From Lenzites betulinus (Eukaryota > Basidiomycota > Agaricomycetes > Polyporales > Polyporaceae), in NCBI GenBank assembly GCA_022264855.1, contig JABYQU010000091.1, positions 1 through 56,145 on the forward strand: 56,145 bases of DNA. Reading direction: 5' to 3'. The notes beneath the pieces were generated by a model that searched no databases, was not told where the DNA came from, and was given only the letters and a program-made list of their open reading frames with translations. Shown in pieces: positions 1 to 56,145 of the stretch (position 1 is the stretch's first letter; each line of letters starts with the position of its first letter). The position numbers and the translations under genes are program-made.

Positions 1-46
1 ACAACTAAAGGATCCTGTAGGAGCGCAGGATACGCGCTCCTTACAG

Positions 47-1185
47 GGTCGCCGCGCGCATTCAGCAACGCGGTCATGAGTATGCATCCGCGCTCTCCCA
101 GGAGCACCTTGCCACCCTCTCACGCGACACCGTCATTGACGCCATCTGGGTGGTCTTCATATCTATGGCAAAGCGATGGAAACTTGAGAACGTCAGCGGC
201 GGGACAGAGGCGAAGGATGCACGCAACCTGTATGCAAAAAGTAGCAATCGCAAAAGGATTGTAAGTAGCGACACACTCCTGATGAATGCGATGACTAACA
301 TACCTTGTGTTCTTACAGAAGGCGAAAGCGCGAGCAAATGTGAGCAACAAGCTCGCAGCTTCACAGACTCCGGAGTTCGCCTATCAACTGCAGTGGCAGT
401 ATCAGTCGTCTGAAGAGTCTGAGGAGGAAGAGTACACGCCTACGGCCAAAATCCCTGGCACCATTGACCCTAACACTGACGATGAGGGCACATCGAAGCC
501 GAAGGCAAAGACGGTGCGCACCATTTGGATCGCGCACGCGCCTGCCTGGCGATTGAGCACGGTAAGCAAGCTAGACCAATTGAAGCACAAACACAGTACT
601 CACATTGATGCGTGATGATAGACAAACAAGATCCTCGACGAGCTGGACGTGCTCGTGGATCAGAAACGCAAGAAGGACAAAGTTGGGCGTGGGAACACAT
701 TCCGCAACCGCCGTCGCGGTGCTTCCCGCCCCGACGACCAGACGGTGCTGCCTAAGTTGAAAAGGAGCAAGAAGGGGAAGGTGCTGCGCATTCCTCGGAC
801 GATGATCAACCAACACTGGCTGAAGGGGGAGTATGGCATCCCTTATGACTCACGTGAATTGATATCGGGCGACGAGTCAGATGGGCAAGGTGGTAGCGTT
901 AGCGACAACGGGGGCTCCAGAGAGGAGATAGTGGGCGAGGATGAAGTCGAGCAGGCTGGTGGGGTTGAAGGTGCAGGTGAGGTCGAGGACCCAGGCGAGA
1001 CTGAGGGTGCAGGTGAGATTGAAGACACACACGAGGTCGAGAGCGCAGGTGGGATTGAGGCCGCAGGCACGGTTAGGGGTGCAGGTGGGGTCGACGCAAG
1101 TGTCGAGTTTGCTGGCAAGAGGGGGGAAGGCAAAGGAGCAGAGGAGAGGGGGGGAGACGACGATGATGAACTGGAATATGCCTAA
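47..1185 (+). CDS. Acidic companion protein of the CACTA-like element, 5'-partial, unknown function
   Basis: I do not recognise this protein. Three exons fit one frame: about 47-260, 319-561 and 622-1185, with introns 261-318 and 562-621 (GTAAGT/ACAG and GTAAGC/ATAG). The first exon is preceded by a possible acceptor (TTACAG at 41-46), so the true start probably lies left of the window; an in-frame ATG at 165 is the alternative. The N-terminal part reads like a helical folded region, followed by a lysine/arginine-rich block near 700-800. The C-terminal third, from about 880, is very acidic and built from short degenerate repeats of the type GAGEVED/GAGEIED. It converges on the Tnp2 transposase and is likely the second gene of the same element, perhaps a DNA-binding accessory protein. 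That role is a guess. Confidence 0.5.
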
Positions 1186-1279
1186 GGTCAAGGCGGCTTG
1201 ATGTGGACTCTTAGCCGTCCTCCGGCGCATCAAGATCATCAAAACGATCTTGTTCTTGAGAATCCTGTGGGACGTGTGA

Positions 1280-4200
1280 TTAGAAACAAAGACTTAGTGA
1301 TGGCATGGTTACACACACATGGCACAGTGAGATGGTCACCCAAATACGACTGCGGACATGCTGGACATGATTAAGGGCGAAGTGCCCACTAAATTCCTGA
1401 ACATTGATGACTTGAGGAGGGCCGAAGAGATGAGACTGCCAGACATCTATCCCGAGGTCAGTCGCCCTGTGAAGACTGTTAAGTAACGATGCACGCAGGC
1501 CGATGTGGGAAAAACGCACCGCACTGCCCAGGGCATCTCGGCCGCAGCTGGATGTGGGAGGAACGGTTTCACGACGGCAAGATTCGCCGTCAGAACGATT
1601 CCATCATCAGTTGTATGCTGCACTCGTAAGATATGGAGTATCTTGACTGCTTGACGGCCATTGATATAGGTGTATTGATATTTGATACCCCGAGGTATCG
1701 TGGAGGCACCGTACCGCTGACCTGCTATTAAGACTTGTGGATAGAATGGAACACTGGCGGCGATGAAAGGGGAGCCTTCCTCTGCAAATGAGGTGTCCGC
1801 GATTAAGGTCGTGTCATGTATCCAGGCCCTTCGGAGATGACTAAAAACCAAGTTATAAAGACCGAGTGGACGGAGGCTGTGACGACGACATTGTGTCGGG
1901 AATACGATCAACTCTGGGCAGGCACAGGTGTTAGCTCCCGGTAGATGCTGACAGTTGAACTCGTACCGCCGCTTTCGTGTGCAGTCATGCATGCAATCAT
2001 ATTGAGTAGCGTGCCTCGGCTCTGGCTCGGTCGCTTCTCTCCTTGCAAACACTTCTTGAGGTCTAAGATACAGTGCTCGTCCTCCGGTGTCTTCTCATCG
2101 CCCAGTGATTCTAGTTGTAAGATCTTTGAATGTGTCAGTTCAATCACGTCAAGTAATGCACCGCTTGCACGCACCAAATCATAGATGAGATGAAGTTTTG
2201 TCCAACTCCGCATGAGAGTGCCCTCGAGCTCGCCACCTTTATGCCCATTATGTTTCACCTTGGATAGCCATCCATTGAAGCGCTCGTAGACATAGGCCCA
2301 CCAAGCATAGACCGGGCCAAGACAAAGAACGAAGATCAGGAAGTGGATCATCAGATGGAAATATGGGGTTAAGTGGCATAGCATACGTGCCCAGGCCTGG
2401 CAGGCTTGATTATGGCAGTCTTGTGCACGGCGTGCCTCGGCGACACTGATTGAGCGAGAACCCCAAATGCGAATCGCCACACACCATTCAAGCACCGTGT
2501 CGTAATGGGCAACGTAGTTGCGCTGCATAGACTCCTGTGCGATGTACTCAAGATCAGCTCCGGTGGTGCCTGGCTCATAGGATGCGGCCGCTTGACGGCG
2601 CTCTTTGAGAAGGGCTGCCACTCGTTTCGCCTTGATCGCTGCCTTCTGTCTTGCTCGGAGAGGAGGGGCATCACGGTTCGGAATTTCCCCGTTAATCTGC
2701 CATGCCGCATATAGAGCCACGGGTAGGACTGAGACCATATGTCGCCACTGATCAGCCTTACCACCGCCTCCTGTGAGAAGCTGTCATATGATCTGCTTAG
2801 CGCACCAAGGGCCAGTGATGTAGATGAAAAGCGTACCCCGTGCGGGACTCTACCAACATCGCCCGGCCACCAGACTGTATCTAGCCAAGCCTCCAGCTTC
2901 TTCTGGGGGTTGTCTTGGACGCTGCGTTTCGCGAACATCCCACCGGTGGTAAGGATCCCTTGCACGACATGTTTTGCTTCGCCTATCAATCACAGGTTAG
3001 GTCTTTACATGCAAGATGCCCAATGAACGCACCTAGGAATGCGGCATGCATAAATTCTGTTGGTGTACTCGTCACCGGGAGCCAGCCGGGAAGTAGGTCC
3101 AGTGAGGACCAACGCACACCGCGTTCATCTGCAATTTCTTCACGAGTTTCCGCATCGGCGTAGCGCGCACGGAAGGCGTACTTTAGAAACCGTTCTTCTT
3201 CTCGGTATATAACCTCTACGAGATGATAATAGCACTTAGAATCCGCAGGTGCCATGTGATGAAGACGTACTTTGTGGGTCAAAACAATTCGGATCTGTCA
3301 GAGAGTGGATTGGCTGCTTGCAGACCGGACACATGAACCATTTCGCTGTGTGTCCACGAAGACCAGAGGCTTTCCGAGCAGCTGGGAGGTCTGAGGCGTT
3401 GACATAGAGATATGAATGGACGACTGCAGGCGACTCGGCACCAGGGACAGTCATGTGCACTCCTAATTCATGCAATGTCCCGCAATGATGAGGCGATGTA
3501 TCGTTACATATATATTCAGGCATCAATGACTCACCATTATAAAGCTCCATAAGGTCCGGGATAAACACATCGAGGATGTGGTTCAGCTGTTCGAGTGAGG
3601 GCTCGTCTGGACCAGGTATCATAGCCAGAAGAAATGTTTCCTCCCGCAGGAAGCGCTTAGAGCGGGGAGTGTTGCAGACTGTCAAATAGATTGCGCTGAC
3701 AGAGTAATTGCCTCGTTTCATCGCGCGGAACCTATTATCATGGTGAGCATACATTGCAAGGGAATACACCAGGCCTACCAGTCGAGATTGAACATGAGTA
3801 CCAGTCCATTGGGCAGTGCAACGAACCGCTGGTCCAGTTCCTCGATGTCCAGATCCTGCACACCCCACTGGCCACCCTCCCGCCGCTGTAGTCCTGCCTG
3901 GAGCGCATTCCACCGCCATCCATCGTGTACATCATACATACGGTGGCTCTCGTCATGGCTGCCCACCCAGTCTTCCATACTGATAGGGGCTTTCTCTCCT
4001 GGTGCATCGTCGGGAGTCGAGCGCCATTTGTTGAGCTCCTGGAGCTTACCCGGTCTCAAGACAAGACGCTGTATGACCTCTTTGGGAGAAGCAGCGGAAA
4101 GTACCTTGACCGGCACACGACGCCATTTACCATTGCTGTACTGCTGCCTTTCGAAGAGAGTCCCTTCACACGATATGTCCATGCACTTGCCGTTGGGAGG

Positions 4201-5193
4201 AAGACGGTGAAGTGTTGCGGGGTGGTGGCTTGCCCAGCATCGGTCACACAGTATGTAGTACGTGATATGGTCGTCGGGGTCCAGCCCTAGACGCTTCTCT
4301 ACGGTGCGCAGGGTGATCGCCATCTTGTCTAGACCTGGTATGAAGTAGTCGGTCATGAGCGACATCGATACTAACTGCGCGCGCGAGCACTCCAGCGTAT
4401 ATTGTACGAGGTCATGAGTGGCACCGTGGGATGCAGCAGAGATGAAAGCCTGGACGTAGGCGCGACGAATGAGCGGATGCTCATTGAATGCGCGGGGCTT
4501 AACCTCAGGAAGACCAGCTTTAGCATCAGTGAAGTCACCCTGAGTGTGCTCGTCCGCCTGGTCGCCGTAGATGGTCTCCAAAGACATAAACAGAGGGTCG
4601 TGGTCGTCGACATCAAAGCCTTCGTTGTCTGAGCCACTAGAAGCAGAGTCCTGCGAATCAGAAGGTCCCGGCCCAGGTAGATGGTCGCCTGAGTGCATAT
4701 CGAAGCCAGCTAGAGCATCATCACTGTCCTGGTCATCTTCGTCCTCGCCATCCTCGTCCGAGGCATACTCCTCAACCCATGCAGGCCTGGGCGAGGCGGG
4801 TGAGCACGGAGAGGCCTCTCCAGAAGCCAGAGCCCCAGGGGAGTGAGCGTCGCCGTCGTTCTGGTCGCCATAGTCAAAGATCATACCATAGACACTCTCC
4901 GGGTCGGGGACCTGTGGTAGGTTGCACCCTTCGAGATCCCGGCCGGTGCTGGCCGCTTCGCATAGATGTTCACTTGAATCTTGCGCGAGAGTGAGGGTGC
5001 GGAGAACGGGGCGAGAGTGAGGGTGCGCAGCGGCCTCGGAAACCTGACTGTATGCGCCTTGCTCTACTGGGTCCCCGGGTGTGGCGCGCTGGTGTATATT
5101 GATCATTTGAATGGTTTGCTTCTTGCTTGGGTCGTTGTTGCACTTATAGCACGGGCAGATGTATCGGCGCTGGCCGCGATGGTCGGATTGCAT
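1280..5193 (-). CDS. Tnp2-family transposase (Plavaka/CACTA type)
   Basis: This is the DDE-type transposase expected to excise and insert the surrounding element in the nucleus. Exons on the minus strand that keep one frame: 5193-3779, 3731-3271, 3215-3033, 2982-2806, then 2770 down to about 1555, and a last segment of about 1490-1280. The first exon encodes a short Cys motif near the start (CPCYKCNN) and a long acidic serine-rich linker. Typical Tnp2 landmarks follow: NLDWFRAMKRGNYSV, the IPGPDEPSLEQLN segment, the FMCPVCKQP zinc-type pair, GGGKADQWRHMVSVLPVALY across a 35-nt intron, and the WWAYVYERFNGWL and GGELEGTLMRSW region. No stop interrupts this reading. The 35-nt intron (2805-2771) is unusually short. 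The join near 1910-2050 is the least certain. The C-terminal region matches the usual variable tail of Plavaka transposases only loosely. Confidence 0.85.
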
Positions 5194-5379
5194 AGTGTCG
5201 AGGGAGGAGTGGGTGTTAGGCGGCAGATGGTGGCGGCAGGCATCAAGTCAGAGCTGGGGCGCCACAGGCGCGACGCGCCGCCCTCCCAGCAGACGCGTCG
5301 TGCACGTGAGCGCTTTCATGTCGCGCGCCAGTAAACATGGAGAATATCCAAATCCAGACAAACATGGAGAATATCTGAT

Positions 5380-5437
5380 GAAAACTCCGTGTTTGGTACG
5401 CATTCTCTCCTAGCAAATTCTTTACAACTTGCAGTGT
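5380..5437 (+). repeat. 58-nt imperfect direct repeat, copy 1
   Basis: Pairs with 6017-6074 in direct orientation. By hand alignment without gaps, 46 of 58 positions agree. The core TAGCAAATTCTTTA and the end TGCAGTGT are almost unchanged. Confidence 0.7.
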
Positions 5438-6016
5438 ATACACTACTAAGAGTACTTACAACGTACTTGGACCTCATCAAGCCCACCAGATTAGTATGTC
5501 AGTATTGTTAGTAATGTCAGTAAGTCAGTATGTCAGTGGTGTTAGTAAGTCAGTATGTTAGCAATATTAGTAACGAGCTCGAAGGCTGTCAGAAGTTGAA
5601 CGAGCACGGTCGAAAAATGTACCGATGGGCTGCAGAAATTGATTAGTACTAACATCAGTTTGAAAGGTTGTAAGCTAGTAATGATGATTTTACCTCACTA
5701 TATGCGTGTTTTCCGCACTGATCATGCTGTTTGATTAGTAGGTCAGTACATATTACATGGGCTAGTGCTGAGTCGGGGGGAGGAGGGTGTCTGACAGGCA
5801 TCGGAATGAGGAAGAGGCGGCGGTGTGGGGAAGACGGCCCTTCGACGAGGAGGAGGAGAGATGGTGGAGGTTCGACTTCAAGAGTATTATGCCCGTCACG
5901 AAGACCTCCTTGTGCCTTATCTGGGGTTCGATGCGTTCGGCACGTGATCGTACCAGATATGTTCCGTACAAACCTGTGGATATTTCAGGTCGTAGTAACT
6001 GAGCACAAAATGGAAA

Positions 6017-6074
6017 GAAAACTTCGTATTTGAGACATATTTTTCCGTAGCAAATTCTTTAGAACATGCAGTGT
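6017..6074 (+). repeat. 58-nt imperfect direct repeat, copy 2
   Basis: Second copy of the repeat at 5380-5437, about 640 bp downstream. Its origin is unknown; it could be a remnant of an inserted sequence or of transposon subterminal repeats. Confidence 0.7.
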
Positions 6075-6483
6075 CGATGGACATGATCACAGATATCTTC
6101 CTCCCATTGTCAGTCGACTTCGAGCAACGCGCGTATGCAATACGACGCGCGACGTGGTGTGCGCGCTTGACACGCTTCACGTGGCCCTCGTGACCGCGTA
6201 TTACCTATTTGGGCGGAGCAAACCTCCAGCTGTCGGCCGCTGTCTTGGCTTTTCGTTCTTGGTAACGTTCCATCATGAACGTCTACTCCATTCTATAAGA
6301 CTACTGCCATTCTGCTCACGGGATTTTATCCTCAAGAATTTACAAAGTCCTTTAGCTTCAATGCCTACAACGAGCCCCGATAGCGGCCGGCCCGCACACC
6401 TCATGACCATGCACTTCTGACCATCGGTTGGTCGTACATGACGGCAGCGATGGCTGGCGTGACGAGGCTTCCTCCTCTACGGG

Positions 6484-6493
6484 ATTTATATAA
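6484..6493 (+). promoter_or_regulatory. TATA box of the GH28 gene
   Basis: ATTTATATAAG lies about 45-50 bp upstream of the ATG at 6536, a normal distance for a short-leader fungal promoter. Confidence 0.6.
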
Positions 6494-6535
6494 GACCCCA
6501 GAGCGGTTGGAGTTGAACGTCGAGGAATCGCCGAT

Positions 6536-9500
6536 ATGCACTTCTCTGTCTTACCGCTAGTTTTAGGCCTGTTTGCTGCCCAAGGGCTCGCCAATGCGAA
6601 GACGTGCACTTTGAAGCCCCTCGGGCATGGAAAAAGTGACAACTTACAGGTGGGAGAGTCGATGTATGTTCTTCCATTGTACAAGGTTGAAATTTCTCGC
6701 ATACACGTAGATTGAGGCAGCTATAGCGGAGTGTGGACATGGCGGGACGACCGTCTTCGAGCCGGGGGACTACAACATTACCAGGTACGCAGGCTCGGCC
6801 AGCTGTATTGACTATAGAACACCAACCCGCCGAATGGTTCTTGTAGAATGTTGGAGTGGAATCTGACCAACTCCCGCGTCGACCTCTACGGCAAGCTGAA
6901 CGTAAGCCGCCCCTCCCCCTACGCCCTTCTCAACGTTGAACACTCAACATCGGGTCTCAGTTCATATTCGACCTCCCCTACTGGATGGACCCCGCGCACA
7001 CCGCCCGAGTGATCTTCATCCAGTCGCAAGCGTCCTGGTTCGTAGTCACCGGGCACGACTTCACGCTCGACGCGCACGGCATAGGTGGGATCGTCGGCAA
7101 TGGCCAGCGCTGGTGGTCGTGGTACGGCAATGGCACGCGCCTTGACGGCGACGGGCGCCCCGTCGCGCTCACGCTCTCGCACGTCGCGCGCGCCGCCGTG
7201 CGCGGCTTCACGGTCGACGCGCCCCCGTTCTGGTGCAACGCGCTCGCCGACGCGGAGGACGTGCTGTATGAGGGCATGCGCTGCGTCGCGGAGAACAGCG
7301 ACCCGCTGTATTTCGGGCAGAAGTGCGTCCTTGCTTGTGTTATCTCGCCCCATTCTCTCCAACCCCTTCCGTTTCTCTTATTCTGCTTTCATCTTGTTTA
7401 CTATAATATTATATGCCCCCTTCCCTCCCCGAGGGCGCGGAGGATTACCTCACGTGTTCACTGGTACACCCTCGATACGCCCCCCCACACCCACACTCTC
7501 CTTCGCTACCGCGCTCTATCTCGCGCTCGACCCAATTTAACAATCCCACATGCCGACACCCCTACTTATCTCCCTCCACGCCCTCTCGCACGCACTGACA
7601 CCTCCAACCCCAGCATCGTGTTCAACACAGACGGTAAGCCTTCAAGTTCCCAGCCGCTCAGGCACCGAGGGGTGTACCGTCCCACGGCGCGCCCTCGGTG
7701 TTCTGTTTTCCATATCCTGTTTTTCTGTATTCCCGCACACGCTCACACTGGCGGGAATGCGATACCAATACGGACACTGACCGTCGCGCCGTCGTCAGGG
7801 ATCGACACCTTCCGCGCCTCGAATGTCACCCTCCGCGATTTTGACGTGCGTCCCTCCACTCCCTCCTTCCTCCCTTCCCATATTGCGTGAACGCTCTCGT
7901 GGCTCTCACGCCTCGGGTGCGACCCCTTCCCCCGGGAGAGGTTCTCACTCGAGGCTCGAGGCGCGTACGTACGAGAACCCCACGTACGCTCGCGGCTAAT
8001 CTCGCCCGTTTACTCGTAGATCACCTCGGGGGACGACTGTCTCGCGATCAAAGGGGTGAGTACCCGCTCTATGCTCTCCGCTCCGCGTGAGGCGCGCGCA
8101 GGGGAGGGATAGCACGGGACTAGTTGCCCCCGCGCAGCCACGCCGGGCCCGCAGAACCGAATTTCACTAACCACGGCTCTTCACCGACGATCCCGCTCGT
8201 TGCGCTGCGCACCGCCCACACCAACGATTACATACTACGTGTGCCACCCACACCGATGGACGGATGCGGAATACGTGGAAGTAGAACTCGACGGGGATAC
8301 GCGCGCAGAACGTGACGTGCCGGGGCGGGACGGGGATCGCGTTCGGGTCGTTGGGGCAGTATGCGGACCTGGTGAGTCCTCTTCTAGCTCCCCGGAGGAG
8401 AAAGGAAGGAGGGGGCTGGTGCTGACGCACTCTGCAGCCGGACTTTGTGAGCGACGTCGTGCTTGAGGATATCTGTGTGCGTTCTTCGTTGCGCCTAGTC
8501 AGGACGGCGCACTGACGTTGTGCGGTGTTGGAATATTCGTCCGTGTCCTGGACGTGGCAGATCCTGCGCCCGGCCAATTCGCAGGTCCAGCCTCTGATGG
8601 AGCACGGGGTGAGTGCCGTTCCGCCCGCTCTGTATTTACCTGGCCGTGCAGCTGCCTCTCGCTCTGCGTGTAACATATACCATATGTACGGGCGAGGGGG
8701 TTAGGGCACGCAAGTACTGATCAACACTGCCATGTCGTATGTTCATATCGCGGACCCGGCGGCGCACTGCGCAGGTGTACTTCAAGTCCTGGACGGGCAC
8801 CCGGATTGGCTTCCCCCCGACTGGAGGAGGGGCCGGCGGCGGTACGTAACACCTGTCCTGTCCTGTCCTGTCCGTCGGTGCCAGATGCTGATTGAGTGAT
8901 GGGCACCTCATAACATACGTCGACGTCACGTACCAAACGCTGTTGGACTTGGACGGGCACTGGCACGCGGGCAGGCCGGGTGGACGGCGTCGTGGTGCGC
9001 AACGTCAGGCTGGACGGGGTGACCACGCCCATACAGCTCTTCCAAACCAACCTTGGGCACGCGTGAGTCCCCTCTATCCCTGCCGTCTGACGTCGACGCG
9101 GCCGGCATGTATAGAACCAGTGCTGCCAGGATCACTGTCGAGCGTCGAGGCCAAAAGCCACAACAATGCAGGACGCACCGCACCCTGATTGCGATTCGTG
9201 ATCGAAACGCGTTGTAGCAGCGTCCGCGCCAACTGTCCAATCTTCAATCTCTATCAGGAGGAGCGAAACGCTGATCGCGGGGCCGCTGCGCACGCCTAAT
9301 ATTAATCATGCACACCGTACAGGGGGGACGCGCCGTCGACACTGCAATTCGCGGACCTCACATTCGAGCACTGGGCGGGGACGGCGCAGGCCCCGACGCG
9401 TGCGCGATCTTCCACTTGCACTGATTGTGATCGCTGTGCTTACCGTCGTGTTTACGCCCCGCGTCAACGCCTGATACATGCAATTGCGACACGGACGCGC

Positions 9501-9730
9501 AGTGGTGGACCTGGAGTGCAGCGCCGCGGCGCCGTGCGCGGGGCTGGTGTTCCGGGACATCGCGGTGGCGCCGCCGACGGATCAGGCGGCGGAGTACCGG
9601 TGCGTGAACGTCGCAGGCGCGACGGGGCTGCCTGCGGGAGGTGAGTGCGGCGTCGCGTCGACGTGAGCAGCTGTCTTGTTAACGTGGGGCTGCGTGCCGG
9701 ACAGCGTGCGAAGGCGTGCGTGGGGCGTAG
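6536..9730 (+). CDS. Secreted GH28 glycoside hydrolase (exo-polygalacturonase-like pectinase)
   Basis: Predicted secreted pectin-degrading enzyme of the right-handed beta-helix GH28 family. Fifteen exons join in frame to 425 aa: 6536-6649, 6711-6784, 6847-6901, 6961-7322, 7614-7633, 7799-7845, 8020-8055, 8285-8371, 8438-8476, 8561-8608, 8775-8841, 8975-9062, 9323-9399, 9503-9640, 9705-9730. A signal peptide is visible (MHFSVLPLVLGLFAAQGLANA). GH28 landmarks appear in order: VFNTDG with the first catalytic-site Asp, SGDDCLAIKG with the paired aspartates, then CRGGTGIAFGSLGQY where classical enzymes have GHGISIGS. The usual RIK motif is replaced by GVYFKSW. The C-terminal ECSAAAPC and RCVNV segments are typical of the exo-acting branch. 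The length is normal. The Thr at the GHG position is unusual. The exact substrate cannot be told from sequence. Confidence 0.88.
8852..8872 (+). repeat. CCTGT microsatellite in a GH28 intron
   Basis: Four tandem CCTGT units just after the donor site of the intron that follows exon 11. Length may vary between strains. Confidence 0.7.
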
Positions 9731-10402
9731 GGGCGCGGTCAGACGGGATGGTGTTCTCTGATATGATACTGTGGACGACGCGCGATATGATTAGACCGGA
9801 TTGGGGCGAGTCGAGCGGGCTGTTGAGATCAGCGACGGTGATGAGACGCGGGTCGGCACGGCGCAGGGGTGCAGGGAATGACGACGGGTGTAAAGAAAGA
9901 AAGAAAGGCGGGCGCAACGGTTGCGTGAGGGACGGGTGGTGCGCCGGCACCGGCCGGCACTGGTGCCACAGTGGGCCGTGTGCGAGTAGCACGGTCGTCG
10001 CAGCAGTCCCTCGCTCGTCTCTGCTGGTGTGCGAGAGGCGTGCAGAGGGTTCCCTAGGCCCTCGCTCGACATGCAGAGGATCCCTCGCCCTGGAGACGCT
10101 GCCAGGTCGCTGCAGGTGAGAGCGCCGGGAGCCGGCGCAGCGATCTGGGTAAGCCTGGACGAGGATAGGGCGTGGCGCCATAGCAACATAAATCCGGCAG
10201 TCGCGCCGCGGTGCTGGGACCTCCTCCGCGCCCTCGCCCTCCAGTCACATAACGGCCCTTGCCTCCCCCCACCATCCCTCTCCGTCCCTCCCCTTCCTTC
10301 CTTCCTCTTCTACTTCCTGTCCTTTGCTGCAGGCCGGCCCTCATTCTGCGCAGGACGTCGACTTCGCTCTTCTACCGACTAGGTCGCGACACCTCCCCTC
10401 TG
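9731..10402 (+). promoter_or_regulatory. noxA upstream region with C/T-rich leader
   Basis: No gene in this 670-bp interval. From about 10250 to 10335 the plus strand is almost pure pyrimidine, including short CCTTCCTTC and CCTCC tracts. This is typical of the transcription-start region of filamentous-fungal genes, and it lies 70-150 bp before the noxA ATG. Confidence 0.45.
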
Positions 10403-12452
10403 ATGCCCTTTAACAGACGGCGTCAGTCCAGCATGGATTTCTCAGACGGAAAGATCCCCTCGCTCGAGCAGCACCCCGACATTGTCCTCAGTGCGAACCA
10501 GCCTGGCCACCTTCAGCGCAACAAGACCGAGCGCCGCAGGCTCCAGGGCCTCCAGCGCACAAACACCACCACCTCCCAGCCGGTGGCCCCCTATGTCCCC
10601 AAGACGTGGATGGAAAAGTACCAGCACTGGATGATTAACGAGGGTGGACGTCGCATGTTCTTCTTCCTCTTCATCTTCCTCCACGCGCTCGTTATCGCCT
10701 TTGGCTTTATGAACTACCAACTCAAGGACAACTCCGTCACCGCCCGCAAGACTTTCGGTATCACCTTCCGTGAGTACCACCGCGCGACGTCTGCTGGAAC
10801 ATGCACTGACATGCTGGTGTGCACACAGCGATCGCGCGTACGGCTGCCCTGGTGCTCCATGTCGATGTGGCAGTCATTCTTCTCCCCGTCTGCCGCAACT
10901 TCATCTCCATCCTCCGCCGCACCTCCCTCAACTCCTTCATCCCCTTCGACAAGAACATCACGTTCCACAAGGCCGTCGCCTGGTCCATCGTGGTCTTCTC
11001 GTTCATCCACATCGCCGCGCACATGGTCAACTTCACCGAGCTCGCCTTCGCTGACCCCGACGCCACGACCCCCGCCAAGCGGTTCGTCGCCTTCCTCGCC
11101 GCGAACTTCGCCACCGGCCCCGGTGCGACCGGCTGGATCATGACCGTCGCCCTCGGCATCATGGTCTGGTACGCGATGGAAAAGCGCCGCCGTGCCCGCT
11201 TCGAGTGGTTCTGGTACTCCCACCACCTCTTCATTGTGTTCTTCATCAACTGGCAGCTGCACGGCATGTTCTGCATGATTCAGCCTGACAGGCCCCCGTA
11301 CTGCTCCTTCAACACCATCGGCGTCTTCTGGGTGAGTTTACGTGCTGGTTCAGCTATTTTTGGGTCCGGGGCACTGATGAGGGTTGGCGATGCAGCGTTA
11401 CTGGCTCGTGGGCGGTGTTATCTGGATCTACGAGCGCATCTTGCGCGAGGTGCGCTCAAGGCACCGCACCTACATCTCCAAGGTCATCCAGCACCCGTCG
11501 AACGTCGTCGAGCTCCAGATCAAGAAGGAGAAGACGCCGACCCAGGCCGGCCAGTACATCTTCCTGTGCTGCCCCGAGATCTCGTACTTCCAGTGGCACC
11601 CGTTCACCCTCACTAGGTCCGTCTCCCCACCTTTCTCCGTGCCCGCGCATACATGCTGATTGACACTGCACAGCGCGCCCGAGGAGGACTACATTTCGGT
11701 GCACATCCGTGTCGTCGGTGACTTCACGCGCGAGCTCGCGAAGGCGGTTGGATGTGAGTTTGACCGCAAGAAGGGCGAGAAGGACGACGCGGGAGGCAAG
11801 ATCGTGACCCCGCCGATCAACCGGGTGCTGCCGCGCGTCATGGTGGACGGGCCGTTCGGGTCCGCTTCAGAGGACTTCCTGAACTACGAGACGGTGCTGC
11901 TGGTGGGCGCGGGTATCGGTGTAACGCCGTTCGCGTCGATCCTGAAGTCGATCTGGTACCGGATGAACAACTTCAACACGTCGAAGCCGACGCGGCTCTC
12001 GAAGGTGTACTTCACCTGGGTTATCCGCGACTTTGGCAGCGCGGAGTGGTTCCACTCGCTGCTGCACGCGATCGAGGAGCAGGACACGCAGAACCGCATC
12101 GAGATCAACATCTACCTGACCGCGAAGATCAAGGAGGACGAGATGAACAACATCATCGTGCAGGACGTAGGCGCGGAGAAGGACGCGATCACGAGTCTGC
12201 GCGCGCCGACCCACTTTGGACGCCCGAACTGGGACCGCGTGTTCAGCTCGATCGCGGAGAAGCACCAGGAGACGGACGTCGGCGTGTTCTTCTGCGGCCC
12301 GTCCGTGCTCTCGAAGCAGCTGCACGTCCAGTGCAACAAGTGGTCCTCCCCCAAGGGCACGAAGTTCTTCTTCGGAAAGGGTGCGTCTCCTCCCCCCCTC
12401 TTCTCCCTCTTTTCCTTTGCTGACCTGACCGCCGTCCACAGAGAACTTCTAA
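10403..12452 (+). CDS. noxA: NADPH oxidase A (superoxide-generating, gp91phox-like)
   Basis: Membrane flavocytochrome that passes electrons from NADPH through FAD and two hemes to oxygen, making superoxide. In fungi NoxA acts with NoxR and Rac in hyphal differentiation and fruiting. Five exons join in frame to 602 aa: 10403-10769, 10829-11331, 11396-11616, 11674-12380, 12442-12452. Transmembrane segments start at MFFFLFIFLHALVIAFGF. Heme-ligand histidines lie in FHKAVAWSIVVFSFIHIAAH and in WYSHHLFIVFFINWQLHG. The FAD-binding HPFTLTSAP follows, where intron 3 splits the motif, then the NADPH-binding GAGIGVTPFASIL and FFCGPSVLSKQLH. The last exon codes only for the ending GKENF, the usual Nox C-terminus. 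There is no EF-hand or long N-terminal extension, so this is NoxA/B rather than NoxC. An ATG at 10433 would give 592 aa and cannot be excluded. Confidence 0.96.
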
Positions 12453-15400
12453 GCGCGCCCAGCAACGTCCGCCGGGCTTGCGGACGCAGGGTTCTCGCTC
12501 TCGTCGGTTCCGATATCCCGTATCCATATCTTATCCGTTGTCGTTCTCTCGCTCCAGTCTAAGTCACAGTGCTATAGGGATTGTACGATCTATATTCCCG
12601 TTGTCGTCGTCGTACGGCCAGTCAGTCGGTTAGCTTGCGCCTGTCGTATGCACGCGTCCGTTCGTTTTCGCGCACGCCCCCCTGTTCCCTCCTGATGATA
12701 AGTGGGGTAGGGCGAGGGTGTTGTTTTTATTTGGTTACTGCGCTACTACGATGTTGTGCTGCAGTGATACATATATATGAGGTTGGGAGACCTGAGAAAT
12801 TTGGGTGGGGTGTGCGTGTGGTCGCAAGTACTCCCTCAGCCCGGTCCTACGAGGCCAAGATAAAAGTCTTTGCGCGACAGTGTAAATATGCTGCTGTCCA
12901 ATTCGTGGTCGACGCGTTAACGTCCTGCGTACGGCGCGCCGTTGATGCTGCGAGCCTCCCGCATGCCGCATGCGCCTCCGCCCGGTGTGCAACCAAGTTT
13001 AATCACCATGGCCACCACGACACCCCAGCGGCACAGACCACACACAATTCATATTCAAATCATTCTCCGCGCAGGTCCCTATGCCGGCATAGAAACAAAC
13101 ATGGTCCGCCACGGGGCCGGACTTGCGAAACCAACTAGCCGGTTTGGGAAGGCGTGCTGCCAATATATGCCGGTACGCGGTTGTGGCACGGCGCGATTTT
13201 AAGCTTTGCGATTCGGCTGGGACCACCACCACTACCACCACCACCACCCCTTGCGCCGAGTCGTGCTTTTTCCTTGTCTTCTAAGTCTTTCCACGGTGAC
13301 TTTATGACCAGGAGCTCAGGCGGCCGTCTGTAAATTCTAGGAACCCGGCGGCTTGCACCAGCACACCAACTTGAAATTACAATTTGAAGCGGACCTGCAC
13401 ATGGACACCTTGCCTCACGACCGCCATGCATCATGCAACGCCGCTGAGCTCAGAGCTGCGGCACGCGCCCGTTCTCCGCTCGGTCCAGGCTCGAAGAAGG
13501 CCCCACCGCGCGGCGGGCGTGCTCGCGTTGTTTGGCCGCAGTGTGTCTGTTGGCGTGCGAGTCCGTTGTTGGTGATCGTGGACGCTTGACGACTCGCTCG
13601 CAATCTGTAGGTCCCTGGATTTTGATTACACCATCTTGAATCTTCGTGGGCTGCCCGCACGATCTGGGTCTGCGATTCCGACCCGCGAGGCACATGAGCG
13701 TGGGTCTGGCACATGATGTTGGGTGCTGGACACCGCCGACGACTCAGAAATCCCTGCGCACACCTCCGACGGCGGGTGCACGATTGATACGACGCTGCGA
13801 GCGGTCTGTGGTGCCCTGCGGTATGTCTTTGATGACGCGTAAGGGCGAGTGTGTGTGTGGTTCACGTTACCACGGTCATTATCCAGATCCAGACCCCCTC
13901 GAGGCGGTGAGCGGTCCGTCGTGTTCTCGCTCGGCTCGGAATTTCTTCGTCGACAAACACTCACCACGGTCCGCACCTCCGCCAGGCAAGCGGGTCCAGG
14001 CCTGAACCCCGCGAAGCCAAAGCTTGTTGTCGCCATGGGGTAACCGTGGCAATATACCCCGATGTATACGCGCGTCGAAGGCCCATCCTTCGCTCCAAAG
14101 CCCAGGCCCGAACCGTCCTCCGATTCGGTGCTAGTGTACGCCGTCTTGTGCAGGACATGGCATATGCGGTAAGTCGCCAGTCATCGCACAGGCAGCCCGC
14201 TCGCCGCCGAGCCTGCTGCCGACGTCATCGTGCTAACTTTGCGCTGAGCACGCACGCAGCACGCACGGCTCGGGCTCTCGCGAACCTCGAACGCCGCCTC
14301 GCAAACACCACCCGATGTGAACGCCGACGCGGGTGCGTATGCTCGTGACAGTCCGCGGGCCTATTATTGTCAGTGCACCCGCCGACACCTGCGCGCGAGC
14401 GGCATTCAGGCGTGTGCTCGCTCAGCTGGCCCTCGCGCGCCGGTGAATGGCAAGATTCCCGACCTTTTGGCAGGCTCTCACACAGTTCTGGGTGGACGTG
14501 GCGAGGCTGGCCGTTCTGCTGAACGTGCAGGCATGTGCAGCTGCTGGCGTGCCAGGGACGCATGGTGCGTGTGGTGCGCTGGCAGGTCAAGCAGGGAAGG
14601 CGATACCATCGATGAACGCAAGCGGGATCGGACTCAGCGGGCTCCATCTGCAAGCACCTCGGAGCGCGCTGTCAGACAAGATGAAGCGTCAGACCGGCTG
14701 ATGATTGGCGCGAAGACGCGCACGCCGCGTTCATGACGCCGACAGGGCGCGCTGCAGCAGCGTGCAGCTCATCCGACGGTCATGGTGTCTTGACGTCGGA
14801 CGCGAAGATGCGACCTGTGACCGGCGGAACGCGTCGTCGATACACGTACTACGCTCGGGCCGCGCCTTCGTGTGTCCATCTCCGGGGACCTTCCAGCTTC
14901 CAGCTTCCCAGAGTCCGCCGTTCTCCAACGCCCTCTTCGTCCGCCGCAATGGTAGCACGCTATTTCCTGCACAGCAACCGGCGCATTCGTCTCTCACAGC
15001 GCGGCTACGGCGGCGCCTCGACTGCAGGCTGGGCTCTCGGACCTGCGCCGACATCGTATGCAGCTGCCACTGCGGACGACGGATCGCATTGACTATTGAC
15101 GTGCGCGGGGGTGTGTGCACCTCGGCGCGAGCGGACGCGCGAAGATTGTTCAACCCACAGGTGGTGTGCTACGCTTCGATCGTACCTGCGATTCTGACCG
15201 GACATTCCATAGCTCGCCTTCTGCACGCGGGAGGGCGCCCTCTGGCTGGCGGCGGATGCTTGTCCAGCACCTCCGCACGAGGATCATGGGTCATCGCTTC
15301 CGGAGCCTAGCGTGGGCCCTGCCCAGAGGCTTCCCCCCTTCGCCCACACATCCGAGTCGCCGCGCGGACGAAAATGTCAAGGGGGACCCGCGCGGCAGGC

Positions 15401-15708
15401 GCGAGCAGCCACGGCGACGGTGGGACGCGCGTAAACAGCTAGAGGACGCGGCGGAAGGATCTCGCCCAGCCCGCGACGCTAACCGACACAATAGCGCAGG
15501 GCGCGGCAAAGTGGCAGCGCTGCAGTGGGCCACGCGCGGCCGCAGAGGACGCACGCTGCGGTGGAGGGGTCGCTTGCGGTGTTTTACAGCCCGCGAGCGT
15601 GCGCACAGGGGCGCACCGCATCGATGCGGGCGTGATCCTCGGGGTCCGCGGTTCGCCCTTCGGTGCGCGGTGCCCAAGCCGGGCACGCTGCAGCCGTTCT
15701 CGTGGCGG
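12453..15708. other. Long GC-rich interval without recognised genes
   Basis: The first few hundred bases are probably noxA 3' UTR. No convincing exon with splice sites or a known motif was found on either strand. A CCA/CTA microsatellite lies at about 13222-13247. The many open frames here are what high-GC sequence produces by chance. Non-coding RNA cannot be excluded. Confidence 0.5.
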
Positions 15709-15714
15709 TATAAG
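15709..15714 (+). promoter_or_regulatory. TATA box of the GNAT gene
   Basis: TATAAG about 100 bp upstream of the ATG at 15813, followed by a C/T-rich leader. Confidence 0.6.
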
Positions 15715-15812
15715 AACTGCTCCTCCCGTCTCGTCTGCGCGCGCACCGTATACATCAACGCCAGTTGCACACCGTCCTCCTGGTTTGCCCGCCGCCACCG
15801 TCCGAGTACAGC

Positions 15813-16883
15813 ATGAGCGCCACCAAAGTTTCCGTGCGCAGGATGACCGATCCGTCTGGTATGTCGCGCACCGCCACCCCTGTCCATTCGGTGGCTGATA
15901 TATTCTCGCGTGTCTCGCAGAGGAGGACATTGAGATGGTCGTGCAAGTGCTCATGAACGCGTTCAGAGACGGTCTGTTGGCACATGTCCGAAGCGCCGCT
16001 CCACTCACCCATTGCCGCCCGCTCCAGATGTCGGACTGCAGTCCTTCTCCGGCGGGTCCGCCCGCCTCGCGCGCGACGTGTTTCGGCGGACGACGAAGGG
16101 CTGCGTCGCGCACGGCGCGATATACCTCGGCCTCATCGACAACGTCCCGCACGGCGTGGCTCTCCTGGTTGCACCCGGTGCGGACTGGAATTTCTAGTTC
16201 GTCCGCGTTCTCGTCTTGCCCCATCCGGCGCGTGCGTCCCAGGCGATGTGCTGACCCCTGCGCGATCCAGTCAGGAGAGCGACTTCGCGGAGGGACTGTC
16301 GACGTACCTCTTCGAGTGGTATACGTACCATGTACGTCCGAGTCTGCGGCGTTTTGGCGTTGTCGCCGCCGCCGCTGCCGCTGCCGCTGTTCGACGCTAA
16401 GCGGCGTCACTTTGCAGTATATGCCGACGTACGAGGAGCTGTACAGGATCTCGCTGCCCTCCGGACAGCGGGGGCGCAGAGACGCATGGAACATCAAGTT
16501 CCTCGCTGTCAACCCTGACTTTCAACGGAAGGGGGTAGGGCGGGCGTTGCTAGGGGCTATATGTAAACAGGTCCGTGGCATGCCCGCCGTCGTGGCGACC
16601 GTCGCGCTGACCGTCGCCGTGCCTTCTTCCTCCAGGCCGACGCGGACGCCGTGTGCGTCACCGCAGACGTGAAGAGCCCGAATCTTGTCCGTCGCCGAGT
16701 GAGCCCTCGAACGGGGTCTCCGTCCGCGCTGTCTGGGAGCGAGCCGCTGACCGCCTGCTCCAGGTCCAATGGTTCAGGAAACGCGGGTTCTCCCACCGCG
16801 GCGTCAAGAACTTCTCCTCCAAGGACTCGGCGGGCTTCCCGCTGTGGTGCACGGTGCGGGAGCCCGTTCGCCCAGGCAACTAA
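15813..16883 (+). CDS. GNAT-family N-acetyltransferase
   Basis: Predicted acetyl-CoA-dependent acetyltransferase; the substrate is unknown. Seven exons join in frame to 216 aa: 15813-15858, 15921-15971, 16028-16196, 16271-16331, 16418-16570, 16636-16686, 16764-16883. The N-terminal strand-helix unit contains EEDIEMVVQVLMNAFRDD, a common opening of fungal GNATs. The acetyl-CoA binding motif A is clear as FLAVNPDFQRKGVGRALL, with the Q/R-x-x-G-x-G/A core. The C-terminal motif B region reads VQWFRKRGFSHRGVK. The VAPGADWNFYQESDF segment, split by an intron, is typical of a basidiomycete-expanded GNAT group often found near secondary-metabolite or stress genes, but nothing here links it to its neighbours. 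All splice sites are GT-AG and phases agree. Confidence 0.88.
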
Positions 16884-17703
16884 CCGCCGTCCGCGTCCCT
16901 CTCGCGCCTCTCCCCGTTCTCCCTGACACATCCACCGTACCCGTCCGCTTGATTCCCAAGGCTACTGGCTAGCCTGGGACACGCAGCTGCACCCGCACAG
17001 CGCTCCGCCCAGAAACCCGCCCGCCCCTCATCTCGCCGCAGCAAGTTCGCCGCTCAGTCTCCTCCCGTCCAGACACCACAGACTACCCATAGAGCAGCCC
17101 GCCTGCCCCCAAATGTACCCCCGTGTATTATACCGTATACGCCCCGCTCCGAGCACTCGTGTCTGCACGCGCACGTCCTGACTCCTCAGGCAACACCGAG
17201 ACCCAGATCGATATCCCCCACGGGCTGATGCGTCCGTCGGACGCTGACCGATCCCTCCGCCCTCACAAGGCCTCCAAGCGGCAAGTCTCAACCCCAGCAC
17301 CCCGCGCCGTGATGCGCCGTGCGTGCGCCCGCGCACCAGCGCGAACCTGCCCGATTGCGCGCATCCCCGTCCGGGCTCCGGCACGCACGCGCGGGCCCGG
17401 CACCGCATTCGCGCACCTGCGTGCCCAGCTGCCAGTGTGAGCCTGTGAGGCGGCGAGGAGCTCTGCGCCGCGGAGCAATCAGCGTCAGGGCACTGCTATC
17501 GTTGGATCAAGATCAGGAGCAGCACGCACCGGGCACTAAGACTCAAGAGGCACTAGGCACTAGGCCCGGCGTGCGCGAGCGCGTGCCGGGGGGCACTGGG
17601 GCACCGCCATGATTGTCGGTGCGTGCTTCTAGTGCGGCGGCGCAGCGCGAACAGGTTGGTTGCGCCTGCGACGGTGATGCATAAGTAATCATAAGTAATG
17701 CAT

Positions 17704-17716
17704 GGGGGGGGGGGGG
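17704..17716 (+). repeat. Homopolymer run of 13 G
   Basis: Uninterrupted guanines within the gene desert; prone to length error in sequencing and to slippage. Confidence 0.85.
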
Positions 17717-17853
17717 CGTCGGCGCGTTCGGCGGGCGGCCTCGCTCGTGTGCGATGTGCGACACCGGGGGTTGTTCGTTGCGCAATGCGCACGCGTCGAC
17801 TGGGTCTGAGGCTAAGATTAGGACCGTGACGGGGCGGGAGCTCGAGGGGAGGG

Positions 17854-17877
17854 GATGATGATGATGATGATGATGAT
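17854..17877 (+). repeat. GAT trinucleotide microsatellite
   Basis: Eight tandem GAT units in non-coding sequence. Confidence 0.85.
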
Positions 17878-20800
17878 AGTTTTCAGGCTGCTCATGCGTA
17901 TGCAGTTGTCCCGGATCCCGCTCTCGTTTGAAACATAGATACATAGATGTACGCGTTGGCGTGCGTGCCCATCACGGAAAACTGCGACGTATCCCGCGCG
18001 CTGCGGACGTGGGCGATGGAATGCACTCAGCACTGGGATCATCGATGCCGTTCCGGGAAGCTGAGTGGGGCTTATGCAGTGTCTATGACAAGAGTAGTTG
18101 CTAACCTCGGGCCTCTGGGATGTCAGAGGATGCATCGACATCCCTCGAGCGGCAAGCCACGGGTACGAAGCGCACGCGGCCGTCGAGCTCGGAACTTGAA
18201 CACCACCGGCACTGGCACGACGGGTCTACCAAGCATCGACCCCACCCGCAAAGTCGAGACTATAGGCACCTTCAAGTTTCGGCCGACCCATCGTGTTTGG
18301 GGCCTAGCTGCGAACAATTTCAACCATCCGGGTTCTATCTCCTGATTCGGCTTTCGACGGGGGCCCCTCTATCCTCCTCTATCGGGGAGCACCGAGGGCG
18401 ACCGACCCCGCCGCCCGTCCCCATCGCATCGCGTTTCCCCAGATTCCCCGGACGCGCTCTCGTAAGTGCGCTGCTGGCATCCAACAGCCACCGCAATAAT
18501 ATTAACAATGACATCCCTTGGGTAAGCAACGCACTGCCCATCAGCACGCCCTGCCCTGCCCCGCGACGCACGGCAACTCAAGTGTTCTCGGCATGCGCCC
18601 GGTTCCGGGCATCTAGCTAGTACTTGTACGTATACTGCTGACAGTGACCTCCTCCCTCCCCGGCCGCTCCTCCTCCGCTCTTTCGTCGCGCGCCTCGAAC
18701 GTTGAATGCCGAACACTGCTAGGGCCGGCCCTGCATCGATATCCCCGCACACTGCTCAGCACGAACGTATGCCTCTGAAGGCCCGGCCTGTGGCTCGCGC
18801 CCCGCGCCGTAACACTGAGTAAAGGGTGTACGGCATCCCCGCCGGCGCGCGAGGCACCGCGGCGATGACGATGCGAGATGGGCGATCGCCCGATTCTGCG
18901 TCCGCCCGTCCGCCCGGCATAAGCACGTACGTACGCAGTACGCACCGCGTACACGGTTACGCCCTCCTGCCAAGCAGCGTTCGGGTTGGTACGCACCGTG
19001 GTCCATGACGGCATGCGTTGCCCCTCGAGTGGGTGTCGGTATCGAGTCGTGCAGCCAGATCTAAGCGTCCTGCGCGATCCGCGCCGCGACGCGTCCGGTA
19101 GCCTCGCGCGCGCAGACGTGAGCTACGCGGGGCTCCTGGCTGCGCGCGAGCCTCCTGGCTGGCTGCCCCGCCGCAATCCCCGGGCTGTCCGGCGGGAGGC
19201 TTGGCAGACACGACCGGGGACTCGGGAGGCGCGTCGACGCCGGCCGGGCCTGCCTGCGTGGGTGTGCATGCAGCACGCCGGCGTACGTACAGGGTGACGG
19301 CACCTGGGCCCCGGGGCTCGAATTCCGCGATTTGGGCTGCGCGAGGGTAGCCGGGGTGCCTTGTGCCCTGCACACAATACAATGCGACAATACAATGTGC
19401 ATTTGCGCGTGCGCGTACGCGTTGACGAGGGCTAGCGAGTCGCGACTGCTCCGCGTCGGCGTATAAAAGATTCTGTGTAAGAATGCACATTGCACACAGC
19501 GCGGCGTCCGGCGGAAGGCAAGCGGGCGAAGGGGCCCTCGTGCGCGCGTATCTCAGCGGCGGTGATCGACGTGAACGCGCGCGCGCGGGCAGCGGCCAGA
19601 GGGGGCTTGAGAAGGACAGGGTCGCCTCGGGTTTCGAAAGCCTGTTGTTGACCGTCGGGAGGGAGGCTGCCTGGGCCCGCGCGGCCGGGACGTTCCTGGC
19701 GTTCGCGCGGTGATCGTGGTACGTACAGCGAAGGATGCGTGAATGCTATCAATAACTAGCAACATTGCCTCTGAGTCGTGAGTCTGAGAGAGCGCGGACG
19801 GCGGCGGGTCGGCGGACTGAGCTGGACACGACCAGACTGAGATACGCGGCGGCGGGAGAAGCAGCGTGGGCAATGGGGAGGCCGGTCGGCGAAGAACGCT
19901 GTCCGCCGGGCCTGCGAACGCGCGCTCCCAGCGCGCCGCTGGAGCCTAACGGAGAGCGTTCGTCGACGGCGGAGAGGTGCGTGTCCACGTTCACCATGCA
20001 TACTGCACACAGGACGCGCGATGACGCACGCGCCGCGCACTGGGGAGCAGCAGCCCGCTTCTCGCTCTCGCTCTGCGTCCCGCGCCAGAGGCCGAGTGAG
20101 GCTCCTGGGCCCCGCGGCCGTTCATCTGCGCCTGCATCAGCGCGATGCGCGATGCCCAAGCGAGCGGGTCGTTCTGGAGGCTGGCGTGCTCGGGCTGTTG
20201 CCAGCGTGATCGCACAGGCGAGATCGGGCTGCTGAATGGGACGCGTGAGCAGCACGAAGACTGAACCGTACTAACACGATTCGACTCGCCGTGATCCCAT
20301 TCAGCCCCATCCAGGGCCCGCAGCCCGCGCAGGGTGGGTGCAGCGCGTGGGCTCCGCTGCGCGCGCCCGCTGCTGCTCGAGCCGCCGAGCCGTGGCGGAG
20401 CGCGTCGGGTCGTAAATACCACACACGCAAGTCGTCCATCGTCGCCAGTTGTACTTGCGGCCACCACGCTCGCTGGCCCGGGGTGAGAGAGCGGGCAGGG
20501 GAGGCGCAGGGTTACCGGCCCGCAGTCGTAGATGGGCCGCACTGCATCGGGGATGTGCGAGGCTACTAGCTGATGCCGGCAGCGGTCCTCCCATGGCCCA
20601 CCGCGCCTCCCGGCAGGCTGGTGCGCCCGCGCGACAAAAGCGTCGCGGAGCACTCCCTCGCCGGCGTGCGTGCGTGGGCCTGGCCGGGTGCTGCTGCTCT
20701 TGCGCAGGCTATTACGGGCACATAATAGCGCAGGACGCGGGCGAATCAGGATTTGGGGGTGGGGTGGGCGGGCGCGCGCGTCCTAGGAACTTGAAGGCGG

Positions 20801-21845
20801 AAGTCGGATGGAGGCCGAGGGGGGCACGCACGCCGGCGACCCTGCGCGGATTGACAAACGAGCGACCCGGGGCGGTGGCCAGATGGGGGCGTGGCGGGTG
20901 GTAACAGAGAAGAAGACAAAGCATGATATTGCGCGGCGCGTCGCGTTCGGTGCGCGCGTCTGCGGCGTGCAACGTGCAGTGTTCGCCGGCCGCGCGGGGG
21001 CGCAGCGGACGCAGGGGGCAGGCGGACTGCGACGGCGGAGGAGGAGGAGGCCTGGCATGGCGGGCAGGGCGCTCGGGGATGGCCGTGCGCCAGGCACGTT
21101 GCAAGCACTGTCCCCCCGGGCCCCCGCCGCGGCTCGCACCTGCCCCGTCTGCGCGGCACTCCCGCTCTAGGACCCCAGCGCGGGCACGCCGCATATCTGC
21201 GCGCACAATATCCTGCGCAGGCGTGTCCCCGCGGTGCGTGCAGAAGCCGAACAAGGTTGCAGCCCCGAACGTCGCGACGATAAGAAACCCGTGGCCAGAC
21301 GGCGTCGCGGAGTGCGGACAGGCGAGCGGACGCGGGCGCTCGCCGATCCCACACTCCTGCGACCCTGCACATCTCCCCACGCACGCGATCTCGCCCACGC
21401 CCGCCCAGTGCGTCCCGTCGTTCTCCTCGTTATTTTGCATATTATCTGCGAGTGCGCGCGGGCGGCAGGCATCCTGCGACGCAGCACAGGCATGGGCAGC
21501 ACGCGCCAGCGGGACCAATTGTCTCAGCACCTTCGCGGCTCTGCCACGCTCGCCCGGCGACCAGCACATCATGCGACGGCGAGATCAGGACGATGCGGTG
21601 TCTGCTGGAATTCACGACATGCCCCAACGGGCACGCACCGTCCGGAAATCCCGCATTTCGCGCTGGCGTGCGTGCGGGGACTTCGCCAGCCAGGGTCCCC
21701 CAGCCCCGAAATGGCGCGCTGCCCGGGAATAAAGCCTGGCGGACGCCGCCGCGCACTCGCACTCGCATGCCCATCCGCGCCTCCTCCGCTCCAGCCAGCC
21801 GCACACCCCGCCCTGCCCGGCGGCTACCCCCATCTGCGTACGCCA

Positions 21846-21851
21846 TATAAG
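21846..21851 (+). promoter_or_regulatory. TATA box of the bZIP gene
   Basis: TATAAG 70 bp upstream of the ATG at 21916, followed by a C/T-rich leader. Confidence 0.6.
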
Positions 21852-21915
21852 CGTTGCTCTGATCCCCTGCCCGGTTCCAACCCCGATCGCCTTCGCTCCC
21901 CCTGCTTTACGTGAC

Positions 21916-23110
21916 ATGACGCCCATGTCCTCGCTGCCCGACTCCCACCGCGACAGCTCCTCCGACCTCCCCTCTGCCTCCGCCGACCGTCCCGAACGCT
22001 CGCGAAACGCCAAAGGTACGCCCCCGCCCCTCTGCACCCCGCCGCCAGCGAGCAGCCTTGAACACCGCCCCCAGCCCAGGCCCGCCACCGCGCAAAGCGC
22101 AAGGCGTACATCGAGCAGGTACGCGCCCGCCCCACCGACGCCACACACTGCCCGGCGCTGACCGCCCACTCGCACGGCACAGCTCGAGCAGACCGTGACG
22201 AAGCTGCAGTCCGTGCTCGCGCTCTCGCCCGACCAGGTCGCCGCGATCCCGCCGCCGCTCGTGCGCATCCGCGAGCTCGAGCAGGACAACGAGATGCTCC
22301 AGCGCGAAGTCCAGGAGCTCCGGCGGCAGCTCGAGATGCGCGCGGGGCCCGCGCAGCTGCGCGCGCGCGACCCGTTCGCGCCGCTCGACCACCACGACCA
22401 CCACCCGCGCGACCGCGAGCCGAAGCGGCGGCGCACGTCCGCCGCGGACGCGGGCGGCCTCTACGCGGTAGGCCCCGCCGCGTACCCGCCGTACGGCGAC
22501 TCCGCCGCTCACGCTCACCGCGCGCTGCAGACCCACAGCCCGCCGCCGCCGCTCACGATCCCGCAGTACGCGCCGCAGAGCCCGCCGGCGAGCGCGCAGG
22601 GCTACGGCGGCGGGGGCGGGGGCGGGGGCGGGTACGCGTCGTCGCGCCCGGGCTCCGCGCCGTTCTACCAGGCCACGTACAGCGGTGGGGGGAGCGTGTC
22701 CGCGGGGGCGTACGGCGCGGTGCCGCCGGAGACGCCGTCGTCGAGCACGACGTCCAGCCCCTCGTTCTCGGCGAGTGCTCTCTCCGTCTCCGCGGGTTGT
22801 GCTGCCGCGCCGGGCGGGCAGCAGAACTGCGCGTACTGAGAACCGCGGATCCTAGTGACGGCATCCTTTTTTTCCCACCCGCAGCCGTCCGACTATGCCG
22901 CGCCCGCCGCCGCCGTCGCCTCGTCGCTCTCGGCCGCGCATCACCAGCACCAACACCAACACCATCCGAGCCAGCAACAGCAGAGTCAACAGCAGCAGCA
23001 GCGCGCGCTGCCGTCCCTGTCCGCGTACGGCGGCAGCCCCACCCTCCCTCCCCCGTTCTCGTCCCACTCGACGTCGTCCCAGTACGAGCTCGTGCCCAAG
23101 ATCGAGTCGG

Positions 23111-23156
<46 letters not shown>

Positions 23157-23343
23157 CTACTCCGTGCGCCCGCTCTCCCTTCGTGTGTTCTCAGTGCACA
23201 GCAGATCTGACGGCTGGCGTTTGCGTGTACAGCAGCACACGGGCCACCACCCATCGACCACGTCCTCCGCGCACGCGGGCCACTACCAGACGGCGCAGGC
23301 GGCCGCGGTGGCGCACTGGCCCCAGTACTCCTCCGACCGCTAG
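21916..23343 (+). CDS. bZIP transcription factor with low-complexity, glutamine-rich C-terminus
   Basis: Predicted nuclear DNA-binding dimer. Best model, 378 aa: exons 21916-22015, 22075-22118, 22183-22785, 22885-23163, 23233-23343. The basic region is split by two introns; using the acceptor at 22074 restores RNAKAQARHRAKRKAYIE, which has the bZIP N-x7-R signature. A leucine-zipper heptad array follows (LEQTVTKLQSVL, then IRELEQDNEMLQREVQELR). The rest is disordered: a Gly run, Ser/Thr-rich segments, HQHQHQHH and a 13-residue Gln tract. The intron 22786-22884 is inferred from matching frames and a T-rich acceptor; without it the protein would stop at 22839. The intron 23164-23232 is inferred from a CTGAC branch-like site and could be retained, because its length is a multiple of three. 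The target genes are unknown. Confidence 0.85.
23116..23154 (+). repeat. CAG repeat encoding polyglutamine in the bZIP gene
   Basis: Twelve pure CAG codons followed by one CAA, in frame with the bZIP reading frame. The near absence of CAA interruptions suggests ongoing slippage. Confidence 0.9.
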
Positions 23344-26300
23344 CGCGCGCGCGCCGCCCGTGCGTCTGCACCCGTGGCGTGTGTCCGATGAGAAAGAAAA
23401 CGAGGCCAGGTGGCCTGGCGTCATATGTGGTGTGGTAGTCATCTGCTGTTGCTGCCGCCGCCGCCGCCGCCGTTGTTGATATCGTTCAAGTTGTTGTACA
23501 CTCTCGCTGTTCGCCCGTCCGCCCGCCCGTTCCCCGCTCCCCGTTCCCGTTGTCCCCTCCCCCCACACCCTCGCCCTCGCCCTCGCTCTCGCTGTCCTGC
23601 TCTGTCTCTGTCTCGCCTGCTCACCCGCCGTCGCCGTCGTCGTTGTACGTGTCGCTCTGAATAATACCCGGGGTCCCGGTTCGCGGATGTACGATTACGA
23701 TACATACATCGGTACTATTGCATCGCATCGCATTGGATTAGATCGTGCACTCTTCCCCGTGTCCGTCCGTCCGTTCGTCCGCCCGTCCTTCCGCATTCCG
23801 CCCGCCGCCCGCCGCCACCATCACCGTCCAATGTTCACCGTCGTCGCACGTCGCCGAGCCCGAGCCCGGGCGTCCCCAGCCCCAGCCCCACAGCCAGCTT
23901 CGCGCATTTCTGCTCCGCGCGGCGCGCACTGAGTTCGCCGCCCGCACCCCAGCAACCCCCCACACACCGCGGCCGCGTTCCCAAGCCCAAAACGCCGCCT
24001 GATATCGCGCGCGGCCGGTGCTGGGCTCTAGCCTCGATGCGGCGCGAAGCTGCCAGTGCCCAGGGTCTGATTGATCCCCCGGCCGCGCAGGCCGCTTCCT
24101 GCCTTCTGCCCGTCCCGTCGGACCGCCCGGCATCCACAGCGCGGCGGCGTGCGGCGTGCTGCAGCTGGCCAGGTGCCGTGCACTCCAGACCGCGGTGCGT
24201 GCAGCGATCTGGAGGATCGAACGAGCGAGCGGGTGGGTGGGTGCAGAACGTTAACGCTAATGCATGCACGTGCACACCCGGGAGCGGGAGCCCTGGACCG
24301 GGCGCGCGCGGCTGGTGCTGGTGTTCTCCCACTGTCCCACTGTAATAGCGTGGGCCGTCCATGATCCATCGTGCGCCGACGTCGTCGCGTCGCCACTTGG
24401 CGACGCCAGTTCGCGCACCGCGGAAGGTCAGCGGCGCGCGCTCGCGCCGGCCGTTCCCGGGCCTATTTGCGTGCGTGCGCCAGTGCGTGTCCGCCCGAGT
24501 CCTAGTCCCCGGCGGGCTAGAGTGGCCCACGCGCAGAGCGCAGAGCGCAGACTGCAGGGCGGAGGATCGTCCCTGCGTAGTTGCTGGCATGCGCACATCA
24601 TGGCGGTGCGTGCCGCGCCGTGCAGGCCGGGGCACTACGGCAGGGCGCACGGGACGGAGAGGGGCACGAGGGCCCGGGGGCGGGAGGGCAGGCGGGCTTG
24701 CCGGACGGTGCCAGTGCGTCGCCCGCGAGCAAGGTGCCCGCGCTAGCGTCTGCGCGTTCCTGGCGGGCGCAATCCCACTGCCAGAAGCCGGGGAACGGGG
24801 TCTACGCGCGCGGTTGCCCGCTAAGGTGCGTCGAGCCCAGGGGCCGTCTGCGTAGCAGAGCCTATTCCGCCGTCGGGGCCCCGCCGCACGCCACGCACGA
24901 GCGCCGGCCGTGGGTGCCCCGGGCAGCGCGCTGGGTTCCTGCGCGTGCTGTGCCCAGTTGTCGCCCGGGCGTGGACAGATCGCGCGCGTGTGGTGCTGGT
25001 GGAACTCTGGCGGTGGTGCGATCTGGGCGGGGCGAAACTCGCAGGCGAGCAGCCCTGCCAGAGGGTGGACGACACACTGGAGGCTGGAGCGCGAGGGCTC
25101 GGGCGCGCAGAGCGGGTTCTGAGAAGGGAAGTGCGCCTTCCTCTGCGGATCGTTCGAGGCATTGTGCTGCGTGTTCGGCGGCGCGCGCGATCTCCGTGGG
25201 TGGTGCCCCATCCGGACGGTTCTGTTGGGTAGCCGACCCCATCTGGCCTGGGTGCGTCGAGGTGGTGTAATTGTGGACCACCACTTCGCTCGAGGCTGAC
25301 CCGAGAAGCAGAAGCGCCGCCCGCGTCCGCGACGGCGTCCAAGATAGATGCGTCCTCGATGGTGCGCCGCGGCCATGGTCCATGGCAGCCTTGCGCACAT
25401 TCCACCCGTGGTGTGTGATTGCCGGTGGGCACTCGCAGCCGGGCAATGCACACTTTCTCAGCCTAAATGCCATGAGAACGAGTGCCTGTCAAATTAAAGG
25501 GCAACCTAGCAAGCTTGCAGACGACCACCCCTCGTCGCAGCACCTGCGCCATGCCACATGCAGCAGGGAAAATCCCGAACTTGACGCTAACCTCTCGCTC
25601 AGTGTACGTCTTCAACGCGTAAGGTGCAGTTAAGACGTACCGCCAGCTCACCCCCCTTCACGATTAGTGCCGAGGCTGCTGGTGGCGCTCCTGCGGTGTG
25701 CCCATCCTAGCTCCAACCGTATTATATCGATGCTTCGCCCGCGGCACACTGAAATGAGTCATGTGCGATAGGACGGCCAGGCCCGCACCCCGAGCCGTGC
25801 TCGGCGTTCATACAGTAGGCGTTCGCGGTGGCGCACACATCCCGGTCCTTCTCCTCGGAGCTTGGGGACGGGAGCTGGTCCGTCAGATAGTCTTTCCACG
25901 GTTTCAGTGGTCTGTAGACCACCTGAGCAAGGTCGCCGTTCTCGTTTAGGCTACACGGGCCTCATGGCGCTGCTTCTCTGAGAGAGCTTCGGACGGGCCT
26001 ATCCGCCGAGCGGCTCCGGTCTTCGCGCCGCTGTAGGTCCCCCGGTTCAGAGCTTGAATGACCTGACAACGGCTCCAGCATGGTGGGAGACGCAGCACGA
26101 CGGCTACTGAGGTCAAAGAGGATGGACACGTGGAGGAGAGCATTAAATTCATCGCAGCGCTAGATAACGCGTCCTACGCTGATCGTGTCCTATGGCGCTA
26201 CCAATATTTGATGCGTGTGGGAGTCACCATTAGCAAATGCAGATGACCAGGGCTACGTGCCTTCATTGACGCCGCGCTTGAGCGAAATAGCTCTAGTCAG

Positions 26301-26657
26301 TAGACATGGGCGGTGTAGATCCAAAACGACTCACTTTATCTCACCGCTGAACCCGCCACACGACTAGGGTCGGGGCGTACTCACTCTAGCGCGCGGAATA
26401 GCGGCACAATCCGTTCCGTATGAGCAATATTGTGGGATATGAGTGAAAACCAAGTAATAAAAGGAGTGAAAGGCATGCAAACCGGTCAATGTGATTTCTG
26501 CACGCTTTGGCCGCAAACGCAGTGGCGGCGCAATGCCCGATTTGGCTGCCAAAGGCGAACAATGAGATTGCGCTGCCACTGCAGCTGCAAGCCGCACCAC
26601 ACAAAGTCGTTGGTCTCGAGGCGCCCGGCGCGCAACATTTGAACTCAACCACCAACC
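23344..26657. other. GC-rich interval, then AT-richer unassigned interval
   Basis: Bases 23344-23700 are likely bZIP 3' UTR with a GCC microsatellite (about 23451-23472). From 23.7 to 25.5 kb the sequence resembles the desert at 17-21 kb. From 25.5 kb on, GC content falls and short open frames appear, for example minus strand 25722-25922 with several cysteines and 25946-26152. I found no splice-supported gene and no known motif. These may be remnants of decayed coding sequence. Confidence 0.45.
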
Positions 26658-28730
26658 ATGTTCGACTATGAGCGCGCTCCATCGCCAACGAGCGACTTCA
26701 CGCCGCTAACGCCTGCGATGCCGATCACCACCCTCAGAGGTAGGCGCAAGACGGACGCCCAGGATGAGAATGGAAGCTTCGCCATCCCAGCCGTACCGCC
26801 GCCGGCATCGAGTACGACGGTGGCTACCATCGACGGCTCCAAGGTCCAGCTCCGGAGCAGCACGCCCTCGCGACCCGCCGAGAAGTCTTCCATACCGTTC
26901 CCGACGAACAGCAGGCTGGCGCTCCCTGTCCTGACCGCGACCCATGCCGGCTTCATTGAGATCGCGAACCGACTCCTCAGCGCGCCGAAGACACCCGAAA
27001 AGACCGACAGTGCACGAGAGTTCGGAAAGAGGCCTCCCCGCCCGGGCGCCACGCGGAGCAAGGCGAAGGTCCAACAGAAGAGGCCGGCCGTCCCAATGTC
27101 CCCGCCCCTGTGGCGCTCGCTGGAGGCCAAAGGCCAGGTGGCGATAGCGGAAACCTTAGACTACGAGCGTGAGTATCGGACGAAATTTTCGTCTTCCCTG
27201 CGCTGTCATCGTCGTCGGGGGATGCGTGTTGACAATGGTGTTTCTCCTTGTGTGCAGTGCTCGGAACCCTACCATACGGCGCGAGCATGGTGACGCCCGC
27301 GATGCTGTGCGAGGGATTGTTGACGCCAGACACGGCCTACCACGCGTGGGTGGGAGCGAAGAGGGCCATTGAGACGAGGTGCGTGCCGTCGAAACCCGCC
27401 TGGCCGCCACAGAGACTGAATGGGCCCGGGTATCGTGTCGCGTGTAGGCCTCCCGGAGAGTGGGATCTCGCGCGCGTCCTAGCCGATGCAATGCAGTTCT
27501 ATGTAAGCCCTGGATATCCGCCGACGTAAAACGAGGCTTATCTGTGCTACCAGCTCGTGGAACTTGGGGTCGCGATGCTTGACCGGGTAGAAGGGCCCCA
27601 TTACACGTTCGTCGACCCTAGGTTGCACGATAACACCGGTGCGATGATCAAGCACGCGCTGCGCCTAGTCAAACTATTCGCGAAGAAGGGCTACGGTCGA
27701 GAGCGCATCATTGTCACGGTCAGTAGCCTCCGCTATAATTTCAACGCACCCCAGAACGTCAGAAGCTGACGCTGGACATCAGATTCCAGCCACGGAGGCG
27801 GGCGTTCAAGCGGCCAGGGTCTTGGAGAGCAAATACCGCGTCCAAACCAATCTGACTTTGGTTTCTGGGCTTGAGCACGCAGCAATCTGCGTAGAGGCGA
27901 ACACCACTTGTGTCACACTGTGCTATAAGGAGGTCAGGAGATGCTCGCATCAGGTGGAGTAACGATTTGGAACTGACACATGTCGCCAGGTCTCCGATGC
28001 CTGCGGAAGAAGGGCTGGTAGCAACAACCCCTTCATCCGGGCCTGGGAGGTAATCAATGCACCTCCTAAACGACTCGCAGAGGAAGCAATCCAGACCACA
28101 GCGGCATATTTCGAAATGCACGAGCTTGAAACCTGGATCATAGTTACCAACCTGCAAGGCGTAAGTACCTGCACAGCCATTCAACGCAATTGGAGCCCTG
28201 ACTCATGGCTTTCCCAATGGCAGACCGGTATTGCGGAGAGACTCGGGGAGTTCGATGCCATCGCGTTGACCAAGGAGCAATCGCTGCGGGCGCGGGCGCC
28301 AACGCCCGGCGTGCCACCGGCTGCTGCGTCTGCAGCTGCCACGCTCGCAAGACGCCACGCCTCCGAGGCCCAGCACCCCACATCATACTTGGCGGCAAAA
28401 GACGGGACGTTTATGTCGGCTCTTCCCGTCGATGCGCGCACTGTGGCGAGGTTGACGCTCGTCGCAGGGCTGAAAGATATGATGGAGCAGATGCACAGAT
28501 GCTCGATGCATTTACTCGAGTTCATTCAGGGCGAAGCACAGCTCGAGCAGCTAGACGACGTGGGGCTGCAGGAATGCTACAGAGCGGACGAGTTGGAGGC
28601 GGCCAGAGTGGAACGGATGAAGGCTGAAGGGAGAGACGCGGAGGAGGAGTTTCCGATTAGGTGGTGGGATGTGGGCTTCCGGATGCGATTCAGCGTTTGG
28701 GCAGAGCCAGAAGTGTGTTGGGGCGAGTGA
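26658..28730 (+). CDS. Transaldolase-like TIM-barrel protein lacking the catalytic lysine
   Basis: Seven exons join in frame to 559 aa: 26658-27168, 27258-27378, 27448-27502, 27554-27718, 27783-27932, 27990-28160, 28224-28730. The first 170 residues are disordered and Ser/Pro-rich. A domain of about 250 residues then resembles transaldolases: VDPRLHDNTGAMIKHAL, GRERIIVTIPATEAGVQAAR, and QTNLTLVSGLEHAAICVEA. In transaldolases the Schiff-base lysine sits just before IPAT; here that codon is Thr (residue 284). The later SPFVGR phosphate-binding motif is replaced by TLCYKEV. The protein is therefore probably not a working transaldolase. A C-terminal extension of about 200 residues has Ala-rich and charged helical parts and no known motif. 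Function is unknown; it could be a pseudoenzyme. The family assignment rests on two well-conserved blocks. Confidence 0.75.
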
Positions 28731-30293
28731 GAGTTCAAGGAAAGGACCACACCAAGTGGACGCCGAAGACAGCCCGGCAGGAGCCCGAAGTTCGACTATA
28801 ACCCCCGACGACACACAAGTCCCAGAAGCACGTTACAAGGCATCACGAGACGTCAGAAACGGACAGAGGCGTCGCCAATCAAATCCTAGGGCAGCTGAGG
28901 AATATTCGGGCGTCGAGGAAGGCTTGACCCTAGCTGAGGCTGCGTATTCTGGACCCTGTATAACTGTATTTTTGGATACCTCCGTGTACTTACTATGACG
29001 ATGGGCAAGTGCGTAGTGAAGAACGCGTGCACCGACACATTACCTAGACACCAGACGTGAGAGAACTCGCCTAGGGGAGATAAGTGGGCTTCTGGTCAAC
29101 GTGGTCACCACGATGCATGGCCGGGAAGCGGCGCGAGTATGACGCTTCGTAGCCAGCGCGAAGAAGCCGCAAAAGAGGGCAAACGTCCCAGGGCAGTGTC
29201 ATCCGGTTTGCAAGGCTGAATTCCGCCGGAAAAGAAACCGGTAGACAAGGGACCTCCGAGGGAAGAGCGGAGCGCTGGGGGCTGACTTAGAAAATGATAG
29301 TTGGTCATGTGGCGAAGCGCGTGGCTTGCGGTGGGCTGACCGGTTGAGCTGTGCGTTCCTTCGCCCCGCTCAGGACAGCGTGCGACGGGCGCTGACGGGG
29401 CATAGGGCGACGTGAGGATCTCCGTACCTCAGCGCTAGTGAAGCAGGAAGAATGAATGTATGCGGCGGCATCGGAACGATGATCAAGGCTAAGATGCTCA
29501 GAATACTGAGCGCTGCCTTAGAAAGGTAGCAAATCACCGTGAACTACTCACGCTTGGAGTTTAGAAGGCGACCAGCGGTAAGGAGGACTGGCAACAATGG
29601 TGCTGTTCAGGCAAGGCCCCTTTGGAATGGGATAAACATTGGCCCATGACAGAAGCTAGTCATGAATAGTTTCGGCCTGCGGGAGGATCAATTAGCAGTA
29701 GCAGACTAGCCAGAAGATGCGGCGCCGGAGAAGAGCTTCAAAGTACTCTCACTGGTATTCTCTTGCCTAAAGCAAATTTCTCAGGTAGCCACTACACCCG
29801 CGCTCTGAGAAATAGTATTTTTAGTGCGATATCAACCACGCTTCTGTTGATACCGAGGATGGGGAGCAGGCGCACTGCGAACATGAGGCTTGATATATGA
29901 TAGCTCATGGAGATATGTGAAGGATATTATACAACCCTACCTCACTGAAGTAAGTCTTCAACATTATATTAGGATCCGCACCTGCTTGCACTCCGAAGGA
30001 AGTTCATCTGCATGGGGCTAGTTGCCGTTTTTTTATTTGCCGGTACCATGGGTTTCCCGCCTGACGGCCAAGTACGCATCTGTACGAGTGTTGCATGTCT
30101 CTTGAATAGCGACAGTCGTTATAAGATGTTTATCCGTACCTGAGTCGGTGACGGTGGTAGGAAAGAAAGGAACATCGACCGAAAGACGCGCGACGCGGGC
30201 GTCCGACGTCGTGCCTCTATCCCCGACCACGAACTACGCTGAGCTACTAGTACTACGCCAGTCTTGTCCCCGCCAGCCTAGCTAGGATACGAC
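28731..30293. other. Intergenic interval without recognised features
   Basis: About 1.6 kb between the transaldolase-like gene and GPI11, presumably the 3' UTR of the former and the promoter of the latter. No splice-supported frame, tRNA or repeat was seen. Moderate GC, unlike the deserts to the left. Confidence 0.5.
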
Positions 30294-31456
30294 ATGCCCG
30301 CTCGAAAGACCAAAGGGCAGCCACAGACTCAAGTTATAAATTCTGCACCGGCCAGTACACAGCCAGACTCGTTCTTCCCTTTCGCGCGGTATACCTCCAT
30401 TGTCGGCGTGCACACATCGCTCCTCGCGTTCAGTACATTGCTACTTCCCACAACACCGACCTCGCTATTATCGCAAGGCTTATCTGCTCTACATGATAGA
30501 GACAGACCGCGTCAGGAAGTCATTGAGGTGCTTACGGAGAACCCAGTGCGCACCGTGGCGTGGATCTGCGCTGGTACGCTCCTCTTGCAGGGATGGTGGG
30601 CGACTTGGATGAAGACATGGCTGCTTGAGTCCACAACCGGTCAAGGGAAGAAGCCTCGAGGTAGCGCGGAGGTTACAGAAGAAAAGCTCAAGAGGAAAGA
30701 CTTGGGGAATGAACGCGTCGTGGTACGCGGTATTCGCCCAAGCTTCAGCTAGTTGCTTACGAACCCCCGTGACCATATAGGCATTGGGGAAGGCGGCAGG
30801 CCTAACATTAGCAACATCTGTGGCACTTCATGCGGTGGTCATTCTTTTCGGAGCACCTATAGGAAAGTACGACAGTACTCTGTCCCCTTTCAGTAGATGT
30901 GTTATTGATATACTATGTTAGACATCCGTTGCACACGTACTTAATGAGCTTACTGCTAGCCATTTTGACTGTTTTCGCACCGGCATATTCCATAGGCCTA
31001 CCTTCTTTAGGAACCGACAGCTCCTCGCTGGTATCACGGTTAACATGGGTCCGCCTCTTCGCGGAGCTCTCGTACGCATCTTTCCGCACCACACGTCACG
31101 TAACACACTCATTGCTCGTCTACAGACCACGCACACCAATAGAAAGGGCACTGGTCTATCCCGCCGTCGGAGCTATGATGGGCTGCTGGGCGGGCGCGAT
31201 TCCCATCGGGCTCGACTGGGAACGTCCGTGGCAGGTACGTGACTTCTCTCGTCTTCCGTGGCAACAGCGTACTCACTTCTAGAGGCAGGTATGGCCGTTA
31301 ACGCCGACCTTCGGTGCGGTGGGCGGATACATCATGGGTTCGCTCGCCGCTCTCGTGATCAGCGCGACCCTCGCGGTCGCGCAGGTAGACAGGGATGCAC
31401 AGCAAGCTGAGGCGCAGGCACAGGCAGGGTCCGCGGGGAAGACGAAGAGGGCCTGA
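30294..31456 (+). CDS. GPI11: GPI-anchor biosynthesis protein GPI11/PIG-F
   Basis: Multi-pass ER membrane protein that partners with the ethanolamine-phosphate transferases (Mcd4, Gpi13 and Gpi7 type) in GPI-anchor assembly. Five exons join in frame to 313 aa: 30294-30722, 30781-30866, 30922-31071, 31126-31234, 31289-31456. Hydrophobic segments include SIVGVHTSLLAFSTLLL, TLATSVALHAVVILFGAPIG and HTYLMSLLLAILTVFAPAY. The family signature is the C-terminal block RTPIERALVYPAVGAMMGCW followed by IPIGLDWERPWQVWPLTPTF. A charged insertion after the second hydrophobic segment makes it somewhat longer than yeast Gpi11, and the tail is Ala/Gln-rich. It converges on the phosphatase gene, with 114 bp between stop codons. 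Confidence 0.92.
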
Positions 31457-31570
31457 TTTGATAATTCCGTGACCTCTAGAGTCTATCGGCTCTGCCTCGT
31501 ACAACACGTCTAAATGCTTCCGCTCGGTATCTAACTTATGCCTCTCTATTTCGTCGTATCCGACCACCGA

Positions 31571-32799
31571 TCAAGCAATCAGTGCGCGCAAGTCGCCGAG
31601 TGAATTCGTAACGTAGTCCGGAACTGTCGGCGAAGCGTTCGGTCCTGACAACTCGCTCTCCTTCGTGATACCTGCGGCGCAACGAAGGTCGGTGATTTTG
31701 ACTCCCGTGGTCGCAGTCCGCAAAAAAAACGCACCAGTGAGAACGAGGAGCGTGGCGAGGCCGCCCGCCTTCCCAAATTCAATGTCGGTGTTGAGCCTGT
31801 CTCCGACCATGATCGTTCTCTTGGGATCGAAGTCGTGTCTGCCACGACCGCCACCCAGTCAGCTTCTCCGCATCCTGGATGCAGAAACCTCACGGCATAC
31901 TTCGCTTTGATGCAGTCCAGCATCGTCCCCTTCGGTTTCCCGATCGCAATCGGGTCGCGACCGAGCGCATACCGCAGAGGTGCGCTGATAGTGCCCGCAC
32001 CGGGGAGAAGGCCTTCCGCGGTCGGGTATGTGCTGTCCTCGTTCGTCGCGAGGAAGGCGCAACCCTCGTTGCGCAGGATGTAGTTGAACGCCTTCGAGAG
32101 CTTTGTGTAGTTCACGGATGTGTCGAGACCGCATAGAACAGCGCCGACTGAGGGGTCGGGGGTCCAACTCGCGAGCGAAAACCCTGCGAGGGTGTTGTCC
32201 TCTGGATCCTGGAAGAATCCGAATGCGTGTGAGGTCAGCGGCCCGCGCATTCATGAGGAATGGCTGTGACTTGCCGTGCCGCCGATGTAGGAGATGCCTT
32301 CCTCCTTCAGCTCCTCTTCGAGTCCAGCCATACCGATCACATATACCTTCTTGTCTTTTGGCATCTTCATGACTGAGGATATATACACCGCCGAAGCATA
32401 CGCAGACCCATAGATTTCATCCTGTCAAAGTTGACAATCAACTTCAAAACAATCCGCCGCTTAATGAAGCAGGTACACGGCTGACATACGACGTGCGCCT
32501 CGACACCGAGCGAGTCGAACTTCTTCTTGTAGTTTACGCGCGACTTGGTCGCATTGTTCGTCACAAAAAGTACAGACTTATCTAATCCATTCCACCGATA
32601 CGTCAGTACCACGCGAGAGAGACGGTACAGACAAAACCCGAAAGTACGCACTATGGTGCCGGAGGAGTTGGAGGACATCAGTCGCGCCATCGATGGCTTT
32701 GTCCCCTGACCACAGGACGCCATCGCAATCAAACAACCAAGTATCGTACTTGTCGAGCAAGCCCGCGTAGTGTTCACGAGTACTCAGGCGGGAGGCCAT
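31571..32799 (-). CDS. PHO13: HAD-family phosphatase, PHO13/phosphoglycolate phosphatase type
   Basis: Predicted cytosolic phosphatase of the 4-nitrophenylphosphatase group, which removes phosphoglycolate and related side products of glycolysis. Six exons join in frame to 299 aa: 32799-32652, 32581-32490, 32421-32275, 32208-31901, 31838-31735, 31671-31571. All four HAD motifs are present: the nucleophile and acid in LFDCDGVLW, the Thr of LFVTNNA, the Lys in IAIGKPKGTM, and the acidic MVGDRLNTDI. The start at 32799 gives the standard N-terminus. The third intron has a GC donor (GCAAGT) with an AG acceptor; only this donor keeps the frame. The last intron (31734-31672) is open in one frame, so retention would insert residues after VLTG. 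Normal length for the family. Confidence 0.93.
32209..32274 (-). other. GC-AG intron in the PHO13-type gene
   Basis: The donor reads ACG|GCAAGT and the acceptor TTCCAG|GAT on the minus strand. Exons either side are in phase 0 and the joined protein is collinear with the family. GC-AG introns are a small minority in fungi. Confidence 0.75.
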
Positions 32800-33212
32800 G
32801 GTAGTGTGTGTGCAAGCGATGTGCAAGGTGATCGGCCGAGGATATATGCTCGGCGAGATGAGCGTAATCTAGCCTTTCTTACACGTTGTTGGACCAGCGG
32901 CTACAACACACAAGTTCCCAACACCGTACAATGATTCATGAGCCACGGCGAATGATATCGGACAACAAGGGCAAGTTGATATCAAACGTCGCTCGCATTC
33001 ACGCAGACGAGAAGAGCGACAGACATGGGGACCGCATACCGACCTCATCGGTCATGTTTTGTTTGCGAAATAAGCAGTACACATGCATGAGGGAAAGCGA
33101 GCGATGGCATGGCGTCGTGGCGGGATGAGGTGGTAAAGGGCAAGGGCAGCCCCGCCTGCCCTGTGCGTCGTAACATAGAGAATACAGAGCCGCGCAGCGT
33201 TAATGCAAACGT

Positions 33213-33668
33213 TTACTTGCGGCCGCCCTTCTCCTGCGACTTGATCACCTTCTTGACGATCTTCGCCTCCTCAACAAGGAACGCCCGGAGAATACTGGGG
33301 GACATTAGGACAATGGTACCGACGCAGGTACGAGGCAAAATAGCACGTACCGGGACTTCACGCAGTCTCCGCATCGTGAACCGCCATATGCCCGACGAAC
33401 AGTCTTCTTCGTCTTCGAGATCGTGGCGTACTGACGGGGGCGGAGGGCAGGGACCTGGAAAATTATGGCTTAGTTTCCGTAGTTTCGTCCAATACTTCCC
33501 GTAACCTACACCAGGCAGCGCAATGCCGCAGTCACCGCACTTGGGCGAGGTGGCGAGCTTTTTGATGTGGTGGTAGACAAGCTTGCCACCAGGCGTCTTC
33601 ACAACCCGACGACGGCTGGAAGTGGTGTTGTAGGGGTTGCGCTTGCGGAGTGTGACGCGTTGGGCCAT
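33213..33668 (-). CDS. RPL34: 60S ribosomal protein L34 (eL34)
   Basis: Component of the large cytosolic ribosomal subunit. Three coding exons join in frame to 114 aa: 33668-33510, 33454-33351, 33294-33213. The sequence opens MAQRVTLRKRNPYNTTSSRR and continues with VYHHIKKLATSPKCGDCG, RPRQYATISKTKKTVRRAYG and GSRCGDCVKSRILRAFLVEE, all standard eL34 blocks including two CxxC pairs. It ends in a lysine-rich tail. The donor at 33509 (GTAGGT) is preferred to the GTGTAG two bases upstream because only it keeps the frame. A probable intron lies in the 5' UTR directly before the ATG, as in many ribosomal protein genes. Confidence 0.95.
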   Translation of the reverse strand: MAQRVTLRKRNPYNTTSSRRRVVKTPGGKLVYHHIKKLATSPKCGDCGIALPGVGYGKYWTKLRKLSHNFPGPCPPPPSVRHDLEDEEDCSSGIWRFTMRRLREVPVRAILPRTCVGTIVLMSPSILRAFLVEEAKIVKKVIKSQEKGGRK

Positions 33669-33675
33669 TGCTGAG

Positions 33676-33849
33676 CTGCAAAGCAATGTACGCTCAACAC
33701 ATAATTCAGAACAAACGGCCGTCCTGTGCGACGCGTATATCCAACCGCTCCTCCACACTGCCGCAAAGACCAAGGCCCCTCTCCGCTATCCAGTTTCACT
33801 CGGATTCCGCTATGTCGCACAGTAGGCCCAGAAACAAGCGGAAACTCAC
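33676..33849 (-). other. Probable 5' UTR intron of RPL34
   Basis: Donor AGA|GTGAGTTTC and acceptor GCTTTGCAG, ending seven bases before the RPL34 ATG. The 174-nt length is larger than the coding introns, as often seen for leader introns of ribosomal protein genes. Confidence 0.55.
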
Positions 33850-35478
33850 TCTTGATGGGTTCAAGGGAGGCTGCCTGAGATCGCCGTGGTCAACAAACAC
33901 GCACAGAACGGAGGGGCATAATTTCCACATACCTTGATCTTGAGCTTGCTGTGGGCCACCGCTGTCGAGTATGTGCCCGTTAGAGGCAGAGGGGGTGGCT
34001 GAGTGGTACTGCATAGTACCCGGCAGTTGCCGAAGCGCCGCTCTCGTAAGACCTGCGTCCTAATCGGGAAGTTATACGGAACGCCCGTGCACTTGGGATC
34101 TGGAGCCTCTGCAGAGTACTGAATCCCCTGGTCCATATCCTCTGCTACTATTCTGTGTCACTCGAATGAGTATGCATTATGGAATATTGACGCTCTCACG
34201 TCTTCCAAACTGATTTTCGCCTCAAAAATTCAACCTCCTCCTAGTGGTACGTCTCAACATGGCGGCATTCTCGACAAGCGCTTGTCGTTCTGGATATCAT
34301 TCCGCTCTTTGGGTTCTACAAGGACGGCACCAATGCTTCTGTCACTTATGCAATCCTCCGGTTGTTGCGCACAACCCCAGAATCGCTGATAGCGGGGCAA
34401 CCATGCAGCATCAGTCTGGCTTCCGGGCTTCTCTCTGCGGACTGGAAGTCAGTATATCCTGGAATGGCGTTCACGCGTCAGATGCTGCACCCGCAAATCC
34501 TCGTTGTCAGTCGCTGCGCCGGCGACGTGCGAGCTCCTAGGACCATTTAGCTCGATCAGCACCCGCCTCTGCACGACACCGGCTGAGGGATAGACGGCCT
34601 CGGTGAGTTACACTGCGCCACTCGCCCTCGGGTGGTGTTCGGACCATTTACTATCGCTGCATCAGGCCACAAACACTACGCAGCGGCGCCACGCCCGGGC
34701 ACCAAGGAGCCTCGGATGTTTTGTGCTTCGTCTTCTGCCGTGTGGCCGCCCTTGTCATGCGGTCCTGCTATAGCCCCCAACGCCACCATCTGAAAGTCCA
34801 CGGACAGAATCTCTCCGCGCGTCCCGCGACGCCCATGCACCCTCGACCCTAGCCCTCCCCGGCTGAGCTCCTGGCCGTGGGGTATTGACAGTGCGGCGTG
34901 CGGGCTGCTTGATTGTCGGTCCCACGCTGGACAACCCTTGGGAAGCCCGAGGAAGCACACATATTCGCCGTATGACGCAGCCGCAGAACCTGCCCAACCG
35001 ACCGTCGCGGTCTGATGCTCGTGGTGGGAAGCCTTGGTGTACGTACACCTTGCCGGTCCCTGTCGAATTCCCTCGCGATCTATGACCGTGGTACGGAGGG
35101 AGGCTATGCTGTCCCTGTGCGCCGGGCTGGGAATCATCGTCGCGGCGACTCGAATTTTTGCTCGATATAGCCGGCCGTAGTAGGGCAGAGTAGGGCGGAA
35201 CCTTGCATTCCGATACGAACTAACTTTGACGGATGGCCAGCCGTCCTGGCTGTGGTTACGCGGCAACGCCGATGTCTTAGTTTGTATATCAATATTTAGC
35301 TCCAAGTCATCATGCGAAGGGCGGAAAAGCGGGACGTGAGGCCCTTGGTTGCGTCGACCGAGCTAGCTGCGACCAGAGAGCGGCGTATTGCATACTCGCG
35401 ACGATGCACACGGATACAGCGGTGGTAGACACAGATATACGGTATAACAGAGCCGTGCTATAACAGTAAATGGCGGAC
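33850..35478. other. Unassigned interval between RPL34 and NOP53
   Basis: The part next to RPL34 must hold its promoter. Two stretches look coding-like but I cannot assign them: minus strand 34136 to about 34020, which opens at an ATG and could be an exon, and plus strand about 34258-34548, where two frames each give protein-like sequence and would join only by a one-base shift near 34295. A 209-codon minus-strand frame at 34676-35305 lacks an ATG start and any motif. These may be decayed gene pieces. Confidence 0.4.
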
Positions 35479-37217
35479 TCAATTGTCCCTGTCGAACCGC
35501 TTGTACGAATGCTTCTCGTACTCTTTTGTTTTGTGTCTCGGCTTCCTTGCCCTGAAAATATGCGAGAAGGTTCGTCAGCATCGAACTAGACCTAAACAGC
35601 ATACTCAATGGAGGTACGCACGGGTTGGGCGCATGTGGCTCGATGAGCGCACGGTGCTGCATATTGATGAATCGATCCCGGAACAAGTTGCCCTCAGGCT
35701 AGTGGCCGGTCATCAGTACACCGGGCGGCAGACGGCAAAGATATCTCGGCACACATACCTTGAGACCACGCAGACTTTCGCTGAGTTCCTCACCAAGCTG
35801 CACGTCGATGGTACCCTCAGGCACGATGTGCCGGCCGATGCGCTGACCGGCTAGACCTTGAGTGAGCTTCTCCTCCAGCGCCGCTTGCCTCTGGACGCGG
35901 AGCCGCTCCCGGGTAGCGAGATTGCGAGCGATCGCTTTGCGAAGGAGCTTAGCGGAGTCCACTGTAGCATGCATCCGCCGCCGCGCAAGCTTCTCGGCAA
36001 GTGCTCGTTTCTGCGCGAATATGTATGTGAGCATCCGAGCTGGTGATAGCAGTAATGGCGGGAAACATTACCTCCGCACGTATCCGCTCGGCTGCTCGCC
36101 TCTGCTGCTTCGTCTTTCGGGCGGGCAGCTTCTTCGCGGGCAATGGCTCCGCTTCGTCTGCCTCTTCTGCCTCATCGACCTGCCCGTCCGCCGGTGTGTC
36201 GATAGTCATGCCAGGGACTCCTATCGGATTCGCTACCAGGTCCGCAAACACGACCGCTCTCGCCTCGTTAAACTTCGCCCGGATGGCTTCCACCTCTGCC
36301 GCTTCCCTGATTTTCTGCTCCTCCTTCTCGTGCGCAGTACGGAGAAGCTGTTGGTGCGCCGTTAGCGGTGGGTTGTACGAGGAACCTTCGTGCGGGGAAG
36401 GCACGGCTGCGAGGACGATATGTGATCGGGGATTGTCGAGCTGAGGTGCCTGTATCAAATGCGTTAATACGGCATATCCATAGTGGAAGAGACAGCGTTG
36501 GTGCTAACCTTGACCGTAATTTTCTCGGGTGCGTCTTCCGTCCAGACGTCGTACTCTCCCGCCTTTTTCGCGGCTTCGCTGAGCTCGAGCAAGGCGCTGC
36601 CTTCACCTACTTGATCGGGATCGACATATGCGCCAAACGGGCCCTTCCGAAGTCGCTTTCCCATCCTGAGCAAGCGCGTCTTGTCATCATGGGACACTGC
36701 TTTCCGCTTTTCGGGTTTTGAAGAAGCGGTAGGGCGAGAGAATACAGCGGGTACGGCGGAACGCTCTGATAGGATTTTTGTTGAGGTGAGGACGCGCTCG
36801 GAGAACTTAGGCAGTGTCTTCCTGACTGATCACGAGCAAGTTTTCACCGTTAGACATATTCTTGCACGAGTGCGTAGAGCGGTGGTGACATACTTTGATC
36901 ATCGCCCTGTGTATCGACCTGGAAGAGTTCCTCGTCCTTCTTATTTTGCAGATACGCTCTGCACCCGTCTCCGTCAACATTACATGCACAAGAACATGAT
37001 GATTTGCACCGCACCCAGTGGTTCGTTCCTCCACGCGCAACCCCTCTAGGCCTGCTTCTACGGGCTCTATGTCGACATTTTTCCGCCAGGCGCGCTTGCC
37101 TTTGCGGCTAGTTTGTGTGCGTTGCGCAGGGGCGCCATTGTTAGCACCAGATGTCTTCTTCTTCAATGCGGATGAAGCAGACATAGTTGCAGCAGGGGCA
37201 GTCTTCGTAGAGGCCAT
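35479..37217 (-). CDS. NOP53: Ribosome biogenesis protein NOP53
   Basis: Nucleolar factor that recruits the exosome-associated helicase Mtr4 for late 60S maturation. Seven exons join in frame to 454 aa: 37217-37015, 36958-36894, 36825-36509, 36449-36072, 36010-35759, 35698-35622, 35551-35479. Family landmarks in order: SRKGKRAWRKNVDIEPVE, NKKDEELFQVDTQGDD, RKTLPKFSERVLTSTKIL, VPSPHEGSSYNPPLTAHQQL, RKTKQQRRAAERIRAE, and the C-terminal EGNLFRDRFINMQHRALIEP ending in KEYEKHSYKRFDRDN. The middle has a Glu/Ala/Pro-rich acidic patch. Length matches yeast and human homologues. The start codon lies 108 bp from the divergently oriented tRNA-Gly gene. Confidence 0.95.
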
Positions 37218-37325
37218 GAGGAAGGAGAGAATGAAGCCGGAGGATCGAGCTGCACGCGAGAAAGGCAAAGCAGATTCCGTTGGGCGCTCGGAGCAGTATA
37301 TTCACGCCAAAACCAGCGCTTACAA

Positions 37326-37396
37326 GCATTAATGGGGTAGTGGTAACCTGGGTCGTTGCCATCGACCCGCCGGGGGTTCGATTCCCCCTTAATGCA
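37326..37396 (+). tRNA. tRNA-Gly (anticodon GCC)
   Basis: A 71-nt cloverleaf folds by eye. The acceptor stem is GCATTAA with TTAATGC. The D-arm contains GGGGTAGTGGTA. The anticodon stem is GGTCG with CGACC around the loop TTGCCAT, giving anticodon GCC. The T-arm is GGGGG-TTCGATT-CCCCC, including the canonical B-box GGTTCGATTCC. The discriminator base is A, with no intron. No strong T-run terminator follows; the nearest is CTTTC shortly downstream. The acceptor stem is AU-rich for a nuclear tRNA-Gly, but all stems pair perfectly. Confidence 0.93.
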
Positions 37397-37695
37397 TTGT
37401 CTTTCTGATCCAGTTGACAACCCGCTGGGGGCCAACGGCCGACCCCAGCTACATATAAGGTTGGCCGCATACACGGACCACCTCATGTTACGGGAAGTGA
37501 CAAACAGTGACTGATTGTGACTAAAGGACTTATCCAGGCGCTACCGTTTACTCGATGAAGCGCCCGAGCTACTCAGCGAGACGAAAGGGATTCAAGAGCA
37601 TATATCCGTATGAGTAGTAGACCATATGTATATACAGCTATAGAGTGTTTAATATGTATCATCGACTAGATGTCATGTACAGTAGAGTGTCCCGA

Positions 37696-39890
37696 TTAAT
37701 GTATCTGTGCCATGTCCAAATCTTGTAGCAATCCGGCCGGCAACACACGATGACTATGATATTTCTTACCTGCCCAGGCTGCCTGTTTTCCATTCAAGCC
37801 CTTTGCATATGCATCAATAAAGCGACGAGACCGATTGACATATTTATAAGCATGTGAGCATGACATCAAGATGAGAAGGTAGGACAGTAAGAGACTTACC
37901 GTCGCATTGGCTCGATTTTGATGGAGTCAAGTGCATTCACGACATTCCGCTCGAGTGCTGACTCTTCGCTTGAGGGGGGGTTGAGCCGATACTCCCGCTT
38001 TGCATGGCCCCAGCACTGTTCGATCGGGTTGATCTCGCAATGGAACTTTGGCAGGAACACAACGCGAAAACCCTCAGCCCGACAAACTTGCTCAAGCTCA
38101 GACTCGACATTCATGAAGTCGGGCTCATTGTAAAGCATTCGCCGACAGCAACAGTTTGTGGCGCCTGGTGCGCACTTGAATCCCTTGCACTGCGCTAAGA
38201 CCTTTGACATATTGCCATAGCCGCGTTCTTCCAAGATCACCGCCATCCCCTTGAACTTCCCAGCTTGCCGGTGTCCTTCAGGGAAGTAGAGGTCCTGTAG
38301 TGTGCCATCTGCGAAGCGGGCACCGTGCATACGGATCTTGTGCGTGCATACGGACCCATTAGGTGCGTAAATAGGTTTCCCGGCCTCGTCGCGAAGTGTC
38401 ACCTCGACCCCCCAGTTCTTCCCATCGGCAGGCGTGTTCTTTGGCATTTTGAGAGCAGAGAGGGACCCCTCGGGGCGCTTGAGATGTATGCGAGCATTGT
38501 CATAGTAGAATGTGTGAGTTGCTCCAGTGAAGTGCTGTTTGAGGATGCCCATGGCTTGACGTGCCTGCGCTACAACGTCTTCCCATGTCCAGTAACTGTC
38601 GCGGCCTTTCCCGGGCTTGAAGAGGACGCGTGCCGATAGTGAGCCGTCAGGGGTCTGAAGGAATCCATAGTCGGCAGAGAAGAAGTCTGCGACCATGAGG
38701 GAAGGTCCCTCACCCTTAGCATAGGGTTTGGCGGTCTCCGACTCATGAACCCAGCGAACCTTCCTTCGATCGTTTGCGTAGAAAATTGATTCATCATGGA
38801 ACCAGGCAATCTCCGGTGTCTCGCCCTCAGGAAGCACCGTCTCCTCAACGGACGGGTCGTTTGACGACCAGGAGCGCATCCGTGCCTCCTGCTCGTTCCA
38901 CGCTGGGATGAATATGTTTTGCCGGTAGGCGACAACGTCTTCTCGCTCGTGCCTGTCTGCATATTGACCCTTTGGCTCCTTCTTCTACCGATAGCCCATC
39001 ACGCGCATCCACCGCTGCGCAGTTGCCACAGAAATTGTCTTCTTCAGCCCATGCCTTGCTTTGACGTCCGGCTGATCGAGGTAATGCACAATATCGAGTG
39101 CTCGAACATACTTCCCAACCTCCTGGAGATGAAGCTGGATGTCTTGCATGAGGTCCTCGTCCAGTAAGCGCGACTTCACCCACGTCCCATAAGGATTGAC
39201 AGGAGGGACAGTAGGGTTATTGATGAATGATCGCGTCCACTTCTGTACAGTGCGAGCAAACCAGGGCGGCTTCCCAAGAGTCTGTGCAACTGTCACCGAA
39301 GAAGCTGTCCACGGCCGAGCAGCTGGGTCGTTTGACGTCGCCATGCGGTGCGTATAGAGTTCAAGAAGACTCTTGACAGCAAGAAGTCGCGTCCGAACGA
39401 GAGGATTAAGGTTCGTCTTCTTGTAACCAACCCCAGCGGTCCCGGTAGGCTTCTTGCCCCTTGGTGGCTGCAAGTGAAGCTTTACAGCTTCGAGTGCAAC
39501 AAGCGATGGCTCTAGGGCTGGCGCGGCGATGAAACGCTCGGATTGAATGTGACAGGACATGGTGGGTATGCCGGGGGACGGTCGCTGAGTGGTGAACGAC
39601 TCGGCGGATGATGAGGCACCATATTCAGGTGGGTTTCCGCTGTCATGGGTATCTTCCTCGGGATCTTCATCGCTGCTGTCATCTGACCATTCGTCTTCGT
39701 CGTCTAGGCCCTCATTGGACCGCACCAGGGACCCATCCACTGCTGAAACCGCGTCAAAAGTGCTGGATGGCTCAAAGGTCTCGAAACCATCGATTTGCTC
39801 GGGTTCTGTGCAGAATATGTCGCCAGTCTTGTTTCCAAGGGACCATAAGGAAGAGGGCATGGTAGAGGGGCTTGTAGGGGAGGAGTGCAT
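37696..39890 (-). pseudogene. IS630/Tc1-mariner-like DDE transposase, disabled
   Basis: Transposase of a DDE superfamily common in basidiomycetes. The N-terminal half (39890-38988) has an acidic Ser-rich leader and a helix-turn-helix-like region ending ATAQRWMRVMGYR. A TAG at 38985-38987 interrupts the frame. The same frame continues after it with KGQYADRHEREDVVAYRQ and the catalytic part: FHDESIFY, FYYDNARIHLK and KFHCEINPIEQCWGHAKREY, which supply the D, D and E. Near the end, a donor after EPMRR (GTAAGT at 37894) has no AG acceptor before the expected last exon, VNRSRRFIDAYAKGLNGK, ending at 37696. Nonsense and lost acceptor make this a pseudogene. A first exon may lie between 39900 and 40127, where the retrotransposon begins. 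Confidence 0.82.
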
Positions 39891-40127
39891 GGGGGGGATC
39901 GCTCCAGAAGCGACAACATAGGCTGAGCAGTGAGGCTTGGCCCGGAGGAAGCGATATATGGCAGCACTGGTAAGTGCGCAGAATTTTTGACCTCATTAGA
40001 AGTGCATAGAGGAAGCTGATTGATATTAGATTGTAGTTTATTGAATAGAGCCTCGTCGTTGGGTCCCCCTCTCAGCCGTTTCGCTGCACGAAGATTCTGT
40101 GAGTTGAATAGGCCGTGAGTCAATGCT

Positions 40128-40369
40128 TGTAAGGGACGCTCCGGTGGACTTAGCCCGAGGGCTGGTATTCGTTACCCGTAGAATAACTCATTCTATTATG
40201 TAATACGTAGTCGCGTACGGCGTCCGAGTATTCGGGGCTCGGGCGCCTGGTGGGGCAAGTCTTTTGCCAACGCCCACCATCCTCACGGAGTACGCCGCCT
40301 AATAAAGGCCCGGACCAAGCTACTTCGTTAGGAATTGGGCACGGTAAAAGCACCCACGTGAACTTAACA
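40128..40369 (+). repeat. 5' LTR
   Basis: 242 bp, beginning TGTAAGGGACG and ending ACTTAACA, with an AATAAA polyadenylation-type signal at 40301-40306. It differs from the 3' LTR only at the G in TTCGGGGCTC, where the 3' copy has A. Promoter and transcription start are expected inside it. Confidence 0.97.
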
Positions 40370-40457
40370 CTTTTTTAGCTTTCCGTGAAGCTTTACAGCT
40401 ACGCCTCACTGGGCGACGTACACGTCATCAGTGACTACTGACTATTTCGAATAGAAC

Positions 40458-43400
40458 ATGGAAGTCCCTGGGAACTTCCCGGCCAGCAGCAGAAGGCCAT
40501 CTCGATCGTCGCGCCCGACGACTCCCTCGGGTCCAGTCACCACGAGTGGTGCTGGACCTTACAGGCCGAGTGCCTCCAGGCGGGAATCGCCTACACAAAC
40601 AGGCTCTCAGGCTGCGACTAGAGCCCATAGTCGCGTAGATCGCCGCGAGTCATACCAATTTCCCCGGGTGTCGCCGGGATCTACTCCGGAGGATGTGCCA
40701 ACAGCTAGTCAGCTGGGATTGAGCTCTGCCCTACATGTGGAAACCACGAGGGGCAGGACTTCCGCGGCCGACAAGGGCAAGGGCCGGGCCGCTCCACGGC
40801 CGTCATCTCGAACTGAAGGATACCATTCGGCACGAGTGTCCAATGTATCTGTGAGATCTCGACCGCCTAGTCAGTTAGACAAGGAGGCCGAGCCGGTAGA
40901 TGATATGCCGGTAGGCATGGTTAGTCCCCGGTCCTCACCAATAATTGGCCCAAACATGGCTATAAGCCAGTCGTCAGCACTTCAGCTGGTATCATTGTTA
41001 CAGGCGTCGAGACGCAGATTTTCGACGCTGCGCCTGGAAGTGCAACGAGCAGAGGACGAGCTTAATGCTCAAGTATCCGACCTACTGGGAAGAATCGCCG
41101 AAGACGGCGAAGATGGAGACATCCCGGAAGGATATGCTGATGTGCATGTTGAAACGCCCGCAGTAGACGTTTCCCAAGGATCTCCTAGGCAATGGCATCG
41201 GGACGAGGAGGACGAGGTAGAAGGGGAACTATTGGACGCTGCCTCGGAAGTAGGACAGTCGGACGAGGATGTTGATCCTCATGAAAGGCTGAAACACGGC
41301 CGGCTCCAACGGCTAACCGCAGCTGGACTAGCTAAGTCCGACGTGTCTGGGCCCTCCAGAAGTGCGCCTGCTCCGCCCAATAACACGCCGTTATTGTCGG
41401 CTACAACCACTCGTAGCCCGCTGGACATTCCAGAGCCACGAAGAAGCGTGGCATTCGACTCCGCTAACTTGCGCCGCAGACGTACTGGAGCCGCGGAAGG
41501 CCGCGATGAATCGTCCGCTTCGACTACGCCATTTCGGCGTACCACCATGCCTTCAATCTCCGTATTCGCCAGAGCGGACCCTTTACGGTCCCGCCGATCC
41601 ATGGCCCCTTCTCGATTTCTGGACAATCGGATGAGCTCAGCGGCGGGGCAAACGCCTGGTGCCATGGCTGGACGGGACGATCTGGCCTACCTTGTGCCTG
41701 AAAACGGACCCAGGGATATACAAGGCGTCCAACGTATATTGGACATGATTCAAGAGTCGGTAGCCGACCCACCTACCACGGCGCCGCCAGCATATCTTAA
41801 AGTAGCCAAATTGGCGGTGCCCAAGGCATTTGAGGGCAAGGATGACCCAGATGGGTTTATAGTTTGGCTCCAGAATCTGCTGGAATACTTTAGTACATTA
41901 CGAATTACAGGTCCTGAGCTGGACGGGGATCGAGTGCGAATATTAGGCACCTGCCTGGGCGGCGACGCAGCCACTTGGTTCCAGAATACCATTCGATCCC
42001 CTTCACGCGATAAACGCGATTGGTGGTTTGACGAGGCCATCGTCGGCCTATATCGCCGGTTTATACATCGGGACATCCATATGGTCGCCGCTCATGAATT
42101 TGAACAATTGCAGTATAGTGCCGAGAAGGGCGGAGTTGCCTCGTTATACGAACGATTACTATATCATGCAGAGCGCATGTGGGAGACTCCCACTCAGTTC
42201 CAACAACGTCAGAAATTCATGGACGCGTTGCCCGACCGATTCGAGGAATTGTTGACTGTATATAACGGCCTGTCCGTGCAGTATAATTCATTGACGGAGC
42301 TGTATCAAGCAGCATTGGACCTAGAGCAAAACTCACGGTCTATGGCAATGCGCCGAAAGTCGAGGACATCGACTGCAGCACACCCTGCTAGTAGCAAGAG
42401 TGCTAATGACCACAAGGGTAATAAACCCAAGGAGGACGCGGAGAAGGGAGCCTCGCGACCTGTTCGCAGCGTGTCTAGGGGGTTTGGTAGGCGAGGATTT
42501 CGAGGCGTGAATGCCTCAAATAAGCCCTCAGCTCCGCCTGCTGCGCCTCATGCCCCTCAACAACGGACTGATAAGCCGAATGCCAGTAAAGCGACTGTGA
42601 AATGTTTTGCATGTGGACAGATAGGTCATTATGCGGCCGACCCCACTTGTCCCAAATTCAATCAGCGAGGAATCGCTGGGCCGAAGATGTTTGCACAAAG
42701 AGTAGTGGATGACAATTCGGACCATGAGAATAGCGGGCTAAACGCTCAGGCAGCCTCAGACGAGAAAGCCTTGGAAGCTAGTGAATACGAAGCCGAAGGG
42801 CTCATGGAAGAGGAAACATATCCCGATGAGGATGAGTATCCCCAGTCTGAACCGGGCTACGGCGGATCGCAGTACGAAAGCGATGTGAACGAGGCGGACT
42901 CGCCAGGCGAAATAGACGATTACGGGGACGCCGTATTATTTGGGGCCATGAGGGTAGAGTCCCTACGAAACGATGGTGTCGGTGAGGCCGAACGGCTTAA
43001 TAGCATGGCCGTAGCGAGAGACAAGGGCTTGAGGCACGCATGGTTATACGACGCTAAAGTGCGAAAGGCCACGGATGATGGGGATCAACCACAACGGAGG
43101 CTAGACAGCCAGCGTACATTATGCGCCGAACTATGGATAAACAACGTCAAGGCGCTTGTGCTGTTTGACTCTGGGTGTACTACGGATTCTATTACTCCGG
43201 AATTTGCCTATATCTGCAAAGCTAGCAGGGTTGATTTGAAGGAGCCAGTAGGGCTTCAACTGGGCACGAAGGGTAGCAAGACCCGCATTAATTTTGGTGC
43301 AAGGGCTACTTTGACAGTGGGAACTGTTAAGAAAGAACAATACTTCGACGTTGTCGACATAGACCGATACGATGCCATACTGGGAACAGTGTTTTGTCGC

Positions 43401-43550
43401 GAGCATGGAGTGCTCTTAGATTTTGGCCGTGACCAGATAGTGGTCAGAGGAACGGTGATACCGTTATTCAAAGAACCAATTATCAATACGGCGATGAAGG
43501 AGTATAGGCCAGGGAATCGCGTGCCGAACAAGGCTAATCCTGTCAAATAG
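40458..43550 (+). CDS. Gag-protease polyprotein of the chromovirus
   Basis: A 1030-residue ORF coding for the capsid, nucleocapsid and aspartic protease of the retrotransposon particle. Residues 1-430 are disordered, rich in Ser, Arg and Pro. Residues about 445-630 are the Ty3/Gypsy capsid-type domain (LAVPKAFEGKDDPDGFIVWL through ALDLEQNSR). A zinc knuckle lies at 716-731 with Cys716, Cys719, His724 and Cys731, so the last spacing is six residues instead of the usual four. An acidic linker leads to the protease, with active-site Asp904-Ser905-Gly906 in LFDSGCTTDS and the flap/ILGT region DAILGTVFCREHGV. The stop is UAG, followed by GGG, and pol continues in the same frame six bases later. 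The ATG at 40458 is 88 bp after the LTR. Confidence 0.95.
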   Translation: MEVPGNFPASSRRPSRSSRPTTPSGPVTTSGAGPYRPSASRRESPTQTGSQAATRAHSRVDRRESYQFPRVSPGSTPEDVPTASQLGLSSALHVETTRGRTSAADKGKGRAAPRPSSRTEGYHSARVSNVSVRSRPPSQLDKEAEPVDDMPVGMVSPRSSPIIGPNMAISQSSALQLVSLLQASRRRFSTLRLEVQRAEDELNAQVSDLLGRIAEDGEDGDIPEGYADVHVETPAVDVSQGSPRQWHRDEEDEVEGELLDAASEVGQSDEDVDPHERLKHGRLQRLTAAGLAKSDVSGPSRSAPAPPNNTPLLSATTTRSPLDIPEPRRSVAFDSANLRRRRTGAAEGRDESSASTTPFRRTTMPSISVFARADPLRSRRSMAPSRFLDNRMSSAAGQTPGAMAGRDDLAYLVPENGPRDIQGVQRILDMIQESVADPPTTAPPAYLKVAKLAVPKAFEGKDDPDGFIVWLQNLLEYFSTLRITGPELDGDRVRILGTCLGGDAATWFQNTIRSPSRDKRDWWFDEAIVGLYRRFIHRDIHMVAAHEFEQLQYSAEKGGVASLYERLLYHAERMWETPTQFQQRQKFMDALPDRFEELLTVYNGLSVQYNSLTELYQAALDLEQNSRSMAMRRKSRTSTAAHPASSKSANDHKGNKPKEDAEKGASRPVRSVSRGFGRRGFRGVNASNKPSAPPAAPHAPQQRTDKPNASKATVKCFACGQIGHYAADPTCPKFNQRGIAGPKMFAQRVVDDNSDHENSGLNAQAASDEKALEASEYEAEGLMEEETYPDEDEYPQSEPGYGGSQYESDVNEADSPGEIDDYGDAVLFGAMRVESLRNDGVGEAERLNSMAVARDKGLRHAWLYDAKVRKATDDGDQPQRRLDSQRTLCAELWINNVKALVLFDSGCTTDSITPEFAYICKASRVDLKEPVGLQLGTKGSKTRINFGARATLTVGTVKKEQYFDVVDIDRYDAILGTVFCREHGVLLDFGRDQIVVRGTVIPLFKEPIINTAMKEYRPGNRVPNKANPVK

Positions 43551-43556
43551 GGGAGC

Positions 43557-46500
43557 ATGACGCAATCCACTAAGGTGGAGCCCTCCCGCACGCGTCATGC
43601 GCTCTCAGAGTCGAGTATGGAAAGGGGAGGGGACGGCAAGGAAGCCGTAGACATTCCAATTCGACATCAAGGACGGGCAAAAAATAGCTCAATGCCTGTA
43701 ATCATGGAAGAGATGCCGCCTTCGGTGCATTCGTCGGAACACCGGCTAAAAGTAGCCAAGGAGGAGAATCAGCGCCGAATAGGCCGAGTAATGGAACAAA
43801 TTGCTATAGGGCAATGGGAGGAGATACGAGACAAGAGTAGCCATATGGCTACGGTGGAGGATGACGAAGAAGCCGAGCTAGAGAAGCTCCGGGAGAAGTG
43901 GTATAAGGCCACGGAGGATATAATGCGGCCGCCGCCGGAGGAGCTGCCCCCATTCCGGGAGGTAGATCATAAGATACCACTCATCGATGAACATAAGACA
44001 TACAAGTATCACCTGCCAAGATGCGCAGAGTCTATAAAGACTGAGCTATTGGCCAAGATTAACAGATATGTGAAGGCAGGTTGGTGGAAGCCAGCTACCG
44101 TGCCGCAAGCGGCGCCGTTATTATGTGTAGCCAAGAAAGATGGCAAGCTAAGGACTGTCATTGACGCAAGACAGCGTAACGACAATACCGTTCATGATTT
44201 GACTCCGTTCCCGGATCAGGACCAAATCAGGATGGACGTAGCCCGAGCCAAATATCGCTCGAAGATCGATTTATCCGATGCGTATGAACAAGTTCGCATT
44301 ATTGCGTCGGATATCTGGAAAACTGCGTTCGCGACGCCCTTTGGGACGTTTGTGAGCGAAGTCATGCAACAAGGCGATACGAATGCGCCATCCACCTTCC
44401 AGAGACTAATGACCACGATATTTCGTGAGTTTATAGGCCGATTCGTACATGTGTATCTAGACGATATTTTCGTCTTTTCCAATACCAAGGCAGAACATGA
44501 AGAGCACTTGAAGCTCGTGTTTGATGCGCTCCGTAAAGCGAAGCTATACTTAAGTCGCAAAAAGTGCGATTTGTTTTCGAAGAGCTTAGACTGTCTCGGC
44601 CATCGGATTGATGACCGAGGGCTACATGCAGATACCGACAAAATGAGCCGTATCCGCCATTGGCGGACGCCTCGTACATATCACGACGTCCAACGATTCT
44701 TAGGACTAGTCAACTACTTGGCGCATTTCATGCCTGACGTTACTTCATACACTGCCCCGTTAGCGGACATGGTACATAATGACCGGCCGTTCATATGGCG
44801 GGCCTTACATGATAAATGCTTTGAATCGATCAAAGCCCTAGCATGTAAAGTGCCCATTCTACGGCCTATTGATCCTAATAAGCCAGAGCCAATATGGCTG
44901 ATTTGTGATGCCTCGCTGTATGGAGTAGGAGTGTTGTATGGTCAAGGCCAGGATTGGCAGACTTGCAGGCCTGCAGGGTTCATGTCAAAGAAATTGACGA
45001 GTGCACAAAGAGCCTATAGAACCTACGAGCAAGAAGCTCTCGCCATCCTAGAAGGACTACTCAAGTGGGAAGACAAGCTACTGGGACGGAAAATCCGTAT
45101 AGTGACCGACCATCGAGCCTTGGAACTTCTCAAGGGTGTTCCCCGGCCTAATAATAGGCAGATTCGTTGGTATGAGTACCTATCTCGATTCGACTATACG
45201 ATATCGTACATACCGGGTCACCTGAACAAGGTCGCAGACTGTTTGTCGAGGTATCATGAGGCCGATGGATCTCATGACTTGTTCGAGGAATACGAATATG
45301 TTAATGCCGACGCCAGGCTAGACCCTGATAGGGATGATTTGCCCCAGTCCCGAGTACTTGAACTAGGTGCCGGCCGTATAATTCGTCATACTGCCAAGAA
45401 AATGGCCATGATAGCGGAGGCAGAAGCAGCCCGTAAACTGAGAGAGCCCGTAGAAGCTCGGCAAGAAGAAGCGGCTGAGTACGCCTCGCATCAGCCCAGG
45501 CCAGTGGTGCGAGAAACGCAGGATGAGGAGGCCAATCCAACACTATCGGAATCACTGGCTAATGGGCCATCATTACGCCTGTATGTGGAGATGGAGGATG
45601 GGCTGATGGAAGCCATTCGGCGGGGTTATAGCCACGATGTCACGTTTCGGAAGATAGTGGAGAATCCGGACCACCACCGTAACTTCCGACAGCCCGATGG
45701 GCTAATATACACGAAAAATCGTGATTATGAAGAAGTGTTATGCCTTCCCCGAGTGTTATTCGGTCGCAGGATGATTCCTGAACTTATTTTAGACCGAGCT
45801 CATACAGCATTGGGCCATTTAGGACCGCAACGGACCGCGGAATACATCCGCAGATGGTTCTGGTGGCCTACTTTGAGGCGAGATGTGGATAAGTTCTGTA
45901 CCACCTGTGGTATTTGTCACATGGCTAAAGCATCGACTCAACGGCCTGCCGGGCTATTACACCATCTGCCGGTGCCCAGGCGGCCTTGGGAGTCTATTTC
46001 TATGGATTTCGTTGGGCCATTCCCGGTCGCGTTTGGTTGCGATTATATATGGGTAGTAGTGGATCGACTGACGTCGATGGTCCACTTGATACCCATCCGA
46101 ACAACGGATACTGCCGCCGAATTGGCGTTAATATATCTCCGAGAAGTTGTGCGGCTGCATGGGCTGCCGGAATCTATTGTCTCGGACCGAGACAGTAAAT
46201 TCACGTCCAAGTTTTGGCGAGAACTTCATAGACTAATGGGAGCAAAACTGCTCATGTCTACTGCGTTCCATCCTCAGACCGATGGATTAAGCGAGCGAAC
46301 TATCCGCTCAGTAACACAGATATTGCGTGCAACCGTGGCGCCAGATCAGCTGGATTGGTACCAGAAATTGCCACTGGTAGAGTTTGCATTGAACTCGGCG
46401 TCAAGCGCTACTACCAAGTTTGCTCCATTTGAGCTCAACTACGGATACTTGCCTCGGACCATGAATGGTATCAATACTAACTCGCACTTCGCGGGTGTAC

Positions 46501-47096
46501 GGGAATTCGCCGTAAGGGCCCGAGCCAATGTGGAAGCGGCTCATGATGCTATAATCGATGCAAGAGTGGCACAGACTCATTATGCAAATAAGCATAGGTC
46601 GGCGGAACCAATATACAAGGTGGGCGATCAAGCCTACCTATCCACAAAAAATCTATCGCTGCCCAAGGGCAGAGCTCGAAAGCTGGTGCCCAAATATATT
46701 GGGCCGTTCCGAATTACGGAAGCGTTTCCCGACACGTCTAGCTATACGCTGGAACTACCGCCTGAGATGAAGGCCAGAAGGATACATCCGCGATTCCATG
46801 CATCCTTACTCCGGCCTCACGAGCCCAATGACGATGCACTGTTTCCTCATCGTGAAGCCCGTGCGTTCTACGATATTGGGGAGGACGACAGCACAGAGTG
46901 GCTGGTGGACGAAATCATCGGCCACGAATGGCAGGGCAATAAGTGCCGATTTCACGTCCGTTGGACATTGGGCGATCATACCTGGGAACCATACGATAAC
47001 TGCAAAGACTTAGCGGCGCTCGATGGATATTGCCAGCTTATGGGCGTGGACAACTGGCAGTTACTGCCAAGGAAACCAAAAGCCCGCACGCCATAG
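43557..47096 (+). CDS. Pol polyprotein: reverse transcriptase, RNase H, integrase, chromodomain
   Basis: A 1179-residue polyprotein that copies and integrates the element. After an N-terminal acidic helical region come reverse transcriptase (KIDLSDAYEQVRI; active site Tyr300-Leu-Asp-Asp in VYLDDIFVFS; LGHRIDDRGL), RNase H (LICDASLYGVGVLYGQ), the integrase HHCC zinc unit (HTALGHLGPQ to FCTTCGICH), and the integrase core with Asp817, Asp877 and Glu913 in DD35E spacing. A GPY-type region follows (KYIGPFRITEAF). The C-terminal chromodomain, about 1110-1165, includes VDEIIGHEWQGNKCRFHVRW and TWEPYDNCKDL, which in this clade directs insertion to particular chromatin. The protease is absent because it lies in the upstream ORF. 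All catalytic residues are present. Confidence 0.97.
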   Translation: MTQSTKVEPSRTRHALSESSMERGGDGKEAVDIPIRHQGRAKNSSMPVIMEEMPPSVHSSEHRLKVAKEENQRRIGRVMEQIAIGQWEEIRDKSSHMATVEDDEEAELEKLREKWYKATEDIMRPPPEELPPFREVDHKIPLIDEHKTYKYHLPRCAESIKTELLAKINRYVKAGWWKPATVPQAAPLLCVAKKDGKLRTVIDARQRNDNTVHDLTPFPDQDQIRMDVARAKYRSKIDLSDAYEQVRIIASDIWKTAFATPFGTFVSEVMQQGDTNAPSTFQRLMTTIFREFIGRFVHVYLDDIFVFSNTKAEHEEHLKLVFDALRKAKLYLSRKKCDLFSKSLDCLGHRIDDRGLHADTDKMSRIRHWRTPRTYHDVQRFLGLVNYLAHFMPDVTSYTAPLADMVHNDRPFIWRALHDKCFESIKALACKVPILRPIDPNKPEPIWLICDASLYGVGVLYGQGQDWQTCRPAGFMSKKLTSAQRAYRTYEQEALAILEGLLKWEDKLLGRKIRIVTDHRALELLKGVPRPNNRQIRWYEYLSRFDYTISYIPGHLNKVADCLSRYHEADGSHDLFEEYEYVNADARLDPDRDDLPQSRVLELGAGRIIRHTAKKMAMIAEAEAARKLREPVEARQEEAAEYASHQPRPVVRETQDEEANPTLSESLANGPSLRLYVEMEDGLMEAIRRGYSHDVTFRKIVENPDHHRNFRQPDGLIYTKNRDYEEVLCLPRVLFGRRMIPELILDRAHTALGHLGPQRTAEYIRRWFWWPTLRRDVDKFCTTCGICHMAKASTQRPAGLLHHLPVPRRPWESISMDFVGPFPVAFGCDYIWVVVDRLTSMVHLIPIRTTDTAAELALIYLREVVRLHGLPESIVSDRDSKFTSKFWRELHRLMGAKLLMSTAFHPQTDGLSERTIRSVTQILRATVAPDQLDWYQKLPLVEFALNSASSATTKFAPFELNYGYLPRTMNGINTNSHFAGVREFAVRARANVEAAHDAIIDARVAQTHYANKHRSAEPIYKVGDQAYLSTKNLSLPKGRARKLVPKYIGPFRITEAFPDTSSYTLELPPEMKARRIHPRFHASLLRPHEPNDDALFPHREARAFYDIGEDDSTEWLVDEIIGHEWQGNKCRFHVRWTLGDHTWEPYDNCKDLAALDGYCQLMGVDNWQLLPRKPKARTP

Positions 47097-47191
47097 GGAC
47101 TAATGCATATTTGCACGAATTGGAAGGACTTGGGCGATGCTCGCCACGATAATTGACAAAAGAATATACGACGCGCCATGCCCGTGACTTG

Positions 47192-47372
47192 ACGCGTGAC
47201 GACGCGACGCGACGCGTAAGCGCCTTAGTGGTGGAATCTGAGATAGAGCGCTTCGTACTTCACCGCTAAGGGTCGACTACCCGTACAGCGTGAAGGCCGC
47301 GCCAGCAAGTCGTCGGCTGCCTCCTGCTCTCTCTCTACCTTCTTCCACCATCTGCTACATCTTACCGCGCAC
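47192..47372 (+). promoter_or_regulatory. Possible internal promoter upstream of ORF3
   Basis: In the 287 bp between pol and ORF3 there are two ACGCGT hexamers (47192-47197 and 47212-47217) joined by tandem GACGC units. A long C/T-rich stretch follows (about 47308-47365), ending shortly before the ORF3 ATG. ACGCGT is the MluI cell-cycle box bound by MBF in yeasts, and C/T-rich leaders mark transcription starts in filamentous fungi. Function here is inferred only. Confidence 0.35.
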
Positions 47373-47383
47373 CGAACAACACC

Positions 47384-49717
47384 ATGCCTGCCGACAACAC
47401 GAACCCCTCGGACGAGACTGGACCTCCTAACCCCGCCGAAATGGCGGTAGACAGCGCTTTGGCCAATACGGCTTTGAACGCGGCGACGCCGTCGACGGCA
47501 ATGATGCCGGTGTTTGGACAGTTCCCGCAACAAGCCCAGTTCACGGCCATGCAGCCTACATTCATGACGGGGATGGGCCAATCGGCACAGCAGGGCATAT
47601 ACCTGCAGCAGCCCCCGGTAGGCTATGGGTACGGGGCTGGAGGCCAATTTCGGCCGGGTCCTACGATGACTGGAGCAATGGGAGCGCCATCACAAATGGG
47701 AATGGCGCCCGGAATGCCGCCGCTGATGCCTCTAGCATCGTTATCATGGGCCGCAGTGCCCGGGCACCCATTGCTCGTGGCTCACACTGTTGGATGCGCT
47801 GTCTGCGCCGAGTTCATTCGGCACTACATGGCCGCGGCCAACGACGCGGCTTTCATAGAGGCCCAGACTACGGTACAAGGGGAGCTACAGGCTCGCTTCT
47901 GGCGCCACTTCGAAGAGCATGCTCGCTCTGAAGGGGGAAGGGCGAGGGAAGAGGCCGAGCGAGTAGCTCAAGAATTAGCGACGGCCAACGCTAGGATAGA
48001 GGAGTTGGAGGCGGCACGAGAACGAGAACAGGCGAGGAATCGCCGTCAGACAGCAGAAGACCGCGAGCTGTGGGAGCGATACCGCTCGGAGAGAAACACA
48101 GCGAGAGAACGCGTGAATGAGTTGGAGGACGAACGACGTCAAATGATGCGACAAATGGAAAGTATCCGTCCATCATCGGCATTGACTTCGGTGACTCATG
48201 GGTCGGGTTCGTCTGGGTATATACAGCGCGATCCTCGCGAAATGAGCCCACGGCGCGACCGCCAGGACTCAGGACATGGACGCATTCGGACCCCTCCTCG
48301 CCGAACACAGGATGATCGCCACGATGACTACCCTCAAGCGGGCCGGTCAAGCGACGTGCTCGACAAGTTTACGGCTTTCTCGGACGAGTCCGATGAGGAT
48401 GAAGTATACGATGTGGATCGGATCCGGAAGGTGTCCGACCGACAACGAGTCCGTCATGCCCGGCGCGACCAGCCGCCTCCACCTGCACCAGGAACTGGTC
48501 CGGCTTTCACCATGAATGGGCCGCACGCGCCAACAATCCGGATACCGGATGGCTGGCCCAGCAATATGCTGACTGTACCGGGGGAATCTGACGCAAGGTT
48601 GGCGTCGCATTGGTACAATTTCGTGCCTGTGACCACGGAGGATGCGAGAATGCTCATGAGCGCATCTCACGCCGATATGGGCGAGGCCCGTCATCGAATT
48701 CAACACCTCCTGGCCCAGATCGCGGCTAACCCGGCGCTGACGGGAGTGCAAGGGTTGCGAGTGCTGAACGAGCACTGGCGCAACCCTGATCGACGGTCCG
48801 CGCCCCTAGGGACAGCCCCTGCTCGTAGTTATGGACGTCGGGGATCCCCCCAATATACTCCACCGGGACTAGTCCCCACGTCTACCGCACACCTGCCGCC
48901 ACCCTCCCGCACGTGGACCGAACCGGCCAAGCCTCGTATCAACCAGCCTCGATTGGCCGACGCGGTGAGCCGCTGGATTGAATGGCTGTCGCTGCATCAG
49001 AGCCGTATCCCCGCGTGGATGGAGCGTGTGGACGGCACCATGGACGGGGCGCCTCGGGCCGAGAATGTAGAGCTGCATCTCATGATTCGCAGGCCCGTGG
49101 GCCGGGGTGTATCGGTCGACGACCGGGGTCGATGGATATCTCTGTCTCAGGAGTTGTTCTCCGTCCAGGGGCTGTATCGGCATATCGTTCAGCGAGGGAA
49201 CTACCCGCGGCAACCCGTATACTCCCCCGATGCTCGATTCGCAGGATCATACCGCGAGGGCGAGCTCACCCTGTTCCATGTCGCTCGATGGTACGCCAGT
49301 GCGGGCGTGGGGTACGATTTGGCCGATCGTGTACAGGTCTCCGCCTGGCGAGCTCGAGCGCTCTTTCACGGCCGTGATTACGCCGAGACACAGTACGTGT
49401 TCCCCGGGGTGAACGCGGTAGCCGACGTGCCTGCGGTACCTAATCTGTTCGAGCTGCAAACCGCTCATGCTCTTATCCCGCCTACAACCGCATTCTTGGC
49501 CACGCCGGCTCCGCCTGCCCCTATTCTCGGGCTGCCAGTAGGCAATGCCCCGGAGCCCCAGGACACCGAGATGACCGACGGTCCCGCCGCGGGGAGCTCT
49601 GACCAGGGACTCGCAGGTGGCGGCGTGGTCGCCGGGACCTCTCCCGCGGTGACTGGAGGATCGCAGTCCTCAGCAAGCACGCCGCTTGCTAACGCGGGTG
49701 ATCCCGCCTCATCGTAA
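47384..49717 (+). CDS. Third ORF of the chromovirus, unknown function
   Basis: A 777-residue protein encoded in sense after pol, in a different frame from pol. I do not recognise it. Residues 1-120 are low complexity, rich in Met, Pro, Gly and Gln. At 134-147 there is a possible zinc site, His134, Cys138, Cys141, His147 (HTVGCAVCAEFIRH). Residues about 160-260 are a long charged coiled coil (AREEAERVAQEL, ANARIEELEAARERE). A Ser/Arg/Asp-rich disordered stretch follows to about 400. The C-terminal third looks folded, with many Trp and aromatic residues (DAVSRWIEWLSLHQSRIPAW, VELHLMIRRPVGRG, YREGELTLFHVARWYASAG), then a Pro/Ala tail. No signal peptide or membrane segment is visible, so it is not envelope-like. 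The frame is fully open over 2.3 kb in a young element, which argues for a real protein. Confidence 0.85.
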   Translation: MPADNTNPSDETGPPNPAEMAVDSALANTALNAATPSTAMMPVFGQFPQQAQFTAMQPTFMTGMGQSAQQGIYLQQPPVGYGYGAGGQFRPGPTMTGAMGAPSQMGMAPGMPPLMPLASLSWAAVPGHPLLVAHTVGCAVCAEFIRHYMAAANDAAFIEAQTTVQGELQARFWRHFEEHARSEGGRAREEAERVAQELATANARIEELEAAREREQARNRRQTAEDRELWERYRSERNTARERVNELEDERRQMMRQMESIRPSSALTSVTHGSGSSGYIQRDPREMSPRRDRQDSGHGRIRTPPRRTQDDRHDDYPQAGRSSDVLDKFTAFSDESDEDEVYDVDRIRKVSDRQRVRHARRDQPPPPAPGTGPAFTMNGPHAPTIRIPDGWPSNMLTVPGESDARLASHWYNFVPVTTEDARMLMSASHADMGEARHRIQHLLAQIAANPALTGVQGLRVLNEHWRNPDRRSAPLGTAPARSYGRRGSPQYTPPGLVPTSTAHLPPPSRTWTEPAKPRINQPRLADAVSRWIEWLSLHQSRIPAWMERVDGTMDGAPRAENVELHLMIRRPVGRGVSVDDRGRWISLSQELFSVQGLYRHIVQRGNYPRQPVYSPDARFAGSYREGELTLFHVARWYASAGVGYDLADRVQVSAWRARALFHGRDYAETQYVFPGVNAVADVPAVPNLFELQTAHALIPPTTAFLATPAPPAPILGLPVGNAPEPQDTEMTDGPAAGSSDQGLAGGGVVAGTSPAVTGGSQSSASTPLANAGDPASS

Positions 49718-49775
49718 ATGGCCGCCGCTCGTATCCCGTTCTCTAACGCCGCCGTATGTCGCAGTTGGAATTATT

Positions 49776-50359
49776 CGACACACCTTGCCCAGTGTGTCGT
49801 CTTAGCATTGGGCCCGCGCTGCTTATATTCGCAGCCAGACATTGTAACTACCCGACTACAATGTCCAATCAAGGGTTATCGCTGCTCATATTCGCAGCAA
49901 CAAGGTCGTGTAGTTGCCCGACTACCTCGACTCAACTAAGGGCTCGCGCTGCCGATATTCGCAGCAAAGTGTTGTAGCTACCCGACTACAATACTCAATC
50001 AAGGGCAACTGTCGCTTATATTCGCGACCGTCACCAAATCCAGTAATGGATTAGACCGTGCTATTGAACTCTCCATATACCTACTACACACGCAGACTTG
50101 CTGCGCGGATTGAATTTATCGTTGGAGGCCAGCCAACTCATCAGGCATTTCTGGTCAATCGCCGCTTATATTCGCGGCCTGTATTATAAATGGGGCTAAT
50201 ATTGGCCCGAAGCTCAATCCCTTCGCTCGTTAGCATGAGTGCTAGACATTCACCCGCCTGTAATGATGATACTACCAGGGGTGCAGCCAACGTACGCTGG
50301 TTGGCTGATTGCCCTTGACCACCTAATATTAAAGCGCTATTGCTGCTCATATTTGCAGC
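49776..50359 (+). repeat. Array of alternating RNA-like hairpins with conserved loops
   Basis: Non-coding, between ORF3 and the 3' LTR. Type A hairpins have a 5-bp stem and an 8-nt loop near TTATATTC: 49818-49835, 49881-49898, 49948-49965, 50011-50028, 50161-50178, 50342-50359. Their stems read GCTGC/GCAGC, GTCGC/GCGAC or GCCGC/GCGGC, so changes are compensated. Type B hairpins alternate with them: 49776-49799, 49841-49862, 49910-49925, 49972-49991. Stem sequences are unrelated (CGACACAC/GTGTGTCG, ATTGTA/TACAAT, GTAGT/ACTAC, TTGTAG/CTACAA) while loops resemble CTACCCGA. A further perfect 8-bp stem with an 8-nt loop lies at 50284-50307. The first four A units repeat every 63-67 nt, with a CAATCAAGGG-like linker. 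Confidence 0.85.
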
Positions 50360-50393
50360 TTTTAACTATCATATTAGACCCCGTGTCAGGTCT

Positions 50394-50404
50394 AGGGGGG
50401 AGAG
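50394..50404 (+). other. Polypurine tract
   Basis: AGGGGGGAGAG lies directly before the 3' LTR, the expected plus-strand primer of reverse transcription. Confidence 0.85.
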
Positions 50405-50646
50405 TGTAAGGGACGCTCCGGTGGACTTAGCCCGAGGGCTGGTATTCGTTACCCGTAGAATAACTCATTCTATTATGTAATACGTAGTCGCGTACGGCGT
50501 CCGAGTATTCGGGACTCGGGCGCCTGGTGGGGCAAGTCTTTTGCCAACGCCCACCATCCTCACGGAGTACGCCGCCTAATAAAGGCCCGGACCAAGCTAC
50601 TTCGTTAGGAATTGGGCACGGTAAAAGCACCCACGTGAACTTAACA
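50405..50646 (+). repeat. 3' LTR
   Basis: 242 bp, identical to 40128-40369 except for one G-to-A difference in TTCGGGACTC. It starts directly after the polypurine tract and ends ACTTAACA. Confidence 0.97.
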
Positions 50647-51117
50647 GGTACCCATGTTGTATGCTGGACCCTGAACGTAACAGTGCCATATATAACATCC
50701 ACAGGAACCATCCTCAACCCAAACATAGCAGGCACCCGACATGCACGCTGTAATATGTACAGATAGGCATACAGCGACGGTGCACCAGGAGGCCTGGAGT
50801 GGATCTCGAGCTAGCTGATGGGTCACACAATGGCCCTACAGTGACGTCTCAGGGTATTGCATCCTTGCCCAGCGGTGTCCCGTTATGTAGTGCATGCCAC
50901 ACGGTGACCGACATGGCGACCTGCATGCATCGAGGCTAGCAGACTGCAGCGGCTAGGTTTCCTTTCCCAGAGCCTGCCGTCCCATTCGGGCGAACTGCTC
51001 ACGTGCGTTCAATTCCTCTACACAAGTTTTCCACATACCCTCTCACCGTTGCTTTAAACTCCTCGTGTCCAGCTACACATCTGCCGACGTTCTACACCGT
51101 GACGGCCGCCTGCCAGC
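50647..51117. other. Flank between retrotransposon and alpha-kinase pseudogene
   Basis: No gene seen. Probably the former promoter region of the alpha-kinase gene. The first five bases (GGTAC) do not match the five bases before the 5' LTR. Confidence 0.5.
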
Positions 51118-54100
51118 ATGGCGCTGTACACAGAACAACTCTCAAAACGCTGTCAGCGGGACAGTTGCTCTAGGAAAGCTATGGAAAACCAAGGGCCTCT
51201 CCGCTACATGCGGTCTCAGAACCCCGGTGCTCCAGGTAAAATGCTCTGTGAGCCTTGCTTAGCATACTATGAGCAGAAAAGCATAGATGCTGGTCTATGT
51301 GCGTTCGCCTTCCTATAACACCCTCTCTATGACAAGTTGATGGCCTCTAATCCATTACACCGCAGCCATTCATGGGAACCTTACCCTGGATTCGCCTCAG
51401 GCCTTCGTGGATCAACATGAGGAGTTCAAACCCTCTCAGGGGAGCATACAGCGCGATATTGCAGCTGCGCAACGTGGCGGTATGTCGCTAGCCCTTAGAT
51501 CTCCTATATGCTGAGCTACGCTGACGCTTTGACGCAGAGATGTCTCGTGTGAAGCCCATTGGATCCGGGTCGAAAAGGCCATCTGCTCTCAAGCCACTCA
51601 TGCCCCCACCTGCTGTCCCTGCCCGATCGGGTGTGCCAGCGATTCATGTGCCCGGGTGGGAGGTTTTCGAGAGGATGCGGCTGTCTTTGACGGCTCCAAA
51701 AATGTCAAAACAAACGTATTATACGGGTATCAACCTGTTCATGACCTATACGGCGACATCAAGCAGGTCTTTCAGAAGAATGCACGCCTGGGATCAACAC
51801 CTGAAGCAAGAGAGCACGTTGTTGTGAAGGCGTCCATGGTGACGTTTGAGGAAGGAAAGAAAAAGGCAACCTTAGTTGGGGTACGTCTGCATGCACCGGC
51901 ACACATCGATATCTAGCTCTCATCCTTGAACGTCCTTTATCCACAGACCGTTCAAGAGTCCATTGGCTGCGTGCCGGTTCACATTGGTGCCAGCGACCTC
52001 AAATCCCTTGTCTTCTCTGCGCTATACCCTGTATTTGTGGAATGGTGCCACATGGCGTCGCTCTCCTATGCTGAGTGCAAGATTCGAGACAAGGACGGGG
52101 TCATCATTGAACCAATCGCAGGCATAGATGGCGACCGCGACGCCCTGCCCCAGCAACAGTTCTTCCACATAAAGGAGGTACAGCGCAAGCAGCGACGCGT
52201 TTTCAAGGCGACCAAACCTGCAGAGGTGTTGCTTGAGATACCATCTCAAGTTTATACCAAGGCTCAAACCCGCAAACGGTACCACAAGGCTGGATTGGTA
52301 CGTGTCTGGGCCCTCGAGGCCTTACATGTATGTAGCTTCAGAGCTAACGATGCCATCACAGGCCGGGGACTCTGAGACCATCAGCAGCGAGGACGATATC
52401 ATCGGATGCTGAGGAGCCTCGTCACAAGCATCGCGTAAGCCCATAGCGTGTCCGGGTATCATCCACAATCCTACCCATTCTTATTTGATATTTCAGGCTC
52501 ATGTACAGGCAAGCGCTTTCGAAGAGAGGCAGCTGTCGGATTCAGCACGGTCGCCACCACACGTTCTGTCTGTTGACAGTGTGGGGCAGTAATGGTGGTG
52601 ATGGCGATGATGGCGGCGACGACGGTGATGATGCACTGATCAACAAACCGCCCTTTGAGGCATTCAAGGATATGGAGCAGAAGACCCTGAAGAGACGCAT
52701 TACTGGCGACGGCTCAAACCCGACGGTATGTTTGTAGCCTTCTGTCCTGATAGCATTAGAGCTGGTAATACTTAACTCACTCGCCGTCATGTTAGCAGGC
52801 GTTTGAGTCGGCATTAGCCACGAAGCGGCTCAGGTCCATTGAGCCGATAGCATGGCCCTTGCCGGCATCAGACCGATCGTCAACTGCACCTGAAGTATTG
52901 TTGCGAAGGCAATCGAGCTTGCCCTGCGTGGCCAGCAGGGACCGTCGCGCCCAGCAGTGATAGCATTGTGTGAGTGTCTATTATTTATCTCATAGTTGGT
53001 GCGATGTTTTATCCGTCACATAGTGTCCTCAATTGAGATACCAGTGACCGTCAGACTGAAACCGCATACAACCTTCGCCCAGCTGGTGTTGCGAGGTGCG
53101 TTTATTACGAACTATTTTGGGCGAGTCTGACATATTAATAATTATATACAGGGCCACCCAAATTGCGCCCGTGTCGGCGAATGTCACATACAACCCCAAG
53201 GCTACACCGCAGTTTGGCACATTTAAGGTGGCCTTCTTTGCGCAAACGAGCCCACCGCTCCCTGGGTTCCCGCCCTCCGGAAGTGTAGTTATGAAGCAGT
53301 CCCTACATCAGAAACCACCTCGACGCTCCGACCTCAGGGGGCATGCTGGCAATTGCTCTGCTCATGACGACCGGTCCTCCAATGCTCACGCGCCGAAGAA
53401 TTACACACTAGTTGAGAGCGGGCAGCAGGTTATCAACCTCGAGAGGGAGATCCTCTGTAACCCAATGGGCTGCTGCGCTGATGGACTGGTGTATGCGTTT
53501 ATCGCAAGAAGCCAGCACAGAGGTCCCCCTTTCACCATCCCCAGATGCGCTATGTTTTGGTGGCGCTCGCCATGGAGAAGAAGGAGTCACCCGATAGACG
53601 TGTCTTCATGTTAGAGGAGCGCATCGACAGCAAGATTGATGGACCCTGGCGAAGTATATTAACAACGGTTCCGCTATGCCTCTGAGCGCTGCGACCGCCA
53701 CCCAGAGCTGAGGAATACATCCGAGTTCCTCGTCTTCTGCCAGCATGTGCAGTATCAGGAGACAAAGGGGATGGTGTTTGTATCCGACTTTCAAGGTGCG
53801 TACAGGCCGTCATACATGCGATGCAGACACTCTAAGGCAAATATCCCAAATTTTATGTAGGCGGCGATACATTGCTCTCTGATCCACAACTTCTTACCAA
53901 GCGTGCGTCAATATCATCACCGCCTGTCCATAATCTGACCACCGCTGCCAATAGTGAGCTCTCTGCAAGGTTCGGAGACGGGAATGTCAAGGCCCATTTG
54001 TGAAGTTTTGCGACGAGCATGAATGCTCGAAGTTCTGCAGGTACTATGCATTGGGGCGACCGGGCAGCTCTAACGCAAAGGTATGTGGCATCATACCATC

Positions 54101-54272
54101 TGTATGATCAAGTGCTCACATTCTGCAACAGGGAAAGGGCAAGGCAACGGAGCCTCTCTTTCAGCCAACACTAGGCGGCGATGGTGAGCCTTCGGAAAAT
54201 GGTATGCGGAGTATGGACATTGGCACGGCTCCTCAAGGAGATGTTATCGTGTCAAATAGAACCTTACGGTAG
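51118..54272 (+). pseudogene. Alpha-kinase (MHCK/EF2K-type) gene, frame-shifted
   Basis: Remnant of a serine/threonine alpha-kinase, a family often multiplied in Agaricomycetes. The N-terminal part (51118-51290) has Cys pairs (CQRDSCSRKA, LCEPCLAYYEQK). Middle exons include YGYQPVHDLYGDIKQVF and VQESIGCVPVHIGASD with ALPQQQFFHIKEVQRKQRR. The kinase domain starts near 53160 with FGTFKVAFFAQTSPPLPGF and the ATP-binding Lys in VMKQSLHQK. From about 53460 the family sequence jumps between frames: WAAALMDW, then PPFTIP, then RYVLVALAMEKKESPDRR and VFMLEERIDSKIDGPWR, then KYINNGSAMPLS, then FLVFCQHVQYQETKGM with VFVSDFQGGDTLLSDP. Another break lies near 53990 before FCDEHECSKFCRYYALGRP, the zinc-binding C-terminal motif. 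At least four frameshifts cannot be explained by introns. The start and end are approximate. Confidence 0.82.
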
Positions 54273-55800
54273 CCGAACAGCCCCTGACAACACTCTATCT
54301 AATGCTGCACTGCTTTCATAAATGTTATATGTCTGCCCATTTGTGTCGTTGTCATCCATGAGGCTGATTATGAGGAGGAGCAAGGGAGAGGGCGCGTCAC
54401 AGAGGATGCGCGGCACGCAAGACGCGTCTGGTCCCGTGACGGGACTGTCCTGCCAAATTGGGTAAGTAGCGCTCAATCCGCCAGGTGGCGGGCGCTTCCC
54501 TCATGCTGCACTTGCCTCCTCCCCTCACCCTTGCTCTGGCCCACTGCGCCATGCTCATTCACGCTGCGCATGTTGGTGATGGAGGTCTGCCGGGCCGCAC
54601 CACGGCCCACAGCCTTATCCAATGGCCCTGTGTGGATGAGCATGGCTGTCGCCAGCTGGCATCTCGCCCCCCGGCAGCCTCTTCTCGGCACACGCTGCTG
54701 CACCCCCATTCTACCATATTGCTAGCCACATGCCTGTGTGAATGAGGCACCTGCGTGTATGGTATGTTCCTTGTTTGCTCACCCCTCCTGCAGCGCTCAC
54801 ACTGCCTACAGCCACCACCGGCGGCTGCCCCCCATCTGCCTGCGCACACCGCGTCTGCTTCCTCGCCTTGGTCTGCGCGCCTCCCGCCTCCACCCCTCAC
54901 CAGGCCCGCGTTCGGATGAGCCACTCGCAGGATCGTCTGCCGCCAACGCACGCAACCCCGCTGCACCCACCTTGAAGCGCACCTTGAAGCGCAGCACCCC
55001 TGCGTTGTGCGCACGGGTTTTGAAAGGGATGTCCGCGGCCACCCGACAAGCGCGCAGCCGTGATGTGCGGACGTGTGGTGTGAAGCCCGTGCCTGTCTAC
55101 GGTGTCAACGTCCCCCACCCGCCGCCGAACACCATGCGAGCACCACCCCGAGCATGCCCGACAACCTGCACAGGCCCCGCGTCGTGTTGCGCTTATGCCT
55201 GTTGGTACCTCGCGCCTGCACGGCCTCTACCGGAGCGTAACGCCCCCGCGCTGCGCTCTTGCCTGCGTACTGTAACGAGGAGATTCTCCAGAGTTGGCAT
55301 CAAAAGACCTAGGAGACGGTCTTCGGCTGTGCACTCACAGCTGGGAGAGGACGATGATGAAGACACGCCGCTATGTTTGATGGTCTCTGTAGGTTACTGT
55401 TTCGTATGGCATACGGTTCCCGCTTGCATGTATTGTAACCTACAGAGGCGTTGTACAACCTACTGCAACGGTGATGCGCAGCCCGCGGCGCTGCACGGTG
55501 CATGAGCTTGTTCGCGAGTGAGGCCGGCGCGTTTGCGGGTTCAGTCAGCGTTCCGCACGACTCATGCCTGTTCCGGCGGTTCCGCTATGTTTCTGATGTT
55601 TGTATTTTGATCCGTCTCTTGTTTCTGTCGTCCCGCGTACGCGGAGTCACTCCGCATCGCGCCTCCGACGTCCACGACGCGCGGGTACGACCGGTACAGT
55701 AGCTTCTCGCGGCGCGCGACCCACGTGATCGCATCGCGCCCTGCCCTTCCGCGTCCTCTACGATACATCTGCCCTCCGCGCACTGTTTGCGTGTACACTG
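54273..55800. other. Interval without recognised genes
   Basis: A 255-codon plus-strand frame (54738-55505) begins at GTG and is rich in Cys, Pro and Arg without any known motif; I regard it as chance in GC-rich sequence. A short tandem CACCTTGAAGCG repeat lies near 54968-54990. Confidence 0.45.
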
Positions 55801-55815
55801 GGCCGCTCTCTCATG

Positions 55816-56145
55816 TATATACTCGGCCGGTTTGGCCTCTATCATCATCTTGGTTTTAGTTCTCACTTTCCGGAGTGTCTCACCCGCGCTCCCTTCACGC
55901 CGCCGTCCTTCGTATCTTCTGCGCCCGTGTGCGCGTTCCGCCTTTGTCACTCTTCGTTCTCGCCTCCGCTCTCCCGCTCGTAGCTCGCACACTCGTTCCC
56001 ACGAGTGCGCAGGTGTCTATTCGGCTCTACTTAGGCGACACATCCGTACCTACGGGTATTATCTCACCTGCACACCCTTCTCTAGTTGCTACAGGGGACT
56101 CGCCCGCCACTGCCTACGACCACTCAGGGAGTTAGCATCGCCATC
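55816..56145 (+). promoter_or_regulatory. Possible promoter of a gene beyond the right edge
   Basis: TATATAC at 55816 is followed by a long C/T-rich stretch (about 55855-56015), the pattern seen before noxA, GNAT and bZIP in this window. No ATG-started frame of note follows before the window ends, so any coding start or spliced first exon would lie to the right. Confidence 0.3.

Follow-up and report, generated by a model that had tools for sequence, protein, structure and literature searches.

A conserved plus-strand RNA fold in the 3' non-coding region of a chromovirus-type retrotransposon from Lenzites betulinus

Why should the non-coding interval between the last ORF and the 3' LTR of a retrotransposon be crowded with small hairpins? 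To our knowledge, there are few LTR retrotransposons for which the marking of their own RNA is understood in detail. The window, which is the whole stretch of DNA analysed here (56,145 nucleotides), is contig C100 of the 37.4 Mb genome of the white-rot fungus Lenzites betulinus, and the genome-wide searches cover this one genome. A sequence-only reading of the window had described an array of two alternating hairpin types, A and B, whose stem arms change together, and had taken it as a sign of selection on RNA structure in a chromovirus.

The element carries RT, RNase H and integrase in that order together with LTRs and a polypurine tract, and in the Pfam search RT, RNase H, integrase and a Tf2-type SH3 domain were all above their cut-offs. 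The chromodomain (PF00385) is a weak match (16.1 bits, E 0.011, cut-off 25.1) obtained with the last 179 aa of pol, and it is not listed when the whole of pol is searched against Pfam at E 0.01. By eye the end of pol, VDEIIGH...FHVRW...HTWEP, fits a chromodomain. The assignment to the chromoviruses therefore fits, with three enzymatic domains passing the cut-offs and a weak chromodomain match. Each LTR is 242 nt long; the pair was scored 100% identical by the comparison, with one base differing by eye. The 5' leader between LTR and gag is only 88 nt long, and the hairpin array sits in the 687 nt that separate the stop of ORF3 from the 3' LTR (Table 1). No TGG start of the usual tRNA primer site was seen by eye right behind the 5' LTR. 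The letters flanking the element (ATGCT at 40123-40127, GGTAC at 50647-50651) show no target-site duplication, which would fit exchange between elements.

Table 1. Features of the retrotransposon and of its 3' array in the window.
Feature	Position	Strand	Remarks
LTR retrotransposon (chromovirus type), whole element	40128..50646	+	flanking LTRs and gag/pol domains
5' LTR	40128..40369	+	conserved in C33, C53 and C90 from about position 100 onward
gag ORF	40458..43550	+	UAG stop in frame with pol; zinc knuckle and protease matches both below the Pfam cut-off
pol ORF	43557..47096	+	RT, RNase H, integrase, weak chromodomain
ORF3, 777 aa	47384..49717	+	no assigned function; open reading frame list
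Stem-loop with 24-nt run (CTAACG...CAGTT)	49742..49769	+	run invariant in 7/7 copies
B1	49776..49813	+	stem 49776-49783/49792-49799; proposed pseudoknot GCCC 49787-49790 with GGGC 49810-49813
A1 hairpin	49818..49835	+	GCTGC-TTATATTC-GCAGC
B2	49838..49876	+	stem 49838-49846/49857-49865; proposed pseudoknot ACCC 49850-49853 with GGGT 49873-49876
A2 hairpin	49881..49898	+	
B3	49905..49943	+	interrupted stem 49905-49931; proposed pseudoknot GCCC 49916-49919 with GGGC 49940-49943
A3 hairpin	49948..49965	+	
B4	49969..50006	+	stem 49969-49977/49986-49994; loop ACCC 49980-49983 with GGGC 50003-50006, first pair A.C in window
A4 hairpin	50011..50028	+	GTCGC-TTATATTC-GCGAC
Hairpin GTTGG-AGGCCAG-CCAAC	50121..50137	+	97.1% of cells paired
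A5 hairpin	50161..50178	+	GCCGC-TTATATTC-GCGGC
A-like hairpin GGGC-TAATATTG-GCCC	50193..50208	+	stem covaries in other copies
Hairpin TAGCA-TGAG-TGCTA	50231..50244	+	lost in C90, gives no support
Two-part hairpin	50276..50317	+	outer 50276-50282/50311-50317; inner CAGCCAAC 50284-50291/50300-50307; loop GTACGCTG invariant in 7/7; four pairs with double changes
A6 hairpin	50342..50359	+	GCTGC-TCATATTT-GCAGC
Hairpin adjoining polypurine tract	50375..50394	+	TAGACC...GGTCTA; common to family 2; innermost pair A.C in window
Polypurine tract adjoining 3' LTR	50395..50404	+	read from sequence
3' LTR	50405..50646	+	LTR pair comparison

It was found that the hairpins are real and far beyond chance. A scan for perfect Watson-Crick stem-loops (stem of at least 5, loop of 4-10) gave 16 in 49776-50359 and 18 in 49718-50404, so that the earlier figure of at least ten was an undercount. 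For 49718-50404, 1000 dinucleotide shuffles had a mean of 3.57 and a maximum of 11, none reaching 18, and among 191 half-overlapping 584-nt tiles of the window the only one to reach 16 is the tile on the array. Similar excess was observed in other copies, with 15 stem-loops in C33, 14 in C53 and 11 in C90, reached by 0 of 300 shuffles each. The z score of RNA folding is -4.1 for the plus strand and -2.2 for the minus strand (20 shuffles each). Three of the 18 hairpins, at 50091, 50182 and 50208, lie outside the consensus fold of the copies. The A hairpins all have 5 bp stems and 8-nt loops with three stem versions, exactly as described before. The four B hairpins (49776, 49838, 49910, 49972) were also recovered, but their stems reach 9 bp instead of 8, and the period of 63-67 nt holds for the first four A hairpins (spaced 63, 67 and 63) but not for the last two.

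A DNA search of the genome found the 3' region at seven loci representing four lineages. Identity to the window is 99-100% in C54 and C30, 79% in C33 and 72% over about three quarters of the region in C53 and C81, and C90 matches in three pieces. ORF3 is present at all seven loci having the 3' region, interrupted in C54 and C81. Among C100, C33 and C53 only, identity is 98-100% in A stems, 85-88% in A loops, 85-89% in B stems, 72-78% in B loops, 63-74% in other loops and 59-69% in linkers. The A stems are thus far closer between lineages than the fourfold-degenerate sites of ORF3, at which identity is only 41-51%, and this contrast speaks for constraint. Better conservation of loops than of linkers, which the sequence-only reading had expected, is thus clear for the A loops, somewhat visible for the B loops and hardly so for the others.

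In the alignment of the seven copies 86 pairs were named, in 14 helices; helices with missing modules or with a misplaced C90 row were set aside. Of the 598 cells 96.7% are paired, as against 26-42% in slid controls. Double-sided changes occur in 10 of the 86 pairs (15 cells, fewer as independent events, since near-identical copies were counted as separate rows); 0 of 500 shuffles reach these values and the slid controls give at most 3 pairs. One of the five measures used, that of further pair types, shows no excess (20 as against 19.2 in shuffles, 224 of 500). B2, A2 and the two-part hairpin are the best-supported helices. RNAalifold, one of the checks that had been suggested, was run on the seven copies of this genome. 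Its consensus has double changes in 18 of 122 pairs, but the covariation term is weak and contributes only -0.19 to a total of -142.6 kcal/mol. When C33, C53 and C90 are compared with C100, 17 double changes keep Watson-Crick pairing and 2 do not, and 15 one-sided changes keep pairing while 14 break the pair. Stem arms mutating without compensation had been named as the sign that would count against the fold; compensated pairs (10 of 86) and such uncompensated one-sided changes (14) are both present. Compensatory stem changes go beyond the controls and A loops are kept better than linkers, and the claim of selection on RNA structure is supported. Thus a fungal element can have, in its 3' non-coding sequence, folded RNA that is kept as closely as its proteins.

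The strand on which selection acts can be told from the mismatches that are tolerated. Over 17 helices in six copies there are 548 Watson-Crick cells, 26 G.U, 1 A.C and 20 other, the G.U cells sitting on few positions (9 of the 86 tested pairs) and therefore not amounting to 26 events. It should be noted here that C54 was omitted from this count as nearly identical to the window, and C90 was omitted from five helices because the alignment places it wrongly where modules are missing; these five helices and B3 are absent from the 86-pair test, and B3 also from the strand count. Two further A.C pairs are found outside the counted set, one in stem 1 of the third module of C33 and the other in stem 2 of the fourth module of the window. 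A palindrome at the DNA level would keep A.C as readily as G.U. Since G.U is kept and A.C hardly is, it is the plus-strand RNA that folds, and the 3' non-coding region forms an RNA domain whose fold is conserved by selection on this strand. This count also bears on the idea that there is no RNA function at all and that tandem or inverted DNA repeats are kept here by duplication, conversion or as DNA-binding palindromes. The modules are indeed tandem copies, and segments do pass between lineages, as in C53, whose first 1.5 kb match the window at 96% identity. However, 26 G.U against 1 A.C already contradict it, conserved stems alternate with diverged linkers, and lineages that share the modules agree at only 41-51% of their fourfold sites, so that we regard it as highly improbable.

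The array has a regular inner organization. Cutting at the (A/G)CCC loops gave 13 modules of 62-64 nt, four each in C100 and C33, three in C53 and two in C90. In all 13 a GGG stands 7-11 nt behind the 3' arm of stem 1, and the resulting stem 2 can pair at all four places, G.U included, in 12 of the 13 modules (51 of 52 cells). Stem 1 is 8-9 bp long, the first loop is short, stem 2 has 4 bp and the third loop is often A-rich, a geometry that suits an H-type pseudoknot; the hairpin loop is complementary to sequence on its 3' side with fitting loop lengths. Judged on these letters, the B hairpins are probably H-type pseudoknots. The likeness of the B loops reported earlier stands, and it probably exists because the loop CCC can pair with the downstream GGG. 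In stem 1, 95 of 104 cells pair with their own partner. The mean per module is 7.31 of 8 and falls to 3.19 when partners are swapped (0 of 20000 permutations), a contrast somewhat inflated since register and loop lengths were picked for best own pairing. The A stem is paired in 64 of 65 cells (31 of 20000 permutations). The permutation for stem 2 (5794 of 20000) has almost no power to detect covariation because GGG and CCC hardly vary. One compensatory difference is seen in B2, where stem 2 begins with an A-U pair in the C100 group and with G-C in C33, C53 and C81 (GCCC/GGGC in C33 and C53); in C90 this first pair is G.U as aligned, with the row shifted by one there. It is likely that the core of the array consists of tandem modules, each an H-type pseudoknot with a variable, covarying stem 1 and a constant CCC/GGG stem 2, followed by a hairpin with the near-constant loop NNAUAUUY. 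The probable pseudoknots, the covarying two-part hairpin, the hairpin before the polypurine tract and the folding strand are new beyond the sequence-only reading. The case for structure in the 3' region is strong.

A loops were also sought with at most one mismatch to AUAUUY and without regard to the flanks. Flanks that pair fully over 5 bp stand beside 6 of 13 matches in C100, 5 of 10 in C53, 4 of 9 in C33 and 4 of 13 in C90. These hairpins occupy corresponding places in the copies, and most of the other matches have no paired flanks. In C33 the third A loop departs (TAATGCTC) and the fourth A stem is without its outer pair. The A pattern with a GCNGC stem has 21 matches in the genome, of which 20 are in copies of the family and the one elsewhere does not fully pair. 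Recognition sites usually look like this, with a loop that is nearly constant while its stem changes, and we infer that the A loops are such sites. Pairing of the A loop with GAATATA in the pol-ORF3 gap (47162) was considered and put down to chance, as GAATAT is absent there in C33, C53, C81 and C90.

With its letters changed but its shape kept, the array appears to work through that RNA shape, most likely as a set of recognition handles for the RNA of the element. The variable stems could be serving as a scaffold, the A loops, four to six per copy, would be sequence-specific candidate binding sites, and the pseudoknots would space and present them. Gag of the element, through its zinc-knuckle part, would read the A loops, and the array would mark full-length RNA for collection and packaging; the invariant-loop hairpin at 50276-50317 perhaps helps to bring two RNAs together, or both ends of a single one. 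We give this reading, of scaffold, sites and spacers read by Gag for packaging, a probability of about 0.4. Packaging by Gag is our first choice because the array is at the end of the full-length RNA, the 5' leader is short, the sites are repeated and Ty3 depends on UTR or POL sequences. In Ty3, RNA localisation and packaging are described as depending on UTRs or POL sequences, and the same account of Ty1 has the 3' UTR dispensable for retrosome localisation, the packaging sequences near the 5' end, and a pseudoknot whose role in packaging could not be shown (PMC4974528). The position between the last ORF and the 3' LTR favours packaging, and the sub-threshold zinc knuckle of Gag counts against it. 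None of the seven loci having the 3' region is a copy with LTRs and array only, so that the argument from trans-mobilisation is missing. From position and by analogy, a multi-site platform on which Gag picks the genomic RNA would be the most likely role. That the array represents a new class of retroelement RNA domain, with modular beads of pseudoknot and constant-loop hairpin gained or lost as whole modules and forming a multivalent docking site for Gag (or ORF3) at the 3' end of genomic RNA, is a tentative proposal which we hold to be possible but doubtful. The natural variants with two to four modules make binding, packaging and export addressable module by module.

The main rival is an RNA export or stability element, comparable to a constitutive transport element or to a response element read by ORF3. 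Here the A loops would bring in ORF3 or an export adaptor. In this way unspliced full-length RNA, which has an early gag stop and a long tail, would leave the nucleus and escape decay. Retroviral transport and response elements are structured RNAs with repeated features for binding that lie behind the last ORF and before the 3' LTR; the Mason-Pfizer element sits in this interval, as the Lenzites array does. The array differs from them in its fungal host, in splicing that is only putative and in having no Rfam match up to E 1 over 40000-50700. The gag stop codon is far from the end of the RNA, and ORF3 is under strong protein constraint: among C100, C33, C53 and C90 its first and second codon positions are 86-92% identical and its fourfold-degenerate sites 41-51%, which indicates old lineages and a constrained protein. 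In Cer1 of C. elegans a third-ORF protein is reported as needed for export of the genomic RNA, which serves as a precedent (PMC10309623). On the other hand, splicing of this element is only putative, no A modules turned up in the six loci searched of family 2, which does have ORF3, and the predicted ORF3 model (mean pLDDT 55), with a disordered N-terminus, a long helix at 155-261 and a confident helical domain at about 521-690, found no fold match at E 0.001. Taken together, the export reading is possible but somewhat unlikely. ORF3 has no Pfam match; it has at least 11 database relatives, and all 7 named among the matches listed are from Lenzites and Trametes. No ORF3 relatives were found in viral contigs, where the hairpin word gave 9 single matches, about chance by a rough estimate. 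That ORF3 is a copy of gag was rejected for want of similarity (best E 0.16).

Loops of the 3' region could also pair with the 5' LTR or leader of the same or another RNA, for reverse transcription or dimers. Four 7-mers in three clusters are complementary between the 3' region and the 5' end in all four lineages (0.64 words expected). Among them, GCCCAGTG of B1 (49787-49794) can pair over 8 nt with CACTGGGC of the leader (40407-40414), again in all four (0.13 expected), and CGTACGC at 50291 is complementary to GCGTACG of the LTR; CGTACG is also self-complementary. Precedents are described for Ty1, with its CYC5/CYC3 and PAL palindromes, and for Ty3, whose primer site is split between both ends (PMC9503155, PMC4974528). 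These counts are nevertheless small and near chance, there is no shared 9-mer and the words partly share a palindrome. The 5' end of C53 is nearly that of the window by exchange, leaving fewer than four independent lineages there, and the A hairpins are left unexplained, so that contact between the ends is an improbable function for the array.

The array could instead help the poly(A) signal of the 3' LTR over the identical 5' one, or control translation like the upstream pseudoknots of tobamoviruses. AATAAA stands in the conserved part of the LTR about 220 nt behind A6, the array is at the 3' end only, and the UAUAUU-like A loops resemble the yeast efficiency element. Efficiency elements are not known to be structured, however, and by eye the LTR of the family 2 copy L019 is without AATAAA at that place; a role in 3' end formation or translation is in our opinion quite improbable. 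In tobamoviruses the upstream pseudoknot domain consists of consecutive H-type pseudoknots in the 3' untranslated region, which is like the present arrangement, but the Lenzites element is not a plus-strand RNA virus and its hairpins are interleaved. Exonuclease-resistant RNAs pair a loop with a downstream strand and were considered for this reason; a literature search on them returned 0.

Ty3 and Ty1 of yeast are alike in being LTR retrotransposons whose genomic RNA needs structured ends in cis, and the 5' end of Ty1 is described as carrying a functional H-type pseudoknot (PMC9503155, PMC4974528). By comparison, the probable pseudoknots of Lenzites are tandem, at the 3' end and joined to repeated hairpins. 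The 2016 review states that Ty3 RNA structure was uncharacterised and that Gag sites on Ty1 and Ty3 RNA were not precisely defined (PMC4974528). In this white-rot fungus the array offers candidate sites that are exactly placed, repeated and backed by evolutionary evidence. Plant Retand-type elements also have tandem repeats between pol and the 3' LTR, beside extra ORFs, and these arrays are reported as family-specific and of varying length (PMC11963269). In the accessible text of that paper the terms "hairpin", "secondary structure" and "RNA structure" are absent, and in contrast to such arrays the diverged Lenzites lineages keep the same stems. Our literature searches, for which most subscription papers were out of reach, found no description of a pseudoknot-hairpin array in a retrotransposon 3' region.

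The related family 2 has an ORF3 which is 41-45% identical in the longer matches. Its copy L019 has a 3' region of 344 nt in which 6 perfect hairpins were counted; the shuffles average 1.87, and 4 of 300 have at least 6. Most family 2 copies compared start the 3' region alike; L018 and L028 do not. The first hairpin after ORF3 is CGCAGGTG-CCTGCCC-CACCTGCG, with a TGCCC loop like that of B1, then TTGGC; B1 is nearly the first hairpin in the window, and from this likeness the two are tentatively considered homologous. No A modules were found in six family 2 loci, and not every relative needs the array. The best hit of the module model R1 in these loci (13.6 bits, E 0.017) was on the opposite strand inside ORF3 and was not accepted.

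Other parts of the element show some minor features. The C53 copy (L078), compared with 40190-41700, is 96% identical over the first 1.5 kb and 72-76% further on, and such mosaic copies could have arisen by recombination or template switching. C80, C65, C46 and C19 carry LTR, leader and gag-pol junction at 99-100% without the 3' region; C80, C65 and C46 have no match from window position 44800 on and C19 none from 46302 on. At the gag-pol junction (43548-43559) the sequence is AAA UAG GGG AGC AUG and pol continues in the gag frame. This is present in all seven close copies, and the exact word is absent from three divergent copies inspected (L075-L077); readthrough or re-initiation is possible at this place. 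The interval 40228-40457 takes in the LTR beyond about position 100 and the 88-nt leader. In C33, C53 and C90 this part of the LTR and most of the leader are nearly unchanged, unlike the start of the LTR, which differs strongly. In the same three copies the blocks CGCGACGCGTA and ACTTCACCGCTAAGGGTCG of the pol-ORF3 gap (47205-47275) are conserved amid diverged sequence, and they could possibly be a promoter, splice or structured element for ORF3.
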